Positions 1-64,000 of a stretch of 64,000 bases of DNA are shown here, in pieces. The position numbers and the translations under genes are program-made. The DNA is from Streptomyces mobaraensis NBRC 13819 = DSM 40847 (GTDB lineage Bacteria > Actinomycetota > Actinomycetes > Streptomycetales > Streptomycetaceae), in the NCBI RefSeq assembly GCF_017916255.1, contig NZ_CP072827.1:3410001-3474000 (forward strand), written 5' to 3'. The first letter of the stretch is position 1. Each line of letters begins with the position of its first letter. Under the pieces are notes generated by a model. It was not told the origin of the DNA and did not search any database. It was given only the letters and a program-made list of their open reading frames with translations.

Positions 1-1922
1 GCGAGCGTCACCGAGTCGACGCCGGGGCGGGTGCCGGCGGCCGTCACCCAGTGGACGCCCTCCGTGGGCACCCCGTAGGCGAAGCGGCGCGGGTGCGCGG
101 TGCCGTCGGCGGCGACGACGCGGTACGGGCGCTCGGTGACGGCGAGTCCGCCCGTCTCGTACGCCGGCCCGCCCTCCGTCGGGACGCGGTGCGGCGCGCA
201 CTGCCCGGTGTCGAGCAGGTGCCGGAGCAGCGGGTCCTCGGTGCGCCGCAGGTCGGGTTCGGGGAGCCGGGCCTCGATCAGCACCCGGGCCCGTACGGGC
301 TCCCCCGGCACCAGCGTCGACGAGGCGGTGAACGCGCCGGCCGCCGGGTCGAGGCGTACGTCGGTGCCGGGGCCGGTGACCTCCAGCAGGCCGGCCTCGA
401 CGAGCGCGGCCATCTCCTCGATCCGGGAGGCGGGCGGGCCGATGGAGAGGAAGGCGTTGAGCGGCGTGTACCAGCGCTCCAGTTCGTCGCGGTGGGAGGC
501 GCCGTCGAGCCCGGCGTGGTCCACGGCGAGCCGGATCTCGTTGCGGAGGTCGCGCAGCACGTCCAGGGCGGCCTTGAGGGGGCCGTCCACGTTCCCCTCG
601 CGGGCGGCGCGCGCGTCGGCCCGCAGCCGGTCGAGCAGCCAGCGGCGGAACTCCGCGCGGTCGGCGAAGTCGCGGCCCTTGTGCGGGGCGGCGAGCCGCT
701 CCCAGTCCCAGCGGTGGCGCGGGGCGATGCCGAAGGCGTCGAGGAGTTCCTCGCGCTCCCCGGCCGCGCCCGACCCGGAAGACCCCGACCCGGCCGTCCC
801 GGCGGCCAGGTACCGCTCGGTGAACTCGGCGCGCTCCGCGCCCCGGCCGAGGGCGGTCAGCAGGGTGCCGTAGTAGACGCTCTCCACCTCGGCGGCGATC
901 AGCGGCCAGAGGTCGGCGGTGAACCGGACCGGCTCCCCGTTCCGCGCGCGGGCGCGCAGCGCGTCGATGCGCTCCGGCGTGAGCAACCGGGGCAGATACC
1001 GCCCGGAGACGCCCTTCTGGTTCTCACCGCGCGCGTGGTACGGGACGCCGCGCCGCGAGAACGCGTACAGGCGCGGCTCGCGCCCGGACGGCCGGTAGGC
1101 GAGACCGCCGTCCTCCGCGCGGACGTAGGTGCCTCCCCGCCCGGTGGTGAACAGGGCCATGTAGTCGAAGAAGTTGAGCCCCAGACCGCGCAGCAGGACG
1201 GGGTCGCCGGGCTCGATGCCGTCCAGGTCGGCGTCGGCCGGGTTGACCGGCGGCAGATAGCTGAGCCCGTGCAGCCGCGCGAGGTGGGCGGCGCGCGCCT
1301 CGGGGACGGTGGGCCGCGCGGGGACGTGCCCCTGGGCGAGGACGACGGCGTCGAGCCCGTCGAGCCGCGTTCCGTCGGCGAGCAGCAGGCTCTGCGGCCC
1401 GCCCGCCGCGCCGAGCGCGTCGGTGAGCGCGACGGCGCGCGAGCGGTGTGTACGCACGGTGAGGTGCGCGGGGGCGCCCGACAGCACGCGCCGGTAGCAG
1501 TCGTGCAGATAGCGGCCGTAGAACGCGCGGGTGGGGTACGCGTCGGGGCCGAGCGCCCGCGCCTCCCGCAGCACCCAGTCGTCCTCGCCGGCGCACTCGG
1601 CCAGGGACGCCACGTCCCGGGCCCACTCGTACAGGGTGGGCCCGGGTTCCACGGGCCCGTCGATCCGCGAACTGCCGTCCGTGAACAGGGTGATCTGCGA
1701 GGCGACGGTGTTCATCAGCAGGTGCCGCGACTGGTCCGGGCGCCAGACGGCGCCCGCTCCCGGCAGCGCCGGGTCGACGAGGTGGACGGTCACCGCGCCG
1801 TGCGAGGGGGCGGCCCGCTCGTTGGCGCAGAGCCGCTCCAGTACGGAAAGGCCGCGTGGTCCCGCGCCCACCACGCATGTCTCGAAGGTGTCGGTCTGCG
1901 CACGAGGCGCTCGGGCAGCCAC
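1..1922 (-). CDS. FAD/NAD(P)-binding protein, C-terminus beyond window
   Basis: The N-terminus carries a Rossmann dinucleotide-binding signature (CVVGAGPRGLSVLERL), followed by a stretch typical of FAD/NAD(P)-binding domain proteins of the PF13454 type (LLMNTVASQITLFTD). That family resembles flavin-dependent N-hydroxylases and other oxidoreductases. The reading frame stays open to position 1, so at least 640 residues are present and the C-terminus lies outside. I chose the GTG at 1922 because a GGAG lies 8 nt upstream. The gene is the last one visible in the minus-strand biosynthetic cluster, downstream of the MFS transporter. A tailoring oxidation is inferred; the substrate cannot be told. 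Confidence 0.8.
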   Translation of the reverse strand, partial: MAARAPRAQTDTFETCVVGAGPRGLSVLERLCANERAAPSHGAVTVHLVDPALPGAGAVWRPDQSRHLLMNTVASQITLFTDGSSRIDGPVEPGPTLYEWARDVASLAECAGEDDWVLREARALGPDAYPTRAFYGRYLHDCYRRVLSGAPAHLTVRTHRSRAVALTDALGAAGGPQSLLLADGTRLDGLDAVVLAQGHVPARPTVPEARAAHLARLHGLSYLPPVNPADADLDGIEPGDPVLLRGLGLNFFDYMALFTTGRGGTYVRAEDGGLAYRPSGREPRLYAFSRRGVPYHARGENQKGVSGRYLPRLLTPERIDALRARARNGEPVRFTADLWPLIAAEVESVYYGTLLTALGRGAERAEFTERYLAAGTAGSGSSGSGAAGEREELLDAFGIAPRHRWDWERLAAPHKGRDFADRAEFRRWLLDRLRADARAAREGNVDGPLKAALDVLRDLRNEIRLAVDHAGLDGASHRDELERWYTPLNAFLSIGPPASRIEEMAALVEAGLLEVTGPGTDVRLDPAAGAFTASSTLVPGEPVRARVLIEARLPEPDLRRTEDPLLRHLLDTGQCAPHRVPTEGGPAYETGGLAVTERPYRVVAADGTAHPRRFAYGVPTEGVHWVTAAGTRPGVDSVTL

Positions 1923-2125
1923 GGAACGCGCTCCATTCGGTACGCCCGCGCGGACCGGTCGGACCGCGGGGGCAGGGGCTGTTGAGGGGGGTTGGCGGAC
2001 CGAGGGGGTTCGCCCCCGGTCCGTACGGGCGAGCGGGCGGGGCGATCGGCCACCGCGGCACGGCACTCCGGGCGAGGACGCCCGGCCGCCGCGGCACGAC
2101 GCGACGGCCGGGGCCCGGGCCCTGG

Positions 2126-3841
2126 TCAGCCGGTCGGCGACTCCTCGGAGGCGGCGGACCCGGCGGACGCGCGAGGCTTCCCGCCCCGGACCGGGCCGGC
2201 CGGATCCCCCGGCCCGTCGGCGGCCGCCGCCGTCCCGCCCCGCAGCCACACCAGCGCGACGACGGCGGAGAGCAGGCCGATGCCGGCCGTCAGCCACATG
2301 GTGGTCTGGAGGGCGTCGAGGAACGCGTCCGCCGCCCGGTCGAGGATGGTCCGGGCCGACCGGACGGCGGGCAGCAGCTCCTTGAGCTCCGCCTGCGACG
2401 CGGCGTCCCGGGCGCCCTGGAGCTCCCCCGCCCGCTCGGTCACCTCGCGCAGCGCGCCCGCCGTGCTGCCGAGGGAGTCCCCGGCCTGGTCGCGGACGGA
2501 GGCGGGCAGCGGGTCGGTGGTGTCGCCGAGCTTGTGGCGGTACACCGCGCCGAGGACCGCGCCGAGCACGGCGATGCCCAGGGCGCTGCCGACGTGCCGC
2601 GCGGTGTTGGCGAGGGCGCTGCCGGCGCCCGCCTTCTCCTCCGGGACCATGGCGACGGTCGCCGCCATCGCCGCCGAGAACGCCAGGCCGAAGCCGAGGC
2701 CGCCGACGAACTGGGCGGCGCCGAACCGCCAGATGGGCGTGGACGCGCCGAGCAGGCCGATCAGCCCCAGCCCGGCGGACATCAGCACCGCGCCCACCGC
2801 GATGGCGGAGGCCGCGCCGAACCGCTTCACCAGTCCGTCGCTCACCCCGGCGCTGATCATCGAGCCGACGGCGAGCGGCAGCATCAGCAGCCCGGAGTCC
2901 AACGGGCTGTAGCCGCGCAGGATCTGAAGGTAGAAGACGACGACGAAGCTGGCGCCCATCGCGGTGAAGAAGATGATCGCGAGGGCTCCGGAGCCCGCCG
3001 CGAACCGCGGCCTGCGCAGCAGCCCGAGGTCGACGGCCGGGTTGGCGGCCCGCCGTTCCACCTTCGCCAGGACGGCGTAGAGGAGGACGCTCGCGACCAG
3101 CGGCACCCAGACGACCGCATCCGCGAGGGTGGAGCGTTCGCCGCCCTCGATGATGCCGAACACCAGGGCGCCGGTGGCCGCGGTGGAGAGCAGGACGCCG
3201 GGGAGGTCGATCCGGGCGGTGCTGTTCCCGCCGCGGTTCTCCGGCACGCAGAAGACGATCAGGCCGATCGCCACCAGCACGAACGGCACGTTCACCAGCA
3301 GGGCGGAGCCCCACCAGAAGTGCTCCAGCAGGGCGCCGCCGATGATCGGGCCGGCGGCGATGCCGACGCCGGCCGCGGCCGACCAGAGGCCGATGGCCTT
3401 GGCCCGCTCGTGCCGCGGCACGGCGGTGGTGATCACGGCCATGGTGCAGCCCGGCACCACCGCCGCTCCGACGCCCATCGCGGCCCGCCAGCCGATGAGT
3501 TGGCCCGCGCTCCCGGACCACGCGCCGGCGGCGGAGACCAGGGCGAAGAACACCAGCCCGGCGACCAGCACCTTGCGCCGCCCGTAGCGGTCGCCCAGCA
3601 GTCCGGCGGTGAGCAGCAGGGCCGCGAAGGTGAGCGTGTAGGCGTCCATCGACCACTGGAGCGAGGCGTTGGAGGCGTCCAGGTCCTTCTGGATGGAGGC
3701 CAGGGCCACGGTCAGGACGGTGTTGTCCATGACGGCGATGAACATGCACAGCGACATCGCACCGACGATCAGCCACCTGCGGGGGTGACCGGCCTCCGAT
3801 GGCCCTGGCGCCGTACCGCTGCTCTCGGTCTCGGTTGTCAT
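2126..3841 (-). CDS. MFS drug/metabolite exporter, DHA2 (14-TM) type
   Basis: This 571-residue integral membrane protein begins with a first helix containing DNTVLTVALASIQ and a GDRYGRRK motif A loop, features of the DHA2 drug:H+ antiporter family. About 14 hydrophobic segments run through residues 25-540. A long loop near residues 430-500 and a charged C-terminal tail (PVRGGKPR) follow. The start is ATG with GAGAGGAAAG just upstream. It lies 100 nt downstream of the acyl ligase gene in the same orientation. A role in self-resistance or in export of the product of this cluster is the natural inference. Confidence 0.9.
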   Translation of the reverse strand: MTTETESSGTAPGPSEAGHPRRWLIVGAMSLCMFIAVMDNTVLTVALASIQKDLDASNASLQWSMDAYTLTFAALLLTAGLLGDRYGRRKVLVAGLVFFALVSAAGAWSGSAGQLIGWRAAMGVGAAVVPGCTMAVITTAVPRHERAKAIGLWSAAAGVGIAAGPIIGGALLEHFWWGSALLVNVPFVLVAIGLIVFCVPENRGGNSTARIDLPGVLLSTAATGALVFGIIEGGERSTLADAVVWVPLVASVLLYAVLAKVERRAANPAVDLGLLRRPRFAAGSGALAIIFFTAMGASFVVVFYLQILRGYSPLDSGLLMLPLAVGSMISAGVSDGLVKRFGAASAIAVGAVLMSAGLGLIGLLGASTPIWRFGAAQFVGGLGFGLAFSAAMAATVAMVPEEKAGAGSALANTARHVGSALGIAVLGAVLGAVYRHKLGDTTDPLPASVRDQAGDSLGSTAGALREVTERAGELQGARDAASQAELKELLPAVRSARTILDRAADAFLDALQTTMWLTAGIGLLSAVVALVWLRGGTAAAADGPGDPAGPVRGGKPRASAGSAASEESPTG

Positions 3842-3941
3842 CTTTCCTCTCAGCGGGTCGGCCGGCCGGACGGCACGGCGCGCGGACGTGCCCGCGAGCG
3901 GGGTCCGCGCGCCGCGCCCTCGCGGCCGGTTGACGTGACCG

Positions 3942-5645
3942 CTACGTCCAGGTGCCGTAACCGATGCCGTCGGCGTCCTTGAGCAGCTGCTCGCGGAGCA
4001 TGACGCGGCGCACCTTCCACGTGGCGGTTCGGGGGAACTCGTCCCACCGGATGTGGATGGGCTCGGCCATCTCCGGCAGGTCCGCAGTGGCCGCGCGCCA
4101 CTGCGCCTCGGTCACCGGCTGGTCGAACTGGGAGCTGTAGACGGGCTGCGGCTTCCCGCCCGCGACGGCGAGGACGATCACCTCGGTGGTCCGCGGCAGC
4201 CGGTCCAGCAGCACGTCCTCGATCTCCAGGGCGCTGGCGCCGGGGATCCGGTCGACCTCGCGGTCGATGAGCCGGACGGCGCCGAGGCGGTTGATCACCG
4301 CCATGTCGCCGAGGTTCCACCAGTGGCCCTCGCGCTTGAGGTCGTGCCGCTCCTTCTCGCCGACGTAGGTGAGGCAGCGGCCCGGCGCGGAGAACTGGAT
4401 CAGGCCGACCTCGCCCCGGCGCACCGGGATGCCCGTGTCCGGGTCGACGGCGCGGAGCCTGCCGAAGCCCGGGACGGGCCAGCCGAGGACCTGGGTGGGC
4501 GGCGGACGGTGGCCGCGCCGCTTGACCGAGCCGCGCGTGTACGGGCGGATGGCCACCGCGCCGGCCTCGGTCTGGCTCCAGGACTGCACCCAGACGGGCA
4601 GCTTCCGCTCGGTCGCGGCGAGGAAGGTGCGCACGGTGCGGGTGTGGATGGCGTCGAAGGAGTTGACGAAGACGCGCACGTTGGCGAACGGCTTGGCCGG
4701 GTCCTGTGCCAACTCCTCCCAGGCGAGGAAGGCGTTGGGCAGCGTCTCGACGAACGTCGGCTTGTGCTCGACGAGCAGGTCGCGGACGACCGGCGCGAGC
4801 GGGTCCGACATCATGACGAGCTTGGGCGCGACGGTCGCCAGCGGCAGCAGCCCGGTGATGATGCGCTGGTGCGAGTACGGCTCGCAGAACGCGACGGTGT
4901 CGTCGTCCCGCAGCCGGAAGAACGGCCACCGCTCGGCCTCGACCAGCCCCAGCGAGTACAGCGACTCGGCCGAGTGCAGCACCAGCTTGGGGACACCGGT
5001 GGTGCCCGAGGTGTGGGTGATGACCATCGGCTCTTCCCAAGCGCGCAGCCGGGGTTCGACGACCGGGCCGCCGCGCAGCCCGTCGAAGGAGACGACGTCG
5101 GGCCGGTCCTCCGGGACGTCGTCGACGCAGGCCGTCTTCTCAGTGAGCTCGGCGACGGCCTCCTTGTCCAGGCCCATCCGCTCCAGCGCCTGCCGGTCCG
5201 TGATCAGGAACGGCTTCTCCAGCCGGCCGAGCATCACCGCGAGGGTGCGCGCGTCGTGGTGGTCGGTGATCAGCGCGGGCACGGCGCCGATCCGCGCGGC
5301 GGCGGAGGCGAGCAGGGCGACGTCGAGGTGGTTCCGCTTCACGACGGCGACCCGGTCCCACTCCCGCACCCCCAGCGCGTGCAGCCGGGACGCGAGGTCG
5401 TCGACGAGCGCGGCCCACTGCAGGTAGCTGCGCTCCAGCGGACCGTCGCGGTCCACGTCGGGGGCGCGGTCGACGATGACCGGGTTGCGGGGGTGCCGCT
5501 GGGCGGCGAGGTGCCAGACCTCGCCTATGCGGCCGGTGATGGGGACTCGGGAGAGGGGGGTGAGGCGTTTGCGGTAGCGGGTGGGGGCGTAGTCGGTGAG
5601 GAAGGTGGGGCGCGTGCGCTTGGCTTGTGTGGTTTCTGCGGTCAT
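3942..5645 (-). CDS. AMP-dependent acyl-CoA/ACP ligase (ANL superfamily)
   Basis: A 567-residue adenylate-forming enzyme. The P-loop core THTSGTTGVPKL lies near residues 210-221, the motif around SWSQTEAG is present, and the RLIDREVDRIPG segment near the hinge is followed by a short C-terminal lid. It would activate a carboxylic acid as acyl-AMP and pass it to CoA or to a carrier protein such as the ACP encoded just upstream. I chose the ATG at 5645 because AGGTGG lies 5 nt before it; a longer in-frame extension runs into the intergenic repeat and lacks a good site. The terminal Lys expected in such ligases may be the one in TWKVRRVML. Confidence 0.88.
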   Translation of the reverse strand: MTAETTQAKRTRPTFLTDYAPTRYRKRLTPLSRVPITGRIGEVWHLAAQRHPRNPVIVDRAPDVDRDGPLERSYLQWAALVDDLASRLHALGVREWDRVAVVKRNHLDVALLASAAARIGAVPALITDHHDARTLAVMLGRLEKPFLITDRQALERMGLDKEAVAELTEKTACVDDVPEDRPDVVSFDGLRGGPVVEPRLRAWEEPMVITHTSGTTGVPKLVLHSAESLYSLGLVEAERWPFFRLRDDDTVAFCEPYSHQRIITGLLPLATVAPKLVMMSDPLAPVVRDLLVEHKPTFVETLPNAFLAWEELAQDPAKPFANVRVFVNSFDAIHTRTVRTFLAATERKLPVWVQSWSQTEAGAVAIRPYTRGSVKRRGHRPPPTQVLGWPVPGFGRLRAVDPDTGIPVRRGEVGLIQFSAPGRCLTYVGEKERHDLKREGHWWNLGDMAVINRLGAVRLIDREVDRIPGASALEIEDVLLDRLPRTTEVIVLAVAGGKPQPVYSSQFDQPVTEAQWRAATADLPEMAEPIHIRWDEFPRTATWKVRRVMLREQLLKDADGIGYGTWT

Positions 5646-5692
5646 GGGGTCCACCTGTGGTCGTGAGTGAACGTTGCTGTGGGGGGAGTTGG

Positions 5693-5862
5693 GGGTGCCC
5701 CTGTCCCGCCCTTTCACCGTTTCTTGCGGGGGCAAGCCCCCCGCAACCCCCGGGGACGGGCTATCCAGCCCGTCCGGCGTTTGAGGACGAGCGGCGAAGC
5801 CGCGAAAAGGGGGGGTCTGGGGCGCAGCCCCAGGAAACGGCGAAGGGGTGGGACTGGGGCGA
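5693..5862. repeat. Dispersed palindromic intergenic element, copy A
   Basis: A G-rich imperfect palindrome between the ligase and ACP genes. The core GTCCGGCGTTTGAGGAC is at 5772-5788. The left arm (CCGCCCTTTCACCGTTTCTTGC) has an inverted, degenerate partner on the right (GGAAACGGCGAAGGGGTGGG). The same core and an arm recur at 30121-30225 in the window. I know this motif as a common short interspersed intergenic sequence in Streptomyces chromosomes; its function is unknown. Its position inside an otherwise tightly packed operon could affect mRNA stability. Confidence 0.7.
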
Positions 5863-5871
5863 ACCCCCCGG

Positions 5872-6135
5872 CTATCCGGCCCGCACCGCCGCCCCCTCCG
5901 CGATGTACCGAGCCATCCCCTCCAGCGACCCGATCACCGCCTCCTCCACATCGTCGTCCCAGATCAGATCGAACTCGTCCTCGACCGCGACCAGGAACTC
6001 CATCAGCCGCACCGACGTCAGCCCGAGGTTCCGGAGCGATCCCGGACCCGTCTCGGTGACCGGCCGGCCGTCCAGCTCGACGGCGGCGACCCGCTCCAGC
6101 AGGGCGACCAGCCGGTTCAGCACCTCGTCCGTCAT
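5872..6135 (-). CDS. Acyl carrier protein (first of two in cluster)
   Basis: An 87-residue acidic helical protein of carrier-protein size. The phosphopantetheine attachment site is Ser41 in NLGLTSVRLMEF, followed by an acidic helix II-III region (VEDEFDLIWDDD). The ATG overlaps the stop of the upstream hydrolase gene by 4 nt (ATGA), implying translational coupling. It is presumably charged either by the AMP-ligase downstream or by the amino acid:ACP ligase upstream in the operon. It is distinct from the other ACP at 10208-10495, so the pathway probably keeps two different thioester intermediates. Confidence 0.85.
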   Translation of the reverse strand: MTDEVLNRLVALLERVAAVELDGRPVTETGPGSLRNLGLTSVRLMEFLVAVEDEFDLIWDDDVEEAVIGSLEGMARYIAEGAAVRAG

Positions 6136-7034
6136 ACGAGCGCTCCCGCCGCCCGCGGCACGAACGTCTCCGGGAACCCGCCGCCTTCGACGGACGCCAC
6201 GAACCGGGCGATCGCGTCCTGGAAGTCGTCCGGCCGCTCGAAGTACGGCAGGTGCCCGCACTCCTCGATGATCTCGACGGCGGCGCTCTTCAGCAGCCCG
6301 GCGACGTTCCGCAGCGTCGACTCGGTCGTCGAGAAGTCGTCGTCGCCGCTGAGCAGCAGCGTCGGCGCGGAGATCCGCTCCAGCAGCTCCGCCTTGTCCT
6401 CCGCCTCCAGCGCCTCGCGCAGGTTGGCGGCGAGCTGGGCCGTGGAGTTCATGGCGAGGAAGCGCTCGCGGAGGGCGAGGTAGGCGCCGGAGCCGCCCTC
6501 GGCGATGGCCTTCTCGCCGAAGACCAGCGGGTAGATGAGGTCGAACAGGGCCCGCGGCCCGCCCGTCTCCAGCGCGTTCAGCCAGGACTTGGCAATGCGG
6601 CGGCGGCGCGACGAGCCCTTCGGGCTGAGCGGCGGGCCGACGAGCACCAGGCCGGCCACCCGGTCGGGGTGGGCGACGGCGAAGTCGCGGCAGATCAGCG
6701 TGGAGATGGAGGTGCCGACCAGGTACGTCTTCTCGATCCCCAGCCCGTCCAGCAGCGACCGCAGGTCGTCGGCGTGCCGGGCGAAGTCGGCCGGCTTGCT
6801 CTCCGAGGCGCCCTGGTTGCGCAGGTCGTAGGTGAGCAGCCGGTGGCCGTCCACCAGGGAACCGGTGAAGTTCCGCCAGGCCGTGCTGACCACGTAGATG
6901 GTGGAGACGAAGGTGACCACCGGGCCGCTCTCGCCGCGCACCTCGTAGTACAGCTTGCAGCCGTCCTCCGTCTCGTGGAGGTCCTGCTTGCCGTCGTAGG
7001 CGAGGTCCCAGGACTCGATGCCTTCGCGCTTCAC
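6132..7034 (-). CDS. Alpha/beta hydrolase
   Basis: A 300-residue alpha/beta-hydrolase-fold protein. The nucleophile elbow is GTSIS with Ser109; an acid residue is offered by SGDDDFS and the catalytic His by ECGHLPYFERP near the C-terminus. The start is a GTG that overlaps the reductase stop codon by 4 nt (GTGA), with GGAAGGGAAAG upstream. In a carrier-protein pathway it could act as an editing or releasing thioesterase or in hydrolysis of an ester intermediate; this is inference. The N-terminus lacks a signal peptide, so it is cytoplasmic. Confidence 0.85.
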   Translation of the reverse strand: MKREGIESWDLAYDGKQDLHETEDGCKLYYEVRGESGPVVTFVSTIYVVSTAWRNFTGSLVDGHRLLTYDLRNQGASESKPADFARHADDLRSLLDGLGIEKTYLVGTSISTLICRDFAVAHPDRVAGLVLVGPPLSPKGSSRRRRIAKSWLNALETGGPRALFDLIYPLVFGEKAIAEGGSGAYLALRERFLAMNSTAQLAANLREALEAEDKAELLERISAPTLLLSGDDDFSTTESTLRNVAGLLKSAAVEIIEECGHLPYFERPDDFQDAIARFVASVEGGGFPETFVPRAAGALV

Positions 7035-8155
7035 GCGTTCTTTCCCTTCCGTGCGCGGTGGTGCTCCAGGTACCAGCCGATGAACTCGGCGAGCCGCTCG
7101 CGCGGCAGGGCGTGGCTGAGGACGTCGTCGTCGCCGAGCAGCTTCTGCACGTTGGCGACGTCGAACTCCTTGGTGCCGTTGACGTACGAGCGGTAGAACT
7201 CGACGCGCTCGTCGACCCGTTCGTCGATGAGCGTGAACTCGTCGGTGCTGTCGACGTAGTGCGGGTGCTTGATCGCGAGCTGGTCGCACAGCTCCGCGAG
7301 GGTGTCGCCGACGGTCGGCTGCTCGGTGTTGGCCAGGTGGTAGACGTCGGTGGGGCCGTCCGCCAGGGCCACGCCGACGGCCGCCGAGACGACGAGGTCG
7401 ACGGGGATGAAGTTGACCAGCGCGTCCTCGGTGGCGCGGAGCCGCAGCGGGCGGAAGACCAGCATGTCGCCGAGGGTGGCGCGGACCTCCGAGCGGGCCT
7501 TCTGAAGGCCCTTCACAAAGCCGTAGAGGCCGGTGAAGCTGGTCGCCGCGAAGGTGCGGCTGTGACCGATGACGATGCTGGGGCGGAAGATGCGGGTGCG
7601 CTCGAACCCGGCCGCGTACACCGCCCGTTCGGCCTGGATCTTGCTGTGCTCGTAGGCGTTGTTGCTGACCACGCCTTCCCCGACCCGCTCGGCGGGGATG
7701 AAGCCGGTGCGGTCGCCGGCCACGTAGGCCGTGGAGACGTAGTTGAACGTGGGCGACTTCAGCGCCCGGGCCAGCTCCAGGACGTGCTGGGTGCCGCCGA
7801 GGTTGTCGCGGAGGATCTCCTCCCGGCGGTGCTCCTCGTAGGCGAGCGAGGCGGCGACGTGCCAGACCTGCTCGACCTCGGGCAGCGCCGCCGCGTCCAC
7901 GCCGCACGCCTCGGCGGTGAGGTCGCCGGCCACGGCGTGGCAGCGGGTGGCGATGGCCTCGTCGAGGTCCGTGATCCCGTACGAGGCGGCGGCCGTGGTC
8001 AGCGCCGAGCGCAGCCGCTCGTCGGCGGAGAGGTCCTGGCGCGGCCGGACGACGCAGTGGATCTCGGCGTCGGTCCGGGCGAGGAGTTCGAGGACGAGGG
8101 CGCCGCCGACGAAACCGGTGGCACCGGTGACCAGGTGGTGGGGGACGTGCGTCAT
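7031..8155 (-). CDS. NAD(P)-dependent thioester-reductase-like SDR
   Basis: A 374-residue extended SDR of the NAD_binding_4 (male sterility / Lys2 reductase domain) type. The cofactor loop TGATGFVGG is at residues 10-18 and the catalytic Tyr-Lys pair is in the YEHSK motif. Stand-alone relatives reduce acyl-thioesters to aldehydes or alcohols, so a reductive release of a carrier-bound chain is plausible. The alternative is a sugar-epimerase-like role. It overlaps both neighbours by 4 nt and so is an integral part of the operon. Confidence 0.83.
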   Translation of the reverse strand: MTHVPHHLVTGATGFVGGALVLELLARTDAEIHCVVRPRQDLSADERLRSALTTAAASYGITDLDEAIATRCHAVAGDLTAEACGVDAAALPEVEQVWHVAASLAYEEHRREEILRDNLGGTQHVLELARALKSPTFNYVSTAYVAGDRTGFIPAERVGEGVVSNNAYEHSKIQAERAVYAAGFERTRIFRPSIVIGHSRTFAATSFTGLYGFVKGLQKARSEVRATLGDMLVFRPLRLRATEDALVNFIPVDLVVSAAVGVALADGPTDVYHLANTEQPTVGDTLAELCDQLAIKHPHYVDSTDEFTLIDERVDERVEFYRSYVNGTKEFDVANVQKLLGDDDVLSHALPRERLAEFIGWYLEHHRARKGKNA

Positions 8156-9024
8156 GCCGGGCTCCCGGAGGTGGGCAGGGCCGCGGCGAGCGCGGGCCAG
8201 TCGTTCAGGTCGTCGCCGTGGGCGTTGATCAGGGCGAGCGCGATGCGCTCCAGGCCGAAGGCGGCGCAGGCGCTGTGCGCGGTGCCGCCGCCGGGCAGCC
8301 GGACGGCGAACCGGGCGCCCAGGTGGTCCTTGTGGCAGTTGGCGGAGGCGATGGCCGTGCCGGGGTCCTCGGGGGACACCTTGGCCACGAACTCGTACTT
8401 CAGGTCCTGCTCCAGCTGGCTGGCGCGCATCAGGCGCCCACCGGGCCCGAAGAACGGATCGGTGGCCGACTTCACCTCGACGGCCACGCCCAGCTCGGCG
8501 AAGAGCTTCTCGCCGCGCTCGATCCAGGCGTTCCGCCAGGCGGTCACCGGCTCCTCGGCGCCGACGGTGACGAACTCGCGCATCCGGAACGTCCGGAACC
8601 GGCCGAGCTCGCTGGTGGCCTCGTGGCGGTAGCAGTAGCCGGCCACGTCGAAGTGGGCCTGCCCCTCGACCGTGCCGTCGGCGAGCCCGGGGTAGACCGG
8701 GTAGCAGGCGGCGGGCGCCAGCACGACGCCGTCGGCGTCCCCCTCCGTGGCATTCTGCGGGGCCATGGCGTTCACCGAGCCCAGCAGGTGCGGGAACGAC
8801 TCCGCGTACTCGGCGCGGTCGATGAGGGACCGGGAGAGCACCGGCGGGTGCCAGACCGGCCCCTCGGTGCCGCCCAGGGCGGTCAGCCGGGCCTGGAGAC
8901 CGGCGATCACCGCCTCGAACTTCGGGGTGAAGCGGTGGGTCCCCACCGCGCCGGCGGGCAGCGCCCAGCCCCCGGCCGTCAGGTCGTCGGCGGCGCGGGC
9001 CGCCGGCGTGTCGATGCTCGTCAT
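8152..9024 (-). CDS. Amino acid--[acyl-carrier-protein] ligase (class II aaRS-like)
   Basis: A 290-residue relative of the catalytic core of atypical seryl-tRNA synthetases that lacks a tRNA-binding arm. Motif 2 is visible as FRTFRMREFVTVG and motif 3 as AFGLERIALAL. Cys107, Glu150 and Cys253 match the spacing of the zinc ligands described for the Bradyrhizobium enzyme (Cys131, Glu176, Cys279). Characterised relatives adenylate glycine or alanine and load it onto the phosphopantetheine of a small carrier protein. The start ATG overlaps the dehydrogenase stop (ATGA). The likely partner is the ACP at 10208-10495, two genes upstream. Substrate identity is inferred from the family only. Confidence 0.85.
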   Translation of the reverse strand: MTSIDTPAARAADDLTAGGWALPAGAVGTHRFTPKFEAVIAGLQARLTALGGTEGPVWHPPVLSRSLIDRAEYAESFPHLLGSVNAMAPQNATEGDADGVVLAPAACYPVYPGLADGTVEGQAHFDVAGYCYRHEATSELGRFRTFRMREFVTVGAEEPVTAWRNAWIERGEKLFAELGVAVEVKSATDPFFGPGGRLMRASQLEQDLKYEFVAKVSPEDPGTAIASANCHKDHLGARFAVRLPGGGTAHSACAAFGLERIALALINAHGDDLNDWPALAAALPTSGSPA

Positions 9025-10211
9025 TCCTGTATCAGGTCCCCCGTGAGAAGCAGCAGTTCCGAATTGGCCAGCTCGAGGCGGCCGTTGGCGATCATCAGGC
9101 GGGCGGAGTAGAGGTCCCGCAGGTGGCGGGCGACGGAGTACGGGCCGGACTCGCTGTATCCGGCCATCCCGCAGATCTCCAGCGCCTGCTCCACCACCCG
9201 TACCGCGTCGACCGACACGCCGGTCTTCAGCGCGTTGGCCCGGACGGTCATGGCGGTGGTGTCCGCGTCCTGGGCGGCGTCCCACACGGCGTAGTCGTCG
9301 GCGAACCGCCGCACCGTGTCCTGGAGCACCCGCAGGCCGGCGTAGGCCCGGCCGAGGCGCGGGTCGTCCGCCGTGCGCCCGGCCTTGAGCTGGGCGCGCA
9401 TCCGGATCTTGGAGTACGCCACCGCGCGGCGCACGGCGTCCGCGGCGACGCCCGTCCACACGCCCGACCACAGCAGGTGCGAGAGCGGCACCATGCAGCG
9501 GGTGGCGGTCTCCCCGAACGGCTCGGGCAGCACCATGCCGGCGGGCACGGTCGCGCTCATCGTGAACGGCGGGCTGCACGTGCCGCGCATGCCCAGCGGG
9601 TTCCAGTCGCCGGTCCGCTCCAGCTCCGCGTGCTCGGCCATGACGAGCACGGCGACCTGGTCGGTCGGGGCGGCGTCGGGGCCCGAGCGGGCGGTGACGA
9701 GGAAGCCGTCGGCGTGCTCGCCGTACGAGACGGTGGTGGCCTTCTTGGTCAGCCGGACCGTGCCGTCGCCGGCCGGCTCCACGGCGGCGACGCTGCGCCG
9801 CATGTCGCCGCCGACACCCACCTCGGAGGTGATGGAGGCGATCAGCAGCTGCCGCCCGGCGATGTCCGCCAGGGCCGCCGCGATGGCGGGCGAGGCCGCG
9901 GCGCTCCGGGCCAGGCAGGCGACCTGGAGCTGGTGCATCGCCCAGATCATGGCGGTGGCGGCGCACCCGCCGGCCAGCCGGGCGCCGATCCGGGTCAGGG
10001 TGAGCGGGTCGAGGCCCTGGCCGCCGTACTCCTTGGGGATGGCGGCGGACAGCAGACCGTGCTCGCGGAGGGCGGCGACACCGGCGGCCGGGAAGGCCGC
10101 GTCGCGGTCGGTGGCGGCGGCGTGCTCGGCCGCCGCCTTCGCCGCCTCGACGGCCGCGTCCAGCGCCTGACGCTCCGTCAGAACGACGCGCTCGGCGGCG
10201 GGTGCGGTCAT
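9021..10211 (-). CDS. Acyl-CoA dehydrogenase family flavoprotein, atypical
   Basis: A 396-residue ACAD-fold protein with an N-terminal helical domain, a middle beta domain (ASITSEVGVGGDM replaces the usual TEPxxGSD signature) and a C-terminal helical domain (EICGMAGYSESGP). By-eye alignment shows no glutamate at either usual catalytic-base position: Ile at the MCAD position and Ser at the isovaleryl-CoA dehydrogenase position. It sits between an ACP gene and the amino acid:ACP ligase gene, overlapping both by 4 nt. I infer that it acts on an aminoacyl- or acyl-ACP. ClbF in colibactin and ZmaI in zwittermicin are precedents for ACADs acting on ACP-bound amino acids. Confidence 0.85.
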   Translation of the reverse strand: MTAPAAERVVLTERQALDAAVEAAKAAAEHAAATDRDAAFPAAGVAALREHGLLSAAIPKEYGGQGLDPLTLTRIGARLAGGCAATAMIWAMHQLQVACLARSAAASPAIAAALADIAGRQLLIASITSEVGVGGDMRRSVAAVEPAGDGTVRLTKKATTVSYGEHADGFLVTARSGPDAAPTDQVAVLVMAEHAELERTGDWNPLGMRGTCSPPFTMSATVPAGMVLPEPFGETATRCMVPLSHLLWSGVWTGVAADAVRRAVAYSKIRMRAQLKAGRTADDPRLGRAYAGLRVLQDTVRRFADDYAVWDAAQDADTTAMTVRANALKTGVSVDAVRVVEQALEICGMAGYSESGPYSVARHLRDLYSARLMIANGRLELANSELLLLTGDLIQE

Positions 10212-10495
10212 CGTCCGGCCCCCACGGCCTGGTCGCGGTCGCCGGTCAACTCGGCCAGGACGCCGGAGAGATGGGCGATCGAGGCGAACAGGGCGCGGCC
10301 GATGCGCTCCTCGGGGATCTCGACCGAGAGCCGCTCCTCCAGGGCGAGCATCACCCGCACGGAGGCCAGCGAGGTGAGCCCGGCGGCGTAGAGGTCGCCG
10401 TCGGCGGGCAGCTCGTGCGCGGTCGCGCCGAGGTCGGAGTGCCGGGCGAGCGCCTCACGGACGGCGTGCTCGCAGGGTATTGCGCTTTCGGGCAC
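10208..10495 (-). CDS. Acyl carrier protein (second of two, operon head)
   Basis: A 95-residue carrier protein with the phosphopantetheine Ser42 in AGLTSLASVRVML. GTG start, with AGGAG 8 nt upstream. It is the first gene of a run of six genes, each overlapping the next by 4 nt: ACP, dehydrogenase, amino acid:ACP ligase, SDR, hydrolase, ACP. Its adjacency to the dehydrogenase and ligase suggests it carries the amino acid loaded by the ligase. The 145 nt upstream (10496-10640) hold no promoter I can call with confidence. Confidence 0.85.
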   Translation of the reverse strand: MPESAIPCEHAVREALARHSDLGATAHELPADGDLYAAGLTSLASVRVMLALEERLSVEIPEERIGRALFASIAHLSGVLAELTGDRDQAVGAGR

Positions 10496-10640
10496 GGGAA
10501 GTACTCCTAGCCTTACAGAGAGTGCTGATGCGCGAGTGCGCGAAGCAAAGGGTGGGAGAGTGGAGAGATCGAACCCGCGGGGAGCCGCCCCTACGGGCTC
10601 ACCCTAGGGGAACTGCCGTTACGGATCGATGAGTTCGGGG

Positions 10641-11567
10641 CTACGCGCCCAGGGCGGCGACGGCTTCGTCGACGTGGGCCGCCAGCCGCTCCTCGCGGCC
10701 CCGCAGGTCGCGCAGCATGCGGACCAGGCGCCGCCGCCCCTCCGGCGAACCGCCGGACTCACGGGACAGCGTGTGCACCAGGTACCAGCGCCGGGTGAGG
10801 GACGCCGCCTCGACGGCGACGGCCTCCAACTCCGGTAGGGAGACCGCCAGATGGCGGAAGAGTCTGCCGAGGAAGTGCCGGTCGGCGGCGGCGCCGCTCA
10901 CGTCGAGGGTGCCGGACTCCGCCGCGTCGCACGCCTCGATGTACGCCGCGAGGGCCGCGGTGTCGCGTTCGTGGTGCGCGCGCCGGTCCTCGCTCACCGC
11001 CCGCGCCAGGTCGTGGGCGGACGGCTTGCGGGTGGGGCCGCCGGACAGCAGGAAGGTGCGGAAGCCGTCGGCCGCGTCCGCCGAGCGCAGGGTCCGCCAG
11101 CGCTCCTCGGGGTACCGGACGGGCTCCGGGTGGTTCATGGGGTCGACGACGGTGACCCCGTCCGCGTCCCGGCCGGTGAGCAGGACGCAGTGGGCGAGGT
11201 GTTCGACGCCCTCGTACTCCGAGGGCAGCCAGTAGGCGTCGACGGCCGCGGCGAGCGGGCGCCCGGCGGCCAGTTCGGCCTCCTCCAGGGCGCGCAGCTC
11301 CTCGTAGGAGCCGAACCGCCGCTCCTGGACCGGCAGTCCGTGGAGGCGGGCGGCCGCCGTCACCCAGCGGTCACCGCCCCGCAGGACGGATCCGCCGTCC
11401 CAGCCGAAGCCCCCGGTGGTGACGAGGACGTCCTCGGCGTCGGACAGCCCGTACCAGGCGGCGAGGTTCGCCACGCACTGCTGGTAGCAGGTGCCGAACG
11501 GCGTGGTCCCGGTATGGGCGGGTATGAGTTCTATGTCGGTGCGATGGGTCTGGTCGGTGTGCGGCAC
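10641..11567 (-). CDS. BtrH N-terminal domain (C39-like) putative acyltransferase
   Basis: A 308-residue protein whose first half matches the papain-like BtrH N-terminal fold. It has a nucleophile-like Cys27 in GTCYQQCVANLAAWYG, a His in EHLAHCVLLTG and an Asp in VVDPMNHPE. BtrH moves an acyl chain from carrier protein BtrI onto the amine of ribostamycin in butirosin synthesis, so this protein may transfer the product from an ACP to an amine. I chose the GTG at 11567 because GGAGA lies about 7 nt before it; an in-frame GTG at 11651 is possible. The second half is helical and of unknown role. Confidence 0.8.
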   Translation of the reverse strand: MPHTDQTHRTDIELIPAHTGTTPFGTCYQQCVANLAAWYGLSDAEDVLVTTGGFGWDGGSVLRGGDRWVTAAARLHGLPVQERRFGSYEELRALEEAELAAGRPLAAAVDAYWLPSEYEGVEHLAHCVLLTGRDADGVTVVDPMNHPEPVRYPEERWRTLRSADAADGFRTFLLSGGPTRKPSAHDLARAVSEDRRAHHERDTAALAAYIEACDAAESGTLDVSGAAADRHFLGRLFRHLAVSLPELEAVAVEAASLTRRWYLVHTLSRESGGSPEGRRRLVRMLRDLRGREERLAAHVDEAVAALGA

Positions 11568-11702
11568 TGTGCTGTCTCCCCCGTTCCGCCCGGTCCACCC
11601 GGGCGGCGGCGCACCGGCGGTGGTCCGCCGGCTCTGGTCGATGTGGAGCACGTTCCGTTGGTCGGTGGGCCGTGGCGCGACGTGACGCGGCGGGCCCGAC
11701 GG

Positions 11703-12491
11703 TCAGTCGGGTACCGCGAGGAGCTGGACCCAGCTCTGGGTGTAATGCAACCTGCCGTCGAGAGTGACGGGGCGCATTCCGGACACCGGGCCGCCGGCCA
11801 GTTCCTCGGCCAGTTCGCTCTCGATGCGCGCCGCGGTCTCCGCGGGCGTGCGCGCCTGCTCCAGCCACGGCCCCAACGGCCGCTGGACGTCGATGACTTC
11901 GGTGCCGCGTACGCTCCCGCCCGCGGCGGTGAACAGCTCGGTGATCCGGTCGACCGTGAGCATCGCGCCGTGCGAGGGATCGCGCAGCCGCTCGATGCGG
12001 TCGGGGTCGCCGCCCAGCTCGGGGCGGCGGACCATGTCGGCGACGACGATGCGCCCGCCGGGCCGGCAGACCCGCACCAGCTCCCGTACGACGGCCTCGG
12101 GGGAGGCCACGTGGTGGAGCGAGAAGCGGGTGACGACCAGGGAGAAGGAGGCGTCCAGGAACGGCAGCCGGGCGGCGTCGCCCTGCTGGTAGACGACCTG
12201 GGTCAGCCCCTCGGCGTCGGCCTCCCGCTTGCCCGTGGCGAGCATCTCGGGCGTGGCGTCCAACGCCGTCACATGCCGGACGCGGCCGGCGAGCGCCCTC
12301 GACACGAGCCCCGTGCCGCAGGCGACCTCCAGACAGACGTCCTCGGGCCGGGGGGCGGCGAACTCAACCAGTTCCCGCAACCGCATGGTGAACGCGGTGT
12401 TCAGCCGCGCGTCCTCGAACGTACTCGCCTGACGCGCGAACTCCTGCCGGTTACGCGCTAACTGGTCCTCGCCACCACTCCGGAGCGACAT
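11703..12491 (-). CDS. Class I SAM-dependent methyltransferase
   Basis: A 262-residue Methyltransf_11-type enzyme. Motif I is CLEVACGTGLVSRAL, the acidic loop VTALDATPEML follows, then GDAARLPFLDASFS (motif II region) and VRVCRPGGRIVVADM (motif III region). It resembles UbiE-like small-molecule methyltransferases and does not carry features of nucleic-acid enzymes. It is preceded by a recognisable promoter and followed 135 nt later by the BtrH-like gene, so these two may form the head of the cluster transcript. The methyl acceptor is unknown. Confidence 0.85.
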   Translation of the reverse strand: MSLRSGGEDQLARNRQEFARQASTFEDARLNTAFTMRLRELVEFAAPRPEDVCLEVACGTGLVSRALAGRVRHVTALDATPEMLATGKREADAEGLTQVVYQQGDAARLPFLDASFSLVVTRFSLHHVASPEAVVRELVRVCRPGGRIVVADMVRRPELGGDPDRIERLRDPSHGAMLTVDRITELFTAAGGSVRGTEVIDVQRPLGPWLEQARTPAETAARIESELAEELAGGPVSGMRPVTLDGRLHYTQSWVQLLAVPD

Positions 12492-12546
12492 GAAGTCGAG
12501 CCTTTCCCTGTACGGAGAGTCACAACTGTTTCACCAAGCACGTATG

Positions 12547-12577
12547 ACCCTACTCGTCCGTAGCAAGCAATTGTCAA
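12547..12577 (-). promoter_or_regulatory. Vegetative-type promoter of the methyltransferase gene
   Basis: Reading on the minus strand, a perfect TTGACA (-35) is followed after 19 nt by TAGGGT (-10), about 55 nt before the ATG at 12491. The surrounding 226-nt spacer is clearly more AT-rich than its neighbours. It would drive the methyltransferase, and perhaps the BtrH-like gene and beyond. The 19-nt spacing is slightly long for HrdB-type promoters. Confidence 0.5.
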
Positions 12578-12623
12578 GACCTGTTGGGAAATAGCTGTAT
12601 CGAACGGGTTAATACCAACGGAA

Positions 12624-12674
12624 CGCGGCGTCCTGGACCCTGACACGTAAAGAATCAGGGCCCGGAACGCCGCG
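12624..12674 (-). terminator. Hairpin terminator after the reductase gene
   Basis: CGCGGCGT pairs with ACGCCGCG, and an inner CCCTGA pairs with TCAGGG around an 11-nt loop. The two stems are separated by a mismatched internal segment. It lies just beyond the stop at 12718 and before the promoter of the next gene, and so separates the menaquinone-side genes from the biosynthetic cluster. There is no clear T tract, as is usual in Streptomyces. Confidence 0.5.
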
Positions 12675-12717
12675 CTCCGAAAGGGTGGTTGGGGCTCGCC
12701 GCGTCGCCCCCGGCCGG

Positions 12718-14001
12718 TCAGGCCTTGGGGGCGATCCTGCTCAGGCCGTTGATGACACGGTCCATGGCATCACCATGCGTCGGATCCGTGAGATTCGCCA
12801 GGAGCTTTAGTGTGAACTTCATCAACATCGGGTGCGTCAGGCCGCGTTCGGTGGCCAGCTTCATGATCTTCGGGTTGCCGATGAGCTTCACGAAGGCGCG
12901 CCCGAGCGTGTAGTAGCCGCCGTAGGTGTCCTTGAGGACCTTCGGGTAGCGGCGCAGGGCGAGTTCACGCTGCTCGGGGGTGGCCCGGCCGAGGGCCTGG
13001 ACGATGACCTCGGCCGCGATCTGGCCGGATTCCATCGCGTAGGCGATGCCTTCACCGTTGAACGGGTTCACCAGCCCGCCCGCGTCCCCCACCAGCAACA
13101 GGCCGCGCGTGTAGTGCGGCTGGCGGTTGAACGCCATCGGCAGCGCGGCGCCGCGGATCGGGCCGGTCATGTTCTCCGGCGTGTAGCCCCACTCCTCCGG
13201 CATGGAGGCGCACCACGCCTTCAGCACCTCGCGCCAGTCCAGCTCCTTGAAGGACGCGGAGGTGTTGAGCACGCCGAGGCCGACGTTGCTGGTGCCGTCG
13301 CCCATGCCGAAGATCCAGCCGTAGCCGGGCAGCAGCCGGTCCTCGGCGCCGCGCCGGTCCCACAGCTCCAGCCACGACTCCAGGTAGTCGTCGTCGTGGC
13401 GCGGGGAGGTGAAGTACGTGCGGACGGCCACGCCCATCGGCCGGTCGTCGCGGCGGTGCAGGCCGAGGGCGACGGAGAGCCGGGTCGAGTTGCCGTCGGC
13501 GGCGACGACGAGCGGGGCGTGGAAGGTGACCGGCGCCTTCTCCTCGCCCAGCTTCGCCTCCACGCCGGTGACGCGGCCGGTGCGCTCGTCGAGGATCGGC
13601 GCGCCGACGTTGCAGCGCTCGTACAGCCGGGCGCCCGCCTTGACGGCCTGCCGGGCGAGCTGCTCGTCGAAGTCGTCGCGCTTGCGGACCAGGCCGTAGT
13701 CGGGGAACGAGGCGAGATCCGGCCAGTCGAGCTGGAGCCGGTTGCCGCCCGCGATGATGCGCAGGCCCTTGTTGCGCAGCCAGCCGGCCTCTTCCGAGAT
13801 GTCGATGCCCATCGCGATGAGCTGTTTGGTGGCGCGCGGGGTGAGGCCGTCGCCGCAGACCTTCTCGCGCGGGAACGCCGTCTTCTCCAGGAGGAGGACG
13901 TCGAGGCCGGTCCTGGCCAGGTGGTACGCGGTGGCGGAGCCGGCGGGGCCGGCCCCGACCACGATCACATCGGCGGTGTGTTCGGCAGGGACGTCGGTCA
14001 C
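12718..14001 (-). CDS. Geranylgeranyl reductase family FAD oxidoreductase (MenJ-like)
   Basis: A 427-residue flavoprotein with the N-terminal FAD motif VVGAGPAGSATAYHL, an LLLEK FAD-ribose strand, the KVCGDGLTPR segment typical of geranylgeranyl reductases, and GDAGGLVNPFNGEGIAYA near residue 300. Members of the family saturate isoprenoid double bonds; the mycobacterial relative MenJ reduces the second isoprene unit of menaquinone-9. Its place in the same direction downstream of menG supports partial saturation of the menaquinone side chain, common in actinomycetes. Archaeal-lipid-type reduction is unlikely here. GTG start with GGGAG upstream. Confidence 0.85.
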   Translation of the reverse strand: MTDVPAEHTADVIVVGAGPAGSATAYHLARTGLDVLLLEKTAFPREKVCGDGLTPRATKQLIAMGIDISEEAGWLRNKGLRIIAGGNRLQLDWPDLASFPDYGLVRKRDDFDEQLARQAVKAGARLYERCNVGAPILDERTGRVTGVEAKLGEEKAPVTFHAPLVVAADGNSTRLSVALGLHRRDDRPMGVAVRTYFTSPRHDDDYLESWLELWDRRGAEDRLLPGYGWIFGMGDGTSNVGLGVLNTSASFKELDWREVLKAWCASMPEEWGYTPENMTGPIRGAALPMAFNRQPHYTRGLLLVGDAGGLVNPFNGEGIAYAMESGQIAAEVIVQALGRATPEQRELALRRYPKVLKDTYGGYYTLGRAFVKLIGNPKIMKLATERGLTHPMLMKFTLKLLANLTDPTHGDAMDRVINGLSRIAPKA

Positions 14002-14173
14002 GTCGGCTCTCCCGTTCGGGTGCGTGGAGGGGACTGCTCGGTCTCCGACGAGTCTAGGAGCCGGACGCGGCGGGCCGGCCGGTGGGCCGGTGCCGCCACG
14101 GGGGCGCGGCGGGCCGGACGCGCGCGCGGGCGCGCGCCGTCCTCACACCCCAGGACGTCCCTACGGGACGCGG

Positions 14174-16978
14174 TCAGTCCTTCCCGGCCGTCCAGTAGTC
14201 CAGCGCGGTGTCGAACGTCCGGTGCCAGCCGTCCTGGCTCCCCATGCCCTCACGGCCCTGGTAGAGGATGGCGTACTCGGTCCCGGAGGCGTCCACGTAC
14301 GCCTGGTTGACGGCGTGCATGGTGCGGCCGTGGTCGTTCCAGGTCCACTCCCACAGGGCGCCGGGGCGGCCCTTGAAGGTGTTGCGGGTCAACTGGAGCC
14401 GCCGGTAGCCGTCCTCCTTGGCGACGGTCCGCTCCAACTCGCCGAAGTGGTCGTACGCCGACTGCTCCGCCTTCTTCACGATGCCGACGCGCAGGTGCTC
14501 CGGCCCGGTGGGGCCGTGCCAGTCGATCTGGCCGCTGCCCTTGTCCTCGCGGCGCCAGCCCTCGGGGACGGCGAGCGCGAAACCCTCCGGGGCGGCGGTC
14601 AGCTCGTAGTACTTCGGCGCGTTCCGGGACGGGTCCGTCACGTGCTCGTGCGCGTCGGGGGCGGCGGTCCGGACGCCGGCGGGGACGTCCGGGGAAACCG
14701 ACGGGGACTCGGTGCCGGCCGGGTCGCTCGAGGCGCCCTCCGACGGGGTCGCCGGACCGGCGGACGGGGAGTCCGACGGCGCGGGGGACGCGGAGGCGGC
14801 GCCGCCGGTCTCCCCGGCCGGGCGCCGGCCGCCGCTCGTGGACTGCCGGGACGCGTGGTCGTCCTTCCCGCCGGCCTTGCCGCCGTCCTTGTGCACGAGC
14901 AGCACACCGGCCGCGGCCACGCCGCCGACCACGAAGGCCGCCACACCGACGGCGGCCCACCGCAGGGCCCGGCCGCGCGTCGGCGCGGGGGCGGGCGCGG
15001 CGACCGACGCAGTGGGATCGACGGCGGTGGCGGGCTCCGCGTGCGCCGTCCCGGCGGGCCCCGCCGACGGGCCCGTTCCCTCGGCCGCGCGCGGCCCGCC
15101 GACGGCGGACTGCCCGATCGCGGTGGGCGCCTCGGCGGGCGTCGACGGACCGGCGGGCGACGGCGGGCCGGCGGGTGCCGGCGGGCCGGCGGGCGGGGTG
15201 GCACCGGCCGCGGCGCCCGCGTCCGCGCTCCCTGCCGGGGGCGCGGACGGCCCGGCGGGCGGAGTGGCCGGAGGGGGCGTCGGCGGTGTCACCGGCGGCG
15301 TGCCGGGGGATCCGGGAGCCCCAGGAGCCCCGGGAGACACAGCCGGGGGCATGGGAGGCACCCCGGGGCCGGGGACGCCGGGGGCGCCCATCGGGGGAGC
15401 GTACGGCGCGTGGAACGGCGCGGGCGGCCCGGGCGGGGGCCCGTACGGACCCGCGTACGTCCCGCCGGTCCCGCGCCCGCTGCTGATGAGCACCGCGAGC
15501 AGCACCGCGCCGGCCGTCCACAGCATCCCGAAGAGGAACAGCTCACCGCCGTTGACGCCGAGTTCGGTGTTGGCGAAGGAGCCGATCAGATCCCCGCCGG
15601 AACGCCCCTTCCACTCGCTGGAGATGCCCGCGGCGAGCCCCAGCAGCCACACCGCTGCCAGGAAGAACACCCCTGACAGCACCTGCTCCTTGCGGCCCTC
15701 ACGCGAGCGGCGCACCACCATCAGGGTCAGCGACAGGGCGCAGAGCACACCCATCGCCACGATGCCCGCCTGGGCCCAGGCGCCCCAGACGTCACCGGCT
15801 TCGGAGAGGCCGAAGTCGTGGTTGCGGCCGAGGCCGGAGGAGGACCCGAAGGAGCCGGAGGAGCCGAAGGACCCGGACGAACGCCCGTACCCGAAGCCCC
15901 CGTCGTCGTACCCGCCGCCGTAACCGCCGTTCGTCCCCAGCCGGGCGCTCAGGTCGGCGCCCCAGGAGCCGCCGACGCACACGAGCGCCGCGTTGACCAG
16001 GAAGACCAGGATGCCCACCAGGGCCCAGCCGTTGAGGTCGCCCTCCTTGTCGAGCTGGTAGAGGACGATGACGAGGAGCGCGACGGACCAGAGGCCCACG
16101 GCCAGGGCGAGGGCGCGCAGGGCAGTGCCGAGCGCCCGCAGGACCATCCGCGCGCCGGGGCCGAGCCGGGTGAGGGCGGTGTCCCGCGCGAGCACGGCAC
16201 CGCTGAGCACCGTGGTGAGCGCGAAGGTGAACAGCGCGGCGAGCGCCGGTGTGGTCGACAGCTCGACGCCGTTCTCCTCCGGCTGCCCGTAGAGGCCCAG
16301 CGCCAGGACCACCACGCCGGTCAGCAGTCCGACGCGCGGCGCGGCGTCGAGCCCGGCCCCGGCCGGGCGGGCCCGGCGGAGCCACCGGGCCCCCAGGACC
16401 ACGGCGCCGATCCACAGGACCGTCATGGTGAGCAGCCAGAAGGATATGGACCCGCTGACCCGCGACGGGCCGAACGGCGACCCGCCCCCCGAGACCTCGG
16501 CGGTGCCGCCGAGTCCCTGGAGCATCAGGGCGATCACCATCCGGAACCGCCCGGACCAGGACAGGTCGTCCTCGTCCGAACCCCAGGAGGGCGACGAGAA
16601 GCAGATCGCGAGGAGCAGCAGCAGTCCCACCGGCCACAGGGCCGCCAGGACCGAGCCCGCCCAGTCACCGGTGAACACCCGGCGCACGAAGACGGCCACG
16701 GGTCCCGGCGCGGCCGGCACGCCCGGAGGGGCGCCCGGCGGCGGACCGTACGCGCCGGCCTGCGGGGCGTGCGCCGCGTACCCGCCCTGCGCGGCGTACG
16801 GTGGCGCGGCCGGCGGCGGAGCGAACGGCGGGGGCGCCACACCGGGCCGGGGTGGTGCGGCGGGCGGTGGAGGCGGCGCGCCGGCCGCCTCCACCGCGGG
16901 CCGCTCCTTGCCGCACGCCATGCAGAAGCGGGCATCAGCCACGAAGGCAGCCCCACAAGACGGGCAGAACGACGTCAT
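14174..16978 (-). CDS. Zinc-ribbon, multi-TM membrane protein with Pro-rich linkers
   Basis: A 934-residue protein. The N-terminus is a zinc ribbon (CPSCG at residues 5-9, CMACG about 12 residues later), followed by a Pro/Ala/Gly-rich stretch to about residue 105. Then come roughly ten hydrophobic helices, interrupted by a Gly/Ser-rich loop with SGSFGSS repeats. A second Pro/Gly/Ala-rich linker leads to one more helix, and the C-terminal 140 residues look like a folded extracytoplasmic domain (LTAAPEGFALAVPEGWRRED). The ATG has GGAG 5 nt upstream. The pattern is conserved in Streptomyces but no biochemical role is known to me; a sensor or envelope scaffold is conceivable. Confidence 0.75.
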   Translation of the reverse strand: MTSFCPSCGAAFVADARFCMACGKERPAVEAAGAPPPPPAAPPRPGVAPPPFAPPPAAPPYAAQGGYAAHAPQAGAYGPPPGAPPGVPAAPGPVAVFVRRVFTGDWAGSVLAALWPVGLLLLLAICFSSPSWGSDEDDLSWSGRFRMVIALMLQGLGGTAEVSGGGSPFGPSRVSGSISFWLLTMTVLWIGAVVLGARWLRRARPAGAGLDAAPRVGLLTGVVVLALGLYGQPEENGVELSTTPALAALFTFALTTVLSGAVLARDTALTRLGPGARMVLRALGTALRALALAVGLWSVALLVIVLYQLDKEGDLNGWALVGILVFLVNAALVCVGGSWGADLSARLGTNGGYGGGYDDGGFGYGRSSGSFGSSGSFGSSSGLGRNHDFGLSEAGDVWGAWAQAGIVAMGVLCALSLTLMVVRRSREGRKEQVLSGVFFLAAVWLLGLAAGISSEWKGRSGGDLIGSFANTELGVNGGELFLFGMLWTAGAVLLAVLISSGRGTGGTYAGPYGPPPGPPAPFHAPYAPPMGAPGVPGPGVPPMPPAVSPGAPGAPGSPGTPPVTPPTPPPATPPAGPSAPPAGSADAGAAAGATPPAGPPAPAGPPSPAGPSTPAEAPTAIGQSAVGGPRAAEGTGPSAGPAGTAHAEPATAVDPTASVAAPAPAPTRGRALRWAAVGVAAFVVGGVAAAGVLLVHKDGGKAGGKDDHASRQSTSGGRRPAGETGGAASASPAPSDSPSAGPATPSEGASSDPAGTESPSVSPDVPAGVRTAAPDAHEHVTDPSRNAPKYYELTAAPEGFALAVPEGWRREDKGSGQIDWHGPTGPEHLRVGIVKKAEQSAYDHFGELERTVAKEDGYRRLQLTRNTFKGRPGALWEWTWNDHGRTMHAVNQAYVDASGTEYAILYQGREGMGSQDGWHRTFDTALDYWTAGKD

Positions 16979-17046
16979 AAACGCTCCGGTGACTCGGTGT
17001 CTCCCGGCTCTGAACAGGAAAGCCGGGGCCGGAACCTTACCGAACG

Positions 17047-17763
17047 TCAGCCCGCGGACGTGGCCGCTTTCCGACCCCGGTGCAGGGCGACGATCCCGCC
17101 CGCGAGGTTGCGCCACGCCACGTCCGTCCAGCCGGCCTGCCGCATCCGCCCCGCGAGGGCCGGCTGGTCCGGCCAGGCGGGGATGGACTCGGCGAGGTAG
17201 ACGTACGCGTCGGGGCTGCTGCTCACCGCGCGCGCGACCGTGGGCAGCGCCCGCATCAGGTACTCGGTGTAGACGGTCCGGAACGGCTTCCAGGTGGGGT
17301 GGCTGAACTCGCAGATCACCACCCGGCCGCCGGGCTTGGTCACCCGCAGCATCTCGCGCAGGGCGGCGTCGGTGTCCTGCACGTTGCGGAGTCCGTAGGA
17401 GATGGTGACGGCGTCGAACACCTCGTCCGCGAACGGCAGCCGGGTCGCGTCACCGGCGGTCAGCGGCAGCCACTCGTGCCGCTTCTTCCCCTCGCGCAGC
17501 ATGCCCAGCGAGAAGTCGCAGGGGACGACGTACGCGCCGTCCGCGCTGAACGGGATGGACGAGGTCCCCGTACCGGCCGCGAGGTCCAGCACCTTCTCCC
17601 CCGGCCGCCCCCCGACGGCCGCCGCCACGTGCTTGCGCCACCGCCGGGCCTGGCCCAGCGAGATCACATCGTTGGTCAGGTCGTACTTGGCCGCCACGTC
17701 GTCGAACATCGCGGCGACTTCGTGCGGCTGCTTGTCCAGGGAGGCTCGGGTCACGCCCCCCAT
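17047..17763 (-). CDS. menG: Demethylmenaquinone methyltransferase
   Basis: A 238-residue UbiE/COQ5-family methyltransferase. The UbiE signature is seen in [20 protein letters not shown] near the N-terminus, SAM motif I in [15 protein letters not shown], and [20 protein letters not shown] plus LKPGG-like [14 protein letters not shown] further on. It methylates demethylmenaquinone to menaquinone, the last step of the pathway whose other genes lie nearby (mqnC, mqnA, mqnE and the UbiX/UbiA/UbiD-like genes). The ATG is preceded by an excellent GGAGGTG. Confidence is high because family, length and context agree. Confidence 0.95.
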
Positions 17764-18124
17764 TGTTCACCTCCGCCCCGCGCCCCCGGACACAGGGGCC
17801 TCTGGACGGCCCGGCCGCTCCGCGACGACGTCACCTCCGCGGCACGGTGAGCGCCCCTCCTGCGAGCCCCCGCGCCCCCAGGCCCACCGGCACGTCCCCC
17901 GGGACCCGGCACCGCCCGTCGGCGGCCGCCGTCCCGCGCCGATGGCACTCGCTCTTCCGGCCCGCCGTCGAACGGCCGGGCCCTCGACTCCGCACCGCGG
18001 ACGACCGGAGCGGCCGGCCCGCGGTGATCACTCTGCCGAAGAGATCGGAGGCGATCATTCCTCTTGACGGACTGCTGACGCTTCCGGGTCCGCTCGCTAC
18101 GGATCCTTGACGGACGCGCCGCCC
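17764..18124. other. 361-nt intergenic region upstream of menG
   Basis: No gene is supported here. The region must hold the menG promoter (minus strand) but I cannot assign boxes. A 76-codon minus-strand frame at 17831-18058 has a purine-rich stretch touching its ATG with no spacing, so I do not call it. No strong hairpin was identified. Confidence 0.5.
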
Positions 18125-18745
18125 TCAGAGCTCGACCAGGCTCGCCAGATCGATGACGACGGGGAACGGCCGGTCCGTCTCCAGCTTGCCCGTGTGCACC
18201 GGCCGGTCGGGGGCCGATACGTACTGCCCGGTCTCCTTGTGCAGCCAGAACTCGTGCACCTCCGGCAGCCCGTCCTCGCCGCGCTCGACGCGCCAGTAGT
18301 TCTTCACCCCGGCGGAGGCGTAGAGAGCGGGCTTGCGGACGCGGTCGTCCTGGCGGGAGCCGGGGGAGACGACCTCGACCATGAGGACGGCCTTCTCCAC
18401 GGGGATGTACTTCGCCTCGAAGAGATTCAGCCCTGTCTTGTCGAAGACGACGATGTCAGGGACGGGGGGGTTGTTCCTGTCGATGAACACACACTGTTCG
18501 GACTCCACCAGGTAGGGCGCTTGCGAGGCGTCCTCCAGGCAGCGTGCGATCCTGCCCCGCACCCTGTTGTGCCACCACACCGTCCGCCCCCTGACCACGA
18601 TCACTCCATCCACGAGCTCCCAGTCGAACGGCAGCTCCAGGTCCTCCACCTGGTCCACCGTCCATCCGTTCTCCGGTGGGAACATCCAGTTCTCAGGAGT
18701 GGCCTTGTCCGGCTCGGCGGCCTGCTCCAGCCGTTCTGCGATCAT
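18125..18745 (-). CDS. Uma2 family (DUF820) putative restriction-like nuclease
   Basis: A 206-residue Uma2 protein with the PD-(D/E)xK-like core: ELVDGVIVVRG, then VPDIVVFDK, then VLMVEVVSPGSRQDDRVRKPALYASAGVKNYW. Streptomyces genomes carry many Uma2 paralogues and their role is unknown; a nuclease activity is only predicted from fold. The chosen ATG at 18745 has GGGAG 5 nt upstream; an in-frame ATG lies four codons earlier. Two further Uma2 loci occur in the window (41216-41775, frameshifted, and 46992-47549). Confidence 0.85.
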   Translation of the reverse strand: MIAERLEQAAEPDKATPENWMFPPENGWTVDQVEDLELPFDWELVDGVIVVRGRTVWWHNRVRGRIARCLEDASQAPYLVESEQCVFIDRNNPPVPDIVVFDKTGLNLFEAKYIPVEKAVLMVEVVSPGSRQDDRVRKPALYASAGVKNYWRVERGEDGLPEVHEFWLHKETGQYVSAPDRPVHTGKLETDRPFPVVIDLASLVEL

Positions 18746-18847
18746 CACTGCTCCCATGAACGCGAGTGTGGACGCGCGTGCGGACCGCGGTCCTGAATAC
18801 GACGGTACCGTCACCCGATGTGATGAGCGGGGCGCACCGCGCCGCCC

Positions 18848-19501
18848 TCAGGCGCCCCGGTAGACCAGCCGTCCGGCCAGCACCGTCGCCACGCACGTAC
18901 CCGCACCCGCCGCCACCAGGCCCGCCTCGTCCGGGACGTCGAACGCGGCCAGGTCGGCACGGCCGCCGACGGTCAGGGGGGCGGGGATCGCGTCGGCCAG
19001 GGCGGCCGCGTGGTGGAACGGGTCGAGGTTCGGGAGGTCGTCGAGGACCCCGGGGGCCAGGGTCGCCGGAACCTCCCGCAGGCCGGAGCGGGCCACGGCC
19101 GTGCGGACCACCGTGTCCCGGAAGGGGCCGCCGACCGCCGTCGTGCCGTACCGCAGCATGCGCTGCAAGCCCCGCCGGACACTGCCCGACCTGCGGGTCT
19201 CCGGCAGGTCCAGGGCCGCCAGGCGGTCACCCGTCAGCGGGCGGTCGCCGAGTTCGTCGTATTCGCGCGGGTCCGGGTGGTAGGCGCGGGTCAGCAGCCA
19301 CAGGCCGTGCCACTGCCGCAGCCCGGGCGTGAGCACGCCCGGCCAGCGCCGTACGCGCGCGCCCGGGTACGCCGCCGTCACCTCGTCGAGCGGGCCGAGC
19401 GCCGCGACGGCCCCGCCGTCGACGAGGACCGCGCCGCCGGGGACGGGCGCCGCCGCCGGGTCGCCGGTGAGCAGCAGCCCGGCCGCGTGGATCGTCAGCA
19501 C
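18848..19501 (-). CDS. Imidazolonepropionase-like degenerate amidohydrolase
   Basis: A 217-residue protein with the composite-domain start of amidohydrolases (IHAAGLLLTGD..., GGAVLVDGGAVAALG) and the C-terminal part (VGGRADLAAFDVP, ATVLAGRLVYRG). The metal-binding HxH expected after TPGL is replaced (TPGLRQWHG), and the middle barrel is much shortened, so a normal metal-dependent hydrolase is unlikely. It starts at a GTG 13 nt after mqnC and is probably co-transcribed. It might be a structural or regulatory companion to the futalosine pathway; that is inference. Confidence 0.75.
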   Translation of the reverse strand: MLTIHAAGLLLTGDPAAAPVPGGAVLVDGGAVAALGPLDEVTAAYPGARVRRWPGVLTPGLRQWHGLWLLTRAYHPDPREYDELGDRPLTGDRLAALDLPETRRSGSVRRGLQRMLRYGTTAVGGPFRDTVVRTAVARSGLREVPATLAPGVLDDLPNLDPFHHAAALADAIPAPLTVGGRADLAAFDVPDEAGLVAAGAGTCVATVLAGRLVYRGA

Positions 19502-19514
19502 CGGAGGACCCGTC

Positions 19515-20726
19515 TCAGTCGGCGGTGACGAGCTTGAGCTCCGGGTGGGCCGTGCCGCCCTCGATCGCCGTGGAGGAGAGGTGCGAGACGACGCGGTCGT
19601 CGACCGGGTCGTTCGCCGGGTCGTCGTGGACCACGATGTGCTCGTACGTCGTCGTCCGCTGCGCCGGGACGCGGCCCGCCTTGCGGATCAGGTCGATGAT
19701 CTCCTGCCGGTTCGAGCGGTGCTTGGCGCCCGCCGAGGAGACGACGTTCTCCTCCAGCATGATCGAGCCCAGGTCGTCCGCGCCGTAGTGCAGCGAGAGC
19801 TGGCCGACCTCCTTGCCGGTGGTCAGCCAGGAGCCCTGGATGTGCGCGACGTTGTCGAGGAACAGCCGCGCGATGGCGATCATGCGCAGGTACTCGAAGA
19901 TCGTCGCCTGCGTCCGGCCCTTCAGGTGGTTGTTCTCGGGCTGGTAGGTGTACGGGATGAACGCGCGGAAGCCGCCCGTGCGGTCCTGCACGTCGCGGAT
20001 CATCCGGAGGTGCTCGATCCGCTCGGCGTTGGTCTCGCCCGTGCCCATCAGCATGGTGGAGGTCGACTCGACGCCCAGGTTGTGGGCGATCTCCATGATC
20101 TCCAGCCAGCGCTCACCCGACTCCTTCAGCGGCGCGATGGCCTTGCGCGGCCGCTCCGGCAGCAGCTCGGCGCCGGCGCCCGCGAAGGAGTCCAGGCCCG
20201 CCGCGTGGATCCGGCGGATCGCCTCCTCGGCGCTCACGCCCGAGATCCGCGCCATGTGGTCGACCTCGGAGGCCCCAAGGGAGTGGATGACGAGCTGCGG
20301 GAACGCCTTCTTGATCGCGGAGAAGTGCTCCTCGTAGTACTCCACCCCGTACTCCGGGTGGTGGCCGCCCTGGAACATGATCTGCGTGCCGCCCAGTTCC
20401 ACGGTCTCCGCGCAGCGGCGCAGGATGTCGTCGAGGGGCCGGGTCCAGACCTTGTCGCTCTTCGGCGGGGCGTAGAACGCGCAGAACTTGCACGCCGTGA
20501 CGCACGAGTTCGTGTAGTTGATGTTGCGCTCGATGATGTACGTCGCGATGTGCTCGGTACCCGCGTAGCGCCGGCGGCGCACGGCGTCCGCGGCCGCGCC
20601 CAGCGCGTGCAGCGGGGCGGACCGGTAGAGGACGAGCGCCTCCTCCGGAGTGATCCGCCCGCCGGCGGCGGCGCGGTCGAGGACGGCTGCGATCTCAGAG
20701 GGCGAGAGGTCGGCGTGCTCTGTCAC
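19515..20726 (-). CDS. mqnC: Cyclic dehypoxanthinyl futalosine synthase
   Basis: A 403-residue radical SAM enzyme. The [4Fe-4S]-binding cysteines are Cys75, Cys79 and Cys82 (NSCVTACKFCAFY), and the MqnC-type segments QGGHHPEYGVEYY and SLGASEVDH follow. It cyclises dehypoxanthine futalosine in the futalosine route to menaquinone. The GTG at 20726 is chosen because AAGGGA lies 6 nt upstream; upstream codons are in frame but without a site. MqnA, which supplies the first intermediate branch, is encoded at 25349-26266 and MqnE at 38430-39593. Confidence 0.95.
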   Translation of the reverse strand: MTEHADLSPSEIAAVLDRAAAGGRITPEEALVLYRSAPLHALGAAADAVRRRRYAGTEHIATYIIERNINYTNSCVTACKFCAFYAPPKSDKVWTRPLDDILRRCAETVELGGTQIMFQGGHHPEYGVEYYEEHFSAIKKAFPQLVIHSLGASEVDHMARISGVSAEEAIRRIHAAGLDSFAGAGAELLPERPRKAIAPLKESGERWLEIMEIAHNLGVESTSTMLMGTGETNAERIEHLRMIRDVQDRTGGFRAFIPYTYQPENNHLKGRTQATIFEYLRMIAIARLFLDNVAHIQGSWLTTGKEVGQLSLHYGADDLGSIMLEENVVSSAGAKHRSNRQEIIDLIRKAGRVPAQRTTTYEHIVVHDDPANDPVDDRVVSHLSSTAIEGGTAHPELKLVTAD

Positions 20727-20805
20727 CGTGCGTCCCTTCGGAGCGGGTTCGTGAAGTCCGAACCAGCCTACGCCAGGGGTCCGACAGCGCCGGGGGCGGC
20801 CGGGG

Positions 20806-22755
20806 TCAGCCACCGGAGCGGGTGAGGGTGGCGGTGGGCGAGCCGCCCTGGGCGTCGTCGGAGGCGTAGGAGAGCGTGCCGTCGGAACCGAGGGTGTAGA
20901 CGAGGGTCGCCTCGCTGCCGGTACAGCCGGCCGCCTTCGGGCCGTCGGCCACCTCCCGGAGCGTGATCCTCGTCGCGGTGGCCGACCGCAGCGCGGCCTT
21001 GGCGCGGCACTGGAAGACGCCGAGGACGTCGTAGCTGTTGCGGACGACGTACTCGCCCTTCCGCCCCTGGCCGATGACCGAGGTCACCGTCCCGTTGGGG
21101 GTGCCGTCGCGCTGCTTGATCCCCCCGGTCCAGGTCCCGACGAAGCCGCGCGGGACGTCCCCTTCCGCCGGGGCCGCGGACCCGGCGGACCCCTCCGCCT
21201 CGCCGCCGTGCCCGTCGCCTCTCTCGAACGGCCACACCCCCAGCCCGAGGAGCACGGCGAGGACGGCCACCACGGCGCCGGCCGCCGGGAGGACGACCCG
21301 CAGGACCCGGCGCCGCGCACTCCGCTTCCCCGGCCCGGCCGGTGCCGGGCCGCGGTCTCCGTACGGGCCGCGGTCGCTGTACGGGCCCGCGCCCGGCCCA
21401 CCATGGGTCTTCGCGCCGGAGGCGTCGTACACGTCCCCGCCGCGACCGTACGCGTCCCCGGCGAGCCCGTACGCGCCCTCGTCGCGGTCGTACGCGCCCC
21501 CGCCGCGTCCGGACACACCCTCGCCAGGGCCGTACGCGCCCCCGGCGAGCCCGTACGCTTCGCCCGGCCCACTGCCGTCCCGCGCCGGGAGCGCGCCGCC
21601 GGGCCACTCCGCGTAGGAGCCCGGCGGGGGCGCGGGGGGCACCCCGAAGGCGCCGCCCGCCCCCGCCGGTTCCCGTGCGCCCGCCGGACCCCCGTTCCCG
21701 CCTCCCGTGCCGCCCGGACCCCCCGGGACGTTCGTGCCGTCCGGGCCGCTGCCGCCGCCGTCCCCCGCCGTCGGCGGCCCGCCGCCCCACTCCGTCGGCG
21801 CGTAGCCCGTCGCCGGGCCGAAAGCACCGCCGGACGAGCCCGAGGGGACGCCACCGCCTTCCAGCCCCAGCAGCTCCACCGCCTGCCGGCTCACCTGCTC
21901 CACCAGCGGCGCCGGCAGCCAGCCCGGCCCCACGAGGTCGCCCGCCGGGCGGCCGCCGGTGAGCCGGCGGAGGAGGTCCGTGGGGGCCGGGCGGTCGGCC
22001 GGGTCCTTGGCGAGGCAGGCCGTGATCAGCTCGCGCAGCTCACCGTCCAGGTCCGGCGCGAGCTCCGGATCGCCGTGGACGACGCGGTAGTTGATCGACG
22101 CGTGGTGCTCGCCGGGGAACGGCGCCGCGCCCGCGGCGGCGAAGGCGAGGACCGCGCCGAGCGAGAAGACGTCCGCCGCCCCGGTCAGCGGGCGCCCCAG
22201 CACCTGCTCGGGCGCCATGTACCCGGACGAGCCGATCACGACGCCGGTGGCGGTGAGCGAGGCCGTGCCGTCCATGGCCCGGGCGATGCCGAAGTCGATC
22301 AGCCGCGGACCGTCGAGCGGCAGCAGCACGTTGGAGGGTTTGACGTCCCGGTGGACGAGCCCCAGCGCGTGCACGGCGGCCAGCGCCTCGGCCAGCCCGG
22401 CGCCCACCGCGCGGACGGCCGGTCCGGGCAGCGGCCCGACGTCGGCGACGGCCCGGTCCAGGGAGGGCCCGGCCACGTACCCCGTGACCACCCAGGGCAT
22501 CGGCGCGTCCGGGTCCGCGTCCAGGACCGGCGCGGTCCAGGCGCCGCCGACCCGCCGCGCGGTCTCCACCTCGCGCCGGAAGCGCGTGCGGAACTCGTCG
22601 TCGAGGGCGAGCCTCGGGTGCACGACCTTCACCGCCACCGTCCGGCCGCCGGGGTTGCGGCCCACGTAGACGCGGCCCATGCCGCCCGCGCCGAGCACCC
22701 CCAGCAGCCGGTACGGGCCCACGGCGCGCGGGTCTTCCTCCAGCAACGGCCGCAT
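20806..22755 (-). CDS. Receptor-type Ser/Thr protein kinase (Hanks type)
   Basis: A 649-residue PknB-like kinase. The kinase domain spans about residues 13-270, with the Gly-rich loop LGAGGMGRVY, catalytic Lys43 in AVKVV, HRDVKPSN at 135-142, DFG at 154-156 and APE at 181-183. A long Gly/Pro/Tyr-rich cytoplasmic linker, a single membrane helix near residues 485-508 and a 140-residue external domain with two cysteines (FQCRAK, AAGCTGS) follow. It probably senses an extracellular or envelope signal. It is transcribed divergently from the esterase pair; a functional link is not shown. ATG with GAAGG 5 nt upstream. Confidence 0.92.
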   Translation of the reverse strand: MRPLLEEDPRAVGPYRLLGVLGAGGMGRVYVGRNPGGRTVAVKVVHPRLALDDEFRTRFRREVETARRVGGAWTAPVLDADPDAPMPWVVTGYVAGPSLDRAVADVGPLPGPAVRAVGAGLAEALAAVHALGLVHRDVKPSNVLLPLDGPRLIDFGIARAMDGTASLTATGVVIGSSGYMAPEQVLGRPLTGAADVFSLGAVLAFAAAGAAPFPGEHHASINYRVVHGDPELAPDLDGELRELITACLAKDPADRPAPTDLLRRLTGGRPAGDLVGPGWLPAPLVEQVSRQAVELLGLEGGGVPSGSSGGAFGPATGYAPTEWGGGPPTAGDGGGSGPDGTNVPGGPGGTGGGNGGPAGAREPAGAGGAFGVPPAPPPGSYAEWPGGALPARDGSGPGEAYGLAGGAYGPGEGVSGRGGGAYDRDEGAYGLAGDAYGRGGDVYDASGAKTHGGPGAGPYSDRGPYGDRGPAPAGPGKRSARRRVLRVVLPAAGAVVAVLAVLLGLGVWPFERGDGHGGEAEGSAGSAAPAEGDVPRGFVGTWTGGIKQRDGTPNGTVTSVIGQGRKGEYVVRNSYDVLGVFQCRAKAALRSATATRITLREVADGPKAAGCTGSEATLVYTLGSDGTLSYASDDAQGGSPTATLTRSGG

Positions 22756-22892
22756 CGGGACCTTCGCCTCCCCCCAGAAGGGGCCGTACGCCCCCTGCCG
22801 GACCCTGATTTTCAGCCTATGACTCAATTCATGGGCTGTCCCAGGAACCCGCCTCCCCGGTTTGCCCATCCACTAGGGAGGAACAAACCGTC

Positions 22893-22934
22893 ATGTCCTT
22901 CGGGGCAGCAGAATCGTCCGGAGCGACGCGATGA
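22893..22934 (+). CDS. 13-codon leader ORF coupled to esterase 1
   Basis: A tiny ORF (MSFGAAESSGATR) whose TGA overlaps the esterase ATG by 4 nt (ATGA). AGGGAGGAA lies upstream of its own ATG, and the esterase itself has no good independent ribosome site. A sister ORF with the same first residues (MSFG-AE-S) sits in the same position before esterase 2. The frame and the overlap are conserved between the copies although the 3' halves differ in length, which argues for translation rather than chance. Confidence 0.5.
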   Translation: MSFGAAESSGATR

Positions 22935-24046
22935 CGCACTCGAGCGGGACCTACCGGTCTCAGAGCCGCCGGCGGGCCTCTGGCCGGAAACGCTGGATCA
23001 TAGTGGTGGCCTCCATAGCCGTCCTCGGCCTGATAACCACCGGTGTCATGAAGTACATGGAGATCGGCCCCTTCTCCCGGAAGGGCGAGCCGGTCAGCTT
23101 CGGCCAGGACATTCCGGCGGGCGGCGGTCAGGCCGGGGGGAACGACGGCGGCAAGGGCGCCCAGCAGGCGTCCGACTCCAAGGTCGCGATGCCGACGGGT
23201 CCGGCGGCCCCGTTCAAGAACGCCAACACCCTGAGCGACGGCACCGAGATCGGCGTGGTCACGTACCAGGGCAAGAAGTCCGGCTTCACCGGCAAGGTCT
23301 GGGTCTGGGCGCCGAAGCAGTACAAGGACCCGAAGTACAAGCACAGCGGCTTCCCGGTGCTGATCGCCCTCCCCGGCGGTCCCGGCTACCCCATGAACTA
23401 CTGGATGGGCACCGACCTCGGCCTGGAGTCGAGCGTCGCCAAGTGGTCCGAGGAGGGCACGGGCAAGCCCTTCATCATCGCGATGCCCGTCCTCAACCCG
23501 CGGAACGCCGACCCGCTGTACTGGGACGGCAGTGACATCCCGGGCCAGCCGAAGATGGGCACCTGGCTGACCGAGGACGTCCCCCAGCTGATCAAGGAGA
23601 ACTTCCGGACGATCAAGTCCCGTGACGGCTGGGCGTTCATGGGCTCCTCCACCGGCGGCTTCGCGGGCCTGAAGGCCGTGCTGAAGCACCCGGACAAGTT
23701 CAAGGCCGTCATCGCCTCCGGCCCGGACATCGTCCCGGACTCCCGGCTGTGGCAGGGCCACCAGAAGGAGATGGACGCGAACAACCCCGAGCTGCTCTCC
23801 AAGAAGCTGATCGCCAAGGGCGGCCCGGACGTCTACCTCGCCTTCCAGTACGGCACCCTTGAAGGGACCGTGAAGGGGAAGGTGGACAAGTACATCGCCA
23901 CCTACGGCAACAAGGGCCCCATCCACACCCACCTCCAGGTCATCCAGGGCGGTTCGCACAACGCGAAGTCCTATGTGAAGGGGATGGGCGAGGGCAGCAT
24001 GAAGTGGATCAGCGAGCACATCTCGGGACCGGTGGACCCCTCCTGA
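22931..24046 (+). CDS. Membrane-anchored esterase, alpha/beta-hydrolase (PF00756) type, copy 1
   Basis: A 371-residue protein with a basic N-terminus, one membrane helix at about 21-41 and an external catalytic domain of the esterase D / mycolyltransferase-like family. The nucleophile is Ser240 in MGSSTGG; a GPDIVPDS segment and the His in QGGSHNAKSY complete a probable triad. It is about 60% identical by eye to the next gene, so the pair arose by tandem duplication. Substrates of these Streptomyces proteins are unknown; cell-envelope esters are possible. Its start overlaps a small upstream ORF. Confidence 0.85.
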   Translation: MTHSSGTYRSQSRRRASGRKRWIIVVASIAVLGLITTGVMKYMEIGPFSRKGEPVSFGQDIPAGGGQAGGNDGGKGAQQASDSKVAMPTGPAAPFKNANTLSDGTEIGVVTYQGKKSGFTGKVWVWAPKQYKDPKYKHSGFPVLIALPGGPGYPMNYWMGTDLGLESSVAKWSEEGTGKPFIIAMPVLNPRNADPLYWDGSDIPGQPKMGTWLTEDVPQLIKENFRTIKSRDGWAFMGSSTGGFAGLKAVLKHPDKFKAVIASGPDIVPDSRLWQGHQKEMDANNPELLSKKLIAKGGPDVYLAFQYGTLEGTVKGKVDKYIATYGNKGPIHTHLQVIQGGSHNAKSYVKGMGEGSMKWISEHISGPVDPS

Positions 24047-24052
24047 TCACCC

Positions 24053-24080
24053 CCGTGGGGCTCCGCCCGGGGCCCCACGG
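24053..24080 (+). terminator. Hairpin between the two esterase genes
   Basis: CCGTGGGGC pairs with GCCCCACGG around a 10-nt loop, 7 nt after the first esterase stop. It could reduce read-through into the second copy; no T tract follows. Confidence 0.5.
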
Positions 24081-24135
24081 CGGCACCGCACCCGGTCCAC
24101 GCGGCGATGACCGCACCCATACGGAAACGACCGCC

Positions 24136-24186
24136 ATGTCCTTCGGGACAGCAGAAACGTCCAGAGGGATCCGAGGGACAGGATGA
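24136..24186 (+). CDS. 16-codon leader ORF coupled to esterase 2
   Basis: MSFGTAETSRGIRGTG, ending in a TGA that overlaps the esterase 2 ATG by 4 nt. Compared with the sister ORF at 22893-22934, nucleotide changes in the first ten codons are few and the reading frame is kept despite a three-codon length difference. Translation of this ORF would couple initiation of the esterase. Its own upstream ribosome site is weaker (ACGGAAACGACC) than in copy 1. Confidence 0.45.
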   Translation: MSFGTAETSRGIRGTG

Positions 24187-25274
24187 GCAACTCAGCCAAC
24201 GGCGCCTACCAGTCGAGGGGCCACCGCAGGGCCAAGCGGGCGAAGCGCTGGTTCCTGGTCGCGGTGTGCATAGCCGTGCTCGGGGCCGTCGCCTACCCGG
24301 TGCTGAACTACTTCGACGTCTTCTCCGACAAGGGCGACCCGATCTCCTTCGACGACGGCGGCGGGAAGAACGGCGGCGGGAAGCCGGGCGCGAAGGCGCT
24401 GATGCCGACCGGCCCCAAGGCCGACTTCAAGATCTCCGGCACGGTGCAGGACGGCAGCAAGATCGCCGTCACCACGTACCAGGGGAAGAAGTCCGGCTTC
24501 ACCGGCAAGGTCTGGGTCTGGGCTCCCGAGGAGTACAAGGATCCGAAGTACAAGGACAGCGGCTTCCCGGTGCTGATCGCGCTGCCCGGCGGCGCGGGGT
24601 TCCCCAACAACTACTGGATGGGGTCCAACCTCAAGCTGGAGGACTCCGTCCAGAAGTGGGCGAAGGAAGGCAAGAGCCTCCCGTTCATCATCGCCATGCC
24701 GGTCCTCAACCCGGAGAACCACGACGGGAAGGGCGACCCGACCCCCGGCCGGTACTGGGACGGCAGTGACATCCCGGGCCAGCCGAAGATGGGCACCTGG
24801 CTGACCGAGGACGTCCCCCAGCTGATCAAGGAGAACTTCCGGACGATCAAGTCCCGCGACGGCTGGGCCTTCATGGGCTCCTCCACCGGCGGCTCCGCCG
24901 GCCTGAAGTCGGTGCTCCAGAAGCCGGACAAGTTCAAGGCCGTCATCGCCTCCGGCCCGGACATCGTCCCGGACTCGCTGCTGTGGAAGGGCCACGAGAA
25001 GGAGCGGGCGGACAACAACTCCAAGGTGCTCGCCCAGCGGCTGATCGCCAAGGGCGGCCCCGAGGTCTACCTGGGCCTCCAGGTCGGCGCGAGCGAGCCG
25101 GTCAAGCCGCCGATCGACGCCTTCGTCGCCAAGTACGGCAACAAGGGCCCGGTGAAGACGAAGTACCACGTCATCCAGGGCGGCGAGCACAACGCGGCCA
25201 CCTATGTGCCCAACATGGAGTCCGGCGGCCTGATCCAGTGGATCAGCGAGCACATGCAGGGACCCGTCGCCTGA
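24183..25274 (+). CDS. Membrane-anchored esterase, alpha/beta-hydrolase (PF00756) type, copy 2
   Basis: A 363-residue paralogue of the preceding gene. It has a basic N-terminus, a membrane helix at about residues 22-41, a short Gly/Lys linker, then the esterase domain with MGSSTGG, GPDIVPDS and QGGEHNAATY. Long stretches around the nucleophile (GQPKMGTWLTEDVPQLIKE) are identical to copy 1, also at the DNA level, pointing to recent duplication or gene conversion. Copy 2 has an insertion before YWDGSDIPG. Two hairpins separate its stop from mqnA on the other strand. Confidence 0.85.
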   Translation: MSNSANGAYQSRGHRRAKRAKRWFLVAVCIAVLGAVAYPVLNYFDVFSDKGDPISFDDGGGKNGGGKPGAKALMPTGPKADFKISGTVQDGSKIAVTTYQGKKSGFTGKVWVWAPEEYKDPKYKDSGFPVLIALPGGAGFPNNYWMGSNLKLEDSVQKWAKEGKSLPFIIAMPVLNPENHDGKGDPTPGRYWDGSDIPGQPKMGTWLTEDVPQLIKENFRTIKSRDGWAFMGSSTGGSAGLKSVLQKPDKFKAVIASGPDIVPDSLLWKGHEKERADNNSKVLAQRLIAKGGPEVYLGLQVGASEPVKPPIDAFVAKYGNKGPVKTKYHVIQGGEHNAATYVPNMESGGLIQWISEHMQGPVA

Positions 25275-25279
25275 GGCAA

Positions 25280-25313
25280 GCGGCCCGGTCCCCGAGAGCG
25301 CGGACCGGGCCGC
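25280..25313 (+). terminator. Terminator of the esterase pair
   Basis: A perfect 12-bp stem (GCGGCCCGGTCC / GGACCGGGCCGC) with a 10-nt loop begins 6 nt after the esterase 2 stop. It stands in the convergent region between the esterases and mqnA. Confidence 0.75.
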
Positions 25314-25322
25314 CCCGAGCAT

Positions 25323-26275
<953 letters not shown>

Positions 26276-26412
26276 CTAGCCCCGCGGCATCCGGGCCACC
26301 CGTCCGGGGGTCGGCTCGGGCTCGACTCGGGACCCGGCTCGGGGCCGCGTCCGACAGACGAGCTTTTCCTCCTTTGGCGGACCGAAAACCCACCTTGAGC
26401 GTGATCTTCGAC

Positions 26413-26427
26413 TCTTCCACCGGAAGA
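26413..26427 (+). promoter_or_regulatory. Inverted repeat upstream of cspA
   Basis: TCTTCC-ACC-GGAAGA is a perfect 6-bp dyad just ahead of a TACGCT hexamer at 26439-26444 that could be the cspA -10 box. An operator role is possible. The matching -35 box is not evident. Confidence 0.3.
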
Positions 26428-26482
26428 AGGCTCCGTGCTACGCTCGCCGCAAGTTGCAGTTTGGTTTCCCTTGCAGTACAGA

Positions 26483-26520
26483 GCCTGCGGAGCATGTAAC
26501 CCGCAGGCTTTTGTAGTTTT
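26483..26520 (+). promoter_or_regulatory. Hairpin with T-rich tail in the cspA 5' leader
   Basis: GCCTGCGG pairs with CCGCAGGC around a 10-nt loop and is followed by TTTTGTAGTTTT, so it has the form of an intrinsic terminator. It lies about 55 nt before the cspA ribosome site within an unusually AT-rich leader. An attenuator or temperature-responsive element is plausible, since cold-shock mRNAs are known for regulatory 5' UTRs. Confidence 0.5.
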
Positions 26521-26575
26521 CAGACTTCTTGCAGGTTCTGGAGCAGGGCAACCCTTTGGGCCCAAGGAGGGCTTT

Positions 26576-26779
26576 ATGGCTACCGGAACCGTGAAGTGGT
26601 TCAACGCTGAAAAGGGCTTTGGCTTCATCGCCCAGGACGGCGGGGGCCCCGATGTCTTCGTCCACTACTCCGCGATCAACGCCTCCGGCTTCCGCTCCCT
26701 CGAGGAGAACCAGGCCGTGACCTTCGACGTCACCCAGGGTCCGAAGGGCCCGCAGGCCGAGAACGTCACCCCCGCGTAA
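26576..26779 (+). CDS. Cold-shock protein (CspA family)
   Basis: A 67-residue cold-shock domain protein with [15 protein letters not shown] (RNP1) and DVFVHYSAI (RNP2), and normal family length. It binds single-stranded RNA/DNA and melts secondary structure. The ATG has a perfect AAGGAGG 5 nt upstream. A long structured leader precedes it (a dyad at 26413 and a hairpin at 26483), suggesting post-transcriptional control. It is one of several csp genes expected in a Streptomyces genome; which paralogue cannot be told. Confidence 0.95.
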
Positions 26780-26845
26780 CACGGGGCCGGCCCCCGGGCC
26801 GGCAAGCGGTGACCGGCCGATCGCGGTCGACTCGCAGTACCACCA

Positions 26846-26887
26846 AGGAGCCCTGCCCCGCCGTTTCGACGGCGGGGCAGGGCTCCT
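26846..26887. terminator. Strong bidirectional terminator after cspA
   Basis: A perfect 19-bp stem closed by a TTCG tetraloop (left arm starting AGGAGCCCTG, right arm ending CAGGGCTCCT), preceded by AA and followed by GCCTTT. It lies between convergent cspA and the acyl-CoA synthetase gene. The stem and UUCG loop make it one of the most stable structures in the window. Confidence 0.9.
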
Positions 26888-27102
26888 GCCTTTGCCCGGC
26901 CCGATCCCGTCTGGATCCCCCTTCGATCCCCTTCACTCCCACCCCGATCGCGGCCTTGATCCGTCCCCGACCCCGGCTCCGGCCCCGCCCACGGCGCCGG
27001 CCCGCCGGACGATCACGGATTTCCGGACTTTCCCGCCCCGGGCACCCCGCCCGCCGCACCCTTCCCGCCGCAAACCCCCTCCACGTTCCGCTTGACAAAG
27101 CC

Positions 27103-28896
27103 TTAACCCCATACGTCCATACGCCGTTCGTACAGTGCGTCGATTTCCCTCGCATGCCGTTCGAGGATTACCGAACGGCGCAGTTTGAGGGTGGGCGTCA
27201 GCTCTCCGCTCTCCACCCCGAAATCGCCCGGCAGGATCGCGAACGCCCGGATCCTGGCCGGCCCCGCCGAGCGGGCGTTCACCGCGTCCACCGCCTCCTG
27301 GCACAGCCGCCGCACGGCGGGGTGCCGCTCCGGCCCGTCCGGGCCCAGGTCGACACCCTCGCGGGCCGCCCAGGCCGCGATCTCGGCGGCGTCCAGGGTG
27401 AGCAGCGCCACCGGGTACGGGCGGCGGTCGCCGGCGAGCACCGCGTGGGAGATCCAGCGGGACTGCCGGAGGGCGGCCTCGGGCAGGGCGGGGGTGATGT
27501 TCTTGCCGTTCGACGTGATGACGAGGTCCTTCTTGCGGCCGGTCACCGTGAGGAACCCGTCGGCGTCCAGCGTGCCGAGGTCCCCGGTGCGGAGCCAGCC
27601 GTCCGCGTCCAGCACGGCGGCGGTGGCGGCCGGGTCGCGGTGGTAGCCGGGGAAGATCCCGGGCCCCCGGGCGAGGATCTCGCCGTCGGGCGCGATGCGC
27701 ACCTCGCAGCCGGGCACCGGCCGGCCGACCGTGCCCGGCCGGTACGCTCCCGGCCGGTTGAGCGAGATCACTCCGGCCGTCTCGGTCATCCCGTACCCCT
27801 CGTGCACCAGGACACCGCAGGCACGCAGGAAGTCCAGGGTGGCCGGCGCGATGGGCGCGGCGCCGGTCAGCGCCCAGCGCAGCCGCCCGCCGAAGACCTC
27901 CCGCACCGGGGCGAACACCCGCTCCTCGGCGGCCTCCCAGGCGGCGCGCAGCGGCCCGTCGGGCGCCTCCCCGCGCTCGCGCAGGGCGGCGGCCTCGACC
28001 CCGGCCCGTACGGCCGCCGCGAGCCGCGCCCGCCCGTCCGGGCCCCCGGCGTCGGCCAGGGCCAGCGCCGTGCCGTGCACCTTCTCGAACAGGCGGGGTA
28101 CGGACGGCAGGTGCGTCGGCCGGGTGGCGGCCAGCCCGGCGACGATGTCCTCGTTCCGGCCGGAGTGGTAGCAGAGCGTCGCGCCGCGCAGCAGGGCGCC
28201 GAACTGCACGAGCTGTGCCAGGAGATGGGCCAGCGGGAGGTAGAGGTACGTGCTGTCGCCGGGCGCGTAGGTGATGAAGCCGGCCGTCGCGTCGTGGGCG
28301 GCGGCGAGGTTGCCGTGGGTCAGCCGGCAGCCCTTGGGGAGGCCGGTGGTGCCGGAGGTGTAGATGATGCCGCAGAGGTCGGAGGGGGTGACGTGGTCGG
28401 CGCGGTCGAGGAGTTCGGAGAGGGAGGCGGTGACTTCGATCTGCGCCAGGAACGGGTACCCCTCCGCAGCACCCTCCATGACGACGACGTGCCGGAGGCC
28501 GGGCAGCCGGGCGCGGAGGGCGGCGATCCGGGCCGCCTGGGACGCGTCCTCGGCGACGGCGACGCTCGCGCCGGAGTCGGAGAGCACCCAGCCGAGCTCC
28601 TCGTCCCCGGCCGTCGGGTAGACGGGCACCACGACGGCGCCGGCGGCGAGCGCCGCGAGCTGGACGTACGTCCACTCGGGCCGGGTGCGGGCGAGGACGG
28701 CGACCCGGTCGCCGGGCCGCACGCCGAGGGTGAGCAGGGCGCGCCCGACGGTCCGTACGGTCCCGCGCAGCTCGTCGTAGCCGACGTCCGTCCAGCCCCC
28801 GTCGTCCGGCCGGCGGAAGCGGAGGGCCGGGCGGCCTGCGTACCGGTCGGCCGTCCACTCGGCGAACAGGGCCAGGGTGCGGGGTCGGTCGGGCAT
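27103..28896 (-). CDS. Long-chain acyl-CoA synthetase (FadD15-like)
   Basis: A 597-residue ANL enzyme. The P-loop IIYTSGTTGLPKG, the YGMTETAG motif, the WLRTGDLG motif and the lid motif VTGRKKDLVITSNGKNITP are all present, the last being typical of the FadD15 / AMP-dependent long-chain type. It would make acyl-CoA from fatty acids for beta-oxidation or lipid use. ATG with GGAGG 4 nt upstream. It is divergent from an AraC regulator whose N-terminal domain belongs to the class that often controls such genes. Confidence 0.92.
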   Translation of the reverse strand: MPDRPRTLALFAEWTADRYAGRPALRFRRPDDGGWTDVGYDELRGTVRTVGRALLTLGVRPGDRVAVLARTRPEWTYVQLAALAAGAVVVPVYPTAGDEELGWVLSDSGASVAVAEDASQAARIAALRARLPGLRHVVVMEGAAEGYPFLAQIEVTASLSELLDRADHVTPSDLCGIIYTSGTTGLPKGCRLTHGNLAAAHDATAGFITYAPGDSTYLYLPLAHLLAQLVQFGALLRGATLCYHSGRNEDIVAGLAATRPTHLPSVPRLFEKVHGTALALADAGGPDGRARLAAAVRAGVEAAALRERGEAPDGPLRAAWEAAEERVFAPVREVFGGRLRWALTGAAPIAPATLDFLRACGVLVHEGYGMTETAGVISLNRPGAYRPGTVGRPVPGCEVRIAPDGEILARGPGIFPGYHRDPAATAAVLDADGWLRTGDLGTLDADGFLTVTGRKKDLVITSNGKNITPALPEAALRQSRWISHAVLAGDRRPYPVALLTLDAAEIAAWAAREGVDLGPDGPERHPAVRRLCQEAVDAVNARSAGPARIRAFAILPGDFGVESGELTPTLKLRRSVILERHAREIDALYERRMDVWG

Positions 28897-29048
28897 GGCG
28901 CCTCCGGCGGTCGGGGTGGTGCGGCCCGTCGGGGAGCGGCCGCGGGGCCCTCCGGACCGCGTTCCGGACCCTACGCACGCCGTCGCGCCCCGGGATTGAC
29001 CGGAACGCTCGGCACCCCCGTCCGTACCGCTCGGCGCACCATGCCCTC

Positions 29049-30140
29049 ATGCCTGAACCCGCCCTCCTCACCCCGCGGTTCACGACCGGCGAGCCGACGA
29101 TCGGCGCGCACTTCGTCCGGGCGGCCCTCGCTGGCGCGGTCCGCCTGGGCCACGACCCCGTCCCCCTGCTCCAGACCGCCCGCATCCCGCCGCTGCTGCC
29201 GGGCGACGACCGGGCGCGGGTGACGCCCGAGCAGTTCACCGCGCTGGTCAGAGCGGTACGCCGGACGACGCGGGACGAGTTCCTCGGCCTGGGGACGGCT
29301 CCCAGCAGACCCGGCACGTTCGCGATGATGTGCCACGCGTGCGTCGGCTGCCCGGACCTCGGCACGGCCGTCGACCGCGCGGTCCGCTTCTACGGCCTCT
29401 TCCCGGGAGGGCCCGCCCTGGCGCTCGAACACGGCGCGGAGGAGGCGGTGTTCGCCGTGCGGAACGACCTCCGCCGACTGCCGGAAGGCCGCTTTCTCGC
29501 CGAATGCGCGCTGGTGGTCTGGCACCGGCTGGCGAGCTGGCTCATCCGGCGGCGGATCGCCCTGAGGTGGGCGGAGTTCGCGTATCCGGCGCCGCCGTAC
29601 GCGGCGGAGTACGGCCGGATGTTCGGCTGCCCGGTACGGTTCGGCGCCCACCGGACGGGCGTCGGCCTGGCCCGGCACTGGCTGTCCGCGCCGCTCCTCC
29701 GGGACGAGGCGGGCCTGACCGACCTCCTCCGGCGCGCCCCCGCCGACCTGCTGCGCCGCCGCGACTACGGCACGACCGTCACCGAACAGGTCCGCGGGGC
29801 CCTGGCCGCGGCCCTGCGCGAGGACCACCGCCCGGCCCGCCTCCCGGAGGCCACCGAGACGGCGGCCCGCCTGGCGGTGAGCCCGGCCACCCTCCGCCGC
29901 CGGCTGGCCGCCGAAGGCACGTCCTACCGCCGCGTCAAGGACCAGGTGCGCCGCGACGCGGCCCTGTCCTCCCTGGCCGCGGGCCGCGAACCGACCACGG
30001 AACTGGCGGCCCGCCTGGGCTTCTCGGAGACCACGGCCTTCCACCGCGCGTTCCGCCGCTGGACGGGCACGACACCGGGCACGTACAGGCGGCAGTCGCC
30101 TGCGCCCGCTCCCACTTCCACCAGCCCGTCCGGCGTTTGA
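29049..30140 (+). CDS. AraC family transcriptional regulator (arabinose_bd domain)
   Basis: A 363-residue regulator. The first 200 residues form an effector domain of the OruR / Arabinose_bd type, and the C-terminal two helix-turn-helix units lie in AARLAVSPATLRRRLAAEG and AARLGFSETTAFHRAFRRW. It is divergent from the acyl-CoA synthetase gene across a 152-nt gap and probably controls it. The last codons (encoding SPSGV) and the stop are contributed by the dispersed repeat at 30121, so the C-terminus may have been reset by that element. The start ATG lacks a clear ribosome site; leaderless translation is possible. Confidence 0.88.
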   Translation: MPEPALLTPRFTTGEPTIGAHFVRAALAGAVRLGHDPVPLLQTARIPPLLPGDDRARVTPEQFTALVRAVRRTTRDEFLGLGTAPSRPGTFAMMCHACVGCPDLGTAVDRAVRFYGLFPGGPALALEHGAEEAVFAVRNDLRRLPEGRFLAECALVVWHRLASWLIRRRIALRWAEFAYPAPPYAAEYGRMFGCPVRFGAHRTGVGLARHWLSAPLLRDEAGLTDLLRRAPADLLRRRDYGTTVTEQVRGALAAALREDHRPARLPEATETAARLAVSPATLRRRLAAEGTSYRRVKDQVRRDAALSSLAAGREPTTELAARLGFSETTAFHRAFRRWTGTTPGTYRRQSPAPAPTSTSPSGV

Positions 30141-30225
30141 GGACAGCGCTCGCAGCGTGCTGGGGGGTGCGGGGGCGCAGCCCCTGCAAGAAACGGTGAG
30201 AGGGCGGGGCAGGGGCATCCCACAC
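30121..30225. repeat. Dispersed palindromic intergenic element, copy B
   Basis: Shares the core GTCCGGCGTTTGAGGAC (30128-30144) with copy A at 5693-5862. Its right arm (GCAAGAAACGGTGAGAGGGCGGGGC) is the near reverse complement of the left arm of copy A. It overlaps the AraC gene stop codon. Confidence 0.7.
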
Positions 30226-30338
30226 ACAACGAGCCCCCCGGCCAACAAACCCGAGCACTCCGGCCACCCCCGTACTTACCAGTCGGTCACTACGGTGCGG
30301 CCCAACAATCGCCACACCCAAAAGAGTTGGGAGCGCCC

Positions 30339-31520
30339 ATGCGCCTCCGCACCCTGGCCCGCACGGCCGCGGCCACCGTGACAGCGACACTGGCCTTCAT
30401 CACGTCGGCCGCCGCCGGCACCGCCACGTCGGCCACAACAACCCCCACACCACCCCCCGCCCCCGGCGACATCCTCACCTCCACCCCCACCACCTTCCAC
30501 CCCCTCCCAGGCCAACCCACTCCCACCCGCGCCTGGCGCATCACCTACCGCTCGACCACCGCCAAGAACACCCCCAACACCGTCTCGGGCACGGTGATCG
30601 TCCCGCGGGACGGCAGACCCGACCGCGACCGCCCGCTGATCACCTACGCGGTGGGCACCGTCGGCCTGGGCGACCAGTGCGCCCCGTCCGCCGGCTTCCC
30701 ACGGGGGACGGCGGTCGAGGCCAACCTCATCCAACTTCTCACCGCTCGCGGCTGGGCCGTCGCCGTGACCGACTACGAGGGCCTGGGCACCCCGGGCGAC
30801 CACACCTACGTCGTAGGCCGCTCGGCGGGCCACGCCGTCCTCGACGCGGCCCGCGCCGCGCTGCGGCTCCCCGAGGCGGGCCTGTCCCCGGACGCGCCCG
30901 TCGGCATCATGGGCTACTCCCAGGGCGGCCAGGCCACCTCCTGGGCGGCGGAGCTGCACGACGGCTACGCCCCCGAGCTGAACGTGAAGGGCACGGCCAC
31001 CGGCGGCGTCCCCGCCGACCTCCTCAGGACCGCGGATCACAACAACGGCGGCATCGGCGCCGGCCTGATCCTCATGGCGGCGTCCGGCCAGAACGCCGCC
31101 TACCCCGAACTCCGCCTGGACGACTACCTCAACGACCGCGGCCGCGCCTACATCCGCTTCTTCAAGGAGAACTGCGTGGCGGCCGACGTGGCCGCCGGCC
31201 TCTTCAGGAAGATATCCGACGTCACCGTCCGCAACCCGCTCTACGAGGCGGACTGGCAGCGCGTCCTGCGCTCCTCGAACCTGGGCACGCACGCCCCCGA
31301 CCGCCCCGTGTACCTCTACCACGGGACGGCCGACGAGCTGATCCCCTACGACCTGGGCCGGCGCCTGCGCGCGGACTGGTGCGCACGAGGAGCGAGCGTC
31401 CGCTGGACGGCACTGCCGCTGACGGAGCACGTGGGCGGCGCGGTGATCCAGGCGATCCCGGCGGCGAACTGGCTGGCGGAACGTTTCGCCAACCACCCGG
31501 ACCACGGCGACTGCGCCTAG
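30339..31520 (+). CDS. Secreted lipase/esterase (LIP family)
   Basis: A 393-residue exported hydrolase. The signal peptide runs from MRLRTLARTA to about residue 27 with an ASA/AAG-type cleavage region, then a Thr/Pro-rich stretch. The catalytic domain resembles secretory lipases (PF03583), with nucleophile motif GYSQGGQAT, an Asp in YHGTADELIPYD and a His in LPLTEHVGGA. ATG chosen with GGGAG 5 nt upstream; an in-frame TTG lies four codons earlier. It may release fatty acids for the neighbouring acyl-CoA synthetase, but that link is only positional. Confidence 0.88.
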   Translation: MRLRTLARTAAATVTATLAFITSAAAGTATSATTTPTPPPAPGDILTSTPTTFHPLPGQPTPTRAWRITYRSTTAKNTPNTVSGTVIVPRDGRPDRDRPLITYAVGTVGLGDQCAPSAGFPRGTAVEANLIQLLTARGWAVAVTDYEGLGTPGDHTYVVGRSAGHAVLDAARAALRLPEAGLSPDAPVGIMGYSQGGQATSWAAELHDGYAPELNVKGTATGGVPADLLRTADHNNGGIGAGLILMAASGQNAAYPELRLDDYLNDRGRAYIRFFKENCVAADVAAGLFRKISDVTVRNPLYEADWQRVLRSSNLGTHAPDRPVYLYHGTADELIPYDLGRRLRADWCARGASVRWTALPLTEHVGGAVIQAIPAANWLAERFANHPDHGDCA

Positions 31521-31603
31521 GGCGGGTACCGCGTCCTGACCCACGGGAGCGGCCTGGCGCTCCGCCGCCGGGCAGCGGTCCCGTGGCCGCGGCCGGCTGC
31601 CGG

Positions 31604-32050
31604 TCAGGGCCGGTCGGGTCCGCGGTAGGACAGCGTTCGGCTGTAGACGACGCTCGTGGTCGTGCTGCCGAAGCCGGCCAGTTCGTCCACGAGCGTCTCC
31701 AGGTGCTCCATGGAGGTCGCGGCCACCTTCAGGGTGTAGCAGTCGTCGCCGGTGGTGCGCAGGCACTCCAGGATCTCGCGGCGCTCGGCAAGGAGGTGGT
31801 GCAGTGGCTGGTGCCGGTTGCCGGGGTACTTCAGGCGGACGACCGCGAGTACCGGGTAGCCGACCTTGGCCAGGTCCACGGTGGCGTGGTAGCCGGTGAT
31901 GACGCCCAGCGACTCCAGGTTGCGCACCCGCTCGGTCGTGGCCGACGGGCTGAGGCTGACGCGGCGTCCCAGCTCGCTCAGGGAGATGCGGGCCTCCTGC
32001 TGGAGCTGCTCGATGATCGCCCAGTCGAGGTCGTCGAGGTTCACGGCCAT
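31604..32050 (-). CDS. Lrp/AsnC family transcriptional regulator
   Basis: A 148-residue regulator with an N-terminal winged helix (ISLSELGRRVSLSPSATTERVRNLESLGVI) and a C-terminal RAM ligand-binding domain (CLRTTGDDCYTLKVAATSMEHLETLVDEL). It is divergent from the LLM oxidoreductase gene across 93 nt and is its probable regulator. Effectors of this family are usually amino acids; none can be named here. A second AsnC-type gene is at 39740-40195. Confidence 0.92.
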   Translation of the reverse strand: MAVNLDDLDWAIIEQLQQEARISLSELGRRVSLSPSATTERVRNLESLGVITGYHATVDLAKVGYPVLAVVRLKYPGNRHQPLHHLLAERREILECLRTTGDDCYTLKVAATSMEHLETLVDELAGFGSTTTSVVYSRTLSYRGPDRP

Positions 32051-32143
32051 GGCGCGATAGTACCGGGAGATCCACGGCGAAAGGCGGGCACTACCGGGAA
32101 GATGCCGTTCCCTTCGACGTGATCACCGCAATAGCCTCATGGC

Positions 32144-32956
32144 ATGCAACTTGGCGTCAACGTACCGAACTTCGGGCCGGGGACCGACCCCGGCGTGCTG
32201 CGCGAGTGGGCGCGGGTCGTGGCCGGGCTCGGGTTCGACCTGCTGATGGTGTCCGACCACGTGGCCGTCACCCCGGATGTGGCCGAGCGGTATCCGGAGC
32301 CGTTCTACGACCCGTTCACCACACTGTCCTGGCTGGCGGGGACGGGCGGCGGCGAACTGCGGCTGGGCACGACCGTGTTGGTGCTGCCGTACCGGCATCC
32401 GCTGCTGGTGGCGCGGATGGCGAGCAGCCTGCAACGGCTCAGCGGCGGGCGGTTCGTGCTCGGCGTGGGAGTCGGCTGGTCGCGGCAGGAGTTCGACGCG
32501 CTCGGGGTGCCGTTCGGCGCGCGGGGCCGGCTGACCGACGAGTACCTGGCAGTGGTGCGGGACACGTGGAGGGCGGAGGGCGGGGCCGCGCCCGCGGTGT
32601 GGGTCGGCGGGCACAGTGCGGCGGCGATCCGGCGGGCGGTCGAGTTCGGCGACGCCTGGCATCCGCTGCGGCTGCCGGTGGCGCGGATGCGGTCGGTTCT
32701 CGCGGACCACGCCTTGCCGGGGTTCGCGCCGCGGATCGCCCTGCGGCTGAGCGACGCTCCGGTCCGGGAGGCCGAACGGCCGGCCGGCGTCGGGGACCTG
32801 GAGCAGATCGTGGGTGACCTGGGAGAGCTTCGCGGGCTCGGTGCGCAGGCGGTGGTGCTCGACCCCTATCACGGGGATCCGGCCCAGACCCGTCGGCCCG
32901 AGGCCGCGTGGCGGGCGCTCACCGCGGTCGCCGAGCGGTGGGGGACGGTGTCGTGA
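32144..32956 (+). CDS. LLM class F420/FMN-dependent oxidoreductase
   Basis: A 270-residue luciferase-like TIM-barrel enzyme. It has MQLGVNVPNFGPGT at the start, FDLLMVSDHV, LRLGTTVLVLPYRHPL and RFVLGVGVGWSRQEFDALG, all standard for the family; actinobacterial members commonly use F420. Family length is usually 280-330 residues, so this is slightly short. It overlaps the following deaminase gene by 4 nt (GTGA), implying a shared pathway, and is divergent from an Lrp-type regulator. Substrate unknown. Confidence 0.9.
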   Translation: MQLGVNVPNFGPGTDPGVLREWARVVAGLGFDLLMVSDHVAVTPDVAERYPEPFYDPFTTLSWLAGTGGGELRLGTTVLVLPYRHPLLVARMASSLQRLSGGRFVLGVGVGWSRQEFDALGVPFGARGRLTDEYLAVVRDTWRAEGGAAPAVWVGGHSAAAIRRAVEFGDAWHPLRLPVARMRSVLADHALPGFAPRIALRLSDAPVREAERPAGVGDLEQIVGDLGELRGLGAQAVVLDPYHGDPAQTRRPEAAWRALTAVAERWGTVS

Positions 32957-33405
32957 TCACCTCTGCCGACGAGGCGCTGCTGCGGCGGGCCATCGGCATC
33001 GCGGCGCGCGCGGTGGAGCTGGGCGACGCGCCGTACGGCTCGCTGCTGGCCGGTCCGGGCGGGGCGATCCTCGCGGAGGCGCACAACACGGTCCGGCGGG
33101 ACGACGACATCACGGCCCACCCGGAGTTGAAGCTGGCGCGGTGGGCGGCCCGCGAGCTGAACCCGGAGACGGCCGCCCGCACCACGATGTACACCAGTTG
33201 CCAGCCGTGCGGCATGTGCGCGGGCGGCATCGTCCGCTCCGGCATCGGCCGGGTCGTGTACGCGCTCTCCACCGAGCAACTGGTGCGGCTCAACCCGCGA
33301 TCGGGGGACTGGCCGTCCGTGACGCAGGACGGCCCTGCCCTCTTCGCCGAGGCACGCGCACCCCTCACCGCCTACTACGGGCCGAGCCCGTCGGACGGCA
33401 CGTGA
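32953..33405 (+). CDS. Nucleoside/cytidine-type deaminase
   Basis: A 150-residue zinc-dependent deaminase of the CMP/dCMP family. The zinc ligands and proton shuttle are His56 and Glu58 in AHPELK (HPE rather than the common HAE), and Cys86 and Cys89 in TSCQPCGMC. It resembles guanine/cytosine deaminases and TadA-like proteins, but tRNA-binding features are not evident. GTG start overlaps the oxidoreductase stop. The pair may degrade or modify a small heterocycle. Confidence 0.88.
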   Translation: MITSADEALLRRAIGIAARAVELGDAPYGSLLAGPGGAILAEAHNTVRRDDDITAHPELKLARWAARELNPETAARTTMYTSCQPCGMCAGGIVRSGIGRVVYALSTEQLVRLNPRSGDWPSVTQDGPALFAEARAPLTAYYGPSPSDGT

Positions 33406-33447
33406 CCCGCAGACCTCCTCGATGCGCGCCCGGGCGGCGGGAACGCA

Positions 33448-34203
33448 TCAACCGGACGACACCACCCCCGCCTTGGAGGCCGCCGCCTCCCACCTCCTGC
33501 CACTCACCAGGTTCTCCAGTCCCACCCACGCCACGTTCATCAGCGTCTCCGCCGTCTCCTTGGCCGAGGGGACGGCGCCGGCGGGTCCGTTCGCCCACCC
33601 GGCGAGCGACTCGGCCGCGCCGACGAGGGCGTGGGCGAGCCCGGTCACCTCGCGCCCGTTGAGCGGCGCCCGACCGGCCGCCGCACCACCGACGGCGTCC
33701 TCGGCGGCCTCCTCTATCAACCGCACGACGACCTCCACGATCTCCTCGCGCAGTTCGGCCACGACCCGGTCGAACGGTTCCCCATGCGTACGGGCCCGGC
33801 AACTGAGCACCGCCCACCCCTCCGGATGCGCCGCGGTGTGCGCGAAGAACGCGCGCAGCCCGTCCCAGAGCCGGCGGTCGGCCGGGGCGTGCGGCTCGAC
33901 GGCGGACCGCACGGCACCGAGCAGCGCCGCCGCCTCCCGCCGGATGCAGGTGCCGAACAGGTCCTCCTTCGAGTGGAGATACAGGTAGATCAGGGGCTTG
34001 GACGCCCCGGCGAGCTCCGCGATCTCGTCCATCGAGGCGGCGCTGTAGCCGCAGCGGGCGAACACCCGCACGGCGGCGTCGATCATCTGCCGCTCCCGCA
34101 CCTCCCGGGGCATCCGCCGGACCCTGGGTTTCGGCACCCCGCCCGGCATGGACGCCTTGGCGCCGGCCGGGCCCCTGACAGCGTCGGTCTGTGCAGTGGT
34201 CAC
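33448..34203 (-). CDS. TetR family transcriptional regulator
   Basis: About 251 residues. The N-terminal helix-turn-helix is in AAVRVFARCGYSAASMDEIAELAGASKPLIYLYLHSKEDLF, and the remainder is a helical ligand-binding domain. The GTG at 34203 is preferred because GGAGG lies 10 nt upstream; an ATG three codons earlier has the site too close. The nearest genes are convergent or distant, so its target is not obvious. Confidence 0.88.
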   Translation of the reverse strand: MTTAQTDAVRGPAGAKASMPGGVPKPRVRRMPREVRERQMIDAAVRVFARCGYSAASMDEIAELAGASKPLIYLYLHSKEDLFGTCIRREAAALLGAVRSAVEPHAPADRRLWDGLRAFFAHTAAHPEGWAVLSCRARTHGEPFDRVVAELREEIVEVVVRLIEEAAEDAVGGAAAGRAPLNGREVTGLAHALVGAAESLAGWANGPAGAVPSAKETAETLMNVAWVGLENLVSGRRWEAAASKAGVVSSG

Positions 34204-35073
34204 AACAAGCATCCCTCCGCCCCCGCTACAGTACCGGCAGGTAACATCACTCCGCCGCAACCGTCAAGGGCGACCACCACCCCGCCCCCGCCACTCAAGC
34301 CACACCAACTCCCGCCCCACCCATCACGGCAGGCCCACGCGTCCGGACCCCGGACCCGCACGCCGTCACCGTCGACCGACGGCGCGACCGAGACCCCCTC
34401 TCGCCGAGGTCGAGGCAAGCGGCCACCCGCCGACCGGCGCGACCGCATCGGTGCGGCAGGGATCGCCGGGACGCCCCCGCGATCACTCCCCCGGCCGGCG
34501 AACCGCCGGAAGCCCGCTTCCACCCGCTCGACGCGCTCGACGATCCGCTCGCCCCCTGGCGGAGCGCGGGACGGTCAACTCCGAGCGAAGGCGCAGGCAT
34601 CGACGGGGTGACGGGACGGGTCGGCGTGAACACCGCACTCCCTTCGAGCAGTTCCGGTCAAGCGCTCCCGGGCCGGTTCACCCGGACCGGGGTGGCGGAC
34701 GGGTTTGGCCGGGCAGTGGGTGATCCCGTGAGTATCGGGCAACGCCCGTTTACGGAAGAGGAGTTCGAGGTTCGAGCGCCGACACGGCGGTGGACGGCGG
34801 GAACGGCGATGGTTCGCCGTCGGATGTTTTGACTGCGGGCCGATCACACCGGTACTCCTCTTCCCGTACACCGTGCGAGGTCGGCCGTCCGGCCGTTCCC
34901 GTCGGCAACGGCCGGCGCCTCGGGCGTCCCCCTGGTCCCGCCGCGCCGCGGCACGGCGCGCGCGGAGCCTGCCGCGCCGCCGGCCCCCGTGCCGCGGCGA
35001 GCAGGCCGGCGTCGTCCCCGTACCCCCCCTCGACCGGGGGCGACGCCCCCACCCAGCCCCCAAGGAACGCGCC
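34204..35073. other. 870-nt region without a convincing gene
   Basis: Both strands carry only low-complexity Arg/Pro-rich frames without ribosome sites or family resemblance. At 34828 a plus-strand TTGACT, 18 nt, TACTCC could be a promoter for the downstream glycine-rich pseudogene. The part 34650-34870 is less G/C-biased than its surroundings. Confidence 0.5.
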
Positions 35074-35441
35074 GTGTCCGACGATCCGAGGCTGCCCCTC
35101 CCGTCCGCCCGGCGGCGGTCGGCCACGCCGCCCGCATGGCGCTGACCGGTCCGCTCAGCGGCGTGCTCGCCGCACCCCAGCCCGCCCGGGCGGCCGCCGA
35201 GCCGCACGGCCGCATGCCCTTCACCAGGCCGGGAGTCTCGTTCTTCTCCCCGCCGGAAAGCGTCAGCCACCTGACGGTCTCCCTGTGGGGCGCGGGCGGC
35301 AGCGGCCCGGGCGGATCCGGCGGCGACGGCAGGGCGAAGACCGGGCCGAGCGACGGCTCGGACGGGGATGCCGGGGATGCCGAGGACGCCGGCGCCAAGG
35401 GGCGGACCGGCGCCCCCGGAGCCGTCCTCATCGAGTGGTGA
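35074..35441 (+). pseudogene. Glycine-rich secreted protein gene, frameshifted remnant
   Basis: A GTG with AAGGA 7 nt upstream opens a frame beginning VSDDPRLPLPSARRR, like the head of a Tat signal, but it stops at 35145. The continuation with a hydrophobic segment (MALTGPLSGVLAAPQPARA) and the family core (MPFTRPGVSFFSPPESVSH, then VSLWGAGGSGPGGSGGDG, ending GAPGAVLIEW) is in another frame. One indel between about 35110 and 35140 would join them. The Gly-rich loop is also short. Relatives are surface glycine-rich proteins of unknown role. Confidence 0.45.
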
Positions 35442-35478
35442 GCCCCCGCCGTCCGGGAGCGTGAGACGTGAGAACGGC

Positions 35479-35523
35479 GGGAGCCCCCGGCCTCGTCGGC
35501 GTGGACGAAGGCCGGGGGCTCCC
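35479..35523. terminator. Hairpin between glycine-rich remnant and symporter
   Basis: GGGAGCCCCCGGCC pairs with GGCCGGGGGCTCCC (14 bp) around a 17-nt loop and is followed by a C-rich run. It stands between convergent features and can terminate both. Confidence 0.7.
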
Positions 35524-35544
35524 CCCGTCGGAACCGCGGGCGCG

Positions 35545-36903
35545 TCACGCCGCGCTGAGCACCGGCTCCTGCTCCCGGGCGGGCTCCCGCTCCGGCTCAC
35601 CGTCCAGCTTGGAGCCATCGGCCGTGGCGTACGCCTCGCGGTCGAGGATGCCCTCGCGGGAGGCGACGATGATCGGGACGACGGACTGGCCGGCGACGTT
35701 GGTGGCGGTGCGGATCATGTCGACGATCGGGTCGATCGCGAGCAGCAGGCCCACGCCCGCCATCGGCAGGCCCAGCGTCGACAGGGTCAGGGTGAGCATC
35801 ACCGTGGCGCCGGTCAGACCGGCGGTCGCGGCCGAGCCGATGACCGAGACGAACGCGATCAGCAGGTAGTCGCGGACCTCCAGCGGCACGTCGAAGACCT
35901 GGGCGACGAAGATCGCGGCGATGGCCGGGTAGATGGAGGCGCAGCCGTCCATCTTCGTCGTCGAGCCGAACGGCACGGCGAACGACGTGTACTCCTTCGG
36001 CACGCCCAGCCGCTCGGTGACCCGCTGGGTCAGCGGCATGGTGCCCACGGAGGAGCGGGAGACGAACGCGAGCTGGATCGCGGGCCAGGCGCCCTTGAAG
36101 AACCGCAGCGGGTTGACCTTGGCGACCGTCGCGAGCAGCAGCGGGTAGACGCCGAAGAGGACGATGGCGCAGCCGACGTAGATGTCCGCGGTGAAGGTCG
36201 CGTACTTGCCGATCAGGTCCCAGCCGTACTTGTGGATGGCGTGGCCGACGAGGCCGAGGCTGCCCAGCGGGGCGAGCCGGATGACCCACCACAGCACCTT
36301 CTGGAGGAGCTCCAGGACGGACTCGCTCAGGGTGAGCAGCGGGCGGGCCTTCTCGCCGACCTGGAGGACGGCGATGCCGGCGACGGCGGCCATGAAGACG
36401 ATCTGGAGCACGTTCAGCTGGGTGAACGGCGTGACGACGTCGGTCGGGACGATGCCGGTGATGAAGTCGAGCCAGGAGCCCTTCTTCTTGGGGTCGGCGC
36501 CGTCGGCGGCCGTGAGGCCGGTGCCGGAGCCGGGGTCCGTGAGCAGGCCGATCGCGAGGCCGATGGAGACGGCGATCAGCGACGTGATCATGAACCAGAG
36601 GAGGGTCCGGGACGCCAGCCGCGCGGCGTTCGAGACGTTCCGCAGGTTGGTGATCGAGACCAGGATGGCGAAGAAGACCAGCGGGGCCACCACGACCATC
36701 AGCAGCTGGACGAAGATCTCACCGATCTTGTCGAGCGTGGTCTGCAGCCAGGCGATGTCGCCGCTGCGGGCCGCCCAGCCGAGCAGGGCGCCGAGGACGA
36801 GGCCCAGCAGGATCTGCGCCCAGAAGGGCACCTTGGGTATCCGGCCGAGGGTCGCGCGGACCCCGGAGGACGGGGTCGCGGGGGAGGGGGGCGTCGAGGA
36901 CAA
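35545..36903 (-). CDS. Dicarboxylate/amino acid:cation symporter (DAACS), possibly cystine
   Basis: A 452-residue membrane transporter of PF00375 (GltP/DctA/TcyP). The Ser-rich reentrant loop SRSSVGTMPLT, the signature VPFGSTTKMDGCA and the helical-hairpin-2 region TAGLTGATVMLTLTLS are present. The TTG start has GGAG 6 nt upstream. A Cys-rich leader peptide and a 100-nt structured spacer precede it, which favours cystine or another sulfur amino acid as substrate over C4-dicarboxylates; that is inference. The C-terminal tail is rich in Glu and Arg. Confidence 0.9.
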   Translation of the reverse strand: MSSTPPSPATPSSGVRATLGRIPKVPFWAQILLGLVLGALLGWAARSGDIAWLQTTLDKIGEIFVQLLMVVVAPLVFFAILVSITNLRNVSNAARLASRTLLWFMITSLIAVSIGLAIGLLTDPGSGTGLTAADGADPKKKGSWLDFITGIVPTDVVTPFTQLNVLQIVFMAAVAGIAVLQVGEKARPLLTLSESVLELLQKVLWWVIRLAPLGSLGLVGHAIHKYGWDLIGKYATFTADIYVGCAIVLFGVYPLLLATVAKVNPLRFFKGAWPAIQLAFVSRSSVGTMPLTQRVTERLGVPKEYTSFAVPFGSTTKMDGCASIYPAIAAIFVAQVFDVPLEVRDYLLIAFVSVIGSAATAGLTGATVMLTLTLSTLGLPMAGVGLLLAIDPIVDMIRTATNVAGQSVVPIIVASREGILDREAYATADGSKLDGEPEREPAREQEPVLSAA

Positions 36904-37006
36904 CGGATTCTCCGGGGACAGACGGGGGGTGAAGAGGGGCGCGAGGCGCCAGGAGGTCCGTACGTACGGGATCTCCGGCCGCGTCGGGGTGATCGGCGTG
37001 GAGCGA

Positions 37007-37111
37007 TCAGCGGCGGCGACAGGCCGCGGACAGACAGCGGCAAAGATCGACGTGCAGGCGCGCCACGAGGCCGGGGCCCGTGGGGATTCGGTGCGCTGCT
37101 GCTGTCTTCAT
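37007..37111 (-). CDS. 34-codon Cys-rich leader peptide upstream of symporter
   Basis: ATG at 37111 encodes 34 residues with the segment VARLHVDLCRCLSAACRRR before TGA. The HVDLCR-x-x-SA-x-C pattern is the consensus I know from actinobacterial putative leader peptides found upstream of sulfur-metabolism genes. Three Cys codons lie near the end, fit for ribosome stalling when Cys-tRNA is low. No Shine-Dalgarno precedes it, and a TAACGT hexamer at -12 to -7 suggests a leaderless mRNA. The stop is 103 nt before the symporter TTG. Confidence 0.7.
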   Translation of the reverse strand: MKTAAAHRIPTGPGLVARLHVDLCRCLSAACRRR

Positions 37112-37144
37112 ATCGACACGTTAACACTGGAACTTTGAGGAACC

Positions 37145-37159
37145 CAAAGAGATTCTTTG
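37145..37159. promoter_or_regulatory. Dyad operator at the leader/symporter promoter
   Basis: CAAAGA-GAT-TCTTTG is a perfect 6-bp dyad. On the minus strand it abuts a TTGGGT hexamer lying 18 nt before TAACGT, the presumed -10 of the leader peptide transcript. A repressor or activator site is plausible; a further CTTTGAGG half-site lies at 37132. Confidence 0.4.
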
Positions 37160-37327
37160 AGTCCCAGGGGTCCAGGGCATGAAAAAGCACCGCGCGTCTC
37201 GCCGCCGGACGGTTGTCCGGCGGCGAGGCGGCGGTGCGATGGAGTGCGCGATGTGGTGCGCGGTGTGACGAAAACTACCCTTGGCGGCGATGGCCGCCCT
37301 TGATGGGAGTTGTCCGACCGTGCCCGG

Positions 37328-37615
37328 TTACGCCCGGTCCTCCTGGCCCGCGTTCGCCTGCAGCCGCTCCCGCGTCCGCTCGACGCGCTCGGCCACCTGC
37401 ACGGCCATGGCGTCCCGCTGCTTGCGCAGCAGCACCCAGCTCAGCGGTGCCGAGATGATCAGCGCCAGCAGGATCATCCAGACGAAGTTGGAGCCGTTCG
37501 CCCCGAGCGGGATGGCGCGGAGGTAGCAGAGCACCCACACGACGGCGAAAGAGGCGACGAGCAGGCCGAATCGCAGAGCGGTGTAACGGAGCGAGGCGTA
37601 CTTCTGGCTACTCAC
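37328..37615 (-). CDS. DUF4229 membrane protein
   Basis: A 95-residue protein with two hydrophobic helices (about 12-31 and 43-62) followed by a charged, probably coiled tail (LRKQRDAMAVQVAERVERTRER). This matches the DUF4229 family found next to menaquinone genes in actinobacteria. GTG start. No function is established; it may be an accessory of membrane enzymes. It lies between the symporter and the GNAT gene with mqnE beyond. Confidence 0.82.
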   Translation of the reverse strand: MSSQKYASLRYTALRFGLLVASFAVVWVLCYLRAIPLGANGSNFVWMILLALIISAPLSWVLLRKQRDAMAVQVAERVERTRERLQANAGQEDRA

Positions 37616-37689
37616 GGGACGGACCTTCTTCTCAACGGCAGCCGAAAGGGTCCCTACCAGTCAAGCACGAGCGCGAGTGGATCAATCCA

Positions 37690-37803
37690 GAGGGAGCCGC
37701 GTCGGCGTCCGGAGGAGCCGCACCAGCGTTCGACGGGAGCCGCGCCGGCCGTCCGGAGGGACTCGCCTCGGACTCCGGGGGGAGCCGCGCCGGCGTCCGG
37801 TCG
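37690..37803. repeat. Imperfect short tandem repeats, unit about 22-24 nt
   Basis: About five degenerate units of the form GGAGCCGCGxCGGCGTCCGGA follow each other in the spacer between the DUF4229 and GNAT genes. They give a periodic pattern in translation but no gene is supported. Strand-slippage is the likely origin. Confidence 0.5.
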
Positions 37804-37810
37804 CATCCGC

Positions 37811-38332
37811 TCAGTCCAGCGCGAGCCACATCAGGACGTCGTCGCGGTAGTCGTCGGCGGACAGCCGCAGCCCGCCCGGCACCCGGCCGACCTCCTTGAA
37901 CCCGAGCCGCCCGTAGAAGCCCTCCAGCCCCATACCGCCGCGCACCTCCAGCCGCAGCGCCTCCAGACCGGCGTCGCGGGCCATGTCGATCGTCTCCCGC
38001 ATCAGCCGGAGCCCGTGACCGCCGCCCTGCAGCGCGGGGTCGAGCATGACCAGGACGACCATGGACCAGTGCCGCATCTTGAAGTCGGCGTGCAGCCGGA
38101 GGAACGCGGTGCCCACCAGCCGCCCGCCGGCGTCGTACGCGCCGAGCATCCGATGCTCCCCGGCGGCCACCCGCGCGAGCTGCGCAACGGCCGCCTCGCG
38201 CACCTCCTCCTCGGACACCGAGGGCACGAACCCGACCGAACCGCCGGCCCGGGAGACCTCGTACCAGAGCCGCGAGAACTCCTCGCGCAGCTCGGGGGCC
38301 ACCTGCGGATCACGTACGAAGGTAAGAGTCAT
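37811..38332 (-). CDS. GNAT family N-acetyltransferase
   Basis: A 173-residue acetyltransferase. The acetyl-CoA loop is in LDPALQGGGHGLRLMRETID (Q/RxxGxG/A type), and the C-terminal GLEGFYGRLGFKEVGRVPGG is typical of the fold. The ATG at 38332 has only a weak ribosome site; an earlier in-frame start would overlap an intergenic region. Substrate unknown. The gene is 97 nt downstream of mqnE in the same direction and may be co-transcribed. Confidence 0.85.
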   Translation of the reverse strand: MTLTFVRDPQVAPELREEFSRLWYEVSRAGGSVGFVPSVSEEEVREAAVAQLARVAAGEHRMLGAYDAGGRLVGTAFLRLHADFKMRHWSMVVLVMLDPALQGGGHGLRLMRETIDMARDAGLEALRLEVRGGMGLEGFYGRLGFKEVGRVPGGLRLSADDYRDDVLMWLALD

Positions 38333-38429
38333 AAGCCAGATGCAAGCATTACCCACCGCGTCCGCGCAAGAGAAGGAGCCCCGGCGAGGCGGTTGCCTCA
38401 CCGGGGCTCCGGCGTCAACTGGCGACGGA

Positions 38430-39593
38430 TCAGACCCGCATCGCCTGCGGCGTCTCGCGCCGCGCCGGGTCCGGACCGTCGTACTCCCGGATGACCTCGT
38501 ACCGCGTGTTCCGCTCCGCCGGGCGGAAGCCCGCGTCGCGGATGAGGTCCAGCAGGTCGTCGCGGGTCAGCTTGTTCGGCGTGCCGTAGTTGTCCGCGTC
38601 GTGCGTGATCTTGTACTCGACGACCGAGCCGTCCATGTCGTCGGCGCCGTGCTGGAGGGCGAGCTGCGCGGTCTGGAGGCCGTGCATCACCCAGAAGACC
38701 TTGACGTGCGGGACGTTGTCGAACAGCAGCCGGGAGACCGCGAACGTCTTCAGCGCCTCGGCGCCGGTGGCCATGGAGGTCCGCGCCTGGAGCCGGTTGC
38801 GGATCTTGCCGTCCTTCATGTCCACGAAGTCGTGCTGGTAGCGCAGCGGGATGAAGACCTGGAAGCCGCCGGTCTCGTCCTGGAGCTCGCGCAGCCGCAG
38901 CACGTGGTCCACGCGGTGGCGCGGCTCCTCGATGTGCCCGTAGAGCATCGTGCACGGGCCCTTGAGGCCCTTCTCGTGCGCGAGCCGGTGGATGCGCGAC
39001 CAGTCCTCCCAGTGGGTCTCGTGGTCGACGATGTGCTGCCGGACCTCCCAGTCGAAGATCTCCGCACCGCCGCCGGTCAGCGACTCCAGGCCGGCGTCGA
39101 TCAGCTCGTCGAGGATCTCGGAGGCCGGCATGCCGGAGATCTTCTCGAAGTGGTGGATCTCGGTGGCGGTGAACGCCTTCAGGGAGACCTGCGGCAGCGC
39201 CTCCTTGAGCGCCTTCAGCGACCGCGGGTAGTAGCGCCACGGCAGGGTGGGGTGCAGGCCGTTGACGATGTGCAGCTCGGTGAGGTGGTCGTTCTCCATC
39301 GCCTTGGCGAGGCGGACGGCCTCCTCGATGCGCATGGTGTACGCGTCCTTCTCGCCCGGCTTGCGCTGGAACGAGCAGTAGGCGCAGGAGGCCGTGCACA
39401 CGTTCGTCATGTTGAGGTGGCGGTTGACGTTGAACAGCACCGTGTCGCCGTTCTTCCGCGTCCGCACCTCGTGGGCCAGACCGCCGAGCCAGGCGAGGTC
39501 GTCGGACTCGTAGAGGGCGATGCCGTCCTCGCGGGTCAGCCGCTCACCGGCGCGCACCTTCTGCTCCAGCTCGCGCTTGAGTCCCGCGTCCAT
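38430..39593 (-). CDS. mqnE: Aminofutalosine synthase
   Basis: A 387-residue radical SAM enzyme with Cys66, Cys70 and Cys73 (NVCTASCAYCSFQ), ELHIVNGLHPTLPW and SLKAFTATEIHHFEKIS, matching MqnE in order and length. It joins 3-[(1-carboxyvinyl)oxy]benzoate, made by MqnA, to adenosine from SAM, giving 6-amino-6-deoxyfutalosine. ATG with GAGAGG 7 nt upstream. It heads the cluster side that continues with the UbiX-, UbiA- and UbiD-like genes, separated by an AsnC regulator. Confidence 0.95.
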   Translation of the reverse strand: MDAGLKRELEQKVRAGERLTREDGIALYESDDLAWLGGLAHEVRTRKNGDTVLFNVNRHLNMTNVCTASCAYCSFQRKPGEKDAYTMRIEEAVRLAKAMENDHLTELHIVNGLHPTLPWRYYPRSLKALKEALPQVSLKAFTATEIHHFEKISGMPASEILDELIDAGLESLTGGGAEIFDWEVRQHIVDHETHWEDWSRIHRLAHEKGLKGPCTMLYGHIEEPRHRVDHVLRLRELQDETGGFQVFIPLRYQHDFVDMKDGKIRNRLQARTSMATGAEALKTFAVSRLLFDNVPHVKVFWVMHGLQTAQLALQHGADDMDGSVVEYKITHDADNYGTPNKLTRDDLLDLIRDAGFRPAERNTRYEVIREYDGPDPARRETPQAMRV

Positions 39594-39739
39594 GCGATCG
39601 CCTCTCTGGTATGTCCGGAGTACGTCCGGTTTCCTCCGCCTGGCCCGGTCGAGCCTACTCCCCCGGGCAGGCACGCCTTCAGACGCCCTCGGGCCCGGTC
39701 CTGGACCCGCGGAGGCCCCGGCCCCCGGCCCGCCGGCCG

Positions 39740-40195
39740 TCAGATGTCCTCGGGCAGCTCGCCCACCCGGTTCTCCCACTTGGTGGAGAGCACGATCGTG
39801 GTGCGGGTGCGGCTCACGCCCTTGGTCCCGGACAGCCGGCGGATGGTGCGCTCCAGGCCGTCCACGTCGCCGACGCGCACCTTGAGCATGTACGAGTCGT
39901 CGCCGGCGATGAACCAGCAGTCCTCGATCTCCTCCAGGTCGCGCAGCCGCTGCGCCACGTCCTCGTGGTCGGCGGCGTCCGAGAGCTGGATGCCGATCAG
40001 CGCCGTGACGCCCAGGCCCAGCGACGCGGCGTTGACGGTCGCGCGGTAGCCGGTGATGACGCCGGCCGCCTCCAGGCGGTTGATCCGGTCCGTGACGCTC
40101 GGGCCGGACAGCCCGACGAGCCGGCCCAGTTCCGCGTACGAGGCCCGCCCGTTCTCCCGGAGGGCCTGGATGAGCTGCCTGTCCACCGCGTCCAT
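39740..40195 (-). CDS. Lrp/AsnC family transcriptional regulator
   Basis: A 151-residue regulator with an N-terminal winged helix (ASYAELGRLVGLSGPSVTDRINRLEAAGVI) and the RAM domain (IEDCWFIAGDDSYMLKVRVGDVDGLERTI). It sits inside the menaquinone neighbourhood and is divergent from a 47-aa protein gene across 129 AT-rich nt, which would hold its operator. ATG with AAAGG 8 nt upstream. A role in controlling quinone genes is conceivable but not shown. Confidence 0.93.
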   Translation of the reverse strand: MDAVDRQLIQALRENGRASYAELGRLVGLSGPSVTDRINRLEAAGVITGYRATVNAASLGLGVTALIGIQLSDAADHEDVAQRLRDLEEIEDCWFIAGDDSYMLKVRVGDVDGLERTIRRLSGTKGVSRTRTTIVLSTKWENRVGELPEDI

Positions 40196-40324
40196 GGCTG
40201 GAACCTTTCAATAATCAGCGAACTTGCCGTCTTGCATGTAGAATCTAAGGCATTGAAGGGCTGACGCCCCGAAAATCTTTCACCGAACGCTCACGGCACC
40301 AACGATCCTTCAGGAGTGAACCCC

Positions 40325-40468
40325 GTGTACACGATCGAGATGGCCTACGCCCGCATGCGCGAGCTGCAGGACCTGGCCAACCGCTCGCGTGCCCACCAGT
40401 CCGTCACCGCCGCCCGTCGCGCCGAGGCCGCAGGGGCCCGCGCCGCGCGCGCCGCCAAGAAGCGCTAA
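40325..40468 (+). CDS. 47-residue basic small protein
   Basis: A GTG with AGGAG 8 nt upstream opens a 47-codon frame ending in TAA. The product starts VYTIEMAYARMRELQDLANR and ends in an Ala/Arg/Lys-rich helix (RAARAAKKR); the whole is predicted as one amphipathic or coiled helix. It is divergent from the AsnC regulator and its end overlaps the UbiX-like gene by 4 nt on the other strand. Codon third positions are almost all G/C, supporting a real gene. Function unknown; nucleic-acid binding is possible. Confidence 0.7.
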   Translation: MYTIEMAYARMRELQDLANRSRAHQSVTAARRAEAAGARAARAAKKR

Positions 40469-41169
40469 CTCCCCTCCGGGGCCCGGCCGCCGCCGAGCTC
40501 CCCCTTCCACCTGCGGTAGTACCGGTGCGGCACCCCCGCCGCGTCCAGTACCCGCCCGGCGACGAAGTCCACGAGATCCTGGATGTGCGTCGCCCCCGCG
40601 TAGAACGCCGGAGAGGCGGGTAGCACGATCGCGCCCGCCTCGTCGAGCGCCACCAGCTGGCGCAGCGTCTGACCGCTCAGCGGCGTCTCGCGCACCGCGA
40701 CCACCAACGGCCGCCGCTCCTTGAGCGTCACGCTCGCGGCCCGCTGCAACAGGTCCTTCGACAGCCCGAGCGCCACACCCGCCACACAGGCCGTGCTCGC
40801 CGGGACGATCAGCATCCCCTTCACCGGGTACGAACCCGACGACGGCCCCGCCGCCAGATCACCGGCGGCCCAGTACCGCACCCGGGCCAGCTCCGCGTCG
40901 CCCACGTCGAACGCCTGCGGCTTGCCGTCCGCCCCCAGCGACAGCCACTGCCGCAGGTCGTCCCGCCAGTGCGCGTCCCGGAACGAGATCCCGGTCTCGT
41001 CCAGCAGCGTCAGCCGCGAGGCCCGGCTGACGACCAGGTCCACGCCCTCCCCCGCGGCCAGCAGCCCGCGCACCACGGCCGCCGCGTACGGCGTCCCGGA
41101 CGCGCCGGAAACACCGACCACCCAGGGCCGGCGCTCGGATCGTTGCGTTGCGTGTTCGTACGGCTCCAC
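40465..41169 (-). CDS. mqnM: UbiX-like flavin prenyltransferase of menaquinone pathway
   Basis: A 234-residue flavoprotein with VVGVSGASGTPYAAAVVRGLL at the N-terminus, PASTACVAGVALGLSKDLLQRAASVTLKERRPLVVAVRETPLS, and the C-terminal FYAGATHIQDLVDFVAGRVLD, all canonical for UbiX/Pad1. It prenylates FMN from a dimethylallyl phosphate donor to make prFMN for the UbiD-like decarboxylase encoded at 42714-44171. GTG start. Family assignment is firm; the pathway assignment rests on neighbours. Confidence 0.93.
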   Translation of the reverse strand: MEPYEHATQRSERRPWVVGVSGASGTPYAAAVVRGLLAAGEGVDLVVSRASRLTLLDETGISFRDAHWRDDLRQWLSLGADGKPQAFDVGDAELARVRYWAAGDLAAGPSSGSYPVKGMLIVPASTACVAGVALGLSKDLLQRAASVTLKERRPLVVAVRETPLSGQTLRQLVALDEAGAIVLPASPAFYAGATHIQDLVDFVAGRVLDAAGVPHRYYRRWKGELGGGRAPEGS

Positions 41170-41215
41170 GCCCCCGAGCCTAGTCGGCCGGGGGGCGGGG
41201 GCTCCGTCGGGCGGG

Positions 41216-41775
41216 TCAGCGGGCCGGATCGACGGGCAGACCGGAGGTGTCGAACACCAGGGGGCCGACGGTGGACGCGATGGTGACCGTCTTCCCGTAA
41301 GGGATGGTGTCGCGGCCGAGATAGCCGTCGGGGCCGGGGTTCCAGAGGGTCACGCAATGCCCCTGGTACGGGTCGAGAATCAGGTGGTTCGCGATGCCCG
41401 CCCTGGCATAGGCACGGTCCTTGACCAGGTAGTCCTGGCGAACGCTCCCCGGTGAGACGACCTCGACGGTCAGCTCGATCAGGCCGGCCGGGTAGGAGTC
41501 GAGGTTCCGTGCCGCCGCCGCGGGAACGACGGCCAGGTCCGGGCAGAGCAGCGCTTCCTGTTCCGCGAACACGAAGCCGACGCCCCCGACCGCCGTCCAC
41601 CGTTCCGGCAGCGCGGCCTCCAGCATGCTCCAGACGCGCTGCCTGGTGCTCCCGCAGAACGGCCGGTGGGGGGTGATCAGGATGGAATCCTCGAAAACTC
41701 TCCCACGCAGCCTTCGAGGTGGCTCTCCATCCGGGCGAGCTTCGCCCGTAGGCGGTCGAACTCCCGGACGACCAT
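41216..41775 (-). pseudogene. Uma2 family gene with a single-base frameshift
   Basis: The ATG at 41775 (AAGGGGA upstream) opens MVVREFDRLRAKLARMESHLEG and then meets a TGA after 33 codons. The rest of a complete Uma2 protein (GRVFEDSILITPHRP through to GLPVDPAR) continues in another frame. Restoring one base at about 41705-41712 would recover the usual EGYRxxVFEDSI junction. The C-terminal part keeps the conserved core (CPDLAVVP, LTVEVVSPGSVRQDY). It is either a recent pseudogene or an assembly error. Function of the family unknown. Confidence 0.75.
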
Positions 41776-41814
41776 GAGGGTCCCCTTCCGTACACCGGCG
41801 ACAGGGAAACCCCA

Positions 41815-42717
41815 CTACACCCCCAGCCCCCGCACCCCCAGGTCCAGCAGCGCGCACACGAACAGGGCAATGCCGATGAAGCCGTTGACCGTGAAGAAGG
41901 CGCGGTTCAGGCGGGACAGGTCGTGCGGGCGGACGATCGAGTGCTCGTACAGGAAGGCCGCGACGACGATCAGCAGGCCGGTCCAGAAGAAGGCGCCCGC
42001 GTGGGTGGCGGCGCCGTACCAGGCCAGCAGGGCGGTGGTGATCACGTGGCAGACGCGGGCGCCGTACAGCGCGGCCGGGATGCCGAAGCGGGCGGGGGTC
42101 GATTTCACGCCATGCGCGCGGTCCGCGGCGACGTCCTGGCAGGCGAAGATCAGGTCGAAACCGCCGATCCAGACGCCGACCGCGAGCCCGAGGATCACCG
42201 CGTCCCAGGACCAGGAACCGGTCACCGCCAGCCACGCGCCGACCGGACCCATGGCCTGCGCCAGACCCAGGATCGCGTGCGGGAAGTTGGTGAACCGTTT
42301 CCCGTAGGGGTAGACCACCATCGGGATCACCGCGATCGGGGCCAGCGCCAGGCACAGCGGGTTCAGCAGGCCGGCGGCGCCCAGGAAGAGGACCACGGCC
42401 ACCAGGGCGCCCGTCCAGGCCGAGCGGACGGAGACCGCGCCGGTGACGAGTTCGCGGTTGGCGGTCCGCGGGTTCCGGGCGTCGATCTCGCGGTCGATGA
42501 TCCGGTTGCAGGCCATCGCGAAGGTGCGCAGCCCGACCATGGCCACGGTGACCAGGAAGAGCTTCCACCAGTGGATGCGCCCGTCCTCCTGGAACATCGC
42601 CGTGAACGAGGCGATGTACGCGAAGGGCAGCGCGAACACCGAGTGTTCTATCAGCACCAGGCGCAGGAACGCCCGGGTGCGCCCCGGCTGCGGGACGGCG
42701 GCGGCGGAGGCGCTCAC
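41815..42717 (-). CDS. mqnP: UbiA-family prenyltransferase of menaquinone pathway
   Basis: A 300-residue membrane prenyltransferase with about eight helices. The two Asp-rich motifs are NRIIDREIDARN at 71-82 and ACQDVAADRAHGV. It attaches the polyprenyl chain to 1,4-dihydroxy-6-naphthoate in the futalosine route. The GTG overlaps the UbiD-like stop by 4 nt (GTGA), so the two proteins are translationally coupled. The symbol rests on the context with mqnE, mqnA and mqnC. Confidence 0.92.
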   Translation of the reverse strand: MSASAAAVPQPGRTRAFLRLVLIEHSVFALPFAYIASFTAMFQEDGRIHWWKLFLVTVAMVGLRTFAMACNRIIDREIDARNPRTANRELVTGAVSVRSAWTGALVAVVLFLGAAGLLNPLCLALAPIAVIPMVVYPYGKRFTNFPHAILGLAQAMGPVGAWLAVTGSWSWDAVILGLAVGVWIGGFDLIFACQDVAADRAHGVKSTPARFGIPAALYGARVCHVITTALLAWYGAATHAGAFFWTGLLIVVAAFLYEHSIVRPHDLSRLNRAFFTVNGFIGIALFVCALLDLGVRGLGV

Positions 42718-44171
42718 AGCCCGTACTCCTTCCAGCGCTTCGTCACCCGGGCGGCGGTCTCCGGGTCCGACTCCACCATCGACGGCCAGCCGCCGTCCCG
42801 CGTGTAGCCCTCCTCGGGCCACTTCGCGGTGGCGTCGATGCCCGCCTTGCCGCCCCAGAACTGCTGGTACGACGCGTGGTCGAGGTGGTCGACCGGGCCC
42901 TCGACGACGGTGAGGTCGCGCGCGTAGTCGACGTTGCCGAACGCGCGCCAGGACACCTCGTGCAGGTCGTGGACGTCACAGTCCTTGTCCACGACGACGA
43001 TCAGCTTGGTCAGCGACATCATGTGCGCGCCCCAGACCGCGTGCATGACCTTCTGCGCGTGCTTCGGGTACTTCTTGTCGATCGAGACGATCGCGCAGTT
43101 GTGGAAGCCGCCGGACTCCGGCAGGTGGTAGTCGACGATGTCCGGGATGATGATCTTGAGCAGGGGCAGGAAGAAACGCTCCGTCGCCCGCCCCAGCGGC
43201 CCGTCCTCCGTCGGCGGCCGGCCGACGACGATCGACTGGAGCAGCGGGCGCCGCCGCATGGTGACGCAGTCGATGGTCAGCGCGGGGAACGGCTCCTGCG
43301 GCGTGTAGAAGCCGGTGTGGTCGCCGAACGGGCCCTCCGGCAGCATCTTCCCGGGCTCCAGCCAGCCCTCCAGCACCACCTCGGCCGCGGCCGGCACCTG
43401 GAGCGGGACGGTCTTGCAGTCGACCATGTCGATCCGCTTGCCCTGCACGAAGCCGGCGAACAGGTACTCGTCGATGTCGGCCGGCAGCGGCGCGGTCGAC
43501 GCGTACGTCACGGCGGGCGGGCAGCCGAAGGCGATGGCCACCGGCAGCCGCTCGCCGCGCCGGGCGGCGACCTGGTAGTGGTTCCGGCTGTCCTTGTGGA
43601 TCTGCCAGTGCATCCCGATGGTGCGCTTGTCGTGGCGCTGGAGCCGGTAGAGGCCGAGGTTGCGGACGCCGGTCTCGGGGTCCTTGGTGTGGGTGAGCCC
43701 CAGGTTGAAGAAGGAGCCGCCGTCCTCGGGCCAGGTGAAGAGCGCCGGGAGCGCGTCCAGGTCGACGTCGTCCCCGGTCAGCACCACTTCCTGGACCGGC
43801 GCGTCGCCGGGCTTCACCTTGCGCGGCGGCACGTGCGCCATCGCGCCCAGCTTGCCGAACGCCTCCCGGATCCCGACGAAGCCCTGCGGCAGCTCGGGCT
43901 TGAGCAGCCCGCCGATCTTCTCGCCGATCTCGTCGTAGGACTTCAGGCCGAGCGACTTCAGCAGCCGCCGGTCCGTCCCGAAGACGTTCATCGCCAGCGG
44001 CATCGCCGAGCCCTTGACGTTCTCGAAGAGGAGCGCCGGGCCGCCGGCCTTGTTCACCCGGTCGACGATCTCCCCTACTTCCAGGTGGGGGTCGACTTCG
44101 GCCTTGACGCGCTTGAGGTCGCCGTCGCGTTCGAGCGCTCTGAGGAACGAGCGGAGATCGTCATAAGCCAT
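42714..44171 (-). CDS. mqnL: UbiD-family decarboxylase of menaquinone pathway
   Basis: A 485-residue prFMN-dependent decarboxylase with the N-terminal YDDLRSFLRALERDGDLKRV, the GPALLFENVKG segment and EGPFGDHTGFYTPQEPFP, all typical of UbiD. It would remove the carboxylate of the prenylated dihydroxynaphthoate, using prFMN made by the UbiX-like protein (40465-41169), before methylation by MenG. ATG with GGAACGC upstream. It is the first gene of a minus-strand group with mqnP. Confidence 0.93.
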   Translation of the reverse strand: MAYDDLRSFLRALERDGDLKRVKAEVDPHLEVGEIVDRVNKAGGPALLFENVKGSAMPLAMNVFGTDRRLLKSLGLKSYDEIGEKIGGLLKPELPQGFVGIREAFGKLGAMAHVPPRKVKPGDAPVQEVVLTGDDVDLDALPALFTWPEDGGSFFNLGLTHTKDPETGVRNLGLYRLQRHDKRTIGMHWQIHKDSRNHYQVAARRGERLPVAIAFGCPPAVTYASTAPLPADIDEYLFAGFVQGKRIDMVDCKTVPLQVPAAAEVVLEGWLEPGKMLPEGPFGDHTGFYTPQEPFPALTIDCVTMRRRPLLQSIVVGRPPTEDGPLGRATERFFLPLLKIIIPDIVDYHLPESGGFHNCAIVSIDKKYPKHAQKVMHAVWGAHMMSLTKLIVVVDKDCDVHDLHEVSWRAFGNVDYARDLTVVEGPVDHLDHASYQQFWGGKAGIDATAKWPEEGYTRDGGWPSMVESDPETAARVTKRWKEYGL

Positions 44172-44259
44172 GCGTTCCAGTATCGAGCACGGACTACCCT
44201 GGGCTTGTCACGGGGCCGCGGGACGGCCCCACCGCCACGTCCCGGGGGGCCTTCGGCCA

Positions 44260-44580
44260 ATGCTCAGGTATCTGCCGTTCCTGCTGGTCCTGGCGCTGTG
44301 GATCTACGCGTTCATCGACTGTCTGAACACGCCCGAGGAAGAGGTCCGCAAGCTGCCGAAGACCGCCTGGGTGATCATCATCCTGCTCTTCGGAGAGGTG
44401 CTGCTCGGGCCGGTCGCCTGGCTGGCCGTCGGCCGGCCGCGGGCGGCGGGCCGGACCGCCCGGCGCGGTGGCGCGGGCTCCGGCGGGGGCGGCTGGGTGG
44501 CGCCGGACGACAACCCCGAGTTCCTGCGCTCGCTGGACAAGGACCGCCGGCCGCGCGGGGAGGGCGAGGACCGGGGCTGA
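44260..44580 (+). CDS. PLD nuclease N-terminal domain membrane protein
   Basis: A 106-residue protein with two hydrophobic helices (about 3-20 and 35-54) carrying the PLDc_N signature (LPFLLVLALWIYAFIDCL, PKTAWVIIILLFGEVLLGPVAWLAVGRP), followed by a Gly/Arg-rich cytoplasmic tail. It has no nuclease catalytic motif. It is divergent from the UbiD-like gene by 88 nt. Such proteins are frequent neighbours of menaquinone genes in Streptomyces; role unknown. Confidence 0.85.
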   Translation: MLRYLPFLLVLALWIYAFIDCLNTPEEEVRKLPKTAWVIIILLFGEVLLGPVAWLAVGRPRAAGRTARRGGAGSGGGGWVAPDDNPEFLRSLDKDRRPRGEGEDRG

Positions 44581-44959
44581 GCGCCGCGGCGGAGCCGGGA
44601 CGGCAGGGACCGTAGAGGCGGTAGGGCGGCAAGCGCGCGGCCGGAACGGCCGGGGCCCGGCGCGCGGTGACGGCCGGGGCCCGGCGTCGAGTCCGTACCG
44701 ATCGCCCGGCCCCCGGCCCTCCGCTCCCCGGTCACCCACCCGCCCGTTCGGCGGGCGCCGTATCCGCCCATCGGACCAGCCCCCGATCCCCCGATCGGGT
44801 AATACGATCACCATTCCATCGCCCCCACCACCCCCAACTCCCTCCCCTTTACGTCCCATTGCCGAGCATTTCACCCGCACTCCCCTATCCCCCGCACTCC
44901 CGGGCCGGGAGAGTCGCAACGGCCACACTGTGGCCTGACGCGACCTCAGGGAGGGTGCA
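44581..44959. other. 379-nt spacer upstream of the phosphoesterase gene
   Basis: No gene seen. A 17-nt direct repeat (ACGGCCGGGGCCCGGCG) occurs twice with a 24-nt period around 44646-44687. Near 44799 the sequence GGTAATACGAT is AT-rich against its surroundings and may contain the -10 region of the phosphoesterase promoter; no -35 box was assigned. Confidence 0.45.
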
Positions 44960-46387
44960 ATGCCCGGGATCATCAGCAGACGAAGACTCCTCGGCTCGGC
45001 CGCGGCCGGCGCCGGCGCCGCCGCGCTCTCGCTGCTTCCGCCCAGCGTCCAGCGCGCCGTGGCGGCCGGACCGCCGCGCCGCGGCTCGCTGGCGGACGTC
45101 GAGCACGTGGTCATGCTGATGCAGGAGAACCGCTCCTTCGACCACTACTTCGGCACCCTCAAGGGCGTCCGCGGCTTCGCCGACCCCAAGGCCCTGCGGC
45201 TCTCGACCGGACGCAGCGTCTTCCACCAGCCGGACGCCGAGAACCCCAAGGGCTACCTGCTCCCCTTCCACCTCGACACCCGGAAGACGAGCGCCCAGGC
45301 CATCCCGTCCACCAGCCACGCCTGGTCCGTGCAGCACGAGGCGTGGAACGGCGGGAAGATGGACAAGTGGCTGCCCGCGCACCGCAAGGCGGACGGGAAG
45401 AACGGCCCGTACGTGATGGGGTACCACACGCGCGAGGACATCCCGTTCCAGTTCGCCCTCGCAGAGACGTTCACCATCTGCGACAACTACTTCTGCTCGG
45501 TCTTCGGTCCCACCTGGCCCAACCGCCTCTACTGGATGACGGGCACCATCGACCCCGGCGGCACCAAGGGCGGCCCGGTCATCAGCAACACCATGCCGTC
45601 CCCCTACCGCTGGACCACCTACGCCGAGCGCCTCCAGGCGGCGGGCGTCAGCTGGCGGGTCTACCAGCAGGAGGACAACTACGGCTGCAACATGCTGGAG
45701 TGGTTCAAACGGTTCCGCGACGCGAAGCCCGGCGACCCGCTGTACGAGCGCGGGATGCGCCGGCAGCCGGAGGGGACGTTCGAGGACGACGCCCGCAACG
45801 ACCGCCTGCCGGCCGTGTCGTGGATCATCCCCACGGGCCCGCAGTCCGAGCACCCGTACTTCATGCCGGCCGCCGGCGCGGACTTCGTCGCGAAGAAGAT
45901 CGAGGCGATCGCGGACAACCCCAAGGTCTGGGCGAAGACCGTCTTCATCCTCAACTACGACGAGAACGACGGCCTGTTCGACCACGTGCCGCCGCCGGTG
46001 CCGCCGAAGGGGACGAAGGACGAGTTCGTGAAGGGCCTGCCGATCGGGGGCGGCTTCCGGGTCCCCTGCCTGATCGTCTCGCCGTGGACGGTGGGCGGCT
46101 GGGCGGCGGGCGAGGCGTTCGACCACACCTCGGCGCTGCGCTTCCTGGAGCGCTTCACGGGCGTCCGGGAACCCAACATCAGCGACTGGCGCCGGCGCAC
46201 CTTCGGCGACCTCACCTCGGCCTTCGGCTTCGACGCACCGGCCCCCCGGGCGCCGCGGCTGCCGCGCGACACGGCGAAGGAGCTGGAGGAGGCGGAGTGG
46301 GAGGTCGCCCACCTGCCGAAGCCGACGCTGCCGGGGGCGACGCAGAAGGTCCCGGTACAGGAGAAGGGCACCAGACCGCGCCGGTAA
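44960..46387 (+). CDS. Tat-exported phosphoesterase (phospholipase C family)
   Basis: A 475-residue alkaline-phosphatase-superfamily enzyme of PF04185. The Tat signal ISRRRLLGSAAAGAGAAAL is at residues 5-23. The metal/nucleophile segment VVMLMQENRSFDHYFGTL follows, then FGPTWPNRLYWMTG, and FILNYDENDGLFDHVPPP with metal-binding residues near residue 330. It would hydrolyse phospholipids or other phosphate esters outside the cell. It lacks the extra C-terminal domains of the ~680-residue phospholipases. ATG with GGGAGGGTGCA upstream. Confidence 0.9.
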   Translation: MPGIISRRRLLGSAAAGAGAAALSLLPPSVQRAVAAGPPRRGSLADVEHVVMLMQENRSFDHYFGTLKGVRGFADPKALRLSTGRSVFHQPDAENPKGYLLPFHLDTRKTSAQAIPSTSHAWSVQHEAWNGGKMDKWLPAHRKADGKNGPYVMGYHTREDIPFQFALAETFTICDNYFCSVFGPTWPNRLYWMTGTIDPGGTKGGPVISNTMPSPYRWTTYAERLQAAGVSWRVYQQEDNYGCNMLEWFKRFRDAKPGDPLYERGMRRQPEGTFEDDARNDRLPAVSWIIPTGPQSEHPYFMPAAGADFVAKKIEAIADNPKVWAKTVFILNYDENDGLFDHVPPPVPPKGTKDEFVKGLPIGGGFRVPCLIVSPWTVGGWAAGEAFDHTSALRFLERFTGVREPNISDWRRRTFGDLTSAFGFDAPAPRAPRLPRDTAKELEEAEWEVAHLPKPTLPGATQKVPVQEKGTRPRR

Positions 46388-46424
46388 GCACGCCCTGGGG
46401 GGTGGCCCCGCACCGGGACCGCCC

Positions 46425-46949
46425 CTAGGGAAGCTCCCGCTTCCCCTTCCCGTACTCCTCCCGGAGCTCCCGCCACCGGTCGAGCCGCCAGGCCGCCCAG
46501 TCGGCGGGACGCCCGGCCAGCGCCTGCAGCAGGTACTCGAAGTGGTGGTGCCACCCGGCCAGGCAGTCCAGCCGCTGGTCGTCCGTCCCGGGCATCTCGT
46601 TGGTGAAGTGCAGCAGCGTCCCCCCGACGCTCGCCGGCGCCTTCTCCAGCTCGAACCGGATGCGTCCGTGGATCTCGACGGTGTACTCGGCGAGGCTCTC
46701 CGGCTCCCAGGCGGTCACCCGGCCCGGCGCGACGGTGGCGTTGCCTTCCGGATCGGTGTTCAGCCACCGCAACGTGATGGCCCCGCCCTCCCGCCGCTCG
46801 AACGGCTCGGCGGCGGCCAGCCAGGTCGGCAGCCCTTCCGGCGTCGCGACGGCCTCCCACACCCGCTCCCGGGGGTACGGGAGCGACAGCTCGTAGCAGA
46901 GCGTGTGGACGTCGCCGTGGGTCTCCGAGGCCCCGTAGGGGGACGGCAT
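46425..46949 (-). CDS. SRPBCC (START/Bet v1-like) family protein
   Basis: A 174-residue AHSA1-type protein: YELSLPYPRERVWEAVATPEGLPTWL, then ITLRWLNTDPEGN, GTLLHFTNEMP and a C-terminal GWHHHFEYLLQAL, all usual for the helix-grip fold. It binds small hydrophobic ligands or acts as a cochaperone-like protein; no ligand is known. The ATG at 46949 is 7 nt after GGAGA; an in-frame ATG two codons earlier is nearer the site. It is convergent with the phosphoesterase gene. Confidence 0.85.
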   Translation of the reverse strand: MPSPYGASETHGDVHTLCYELSLPYPRERVWEAVATPEGLPTWLAAAEPFERREGGAITLRWLNTDPEGNATVAPGRVTAWEPESLAEYTVEIHGRIRFELEKAPASVGGTLLHFTNEMPGTDDQRLDCLAGWHHHFEYLLQALAGRPADWAAWRLDRWRELREEYGKGKRELP

Positions 46950-46991
46950 CTCCATGTCTCCAGCACACCACAGCCCCACGCGTCCCGCGCG

Positions 46992-47549
46992 TCAGTCGCG
47001 GGGCCAGGAGGTGGTGTCGATCAGGATGCCGGAGGAGGGGAGGGTGAACTTCTCCCCGAAGGTGTGGCTCGTCTCGTCCGTGTACACGCCGTCGCGCGGC
47101 GCGTGGAAGACGTGCGCCACCCCCGTCTTCGGGTCGGCGATCAGGTACGTCGGGATGCCGGCGGCGGCGTAGACCTTCAGCTTGGCGTCGTAGTCGTCGC
47201 GGCGGCTGCCCTTGGAGACGACCTCGGCGACGAACTCGACGTCGCGGTAGTCATAGCACCCGCGATCGTCCTCTTCCGCCCCCTCCTTCACCAGAGCGAT
47301 GTCGGGGGCGTAGCCGTTGAGCGTTCCCGGGAAGTCGATACGGACGTCCCAGAGAATGTTGGCGTCGATCCCGAGACCGGCTTCCAGGGCGCGATTCAAC
47401 CCTCGAATGATCATTGCGTGCACCGCGCGCTGCGGATTCATGACGATCTCCCCCTCGATGATCTCCGCCCGATACCCCGCAGGCACATTCATGGCCTCGA
47501 TGAGGGCGAACATCTCATCCAGCTCGGCCGAGTCCTCAACGGTCACCAT
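46992..47549 (-). CDS. Uma2 family (DUF820) putative nuclease
   Basis: A 185-residue intact Uma2 protein with YRAEIIEGEIVMNPQ, YAPDIALVKEG, VEFVAEVVSKGSRRDDYDAKLKVYAAAGIPTYLI and AHVFHAPRDGVY. GGGGAGG stands 5 nt before the chosen ATG. The Asp and Glu residues of the PD-(D/E)xK-like core (PDIAL, EVVS, DYDAK) are kept. Three Uma2 loci within 30 kb differ clearly in sequence, so they are not recent tandem copies. Confidence 0.87.
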   Translation of the reverse strand: MVTVEDSAELDEMFALIEAMNVPAGYRAEIIEGEIVMNPQRAVHAMIIRGLNRALEAGLGIDANILWDVRIDFPGTLNGYAPDIALVKEGAEEDDRGCYDYRDVEFVAEVVSKGSRRDDYDAKLKVYAAAGIPTYLIADPKTGVAHVFHAPRDGVYTDETSHTFGEKFTLPSSGILIDTTSWPRD

Positions 47550-47611
47550 CGGCACCTCCCCGTCTGAAATCCGAGTCTAGGAACGCACTCCCGCCCTCAC
47601 CCTCGCACAAA

Positions 47612-47641
47612 GGCCCGCTCCCCCGAAGGAGGGAGCGGGCC
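47612..47641 (-). terminator. Terminator of the cytochrome c maturation operon
   Basis: GGCCCGCTCCC pairs with GGGAGCGGGCC (11 bp) around an 8-nt loop; reading on the minus strand TTTG follows. It lies 29 nt after the ccsB stop. Confidence 0.75.
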
Positions 47642-47669
47642 CATGCGGGTGACGCGCGGCGGGTGCCGG

Positions 47670-48824
47670 TCAGACGCCCGAGTAGGAGTGCTTGCCGCCG
47701 AAGAGGAAGTTCACCCCGTAGTAGTTGAAGATGTAGCAGGCGAACGCGGCCAGGCCCAGGTAGGCGGCCTTGCGGCCCTTCCAGCCGGCGGTGGCGCGGG
47801 CGTGCAGGTAGGACGCGTAGGCGACCCAGGTGATGAAGGACCAGACCTCCTTGGGGTCCCAGCCCCAGTAGCGGCCCCAGGCGGCCTCGGCCCAGATCGC
47901 GCCCGCGATGATCGTGAAGGTCCACAGCGGGAAGACGGTCGCGTTGATCCGGTAGCCGAACTTGTCGAGCGTCGCCGCGGACGGCATCCGGCTCAGCATG
48001 TTGTCCCAGGCCATGTGGAGCCGGACGCCCAGGCGGATGCCCAGGCCGGCGTCCTTCGACAGGCCCTTGAGCTTCTTCTCCAGGACGCCCGGACCCGTCT
48101 TGCCGGCCGCCAGCCGGACCTCGTAGCCGTCGCGGAAGCGGTAGAAGAGGGTCGAGACGGCGCCGACGTACAGCGAGGCGCCGGAGACGATCGCGCAGGA
48201 GACGTGGATCCACAGCCAGTACGAGTGCAGCGCGGGCACCAGCTGGTCGCTGGAGGTGTAGAGCACGCTGATGGCCAGACCCAGGTCGAGCAGGATCGTG
48301 GTGACCAGCGGCAGGCCCAGCCAGCGGATGTTCTTCTTGGCGACGAGCAGCCCCAGGTAGACCGCGACGGCGACCATGCCGAAGGTCGTGGAGAACTCGT
48401 ACATGTTGCCCCACGGCGCCCGCCGCACCGACAGGGCGCGGGTGAGCACCCCGCCCGCGTGCAGCGCGAACGCCAGCACCGTCAGCGAGACCGCGATGCG
48501 GCCGTACAGGTCGCCCTTCTCGCTGGTGCCGGCCGCGCCCGGGCCGTCGGGGACGTCGTCGCGGGTGCCGGGGGCCGATCGGGTGACGACCTTGGGCCGC
48601 TCCAGCACCGCCGTGCCGCCCGCCTTGCGGACGGTGACCGCGACGGCGGCCGGGCGGGGCTCCGCCGTGATCGCGGCGGCGGTCCGGCCGACGGCGCTGC
48701 GGCTGCCGAAGACCCACTCGGTGATGTGGGCGAGGAAGGCGAGGGTGTAGACGGCCATCGCCGAATAGATCAGCACATTGCTGGTGTGGGCCATGTTCTC
48801 GTTGGCCGCGGCAGCGATGTTCAC
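47670..48824 (-). CDS. ccsB: Cytochrome c biogenesis protein CcsB/CcsA (System II)
   Basis: A 384-residue heme handling protein with about eight helices and the Trp-rich heme-binding motif WGRYWGWDPKEVWSFITW. Conserved His candidates lie in HAGGVLTRAL and HSYWLWIHV. With ResB it exports heme and ligates it to apocytochrome c outside the membrane. A cytoplasmic insertion of about 60 residues (45-100) follows the first helix, common in actinobacteria. The GTG overlaps the resB stop (GTGA). Confidence 0.93.
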   Translation of the reverse strand: MNIAAAANENMAHTSNVLIYSAMAVYTLAFLAHITEWVFGSRSAVGRTAAAITAEPRPAAVAVTVRKAGGTAVLERPKVVTRSAPGTRDDVPDGPGAAGTSEKGDLYGRIAVSLTVLAFALHAGGVLTRALSVRRAPWGNMYEFSTTFGMVAVAVYLGLLVAKKNIRWLGLPLVTTILLDLGLAISVLYTSSDQLVPALHSYWLWIHVSCAIVSGASLYVGAVSTLFYRFRDGYEVRLAAGKTGPGVLEKKLKGLSKDAGLGIRLGVRLHMAWDNMLSRMPSAATLDKFGYRINATVFPLWTFTIIAGAIWAEAAWGRYWGWDPKEVWSFITWVAYASYLHARATAGWKGRKAAYLGLAAFACYIFNYYGVNFLFGGKHSYSGV

Positions 48825-50779
48825 GCGCGCGCTCCTTCGGAGGAATCCGTGGGTTCAGCGGATCGGGTGGGTTCTTCGGCGGTCGCGTCGGCGTTCGCTC
48901 CGGCGGGCTTGTCCACGGCCCGTTCCTCGGCTGTCTCCACGGCCTTCTCTTCTTCGCTCTTTGCGGAACTCTTGCCGGAGCTCTCGTCCGAGCCCTCGCC
49001 GGACGAGTCCTCGCCGGACGGACTCTCACCGGACGAGCTCTCACCGGACGAGCTCTCACCGGAGGGGGTCGTCCCGTCGGGCTCCTCCTCCGCCACCGGC
49101 GGCGCCGCGCTCTGCAGCGCGACCGCCAGCTCGTACAGCTCCTCCGGCACCTTGGCCGACTCACTGCGGCCGAGACCGGCCAGCTCCACGACAGTACGCC
49201 CGTCCGCCCCGCGCACGGCACGCACCCACACCCGGCGGCGCTGGATGAACAGCGATCCGGCGACGCCGATCAGCGCCGCGACGGCCCCGGCCAGCGCCGG
49301 CATGTCACCGGGCTTGTGCGAGATCTGGAAGGTCGCCCAGGTGCTGATGCCGTCGAACTTCAGCGAGCCCGCGCCGTCGGGCAGCGTCATGGTCTCGCCG
49401 GGCTTCAGCGCCCGCGCGAAGGGCCGGTCCCCCTCCATGAACTGCTTCATCCGCTTGGTCTCGAGCTTGTAGACGCTCTGCGGCAGGCCGGAGTCGATCC
49501 CCAGGTCGCCCTTGTACGCGGTGAGGATCAGCACCGGGTTGTCCAGCGCCGGGAAGACCGACGCCATCCGCCCGGTGCGCAGGTCGAGCGTGGGGACGAA
49601 GTTGCCCGTGAACCCGAGCTGGCTCTTCTTGCCGTTCTTGTCCCAGTAGTCGGGGACCTTGATGACGGTGGTCTCGGTGATGTTGTTGTCCAGCGGCAGC
49701 GAGGCCACCGCGCCGTGGTAGACCACGGTGCCCTGGCCGTCGCGGATGGTGACCTTCGGCGCGTAGCCGTGGCCCTGGAGGTACACCTTCGAACCGCCGA
49801 CCTCCAGCGGTTCGTTCACCTTGATCGTGGTGTCGCGCGGTGTGCCGTCCGCGCCCTCCCAGTAGCTGATGTGCGCCCGGTAGTCGCGCGGCGTGCCCTT
49901 CTGCGGGCCGGTGCGCTCGTACGTCCCGGTGAAGCCCTTGAGCTGGAAGCCGAACGGGGGCAGGTCGTCGGTGCTGAACAGCGAGCCCGACTTGAAGTCG
50001 TCGTACTGCGTGAGCGTGTTCGAGAACTTGTCGCCCTCGACGACGAGCTTGCCGCCCTCGTACTTCCAGAGCTGTGCGGACGCGAACGCCACCAGCATCA
50101 CGATCAGCGAGACGTGGAAGAGGAGGTTGCCCGCCTCGCGCAGGTAGCCCTTCTCGGAGGCGACCGAGTCGTCCGCCGCGACCGTGCGGAAGCGCTTGCG
50201 GCGCAGCGCCCGCCGGGCCGCCGCGAGGACCTCGTCCGGATCGGCGTCGGTGCGCCAGGTGGCGTAGGCGGGCAGCCGGTCGAGGCGGCGCGGCGCCTTC
50301 GGCGGCCGGCCGCGGAGCTGGCCGACGAACTGCCAGGTGCGCGGGACGATGCAGCCGATCAGCGAGACGAACAGCAGGATGTAGATCGCGGAGAACCACA
50401 CCGAGCTGTAGACGTGGAAGAGCTGAAGCTTCTCGTAGATCGGCGTCAGCGTCTTGTGCGCTTCCTTCCACGTGTCGGCCTTGACCGAGTCGACGCTGGT
50501 CTGCGGGATCAGCGAGCCGGGGATGGTCGCGAGGGAGAGCAGGAGCAGCAGGATCAGCGCGACCCGCATCGAGGTCAGCTGCCGCCAGAACCAGCGCAGC
50601 CAGCCGATGACCTCCCGCCCGGTCCAGGCGAGCGCGCCCAGCGCGCCCGGGCGCCGGACGCCGCCGAACGAACCCGGGACCGCCTGGCCACGGTCCTCGG
50701 CCGGGGCCGTGGACAGCCGGGCGCCCGCGGCGTCGTCCTCCTGCGCCTCGGTGGTGGGCGTGCTATCGGTCTTGGCCAT
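48821..50779 (-). CDS. resB: Cytochrome c biogenesis protein ResB (System II)
   Basis: A 652-residue membrane protein with four helices (LRWFWRQLTSMRVALILLLLL, FSAIYILLFVSLIGCI, LLFHVSLIVMLVAFASA and one after the large external domain, ALAGAVAALIGVAGSLF) and a large extracytoplasmic region between. It partners CcsB in heme delivery. The C-terminal 120 residues are Ser/Glu/Asp-rich with repeats of the form SSGES, likely disordered and cytoplasmic. It follows ccdA by only 3 nt. Confidence 0.93.
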   Translation of the reverse strand: MAKTDSTPTTEAQEDDAAGARLSTAPAEDRGQAVPGSFGGVRRPGALGALAWTGREVIGWLRWFWRQLTSMRVALILLLLLSLATIPGSLIPQTSVDSVKADTWKEAHKTLTPIYEKLQLFHVYSSVWFSAIYILLFVSLIGCIVPRTWQFVGQLRGRPPKAPRRLDRLPAYATWRTDADPDEVLAAARRALRRKRFRTVAADDSVASEKGYLREAGNLLFHVSLIVMLVAFASAQLWKYEGGKLVVEGDKFSNTLTQYDDFKSGSLFSTDDLPPFGFQLKGFTGTYERTGPQKGTPRDYRAHISYWEGADGTPRDTTIKVNEPLEVGGSKVYLQGHGYAPKVTIRDGQGTVVYHGAVASLPLDNNITETTVIKVPDYWDKNGKKSQLGFTGNFVPTLDLRTGRMASVFPALDNPVLILTAYKGDLGIDSGLPQSVYKLETKRMKQFMEGDRPFARALKPGETMTLPDGAGSLKFDGISTWATFQISHKPGDMPALAGAVAALIGVAGSLFIQRRRVWVRAVRGADGRTVVELAGLGRSESAKVPEELYELAVALQSAAPPVAEEEPDGTTPSGESSSGESSSGESPSGEDSSGEGSDESSGKSSAKSEEEKAVETAEERAVDKPAGANADATAEEPTRSAEPTDSSEGARA

Positions 50780-50782
50780 GGT

Positions 50783-51562
50783 TCAGATCCCGGGTTGGTA
50801 CTTGTTCGACCACGTCTGCAGGTCCTGGATGAGGTAGTCCCACGCTCCCGTCACCAGCAGGAGGCCGACCAGGACGAGCATGCCGCCGCCGATCCGCATC
50901 ACCCATGCGTAGTGCTTCTTGACCCAGCCGAAGGCGCCGAGCGCCCGGCGGAAGGCGAGGGCGGTGAGTATGAACGGCAGGCCGAGCCCGACGCAGTAGG
51001 CGAGGGTCAGCAGAGTGCCCCGGCCCGGACTGGCCTCCTTGAACGACAGGGCCTGGACGGCGGCCAGCGTGGGTCCGATGCACGGGGTCCAGCCGACGCC
51101 GAAGCCGATGCCCAGCAGCGGCGCCCCGAGCAGTCCCATCGTGGGTTTCACGTGGAACCTGAACTCGCGCTGACCGAATCGGTTCAGCAGGCCCGTGAAG
51201 AGGAGCCCGAGGACGATCATGACGGCGCCGAGCACCGTGGAGATCGTCCCCTCGTACCGCTTGAGGGTGGTGCCGAAGTAGCCGAAGGCCGCGCCCATCG
51301 AGACGAGGACGGCGCTGAAGCCCAGGACGAACAGGGAGGAGCCGGCCAGCATCCGGCCCCGGCGGGTCTCCGCGAGGTCCGCGCCGCCGACCCCCGTCAC
51401 ATAGGAGAGGTAGCCCGGCACCAGCGGCAGCACGCACGGCGAGAAGAACGACACCAGCCCGCCGAGCACCGCCACGGGCAGCGCCAGCAGCAGCGCTCCG
51501 GAGAGGACGGTGTGGTTCAGGCCGTCGCCGGAGGCGGCGAGGACGAGCGACGCGGCGTTCAC
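50783..51562 (-). CDS. ccdA: Thiol-disulfide transporter CcdA
   Basis: A 259-residue DsbD-type protein with six helices and the two redox cysteine motifs SPCVLPLVPGY (helix 1) and GWTPCIGPTL (helix 4). It moves reducing equivalents across the membrane to the thioredoxin-like lipoprotein encoded 4 nt upstream, which keeps apocytochrome c cysteines reduced for heme attachment. GTG start. Confidence 0.93.
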   Translation of the reverse strand: MNAASLVLAASGDGLNHTVLSGALLLALPVAVLGGLVSFFSPCVLPLVPGYLSYVTGVGGADLAETRRGRMLAGSSLFVLGFSAVLVSMGAAFGYFGTTLKRYEGTISTVLGAVMIVLGLLFTGLLNRFGQREFRFHVKPTMGLLGAPLLGIGFGVGWTPCIGPTLAAVQALSFKEASPGRGTLLTLAYCVGLGLPFILTALAFRRALGAFGWVKKHYAWVMRIGGGMLVLVGLLLVTGAWDYLIQDLQTWSNKYQPGI

Positions 51563-51566
51563 GGCG

Positions 51567-52199
51567 TCACTTCTCCGCGACCAGCTGGTCGAGGGTCTCG
51601 GTCAGCTCGTCCTCGGTCAGCGGCTTGAGCGCCCGGCCGGCGATCTTCCCGTTCCGGTCGATGAAGACGGTGGAAGGGATGGCCTGCGGGTTGAGGTTGC
51701 CCTTGGGGAAGCGCAGGATCAGCTGCCCGCCCGAGTCATGGATGCTCGGGTAGGGGACGTCGAAGGACTTCTCGAAGGCGACGGAGTTCGCCTTGTCGGG
51801 GTCGCGGACGTTGAGGCCCACGAACTCGACGCCCTTGCTCTTGAAGTCCCGGGCGGCCTTCACCAGGTTCTTCGCCTCGGCCCGGCAGGGAGAGCACCAC
51901 GAGCCCCAGACGTTAAAGACAATGATCTTGCCCTTGAACTTCTCGGTGGCGTTGAGCTGCTCGCCCTGCAGGGTCGTGCCGGACAGCTCCGGCGCGTCCT
52001 TCCGGGCGTCGCGGTCCTTGACGATGTCGACCCCGCCGGTGCCCTGCACGAACTGCGTCTCACCGCCGCCACCGGAGGTCCCTCCGGACCCGCAGGCGCT
52101 CAGCGTCAGCGCCACGAGGACGGCGCCGACGGCCGGCACGGCGGTACGACGGCGGAACGGGCGGAACCGGGTGCGTCGATCGGCGCGGCAGGCACTCAT
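51567..52199 (-). CDS. resA: Thioredoxin-like lipoprotein ResA/TlpA
   Basis: A 210-residue exported lipoprotein. The signal peptide ends in the lipobox LSAC with Cys36, and the thioredoxin domain has the active site WCSPC (Cys102, Cys105), preceded by VFNVWGS. It reduces apocytochrome c heme-binding cysteines. It is the first gene of the resA-ccdA-resB-ccsB operon (51567 to 47670), with 3-4 nt gaps or overlaps. The ATG at 52199 is followed by a typical Arg-rich n-region. Confidence 0.93.
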   Translation of the reverse strand: MSACRADRRTRFRPFRRRTAVPAVGAVLVALTLSACGSGGTSGGGGETQFVQGTGGVDIVKDRDARKDAPELSGTTLQGEQLNATEKFKGKIIVFNVWGSWCSPCRAEAKNLVKAARDFKSKGVEFVGLNVRDPDKANSVAFEKSFDVPYPSIHDSGGQLILRFPKGNLNPQAIPSTVFIDRNGKIAGRALKPLTEDELTETLDQLVAEK

Positions 52200-52266
52200 G
52201 TGAAAAGTTTCGCATGGCGATTTACGGGATCTTCCGCGCCCCCCTTGCCCCACCCGACCCTGGTGC

Positions 52267-53466
52267 TCAGCGGCCCGGAGTCCACTTCTCCCCGGTACGC
52301 AGCCGGCGCAGCCCTTCCAGCACTGCCGGGTCCTGGGCGTCCAGCCAGTCGCACAGCTGCCGGAAGGAGACCGGGCGGACGTCCTTGTGCCGTTCGTCGG
52401 CGATGCGTTTGAGCGCCTCCTCCACGGCGTCCATGTAGATCCCGCCGTTCCAGCGCTCGAAGTGGTTGCCGATGAAGAACGGCGCCCGGTTGGTCTCGTA
52501 CGCGCGCCGGAACCCCGCGAGGTACGCCTCCGTGGCCTGCCGGCGCCAGCCCGGGTAGTGGGCGGGCGGGGCCTTGGTGGAGTTCCGGGACTGGTTGGCG
52601 AGCAGGTTGTAGTCCATGGAAAGCAGCTCGAAAGAGTGACCCGGAAAGGGGATCAACTGCAACGGAAAGTCCCAAATCCCCTGCCGCTTCACCGGCCACA
52701 CCTGGCGTCCGCCCGGCGAGCTCGCGTCGTACCGCCAGCCCAGCCTCGCCGCCGCGGGCAGCAGGTTCCCCCGGCCCAGCAGGCAGGGCGTCCGGCCGCC
52801 GACCAGCTCGCGGCGGTAGTCGAAGGGCAGCGGCTCGACGTCGGTGAAGCCGGTGTTCGTCCGCCACGACATGACGAACGAGACCGCCTGCTTGATCTCC
52901 GACTCCCACTGCTCCGGGGTCCAGCGGGCCACCGAGCCGGGCCCCGAGCAGAAGTGCCCGTTGAAGTGCGTGCCGATCTCGTGGCCCTCCAGCCACGCCG
53001 CGCGCACGTTCCGCAGGGTCTCCTTGATGTGCTCGTCGGCGAGGTAGCCGATGGCCGAGGCGCCCACCGGGTTGTTCGGCGGCCGGTAGAGCGACTTGCG
53101 GGACTCCGGCAGACAGTAGAGGCCGGTGAGGAAGAAGGTCATCCGCACGCCGTGGTCCCGGGCGAGCCCGCGGAAGCGCGGGAAGAGGCCGTCGCCGACC
53201 TCGCCGGCGCCGTCCCAGGAGAAGACGACGAACTGCGGCGGGCGCTGGCCCGGCTCCAGCCGCTCCGGAGGGGGCAGCCGGCCCGGCTGCCGGCCGGTGT
53301 CCGCCGTCGAACCGTCGCCGATCGGCCGCACATGGGCCAGCCCCCGGGCGGGGGCCACCACCGGGTCCGCGGCCCGGTCCGGGGCGGACGAGCAGCCCCC
53401 GGCGGCCGACGCGACGGCCGCGCCCGCGACCGCGCCCAGGAATCCTCGTCGGCCGATGTCCGGCAC
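52267..53466 (-). CDS. Exported polysaccharide-deacetylase-like lipoprotein
   Basis: About 399 residues. The N-terminus has a Tat-type GRRGFLG motif and a lipobox-like AAGGC, so it is probably a Tat-exported lipoprotein. The domain has NodB-like landmarks (VVFSWDGAG in place of the metal-site TFDDG, and EIGTHFNGHFC with an HxxxH pair). Loss of the second motif-1 Asp raises doubt about normal deacetylase activity. I prefer the GTG at 53466, since GGAGG lies 6 nt upstream; an ATG at 53514 has no site. Confidence 0.8.
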   Translation of the reverse strand: MPDIGRRGFLGAVAGAAVASAAGGCSSAPDRAADPVVAPARGLAHVRPIGDGSTADTGRQPGRLPPPERLEPGQRPPQFVVFSWDGAGEVGDGLFPRFRGLARDHGVRMTFFLTGLYCLPESRKSLYRPPNNPVGASAIGYLADEHIKETLRNVRAAWLEGHEIGTHFNGHFCSGPGSVARWTPEQWESEIKQAVSFVMSWRTNTGFTDVEPLPFDYRRELVGGRTPCLLGRGNLLPAAARLGWRYDASSPGGRQVWPVKRQGIWDFPLQLIPFPGHSFELLSMDYNLLANQSRNSTKAPPAHYPGWRRQATEAYLAGFRRAYETNRAPFFIGNHFERWNGGIYMDAVEEALKRIADERHKDVRPVSFRQLCDWLDAQDPAVLEGLRRLRTGEKWTPGR

Positions 53467-53581
53467 GCGCGGCCTCCGCTCGTCGTCGACGCGCCCCACC
53501 CTCCTGCCGTCCATATAAGACGACGAAGAGGGGGACGGCGCGCCGACGTACGGCGGTCGCGTTACCCCCGGAGCCGCGCGG

Positions 53582-54268
53582 TCAGGCCCCGAACGCCTTG
53601 GGCCCGCCCTTGACCGGCTTGGCGCCCGCCCGCAGATGGGCCGGGACCAGGTCGCGGGCCGGCTCGCTGTAGCCCACCGAAACGATTTTGTCGCCGCGGT
53701 AGGTGAACGTCGTCAGGCTGGCCAGCGTGCACTGCCGCTTCCGCGGGTCGTGCCACAGCCGGCGCCGCTCCACGAAGCTGCGCACGATCCAGATCGGCAG
53801 CTGGTGGCTGACGCACACCGCCTCGTGCCCGCGGGCCGCGTCCCGCGCCGCGTTCAGCGCGCCCATCATCCGCACCACCTGCTCCACGTAGGGCTCGCCC
53901 CACGACGGCCGGAACGGGTTGGTCAGGTGCTTCCAGTTGGCCGGCTTGCGCAGCGCGCCGTCGCCGACGCCGAAGGTCTTGCCCTCGAAGACGTTCTCCG
54001 CCTCGATCAGCCGCGCGTCCGTCGCCAGGTCCAGACCGTGCGCCTTGGCGATCGGCGCCGCCGTCTCCTGCGCCCGCTCCAGCGGCGAGGCCACCACGTG
54101 CGTGACGTCCCGCCCGGACAGGTGCTCGGCCACCCGGTCCGCCATCTCCCGGCCCAGGTCCGACAGGTGGTAGCCCGGTCTGCGGCCGTACAGCACGCCC
54201 TCCGGGTTGTGCACCTCGCCGTGCCGCATCAGGTGCACGACGGTGATGTCGTTGCCCTCGCCACTCAC
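53582..54268 (-). CDS. Histidine phosphatase family protein
   Basis: A 228-residue phosphoglycerate-mutase-like enzyme. The RHG motif is in [15 protein letters not shown], a second active-site region in [16 protein letters not shown], an acid in [14 protein letters not shown] and the second His in [11 protein letters not shown]. The substrate is unknown. The GTG overlaps the hemL stop (GTGA) and GGAGGAGCAGAA precedes it, so it is translated with hemL. This arrangement, followed by the cytochrome c genes, is a conserved actinobacterial order. Confidence 0.9.
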
Positions 54269-55581
54269 TTCTGCTCCTCCGTCGCCTCGGCCGCCGCCCG
54301 CGCCGCCGCGGGCAGGGCCGCCGCGATCCGCTCGATCGCCGCGCTGTCGTGGGCCGTCGACACGAACCAGGACTCGAACGCCGACGGCGGCAGGTAGACG
54401 CCCTGCGCCAGCATCGAGTGGAAGAAGGCGGTGTACCGGAACGACTGCTGCCGCTTGGCCAGCTCGTAGTCCGTGACCTCCCGGTCCGTGAAGAAGACCG
54501 AGAACATGTTGCCCGCCGTCTGCAGCCGGTGCGCCACGCCCTCCTTCGTCAGCGCCGCCGTCACCAGCCCGCTGATCTCCGCGGAGACCGCGTCCACCCG
54601 CTCGTACGCGGCGTCGTCCAGCAGCCGCAGCTGCGCCAGGCCCGCCGCCGTCGCCACCGGGTTCCCGGACAGGGTGCCCGCCTGGTAGACCGGGCCCGCC
54701 GGGGCCAGGTGCGCCATCACATCGGCCCGGCCGCCGAACGCCGCCGCCGGGAAACCGCCGCCCATGACCTTGCCGAAGGTCATCAGGTCCGGCTTGACGC
54801 CGTCCACGCCGTACCAGCCGGCCTTCGAGACCCGGAAGCCGGTCATGACCTCGTCGGAGATGAACAGGGCGCCGTTCTTGGCACACGCCTGCTTCAGACC
54901 CTCGTTGAAGCCCGGCCGCGGCGGCACCACGCCCATGTTGCCCGGCGACGCCTCGGTGATCACACAGGCGATCTCGCCGGGGTACGCGTGGAACGCCTCG
55001 TGCACGACCTCCAGGTCGTTGTACGGCAGGACGATCGTGTCGCCCGCCTGGGCACCGGTGACACCGGGCGTGTCCGGCAGCCCGAACGTCGCCACCCCCG
55101 AGCCGGCCGCGGCCAGCAGCGCGTCCACGTGGCCGTGGTAGCAGCCCGCGAACTTGATCACCTTCGCCCGGCCGGTGAACCCGCGCGCCAGCCGGATCGC
55201 CGACATCGTCGCCTCGGTCCCGGACGAGACCAGGCGCACCTGCTCCACCGGCTCCACCCGCGCCACGATCTCCTCGGCGAGGGCCACCTCGCCCTCGCCG
55301 GGCGTGCCGAACGACGTGCCGCGGGCCACTGCGGCCTGCACCGACGCGATCACCTCGGTGTGCGCGTGGCCGAGAATCATCGGCCCCCACGAGCAGACCA
55401 GATCCACGTACTCCCGGCCGTCCGCGTCGGTGAGGTACGGACCGGTCGCGGACACCATGAACCGGGGCGTACCGCCCACGGCGCGGAACGCCCGCACCGG
55501 AGAGTTCACGCCACCGGGCGTCACGACCGCCGCGCGCTCGAAGAGCGTCTGGGACACTGGGGCTTCATATGAATAAGGCAC
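54265..55581 (-). CDS. hemL: Glutamate-1-semialdehyde 2,1-aminomutase
   Basis: A 438-residue PLP enzyme of class III aminotransferases. Visible landmarks are [46 protein letters not shown] and the Schiff-base Lys in [17 protein letters not shown] near residue 275. It makes 5-aminolevulinate in the C5 heme pathway, supplying heme for the cytochrome c operon just downstream. The GTG at 55581 has AGGA 5 nt upstream. Confidence 0.95.
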
Positions 55582-56104
55582 TCTGTTCCTGCCTGCGACA
55601 GACGTAGGGAGGGACGGCGACGGCCGCCGCACGCCCCGGCTTGTGGACCCTGCTCGGGTTCGCTCGGGTTCGCTGGTTTTTCTCCTGCTTCCGACCGGGT
55701 GTCAGCCCCCGCGCATCTGGGACACTGGGGCCGAAGAGGGGTAGCTCACGCTAGCCATGGTCTCAGAGCCCCGTGGGCACGTGTGTCCGGGCGTTTCACA
55801 CGCTCTCGACGGGGGAGGTGTCTGAGACGATGATCGGGTTGCGCGGCGGGGGCTGTGCTGCGTAAAAAAGCGATCGGGTGGAGATATGCATCGCGGTGGC
55901 GGACTGGGTGAGGGCACCGACGACCTGGGGCCCGAGCGAGCCCGGCCGCCCCGCAGGGGCCGGCACCGGCGGGACGACCACCTCAGGGCCGGCGGCCCGG
56001 ACGGCGTCGGGGGACCCGGCGGGGCGGGCAGGGCCGACGGAGCCGGCAGGCCCGACGACAACGACAGGGTCGACGGGGGACACAGCGCGATCAGGAGTGG
56101 CCGA
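55582..56104. other. Divergent spacer between hemL and a hypothetical gene
   Basis: No further gene is supported. A 16-nt direct repeat (TCTGGGACACTGGGGC) occurs at 55716-55731 and again inside the first codons of hemL (55548-55563). On the plus strand, 55886 opens an ATG frame in phase with the next gene, but the 73 codons involved are rich in AGG and have poor ribosome spacing, so I keep them as non-coding. Confidence 0.4.
55839..55868 (+). promoter_or_regulatory. Possible promoter of the conserved hypothetical gene
   Basis: TTGCGC (-35) and TAAAAA (-10) are separated by 18 nt, in a spot that is AT-rich for the region. Transcription would start near 55875, just before the ATG at 55886. Confidence 0.35.
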
Positions 56105-56542
56105 GTGGGGGTGACCTACAAGTACTTCGGCGCGCCCAACGGGGCCACCGCGGCACGCGTGCCCATTTCCATGCGCCCCGAAGAGCTCGGCGGTGACGAG
56201 CTGGGCATGGGCGGCATGTTCACCAGGATCAAGCCGGAGACCGTCGCCGCCATGGTGCTCACCGGCATCCAGGGCATACCCCTGCACAAGGTGCCCCCGC
56301 TGGAACTGGTCGTGCTCCACCCCGACTACGCGGTCGTCAAGCTGCCCATGACGGTCGTCGACCCGCTGCGCGGCATCGGCGAGGAATCCGTCGGCGCCGC
56401 CGCCTTCATCTGGTCCACCGTCCCCGACCGGGGCGGCCCCCGCGACGCCTTCACGGTCTACCGGCTGCTCCACGAGTGGCAGGACTTCAGCCACCGGCTG
56501 CACGAGGCCGGCCACCAGCCGTACTGCCTGGTCTGGCCCTGA
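56105..56542 (+). CDS. Conserved actinobacterial hypothetical protein
   Basis: About 145 residues starting VGVTYKYFGAPNGATAARVP, with GGDELGMGGMFTRIKPETVAAM, PLELVVLHPDYAVVKLPM and a C-terminal YRLLHEWQDFSHRLHEAGHQPYCLVWP. It has no known motif, signal or membrane helix. The GTG at 56105 has AGGAG 7 nt upstream; an in-frame ATG at 55886 would add 73 low-complexity residues. The compact domain with conserved His, Trp and Cys near the end looks like a cytoplasmic binding protein. Function unknown. Confidence 0.75.
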   Translation: MGVTYKYFGAPNGATAARVPISMRPEELGGDELGMGGMFTRIKPETVAAMVLTGIQGIPLHKVPPLELVVLHPDYAVVKLPMTVVDPLRGIGEESVGAAAFIWSTVPDRGGPRDAFTVYRLLHEWQDFSHRLHEAGHQPYCLVWP

Positions 56543-56729
56543 CGGCCCGGGGCCCGGCGGCTCGGGCTCCCGCTCGGGCTCCCTGAAGACCCGACGGCCC
56601 GACGGCTCAGCTCCCTGGCGCCCCGAAGGCCCGGCGACCCGAAGGCCCCCGCACCCCACCCGAACACCCGTCATATCCTCGGCACCAGCCACGCCCGTCC
56701 GTGCCGCCACCGCCGCCCGAGGAGGCCCC

Positions 56730-57500
<771 letters not shown>

Positions 57501-57503
57501 CCC

Positions 57504-57884
57504 ATGCGCGTCACCGGCTTCGACCACCTCGTCCTCAACGTCACCGACGTCGAGCGCTCCCTGGCCTTCTACACCGGCCCACTGGGTCTGGAGCCGGTCC
57601 GCGTGGACGAGTGGCGCGCCGGGAAGGTCCCCTTCCCCTCGGTCCGCGTCTCCGCCGGCACCATCATCGACCTGTTCCCGCGCGACCGCGGCGAGACCAA
57701 CGTCGACCACTTCTGCCTGGTCGTCGAGCCCCTCGACTGGCAGCAGGTCATCGACGCCGGCACCTTCGACGTCGTCAGCGGCCCCTCGAACAACTTCGGC
57801 GCCCGCGGCCAGGCGGAGTCCCTCTACGTCCGCGACCCGGACGGCAACACGATCGAACTCCGCTGGTACCCGCAGGACGCGTGA
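57504..57884 (+). CDS. VOC family (glyoxalase-fold) protein
   Basis: A 126-residue vicinal-oxygen-chelate protein. Metal-ligand candidates are His in GFDHLVLNVTDVERSLAFY, His in VDHFCLVVE and the Glu in DPDGNTIELRWYP. Such proteins are dioxygenases, isomerases or resistance binding proteins. Its partner SDR suggests a shared catabolic or detoxifying step. Length fits the family. Confidence 0.9.
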   Translation: MRVTGFDHLVLNVTDVERSLAFYTGPLGLEPVRVDEWRAGKVPFPSVRVSAGTIIDLFPRDRGETNVDHFCLVVEPLDWQQVIDAGTFDVVSGPSNNFGARGQAESLYVRDPDGNTIELRWYPQDA

Positions 57885-57982
57885 CGGGCGGGGGCGCGCC
57901 GGAATAGCGGTGCGCCCACCCGTTCGGGTGACCGAAATACGTTCACCCTCGCGGGCGTGGTCACACGTTCGACGATCGAGGC

Positions 57983-58768
57983 ATGACCTTCATGGACCTC
58001 GAAGATCCGCGGTACGCCTACATGTTCGGCTTCCTGCAAGCCGACGGACACCTGCACGCGGGCCCCGGACGCAAAGGCCGCCTCAGCGTCGAGATCAGCC
58101 ACCGGGACATCGACATCCTGCACGCCTTCCAGGAGCTCTGCCCGTACCGCAGCACGATCAGGGAGCGCACCAGGAACACGAACTTCGCAGAGAACCACAG
58201 GACCGCCATCTGGACCCTGTGCGCGGAGGAGGCCAGAGCTCGGCTTAACGAGGCGGGCCTTCCATACGGGAAGAAGTCGCGCACCATCGCCCCGCCCAGG
58301 GTGCCCCTCTCTCAGCGCGACTACCTGCGCGGGCTCATCGACGCCGACGGCGCGGTCGGCTTCACCGGCGAGGGGCTGCCGTTCGTCAGCCTGGTCACGG
58401 CGAGCACCGCCGTGGCGACGTTCTTGTGCCGGCACACCAAGCTCCAACTCGGCCTCCACAAGCTGACCAGCCGCAACTCCCGCGACCAGGTCTACAACGT
58501 GATGTACATGCGCGAAGCAGGAGCGGCTGTGGCCGAGCACCTGTACTACCCGGGCTGCTTGGCTCTGCGCAGGAAATCCGTTGCCGCGGCCGAAGTGGCG
58601 GCTTGGAAACGCCCGTCCCACATGGCACCGCCTCGGCAGCGGCGGACCTGGGCACCCTGGGAGGACCAGATCCTTCTGACAGCTCCAACCATCAGCGAAG
58701 CCGCCGAACAGCTCGGCCGGTCGGAGAAATCCTGCCAGCTCCGCCGCTGGCGCCTGCGGTGCCAGTGA
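57983..58768 (+). CDS. Free-standing LAGLIDADG homing endonuclease
   Basis: A 261-residue protein with two LAGLIDADG-type helices, FGFLQADGH at about 15-23 and LRGLIDADGAVG at about 115-126, each with the catalytic Asp, so it is a monomeric double-motif enzyme. The C-terminus (about 218-258) has a Myb/SANT-like segment (WAPWEDQILLTAPTISEAAEQLGRS) that probably adds DNA binding. It is not inside an intron or intein. Its GC is visibly lower and codons like AAC/AAG/CTT more mixed than around it, consistent with mobility. It ends 6 nt from rtcB, tail to tail. Confidence 0.88.
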   Translation: MTFMDLEDPRYAYMFGFLQADGHLHAGPGRKGRLSVEISHRDIDILHAFQELCPYRSTIRERTRNTNFAENHRTAIWTLCAEEARARLNEAGLPYGKKSRTIAPPRVPLSQRDYLRGLIDADGAVGFTGEGLPFVSLVTASTAVATFLCRHTKLQLGLHKLTSRNSRDQVYNVMYMREAGAAVAEHLYYPGCLALRRKSVAAAEVAAWKRPSHMAPPRQRRTWAPWEDQILLTAPTISEAAEQLGRSEKSCQLRRWRLRCQ

Positions 58769-58774
58769 ACGACG

Positions 58775-59968
58775 TCAGCCCTTGACGCAGACGATCTGCT
58801 TCAGCTTGGCGACCACCTCGACGAGGTCCCGCTGCTGGTCCATGACCTGCTCGATCGGCTTGTAGGCCGCCGGGATCTCGTCCACCACACCGCGGTCCTT
58901 GCGGCACTCCACACCCTGGGTCTGCTCCGCCAGGTCCCGCTCGGTGAACCGCTTCTTCGCCTGGTTGCGGCTCATCCGGCGGCCGGCGCCGTGCGAGGCC
59001 GAGTTGAAGGACGCGGCGTTGCCCAGACCACGCACGATGTACGAGCCCGTGCCCATCGAGCCGGGGATGATGCCGTACTCGCCGCCGCCCGCGCGAATCG
59101 CGCCCTTGCGGGTGACGAGCAGGTCCATGCCCTCGTAGGTCTCCTCCGCCACGTAGTTGTGGTGGCAGGAGATCACGGGCTCGAAGGTCACCTTCGCCTT
59201 CCGGAACTCCCGGCGGATCACGTCCAGCGACAGCGCCATCATGATCTCGCGGTTCAGGCGCGCGTACTCCTGCGCCCAGAACAGGTCGTTCCGGTAGGCC
59301 GCCATCTGGGGGGTGTCCGCCACGAAGACGGCCAGGTCACGGTCGACCAGCCCCTGGTTGTGCGGCAGCTTCCGAGCCTGCTCGATGTGGTACTCGGCCA
59401 GCTCCTTGCCGATGTTCCGCGATCCGGAGTGCAACATCACCCACACCGAATTGTCCGAATCGAGACAAAATTCCCAAAAGTGATTTCCGCCGCCGAGCGA
59501 TCCCATCTGCTTCAACGCCCGATCCCGACGGAATTTGACCGCCTCCGCGATCCCGTCGAACCGCCGCCAGAAGTCGTCCCACGGCGCCGTCGGGAAGCCG
59601 TGCAGGCGGCTCGGGTCCACCGCCTCGTCGTGCATCGCGAAGCCCACCGGGATCGCGCGCTCGATGCGGGAGCGGAGGTGGGAGAGGTCGCCGGGGAGGT
59701 CGTTCGCCGTGAGGGAGGTCTTCACGGCGGACATCCCGCAGCCGATGTCCACGCCCACGGCGGCCGGGCAGACCGCGCCGCGCATGGCGATCACCGAGCC
59801 GACGGTCGCGCCCTTGCCGTAGTGCACGTCCGGCATCACGGCCAGGCCCTCGATCCACGGGAGGGTGGCCACGTTCCGCAGCTGCTGCATGGCGCCGTCC
59901 TCGACCGACGCCGGATCCGCCCACATGCGGATCGGCACCCGGGCGCCGGGCAGCTCGGTGTACGGCAT
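58775..59968 (-). CDS. rtcB: RNA-splicing ligase RtcB
   Basis: A 397-residue complete RtcB. Metal and guanylate-binding motifs are DVHYGKGATVGSV, VGVDIGCGM, GGGNHFWE, HSGSRNIGKE, SCHHNYV and the C-terminal SHGAGRRMSR with the guanylylated His. It joins 3'-phosphate or 2',3'-cyclic phosphate RNA ends to 5'-OH ends with GTP and manganese. ATG with GAGGAAATC upstream. A patch at about 59415-59540 uses many codons ending in A/T (AAT, TTT, GAA, TGT, GAT) in an otherwise G/C-ending gene. No intein is present. Confidence 0.95.
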   Translation of the reverse strand: MPYTELPGARVPIRMWADPASVEDGAMQQLRNVATLPWIEGLAVMPDVHYGKGATVGSVIAMRGAVCPAAVGVDIGCGMSAVKTSLTANDLPGDLSHLRSRIERAIPVGFAMHDEAVDPSRLHGFPTAPWDDFWRRFDGIAEAVKFRRDRALKQMGSLGGGNHFWEFCLDSDNSVWVMLHSGSRNIGKELAEYHIEQARKLPHNQGLVDRDLAVFVADTPQMAAYRNDLFWAQEYARLNREIMMALSLDVIRREFRKAKVTFEPVISCHHNYVAEETYEGMDLLVTRKGAIRAGGGEYGIIPGSMGTGSYIVRGLGNAASFNSASHGAGRRMSRNQAKKRFTERDLAEQTQGVECRKDRGVVDEIPAAYKPIEQVMDQQRDLVEVVAKLKQIVCVKG

Positions 59969-60163
59969 GATTTCCTCATTCCCCCATAAACGGTAGATAA
60001 CGCAAAAGCCGGATGAATCCGTGGATTCACGACAGCGGACCAGCGGTGCGGCGGCGCGTGCGGTAGACATTGTGTCCAGCGGCCCCCCAGCCGCGACAAC
60101 CGGTTTTCGGCCCCCGAACGGGCCGGGAGCACGTGGACGAGCGGGCGAAGGGAGCCACGGACA

Positions 60164-61069
60164 GTGCAGCGAAAGGCGCACCGGCTGGTAGCTGCACCGG
60201 TGGCCGGGCTGGCCGCCGCCGTGCTCGCGGCGGGGCTGGCCGGGTGCAGCGGCGGCTCGGGAGGGTCGGGCGGGGACGACGACCCCAAGCCCGGCCTGGG
60301 CGAGTCCGCGGCGCCCGCGGCCGAGCCGGGCAAGTACCACAGCCTCCCCGAGCCGTGCGGCTACGTCAGCCGCGAGACGCTCCGCCGGATGCTCCCCGGC
60401 GGCGGCGAGGACGGCGACCCGGACGCCGAGAAGCTCTACCGCGGGCAGCCCACCATCACGTACGACGCGGACCGCCGCGTCGGCTGCCGGTGGAACCAGG
60501 AGACCCCGGACGGCACCCGCCGGCTGTCGGTCGACTTCGAGCGGGTGGTGTCCTACCAGGCCGGGGTGAGCGACGAGGAGCGGGCGCGGCAGCTGTACGA
60601 CAAGCTGGCCGACGCGGCGCACATCCCCGAGGCGTCGTCGGGGTCCTCGCCGTCCTCCCCGGCGAAGGCGCCCTCGCCGCCGCCGTCCGGCAAGGACAAG
60701 GGCACCCCGAAGGATTCCAAGGGAGCCAAGGACGCCAAGTCCAAGGGCGCGAAGAACGACCCGAAGGCCACCGACGCCTCTTCCCGCCCCGCCGCCACGG
60801 CCACCCCGCCGGCCCGCGACGAGCCGGAGCTGGGCTCCCGGCCGCTGGACGACGTCGGCGACGACGCGTTCGTCAGCGACCGGCTGACGTCCGGCGGCGC
60901 CGATGTGCACCGGGACGTGACGCTGGTCTTCCGCGCCGCGAACATCCTGGTGACGATCGTCTACCACCAGCAGCCCACCGACCGTACGCACGTCCCGGGC
61001 AGCCAGGACCTCCAGGGCAAGGCGCACGGCCTGGCCCGCGAGATCGAGGCCGGGCACTTCAGCAACTGA
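60164..61069 (+). CDS. DUF3558-type lipoprotein, copy 1
   Basis: A 301-residue exported lipoprotein with lipobox LAGC (Cys28), a Gly/Ser/Asp linker and a domain starting CGYVSRETLRRMLPGG, as in DUF3558. A Lys/Ser/Pro-rich insertion (about residues 155-215, with repeated K-D-S/A-K) interrupts the domain. GTG start with AAGGGAG 9 nt upstream. Related to the following gene in plan, thus an old tandem pair; these proteins are thought to sit at the outer face of the membrane, role unknown. Confidence 0.82.
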   Translation: MQRKAHRLVAAPVAGLAAAVLAAGLAGCSGGSGGSGGDDDPKPGLGESAAPAAEPGKYHSLPEPCGYVSRETLRRMLPGGGEDGDPDAEKLYRGQPTITYDADRRVGCRWNQETPDGTRRLSVDFERVVSYQAGVSDEERARQLYDKLADAAHIPEASSGSSPSSPAKAPSPPPSGKDKGTPKDSKGAKDAKSKGAKNDPKATDASSRPAATATPPARDEPELGSRPLDDVGDDAFVSDRLTSGGADVHRDVTLVFRAANILVTIVYHQQPTDRTHVPGSQDLQGKAHGLAREIEAGHFSN

Positions 61070-61167
61070 CCCGGCGAGTACCACTCCCTTTTCGGCCGCC
61101 GCCGCGGCCGGGCCGCGTACCGTGCCAGTAGCCCTGTCCGGCCCCGCACCGATTGAGCGAAGGACCC

Positions 61168-61875
61168 ATGCACCGACCAACAGCTCCGCGACTCGCCCGA
61201 CTCCTCGCCTGCGCCGCAGTACCGGTGATGCTCGTCGCCGGCTGCTCGGACTCGGACGGCGGGAAGAAGAGCTCCTCCTCGAACTCCGCCACGCCCTCGG
61301 CCTCCGCCCCGGCCAAGTCCAGCGCCACGCCGCCGGCCACCGCCGGCAAGTACGCCAAGGTCCCCGACCTGTGCAAGGCCATCTCGGCCAAGACGGTCGA
61401 GAAGCTGGTGCCGAAGGCGAAGGACAAGAACGGGCAGCAGCTCACCGGCAGCTGCTTCTGGAACGGCCTGGACAGCGAGGACACCGACAACCAGCAGTTC
61501 CGGTCGGTGAACCTGCACATGATGGCCCTGAGCGGCGACCCGAACCAGAGCTCCGCGGACCGGCGCGCCCAGATCTACGCGGACGGCCAGGTCAAGAAGG
61601 CCACCACCGAGGACGACCCCAAGGACGTCAAGACCACCAAGACCTCGGGCATCGGTGACTGGGCGACGACGGTGACGACGACGACCAAGAAGCAGGACGT
61701 CGAGTTCTCCAACGTCACGGTGGTCGCCCGGACGGCGAACGTGGTGGTGGCGCTGAAGTACAGCGGCGCGGGCTACGAGGGCGCGAAGAGCCCGAGCGCG
61801 GCCGACCTCACCAAGGACGCGCAGGCCGCGGCGAAGGAGGCGGTGGCCTCGGTGCCCGCCGCCAACAAGAAGTAG
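61168..61875 (+). CDS. DUF3558-type lipoprotein, copy 2
   Basis: A 235-residue lipoprotein with lipobox LVAGC (Cys26), a Ser/Ala/Pro linker and the DUF3558-type core (DLCKAISAKTVEKLVPKAK, SCFWNGLDSED). The two cysteines after the linker probably form a disulfide. ATG with GAAGGA 3 nt upstream. It is followed by a strong bidirectional terminator shared with lysS. Confidence 0.83.
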   Translation: MHRPTAPRLARLLACAAVPVMLVAGCSDSDGGKKSSSSNSATPSASAPAKSSATPPATAGKYAKVPDLCKAISAKTVEKLVPKAKDKNGQQLTGSCFWNGLDSEDTDNQQFRSVNLHMMALSGDPNQSSADRRAQIYADGQVKKATTEDDPKDVKTTKTSGIGDWATTVTTTTKKQDVEFSNVTVVARTANVVVALKYSGAGYEGAKSPSAADLTKDAQAAAKEAVASVPAANKK

Positions 61876-61880
61876 CGGAA

Positions 61881-61930
61881 GTACGCGGAAGGGCCCGCTT
61901 CCCCTCGGGGAGGCGGGCCCTTCCGCGTAC
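61881..61930. terminator. Bidirectional terminator between lipoprotein gene and lysS
   Basis: A 24-bp nearly perfect stem (arms GTACGCGGAAGGGCCCGC... and ...GCGGGCCCTTCCGCGTAC) with a 2-nt top, placed between two convergent stops at 61875 and 61936. Confidence 0.88.
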
Positions 61931-61935
61931 GCGCG

Positions 61936-63669
61936 TCAGACGGCGAGCAGCTTGCGCACCCGGTCCGCGCCGACGGCGAGGAGCAGGGTGGGCAGCCGCG
62001 GCCCGGTGTCCCGGCCGACGAGGAGCTGGTAGAGCAGCGCGAAGAAGGAGCGCTGGGCGACCTTCAGCTCGGGGGTGGGCTTGGCGTCCGGCTCCAGGCC
62101 CGCCTGGATCTTGGGCACGCCGTAGACCAGGGTGGTGAGCCCGTCGAGCGACCAGTGCTCGTCCAGCCCGGCGAGGAGCAGCCGCAGCGATTCGCGGCTC
62201 TGCTCGTCGAGGGCGGCGAGGGTCTCGGTGTCGGGTTCGTCGCGGACGATGGTCCGCTGGTCGGCCGGGACCTGGGTGTTGATCCAGTACTCGGCGCGGT
62301 CCAGCCGGGGCCGGGTCTCGTCGAGCGAGGTGACCGGGTTCTCCGGGTCGAGGTCGCTGAGGATGCGCAGCGTCTGCTCGTCGTGGCCGGCGGTGATGTC
62401 GACGACCGAGGCGAGCGTGCGGTACGGCAGCGGGCGCGGGGTGCGGGGCAGCTCGCCGGCGGCGGTGCGGGCGGCGCGGCTGTACGCGGCGGCGTCGGCG
62501 GGCAGCACCGAGCCGTCGGCGACCTTGGCCTCCAGCTTGTCCCACTCGTCGTAGAGCCGCTGGATCTCCTGGTCGAAGGCGATCTTGAAGGACTGGTTGG
62601 GCTTGCGGCGGGCGTAGAGCCAGCGCAGCAGCGGCGCCTCCATGATCTTCAGCGCGTCGCCGGGGGTCGGGACGCCGCCCTTCGACGACGACATCTTGGC
62701 CATGCCGCTGATGCCGACGAAGGCGTACATCGGGCCGATCGGCTGCTCGCCGCCGAAGACCTTGCGGACGATCTGGCCGCCGACGACGAAGGAGGAGCCG
62801 GGCGAGGAGTGGTCGACGCCGGAGGGCTCGAAGATCACGCCCTCGTAGGCCCAGCGCATCGGCCAGTCGACCTTCCAGACCAGCTTGCCGCGGTTGAACT
62901 CGCTGAGCAGGACGGTCTCGGAGTGGCCGCAGACGCAGGTGTAGGCCAGCTCGGTGGTCTCGTCGTCGTACGCGGTGACCGTGGTGAGGTCGCGCTCGCA
63001 GGCGCCGCAGTACGGCTTGTACGGGAAGTAGCCCGCGCCGCCGCCGCTGCCGTCGTCCTCGCTCGCCGCGCCGGAGCCCTCGGCGGCCTCCAGCTCGGCC
63101 TCCTCGACCTTCTTCTGCTGCTGCTTCGGCTTGCCGGTCGCCTTGTCCTTCGTCCGGTACTGGTCGAGGATCGCGTCGATGTCGGCCCGGTGCTTCATCG
63201 CGTGCAGGATCTGCTCGCGGTAGACGCCGGAGGTGTACTGCTCGGTCTGGCTGATCGGGTCGTACTCGACGCCCAGCTCGGCCAGGGACTCGACCATGGC
63301 GGCCTTGAAGTGCTCGGCCCAGTTCGGGTACGCCGAGCCGGCGGGGGCCGGGACCGAGGTCAGCGGCTTGCCGATGTGCTCGGCCCAGGACTCGTCGATG
63401 CCGGGGACGCCGGCCGGGACCTTGCGGTAGCGGTCGTAGTCGTCCCAGGACAGCACGTGGCGGACCTGGTGGCCGCGGCGCCGGATCTCGTCGGCGACCA
63501 GGTGCGGGGTCATGACCTCGCGCAGGTTGCCCAGGTGGATCGGGCCGGAGGGGCTGAGGCCGGACGCGACGACGATGGGTTTGCCGGGCGCGCGGCGCTC
63601 GCCTTCGGCGATGACCTCGTCGGCGAAACGGGAGACCCAGTCGGCCTCGGTGCTCTGAGCCTGAGCCAC
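61936..63669 (-). CDS. lysS: Lysyl-tRNA synthetase, class I
   Basis: A 577-residue class I enzyme: [12 protein letters not shown] contains the HIGH-type motif at 45-48 and [10 protein letters not shown] is the KMSKS motif. Cys pairs of a zinc region (YCGAC, CVCGH) lie around residues 230-265. A Lys/Gln/Glu-rich insertion with an acidic Gly/Ser tract precedes the zinc region. It charges tRNA-Lys. Class I LysRS is the archaeal/spirochaete type and occurs in Streptomyces too. GTG start with GGAAG upstream. It is divergent from argS. Confidence 0.95.
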
Positions 63670-63864
63670 GGCACTTCCTTCCTTACGGTCTGGCATGACC
63701 ATTGTCCCAGACGGCGGCGGGGGGCCGCCGGTTGCCCGGGGAGGCGGGAAAAAGCGCGCGGGGCCTGTGATATCGGCATGGGATACTCGGTGCGACGGCG
63801 CCGTTCTGCCTGCATACGTCGCCCTCAGCACGCACGCCTCCTACAAGGAATGGGCCCGCTTCCC

Positions 63865-64000
63865 ATGGCTTTGGTTCCCTCCCTCGCTTCCACGCTCGAC
63901 CGGCGCATCGCGGACGCGCTCTCGGCGGCCCTGCCGGAGGCCGGTTCCGCCGACCCGCTGCTGCGACGGAGCGACCGGGCGGACTTCCAGGCCAACGGGA
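63865..64000 (+). CDS. argS: Arginyl-tRNA synthetase, N-terminal fragment (window edge)
   Basis: The frame from the ATG at 63865 reads [20 protein letters not shown] and then [16 protein letters not shown], matching the N-terminal add-on domain of actinobacterial ArgRS. The rest of the gene lies beyond the window. An in-frame ATG at 63850 sits directly on AAGGA and is less likely. It is divergent from lysS across 195 nt. Confidence 0.8.

Follow-up and report, generated by a model that had tools for sequence, protein, structure and literature searches.

The N–N bond is a reactive group that is present in few natural products. In the aspartate–nitrosuccinate (ANS) pathway, CreE and CreD together make nitrous acid from aspartate. 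The studied relatives of the SerRS-like carrier ligases take small amino acids, and to our knowledge no product has been assigned so far to these aminoacyl-carrier ligases. In the cited parts of the literature, CreM and Tri17 are ANL enzymes that activate nitrite with ATP for N–N bond formation (PMC11705231), and AzsF/Tri22 oxidise carrier-bound hydrazinoacetate (PMC10445470). For fragin/valdiazen (ham), the cited section proposes a carrier-bound amino acid, N-oxidation, nitrogen transfer, reductive release, and acylation (PMC5878181). Paulomycin, with its ACP, ACAD, and acyl-CoA synthase genes, was considered as a precedent and set aside; the cited part of the paper names no tRNA-synthetase-like gene (PMC4425429). 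Our literature search found no paper describing the gene set reported here.

We analysed a window of 64,000 nucleotides (the whole stretch of Streptomyces mobaraensis DNA). At its left end lies a rare specialised-metabolite cluster of 12 genes, which runs from a methyltransferase gene to a CreD gene over ~14 kb. The sequence-only reading had described at least eleven co-directional genes here; the 11 genes in the window have the families it gave, and all lie on the minus strand. It had also named an FAD enzyme, which is present, but its CreE-like identity and the adjacent CreD had been missed. The cluster reaches past the left edge of the window: the FAD gene stops 94 bases to the left of base 1, and a nitrosuccinate lyase gene follows. 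The features are listed below.

11703–12491, minus strand: SAM-dependent methyltransferase (MT), right end of the cluster; PF08241, 90.7 bits
10641–11567 (alternative start 11651), minus strand: BtrH_N papain-like acyltransferase; PF14399, 36.6 bits against a cut-off of 29.7
10208–10495, minus strand: ACP1; PF00550, 31 bits; NF005480, 80.6 against 72; Ser in GLTS
9021–10211, minus strand: ACAD-fold flavoprotein; PF02771, 50.7 bits; model pLDDT 92
8152–9024, minus strand: amino acid:[carrier protein] ligase, SerRS-like; PDB 4h2w, E 8.2e-53; NF005479, 269.7 bits, under the cut-off of 357
7031–8155, minus strand: thioester-reductase-like extended SDR; PF07993, 138 bits
6132–7034, minus strand: alpha/beta hydrolase; PF00561, 87.4 bits
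5872–6135, minus strand: ACP2; PF00550, 24 bits; Ser in GLTS
3942–5645, minus strand: ANL (AMP-forming) ligase; PF00501, 141.3 bits
2126–3841, minus strand: MFS exporter; PF07690, 185.2 bits
1–1985 in the window (first plausible start GTG at ~1922, stop at -93), minus strand: CreE-like FAD enzyme; PF13454, 143.5 bits
-245 to -1648 (L009:18352-19755:-), minus strand, outside the window: nitrosuccinate lyase CreD; NF052556, 776 bits against 650; PDB CreD 5xny, E 8.9e-171

Five 4-nt overlaps chain the six genes from ACP1 to ACP2, so the count of six overlaps given earlier is true of the genes and not of the junctions. No PKS or NRPS module was found near the cluster, as had been claimed: over 2.997–4.140 Mb of the genome, the PF00550 matches listed were ACP1 and ACP2 only. 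GGR and NLPC-nuo, which flank the cluster, are 2–8 kb apart in 8/8 of the relatives fetched, without the tested MT, ligase, and CreD genes.

The cluster shares with the ANS systems of CreM, AvaA6, and Tri17 a CreD over the equivalog cut-off, an adjacent CreE homolog, and an ANL gene in the gene string. However, the ANL enzyme found here does not belong to the AvaA6-like clade and barely matches Tri17, and the likely nitrogen acceptor would be a carrier-bound amino acid rather than an aryl amine or a hydrazone. The Bll0957 (Bradyrhizobium) systems have in common with this locus the ligase homology, the partner ACP family NF005480, and an adjacent ACAD homolog. The present cluster differs by its SDR, hydrolase, second ACP, BtrH-like enzyme, and ANS genes, and by a ligase under the NF005479 cut-off. 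The likeness to fragin/valdiazen is one of pathway logic only: no A-T-R NRPS occurs here, the ligase, the ACP, and the reductase stand as separate, unrelated proteins, and the nitrogen donor comes by the ANS route. According to the cited parts of the papers, triacsin and azaserine share the use of ACAD-type enzymes (Tri22, AzsF) on a carrier-bound Gly-derived unit, and triacsin also involves Tri17 and ANS (PMC10445470, PMC11705231). In contrast, no cupin/MetRS hydrazine synthetase or GNAT is among the called genes of our cluster. As for butirosin BtrH, the BtrH-like protein passes the PF14399 cut-off and has an invariant Cys-His-Asp set (C27, H126, and D142 in 10 sequences), but it falls into a separate small group, with nine homologs among 8000 candidates scored.

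Synteny is conserved in other genomes, in line with the sequence-only reading. The whole gene set recurs in two other species at 80–96% protein identity, and the seven-gene core (BtrH-like protein, ACP1, ACAD, ligase, reductase, hydrolase, and ACP2) in three further loci; the arrangement is thus beyond chance. In total, 5/77 ligase loci contain the seven genes. CreE/CreD accompany them in two relatives. Two other Streptomyces have them with genes for ATP-grasp and DUF3419 proteins, and the metagenome-assembled genome L019 has them beside PKS modules. L019 has no CreD over the cut-off, so the seven genes themselves do not need ANS. Judged from these gene contexts, the set is a portable cassette. 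CreD, CreE, MFS, and ANL genes come after the cassette, in that order, in both S. huiliensis and Streptomyces sp. I05A-00742.

The reading that we prefer is a dissociated aminoacyl-carrier cassette joined to the ANS pathway, whose most likely product would be amino-acid-derived with an N–N bond; we put this at about an even chance. The sequence itself shows the gene families, the ANS homology, and the synteny, and the enzyme steps set out here are inferred from them. The FAD enzyme is a CreE homolog directly beside CreD, and a CreE-like homolog was found near CreD at 37 of the 40 CreD loci sampled. CreE would convert L-Asp to nitrosuccinate, from which CreD would then free HNO2. Since this pair of enzymes turns aspartate into nitrous acid, the latter is a probable reactant, an N–N product is the most likely one, and the molecule probably carries a diazo, N-nitroso, or diazeniumdiolate group. 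There is a good chance that the ANS pathway serves the product of this very cluster. In the remaining steps, the SerRS-like ligase would activate an amino acid and load it on ACP1, and the ACAD-fold flavoprotein would oxidise the carrier-bound amino acid, for which the alpha-nitrogen is our favoured guess. The ANL ligase and ATP would activate nitrite, giving the N–N bond in the manner of CreM and Tri17. The BtrH-like enzyme would act as an acyltransferase between a carrier and either an amine or the other ACP, and the MT and the MFS protein would methylate and export, respectively. The SDR would reduce the thioester to an aldehyde or alcohol, as proposed for the R domain in valdiazen.

In a more specific form, the cassette may stand in for an NRPS module, with the ligase as A, ACP1 as T, the BtrH-like enzyme as C, and the SDR as R. 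A base-less ACAD would N-oxidise the amino acid, and a new ANL clade would use ANS nitrite to N-nitrosate it, giving a diazeniumdiolate or an alpha-diazo acyl unit on the carrier, while the cassette elsewhere would feed PKS and ATP-grasp peptide pathways. As a complete scheme, we regard this as improbable. If the preferred reading is right, it joins the SerRS-like aminoacyl-carrier ligases with ANS nitrous acid, which are unlinked in the papers searched. It would also give these ligases a role, define a seven-gene cassette usable for mining, and make the second ANL clade candidates for nitrite use in N–N bond formation.

The amino acid:ACP ligase with an ACP partner, as first noted, was borne out as a Bll0957-type relation, with the ACAD-fold flavoprotein, the second ACP, the reductase, and the BtrH-like protein alongside. 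The ligase aligns with Bll0957 across residues 23–279, indicating SerRS-like fold homology, and remains below the NCBIfam equivalog model. Residues C107, E135, and C253 are invariant in 18 sequences and align with the Bll0957 chain; we take these to be the positions of the zinc ligands Cys, Glu, and Cys. ACP1 passes the partner-ACP model, and we infer that it is the carrier for the aminoacyl group. The amino acid would thus be loaded on a small carrier protein without the giant enzymes usual for such loading. The GLTS motif of ACP2 is present in 6/6 sequences. In a note in proof, within the cited part of the paper, Aravind and colleagues proposed that SerRS-like ligases aminoacylate a cell-surface sugar (PMC2922099). 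The theme of ligase, ACP, and redox enzyme is indeed shared with other bacteria, and an ACAD homolog adjoins the ligase gene in 66/77 ligase loci. However, the called cluster genes comprise no sugar or lipopolysaccharide gene, but an MFS exporter, CreD, and CreE instead, and we consider such a function here very unlikely.

The ACAD-fold flavoprotein probably oxidises the ACP1-bound amino acid. Oxidation by this protein had been suggested before; the flavoprotein is present, but a dehydrogenase role is doubtful, the acidic base residue being absent from the cassette members. We located the presumed catalytic base at the position that we take to correspond to MCAD Glu376. An acidic residue occupies it in 60/67 ACAD homologs. 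In the cassette members, the position is non-acidic in 6/6 (G, S, or T), as compared with 1/61 of the others, and the sequence alignment places a Gly there in the window protein, unlike in canonical acyl-CoA dehydrogenases. The alternative is a dehydrogenase yielding an imino- or dehydro-aminoacyl-ACP, with the cassette supplying this unit to PKS, ATP-grasp peptide, and ANS systems and no N-hydroxylation taking place. The family profile searched against the PDB agrees with this, canonical dehydrogenases leading (7p98, 1.9e-27) ahead of DnmZ (2.9e-23), and so does the cassette next to PKS modules in L019. The substituted base position argues against it, as do the best Foldseek matches of the ACAD model, in which ranks 1–11 are TdsC/DszC monooxygenases. 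The single-sequence search of the PDB gave DnmZ first. VIA-align of the model left dehydrogenases and monooxygenases tied, and the tied matches that favour the dehydrogenase include ColB1, whose substrate for dehydrogenation is a cysteine on a carrier, and the acyl-ACP dehydrogenase TcsD. The fold comparisons (Foldseek, VIA-align) do not separate dehydrogenases from class D flavin monooxygenases of the ACAD fold. We regard the dehydrogenase as a real possibility, a little short of an even one, and hold N-hydroxylation by the ACAD to be just as tentative.

For the ANL ligase, we compared nitrite use with acyl loading. Among the 150 relatives listed, 52 had a listed CreD within 25 kb, against ~0.6 (0.63) expected for assumed 8.5-Mb genomes and the matches listed only (at least 150 for the ANL ligase and 131 over the cut-off for CreD), the relatives not being independent of one another; the other 98 had no listed CreD nearby. 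In a 52-row tree, the ANL ligase fell into a 42-row clade (100/99) holding a mostly CreD-linked subclade, outside the separate clade of the AvaA6-like rows (100/100). It scored 59.6 bits with NF058622 (cut-off 975) and matched Tri17 at E 6e-11 only. By eye, a second ANL-like gene lies close to each of the four divergent close homologs (G006, G034, G238, and G267), which makes a loading role unnecessary for them; for the G and L loci, the labels second ANL gene, MMPL transporter, nitrate reductase, and C domain come from reading the sequence unless Pfam-backed. The gene order in G006, ANL–transporter–CreE–CreD, is that of the S. mobaraensis cluster.

In Streptomyces sp. R302 and in S. roseolus, the cassette occurs together with an ANL enzyme of 82% identity, and neither locus contains CreD/CreE; no CreD of R302 exceeds the cut-off, and the one in S. 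roseolus lies on a different contig. In both, the ANL gene starts 1 nt past ACP2, which favours the ANL enzyme as the loader of ACP2. In such a pathway, it would charge ACP2 with a carboxylic acid, the BtrH-like enzyme would couple this acyl group to the aminoacyl-ACP1 amine, and the SDR would release an N-acyl amino aldehyde or alcohol, while CreE/CreD would act later or in a step apart. The sequence-only reading, with an acyl group loaded on the other ACP, came close to this. The pathway agrees with an ANL core typical of a normal AMP-binding family member and with the other contexts of the cassette, but CreD and CreE are kept beside the cassette in three species, and the linkage of the ANL clade to CreD is far above chance. 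The claim of acyl loading is thus doubtful for the window, in spite of the coupling to ACP2 in two relatives, and we judge this alternative rather unlikely. Nitrite use by the ANL enzyme, as in the preferred reading, seems to us evenly balanced.

For the BtrH-like protein, a PDB search at E 0.1 gave no match and PHROGs offered no function; NCBIfam had none for it or for the FAD enzyme. At E 1e-30, the BtrH-like gene was found in its own genome only among 199 genomes of the genus (1/199), and at E 1e-90 the same held for the hydrolase among 396 genomes of the phylum (1/396), thresholds at which distant versions could be missed. The YxxxK motif of the SDR is present in 6/6 sequences. The hydrolase is 70–96% identical in loci L012–L015 and L019, and the MT is kept in L012–L015 with 70–93% identity.

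Eleven minus-strand genes were found where the sequence-only reading had placed them in the window, bases 3,410,001–3,474,000 of this 7.57-Mb Streptomyces-type chromosome, each label backed by Pfam and NCBIfam. Five 4-nt overlaps join the six genes from ACP1 to ACP2. The two free ACPs were the only PF00550 matches listed between 2.997 and 4.140 Mb, so the neighbourhood holds no PKS or NRPS module, as had been proposed. The cluster is real, rare and conserved. Its FAD gene runs past the window edge to a stop at -93 (negative positions lie left of window base 1), and the following gene lies outside the window:

-245 to -1648, next after the FAD gene: nitrosuccinate lyase CreD (equivalog score 776 against a cut-off of 650 bits)

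This gene also matched the cremeomycin-pathway CreD, 5xny (E 8.9e-171). Of 394 genomes, 119 had a CreD over the cut-off. Forty loci around CreD genes were fetched from the 131 listed over the cut-off; 37 carry an FAD-gene homolog, and we therefore regard the FAD gene as CreE-like. As judged from sequence, the FAD gene and the lyase encode a predicted aspartate–nitrosuccinate (ANS) route to nitrous acid. The observation of an unusual two-ACP, aminoacyl-carrier gene set stands; its interpretation has to be recentred on nitrous acid.

The whole string from the methyltransferase (MT) to CreD recurred in S. huiliensis SCA2-4 and Streptomyces sp. I05A-00742 at 80–96% protein identity; these are close relatives, which argues for retention and not independent assembly. 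Elsewhere, the genes after a 58% identical AMP-forming (ANL) ligase are a transporter, CreE and CreD, ordered as here (genome G006), and those after a 56% identical one are a transporter and CreD, with no CreE found at that locus (G034). For 150 listed ANL ligase relatives, drawn from Streptomycetaceae, a listed CreD lay no more than 25 kb away in 52 cases, where random placement predicts about 0.6; the rows are related to each other, and the other 98 were not near any listed CreD. In a 52-row tree, the window's ANL ligase belongs to a clade of 42 rows (100/99) that is separate from the AvaA6-like diazotases (100/100). Within this clade, CreD loci accounted for 17 rows in a subclade of 19, one in a subclade of 15, and four, window included, in the window's own subclade of 8. 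Ligases of the window's close type occurred in 7 of 394 genomes.

The distance from GGR to NLPC-nuoA, the genes flanking the cluster, was about 20 kb in S. mobaraensis and 2–8 kb in all eight relatives fetched, where a search of the interval for MT, ligase and CreD gave no match. The GGR gene was present in 20 of 21 relatives.

Of 77 loci found with the SerRS-like amino acid:ACP ligase, 66 had an adjoining homolog of the ACAD-fold flavoprotein, and five (L012–L015, L019) carried the complete cassette of seven genes, ordered BtrH-like, ACP1, ACAD, ligase, SDR, hydrolase, ACP2. In R302 and S. roseolus (L014:1722-14900 and L015:1777-14879), the cassette is preceded by MT, a weakly matching circularly permuted ATP-grasp-like gene, MFS, an ATP-grasp gene and one for a DUF3419 protein (PF11899, 149 bits in R302), these labels resting on the R302 genes; an ANL ligase homolog starts 1 nt past ACP2. 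The product of this variant is probably peptide-type. In a Mycobacteriales MAG (L019:1635-20454), a PKS module (KS-AT-DH-ER-KR-ACP) shares a 4-nt overlap with the BtrH-like gene, followed on the opposite strand by genes for a phosphopantetheinyl transferase and another type I PKS. The S. huiliensis, I05A-00742 and S. roseolus genomes contain a CreD over the cut-off, that of S. roseolus on a contig other than the cassette's; R302 and the MAG have none over the cut-off. This distribution indicates that the cassette is independent of ANS, which was added in the window's lineage.

The amino acid:ACP ligase aligned with Bll0957 over residues 23–279 (E 8e-53) and scored below the NF005479 cut-off (269.7 against 357). 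Its C107, E135 and C253, which we take to be zinc ligands, were unchanged across 18 homologs. The GLTS motif was retained in both ACPs at all six cassette loci, and the SDR YxxxK motif in 6/6. BtrH-like proteins kept Cys, His and Asp; nine homologs were found among 8000 candidates scored, while the 198 other genomes drawn from the genus yielded none. By eye, six further ligase loci (L016, L018, L020, L021, L023, L075) form a second context, with SbnA/SbnB-like 2,3-diaminopropionate-synthesis-like genes, a free condensation-type protein, an HTH regulator and two ABC exporters.

The predicted ACAD structure was confident (pLDDT 92). At the position counting to MCAD Glu376, presumably the acidic catalytic base, 60 of 67 homologs had Asp or Glu and all six cassette members G, S or T, by an ungapped count from the conserved LM[IV] where MAFFT puts a 3-residue gap. 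One protein outside the cassette (L037) also has G. Most of the loci L022–L088, which come from Proteobacteria, Gemmatimonadota and other groups, also pair the two genes, and at the presumed base position their ACAD homologs usually have the Asp of an NDR motif. The top single-sequence match was DnmZ, which we take to be N-oxidising. Foldseek ranked TdsC/DszC 1–11, the family profile put dehydrogenases on top, and VIA-align tied dehydrogenases with monooxygenases, with ColB1 and TcsD (carrier-bound substrates) among the matches.

We infer all the chemical steps that follow. CreE and CreD would supply HNO2; the amino acid:ACP ligase would put an amino acid onto ACP1, where ACAD would oxidise it; the ANL ligase would activate nitrite for N–N bond formation; the SDR would release the product reductively, the BtrH-like enzyme would move an acyl group, and MT and MFS would act last. 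Precedents are CreM, Tri17 and AvaA6 for the nitrite role (PMC11705231), AzsF/Tri22, which act on carrier-bound hydrazinoacetate (PMC10445470), and the route proposed for fragin, in which N-oxidation, transfer of nitrogen and reductive release take place on a carrier (PMC5878181). What speaks most strongly against this reading is the version in R302 and S. roseolus, whose ANL ligase, 82% identical, is coupled to ACP2 with no CreD near. Because of this version, nitrite use by the ANL ligase is an evenly balanced proposition, and the reading as a whole has an even chance of being right.

ANL-clade genes also appeared in other settings. At L114, L116, L127, L136, L153 and other CreD loci of Streptomycetaceae, the order Polyketide_cyc2 protein, ANL ligase, (FAD_binding_3 monooxygenase), CreE, CreD is repeated, and four such loci adjoin nitrate/nitrite-assimilation-like genes by eye. 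A CreE-like gene adjoins an ANL-clade ligase at L155:4497-6791, with no CreD over the cut-off nearby. The S. mobaraensis genome itself carries a second ANL-clade ligase (G000:C1:6428271-6429869, L166; 39% identity) with one in-frame TGA within the match.
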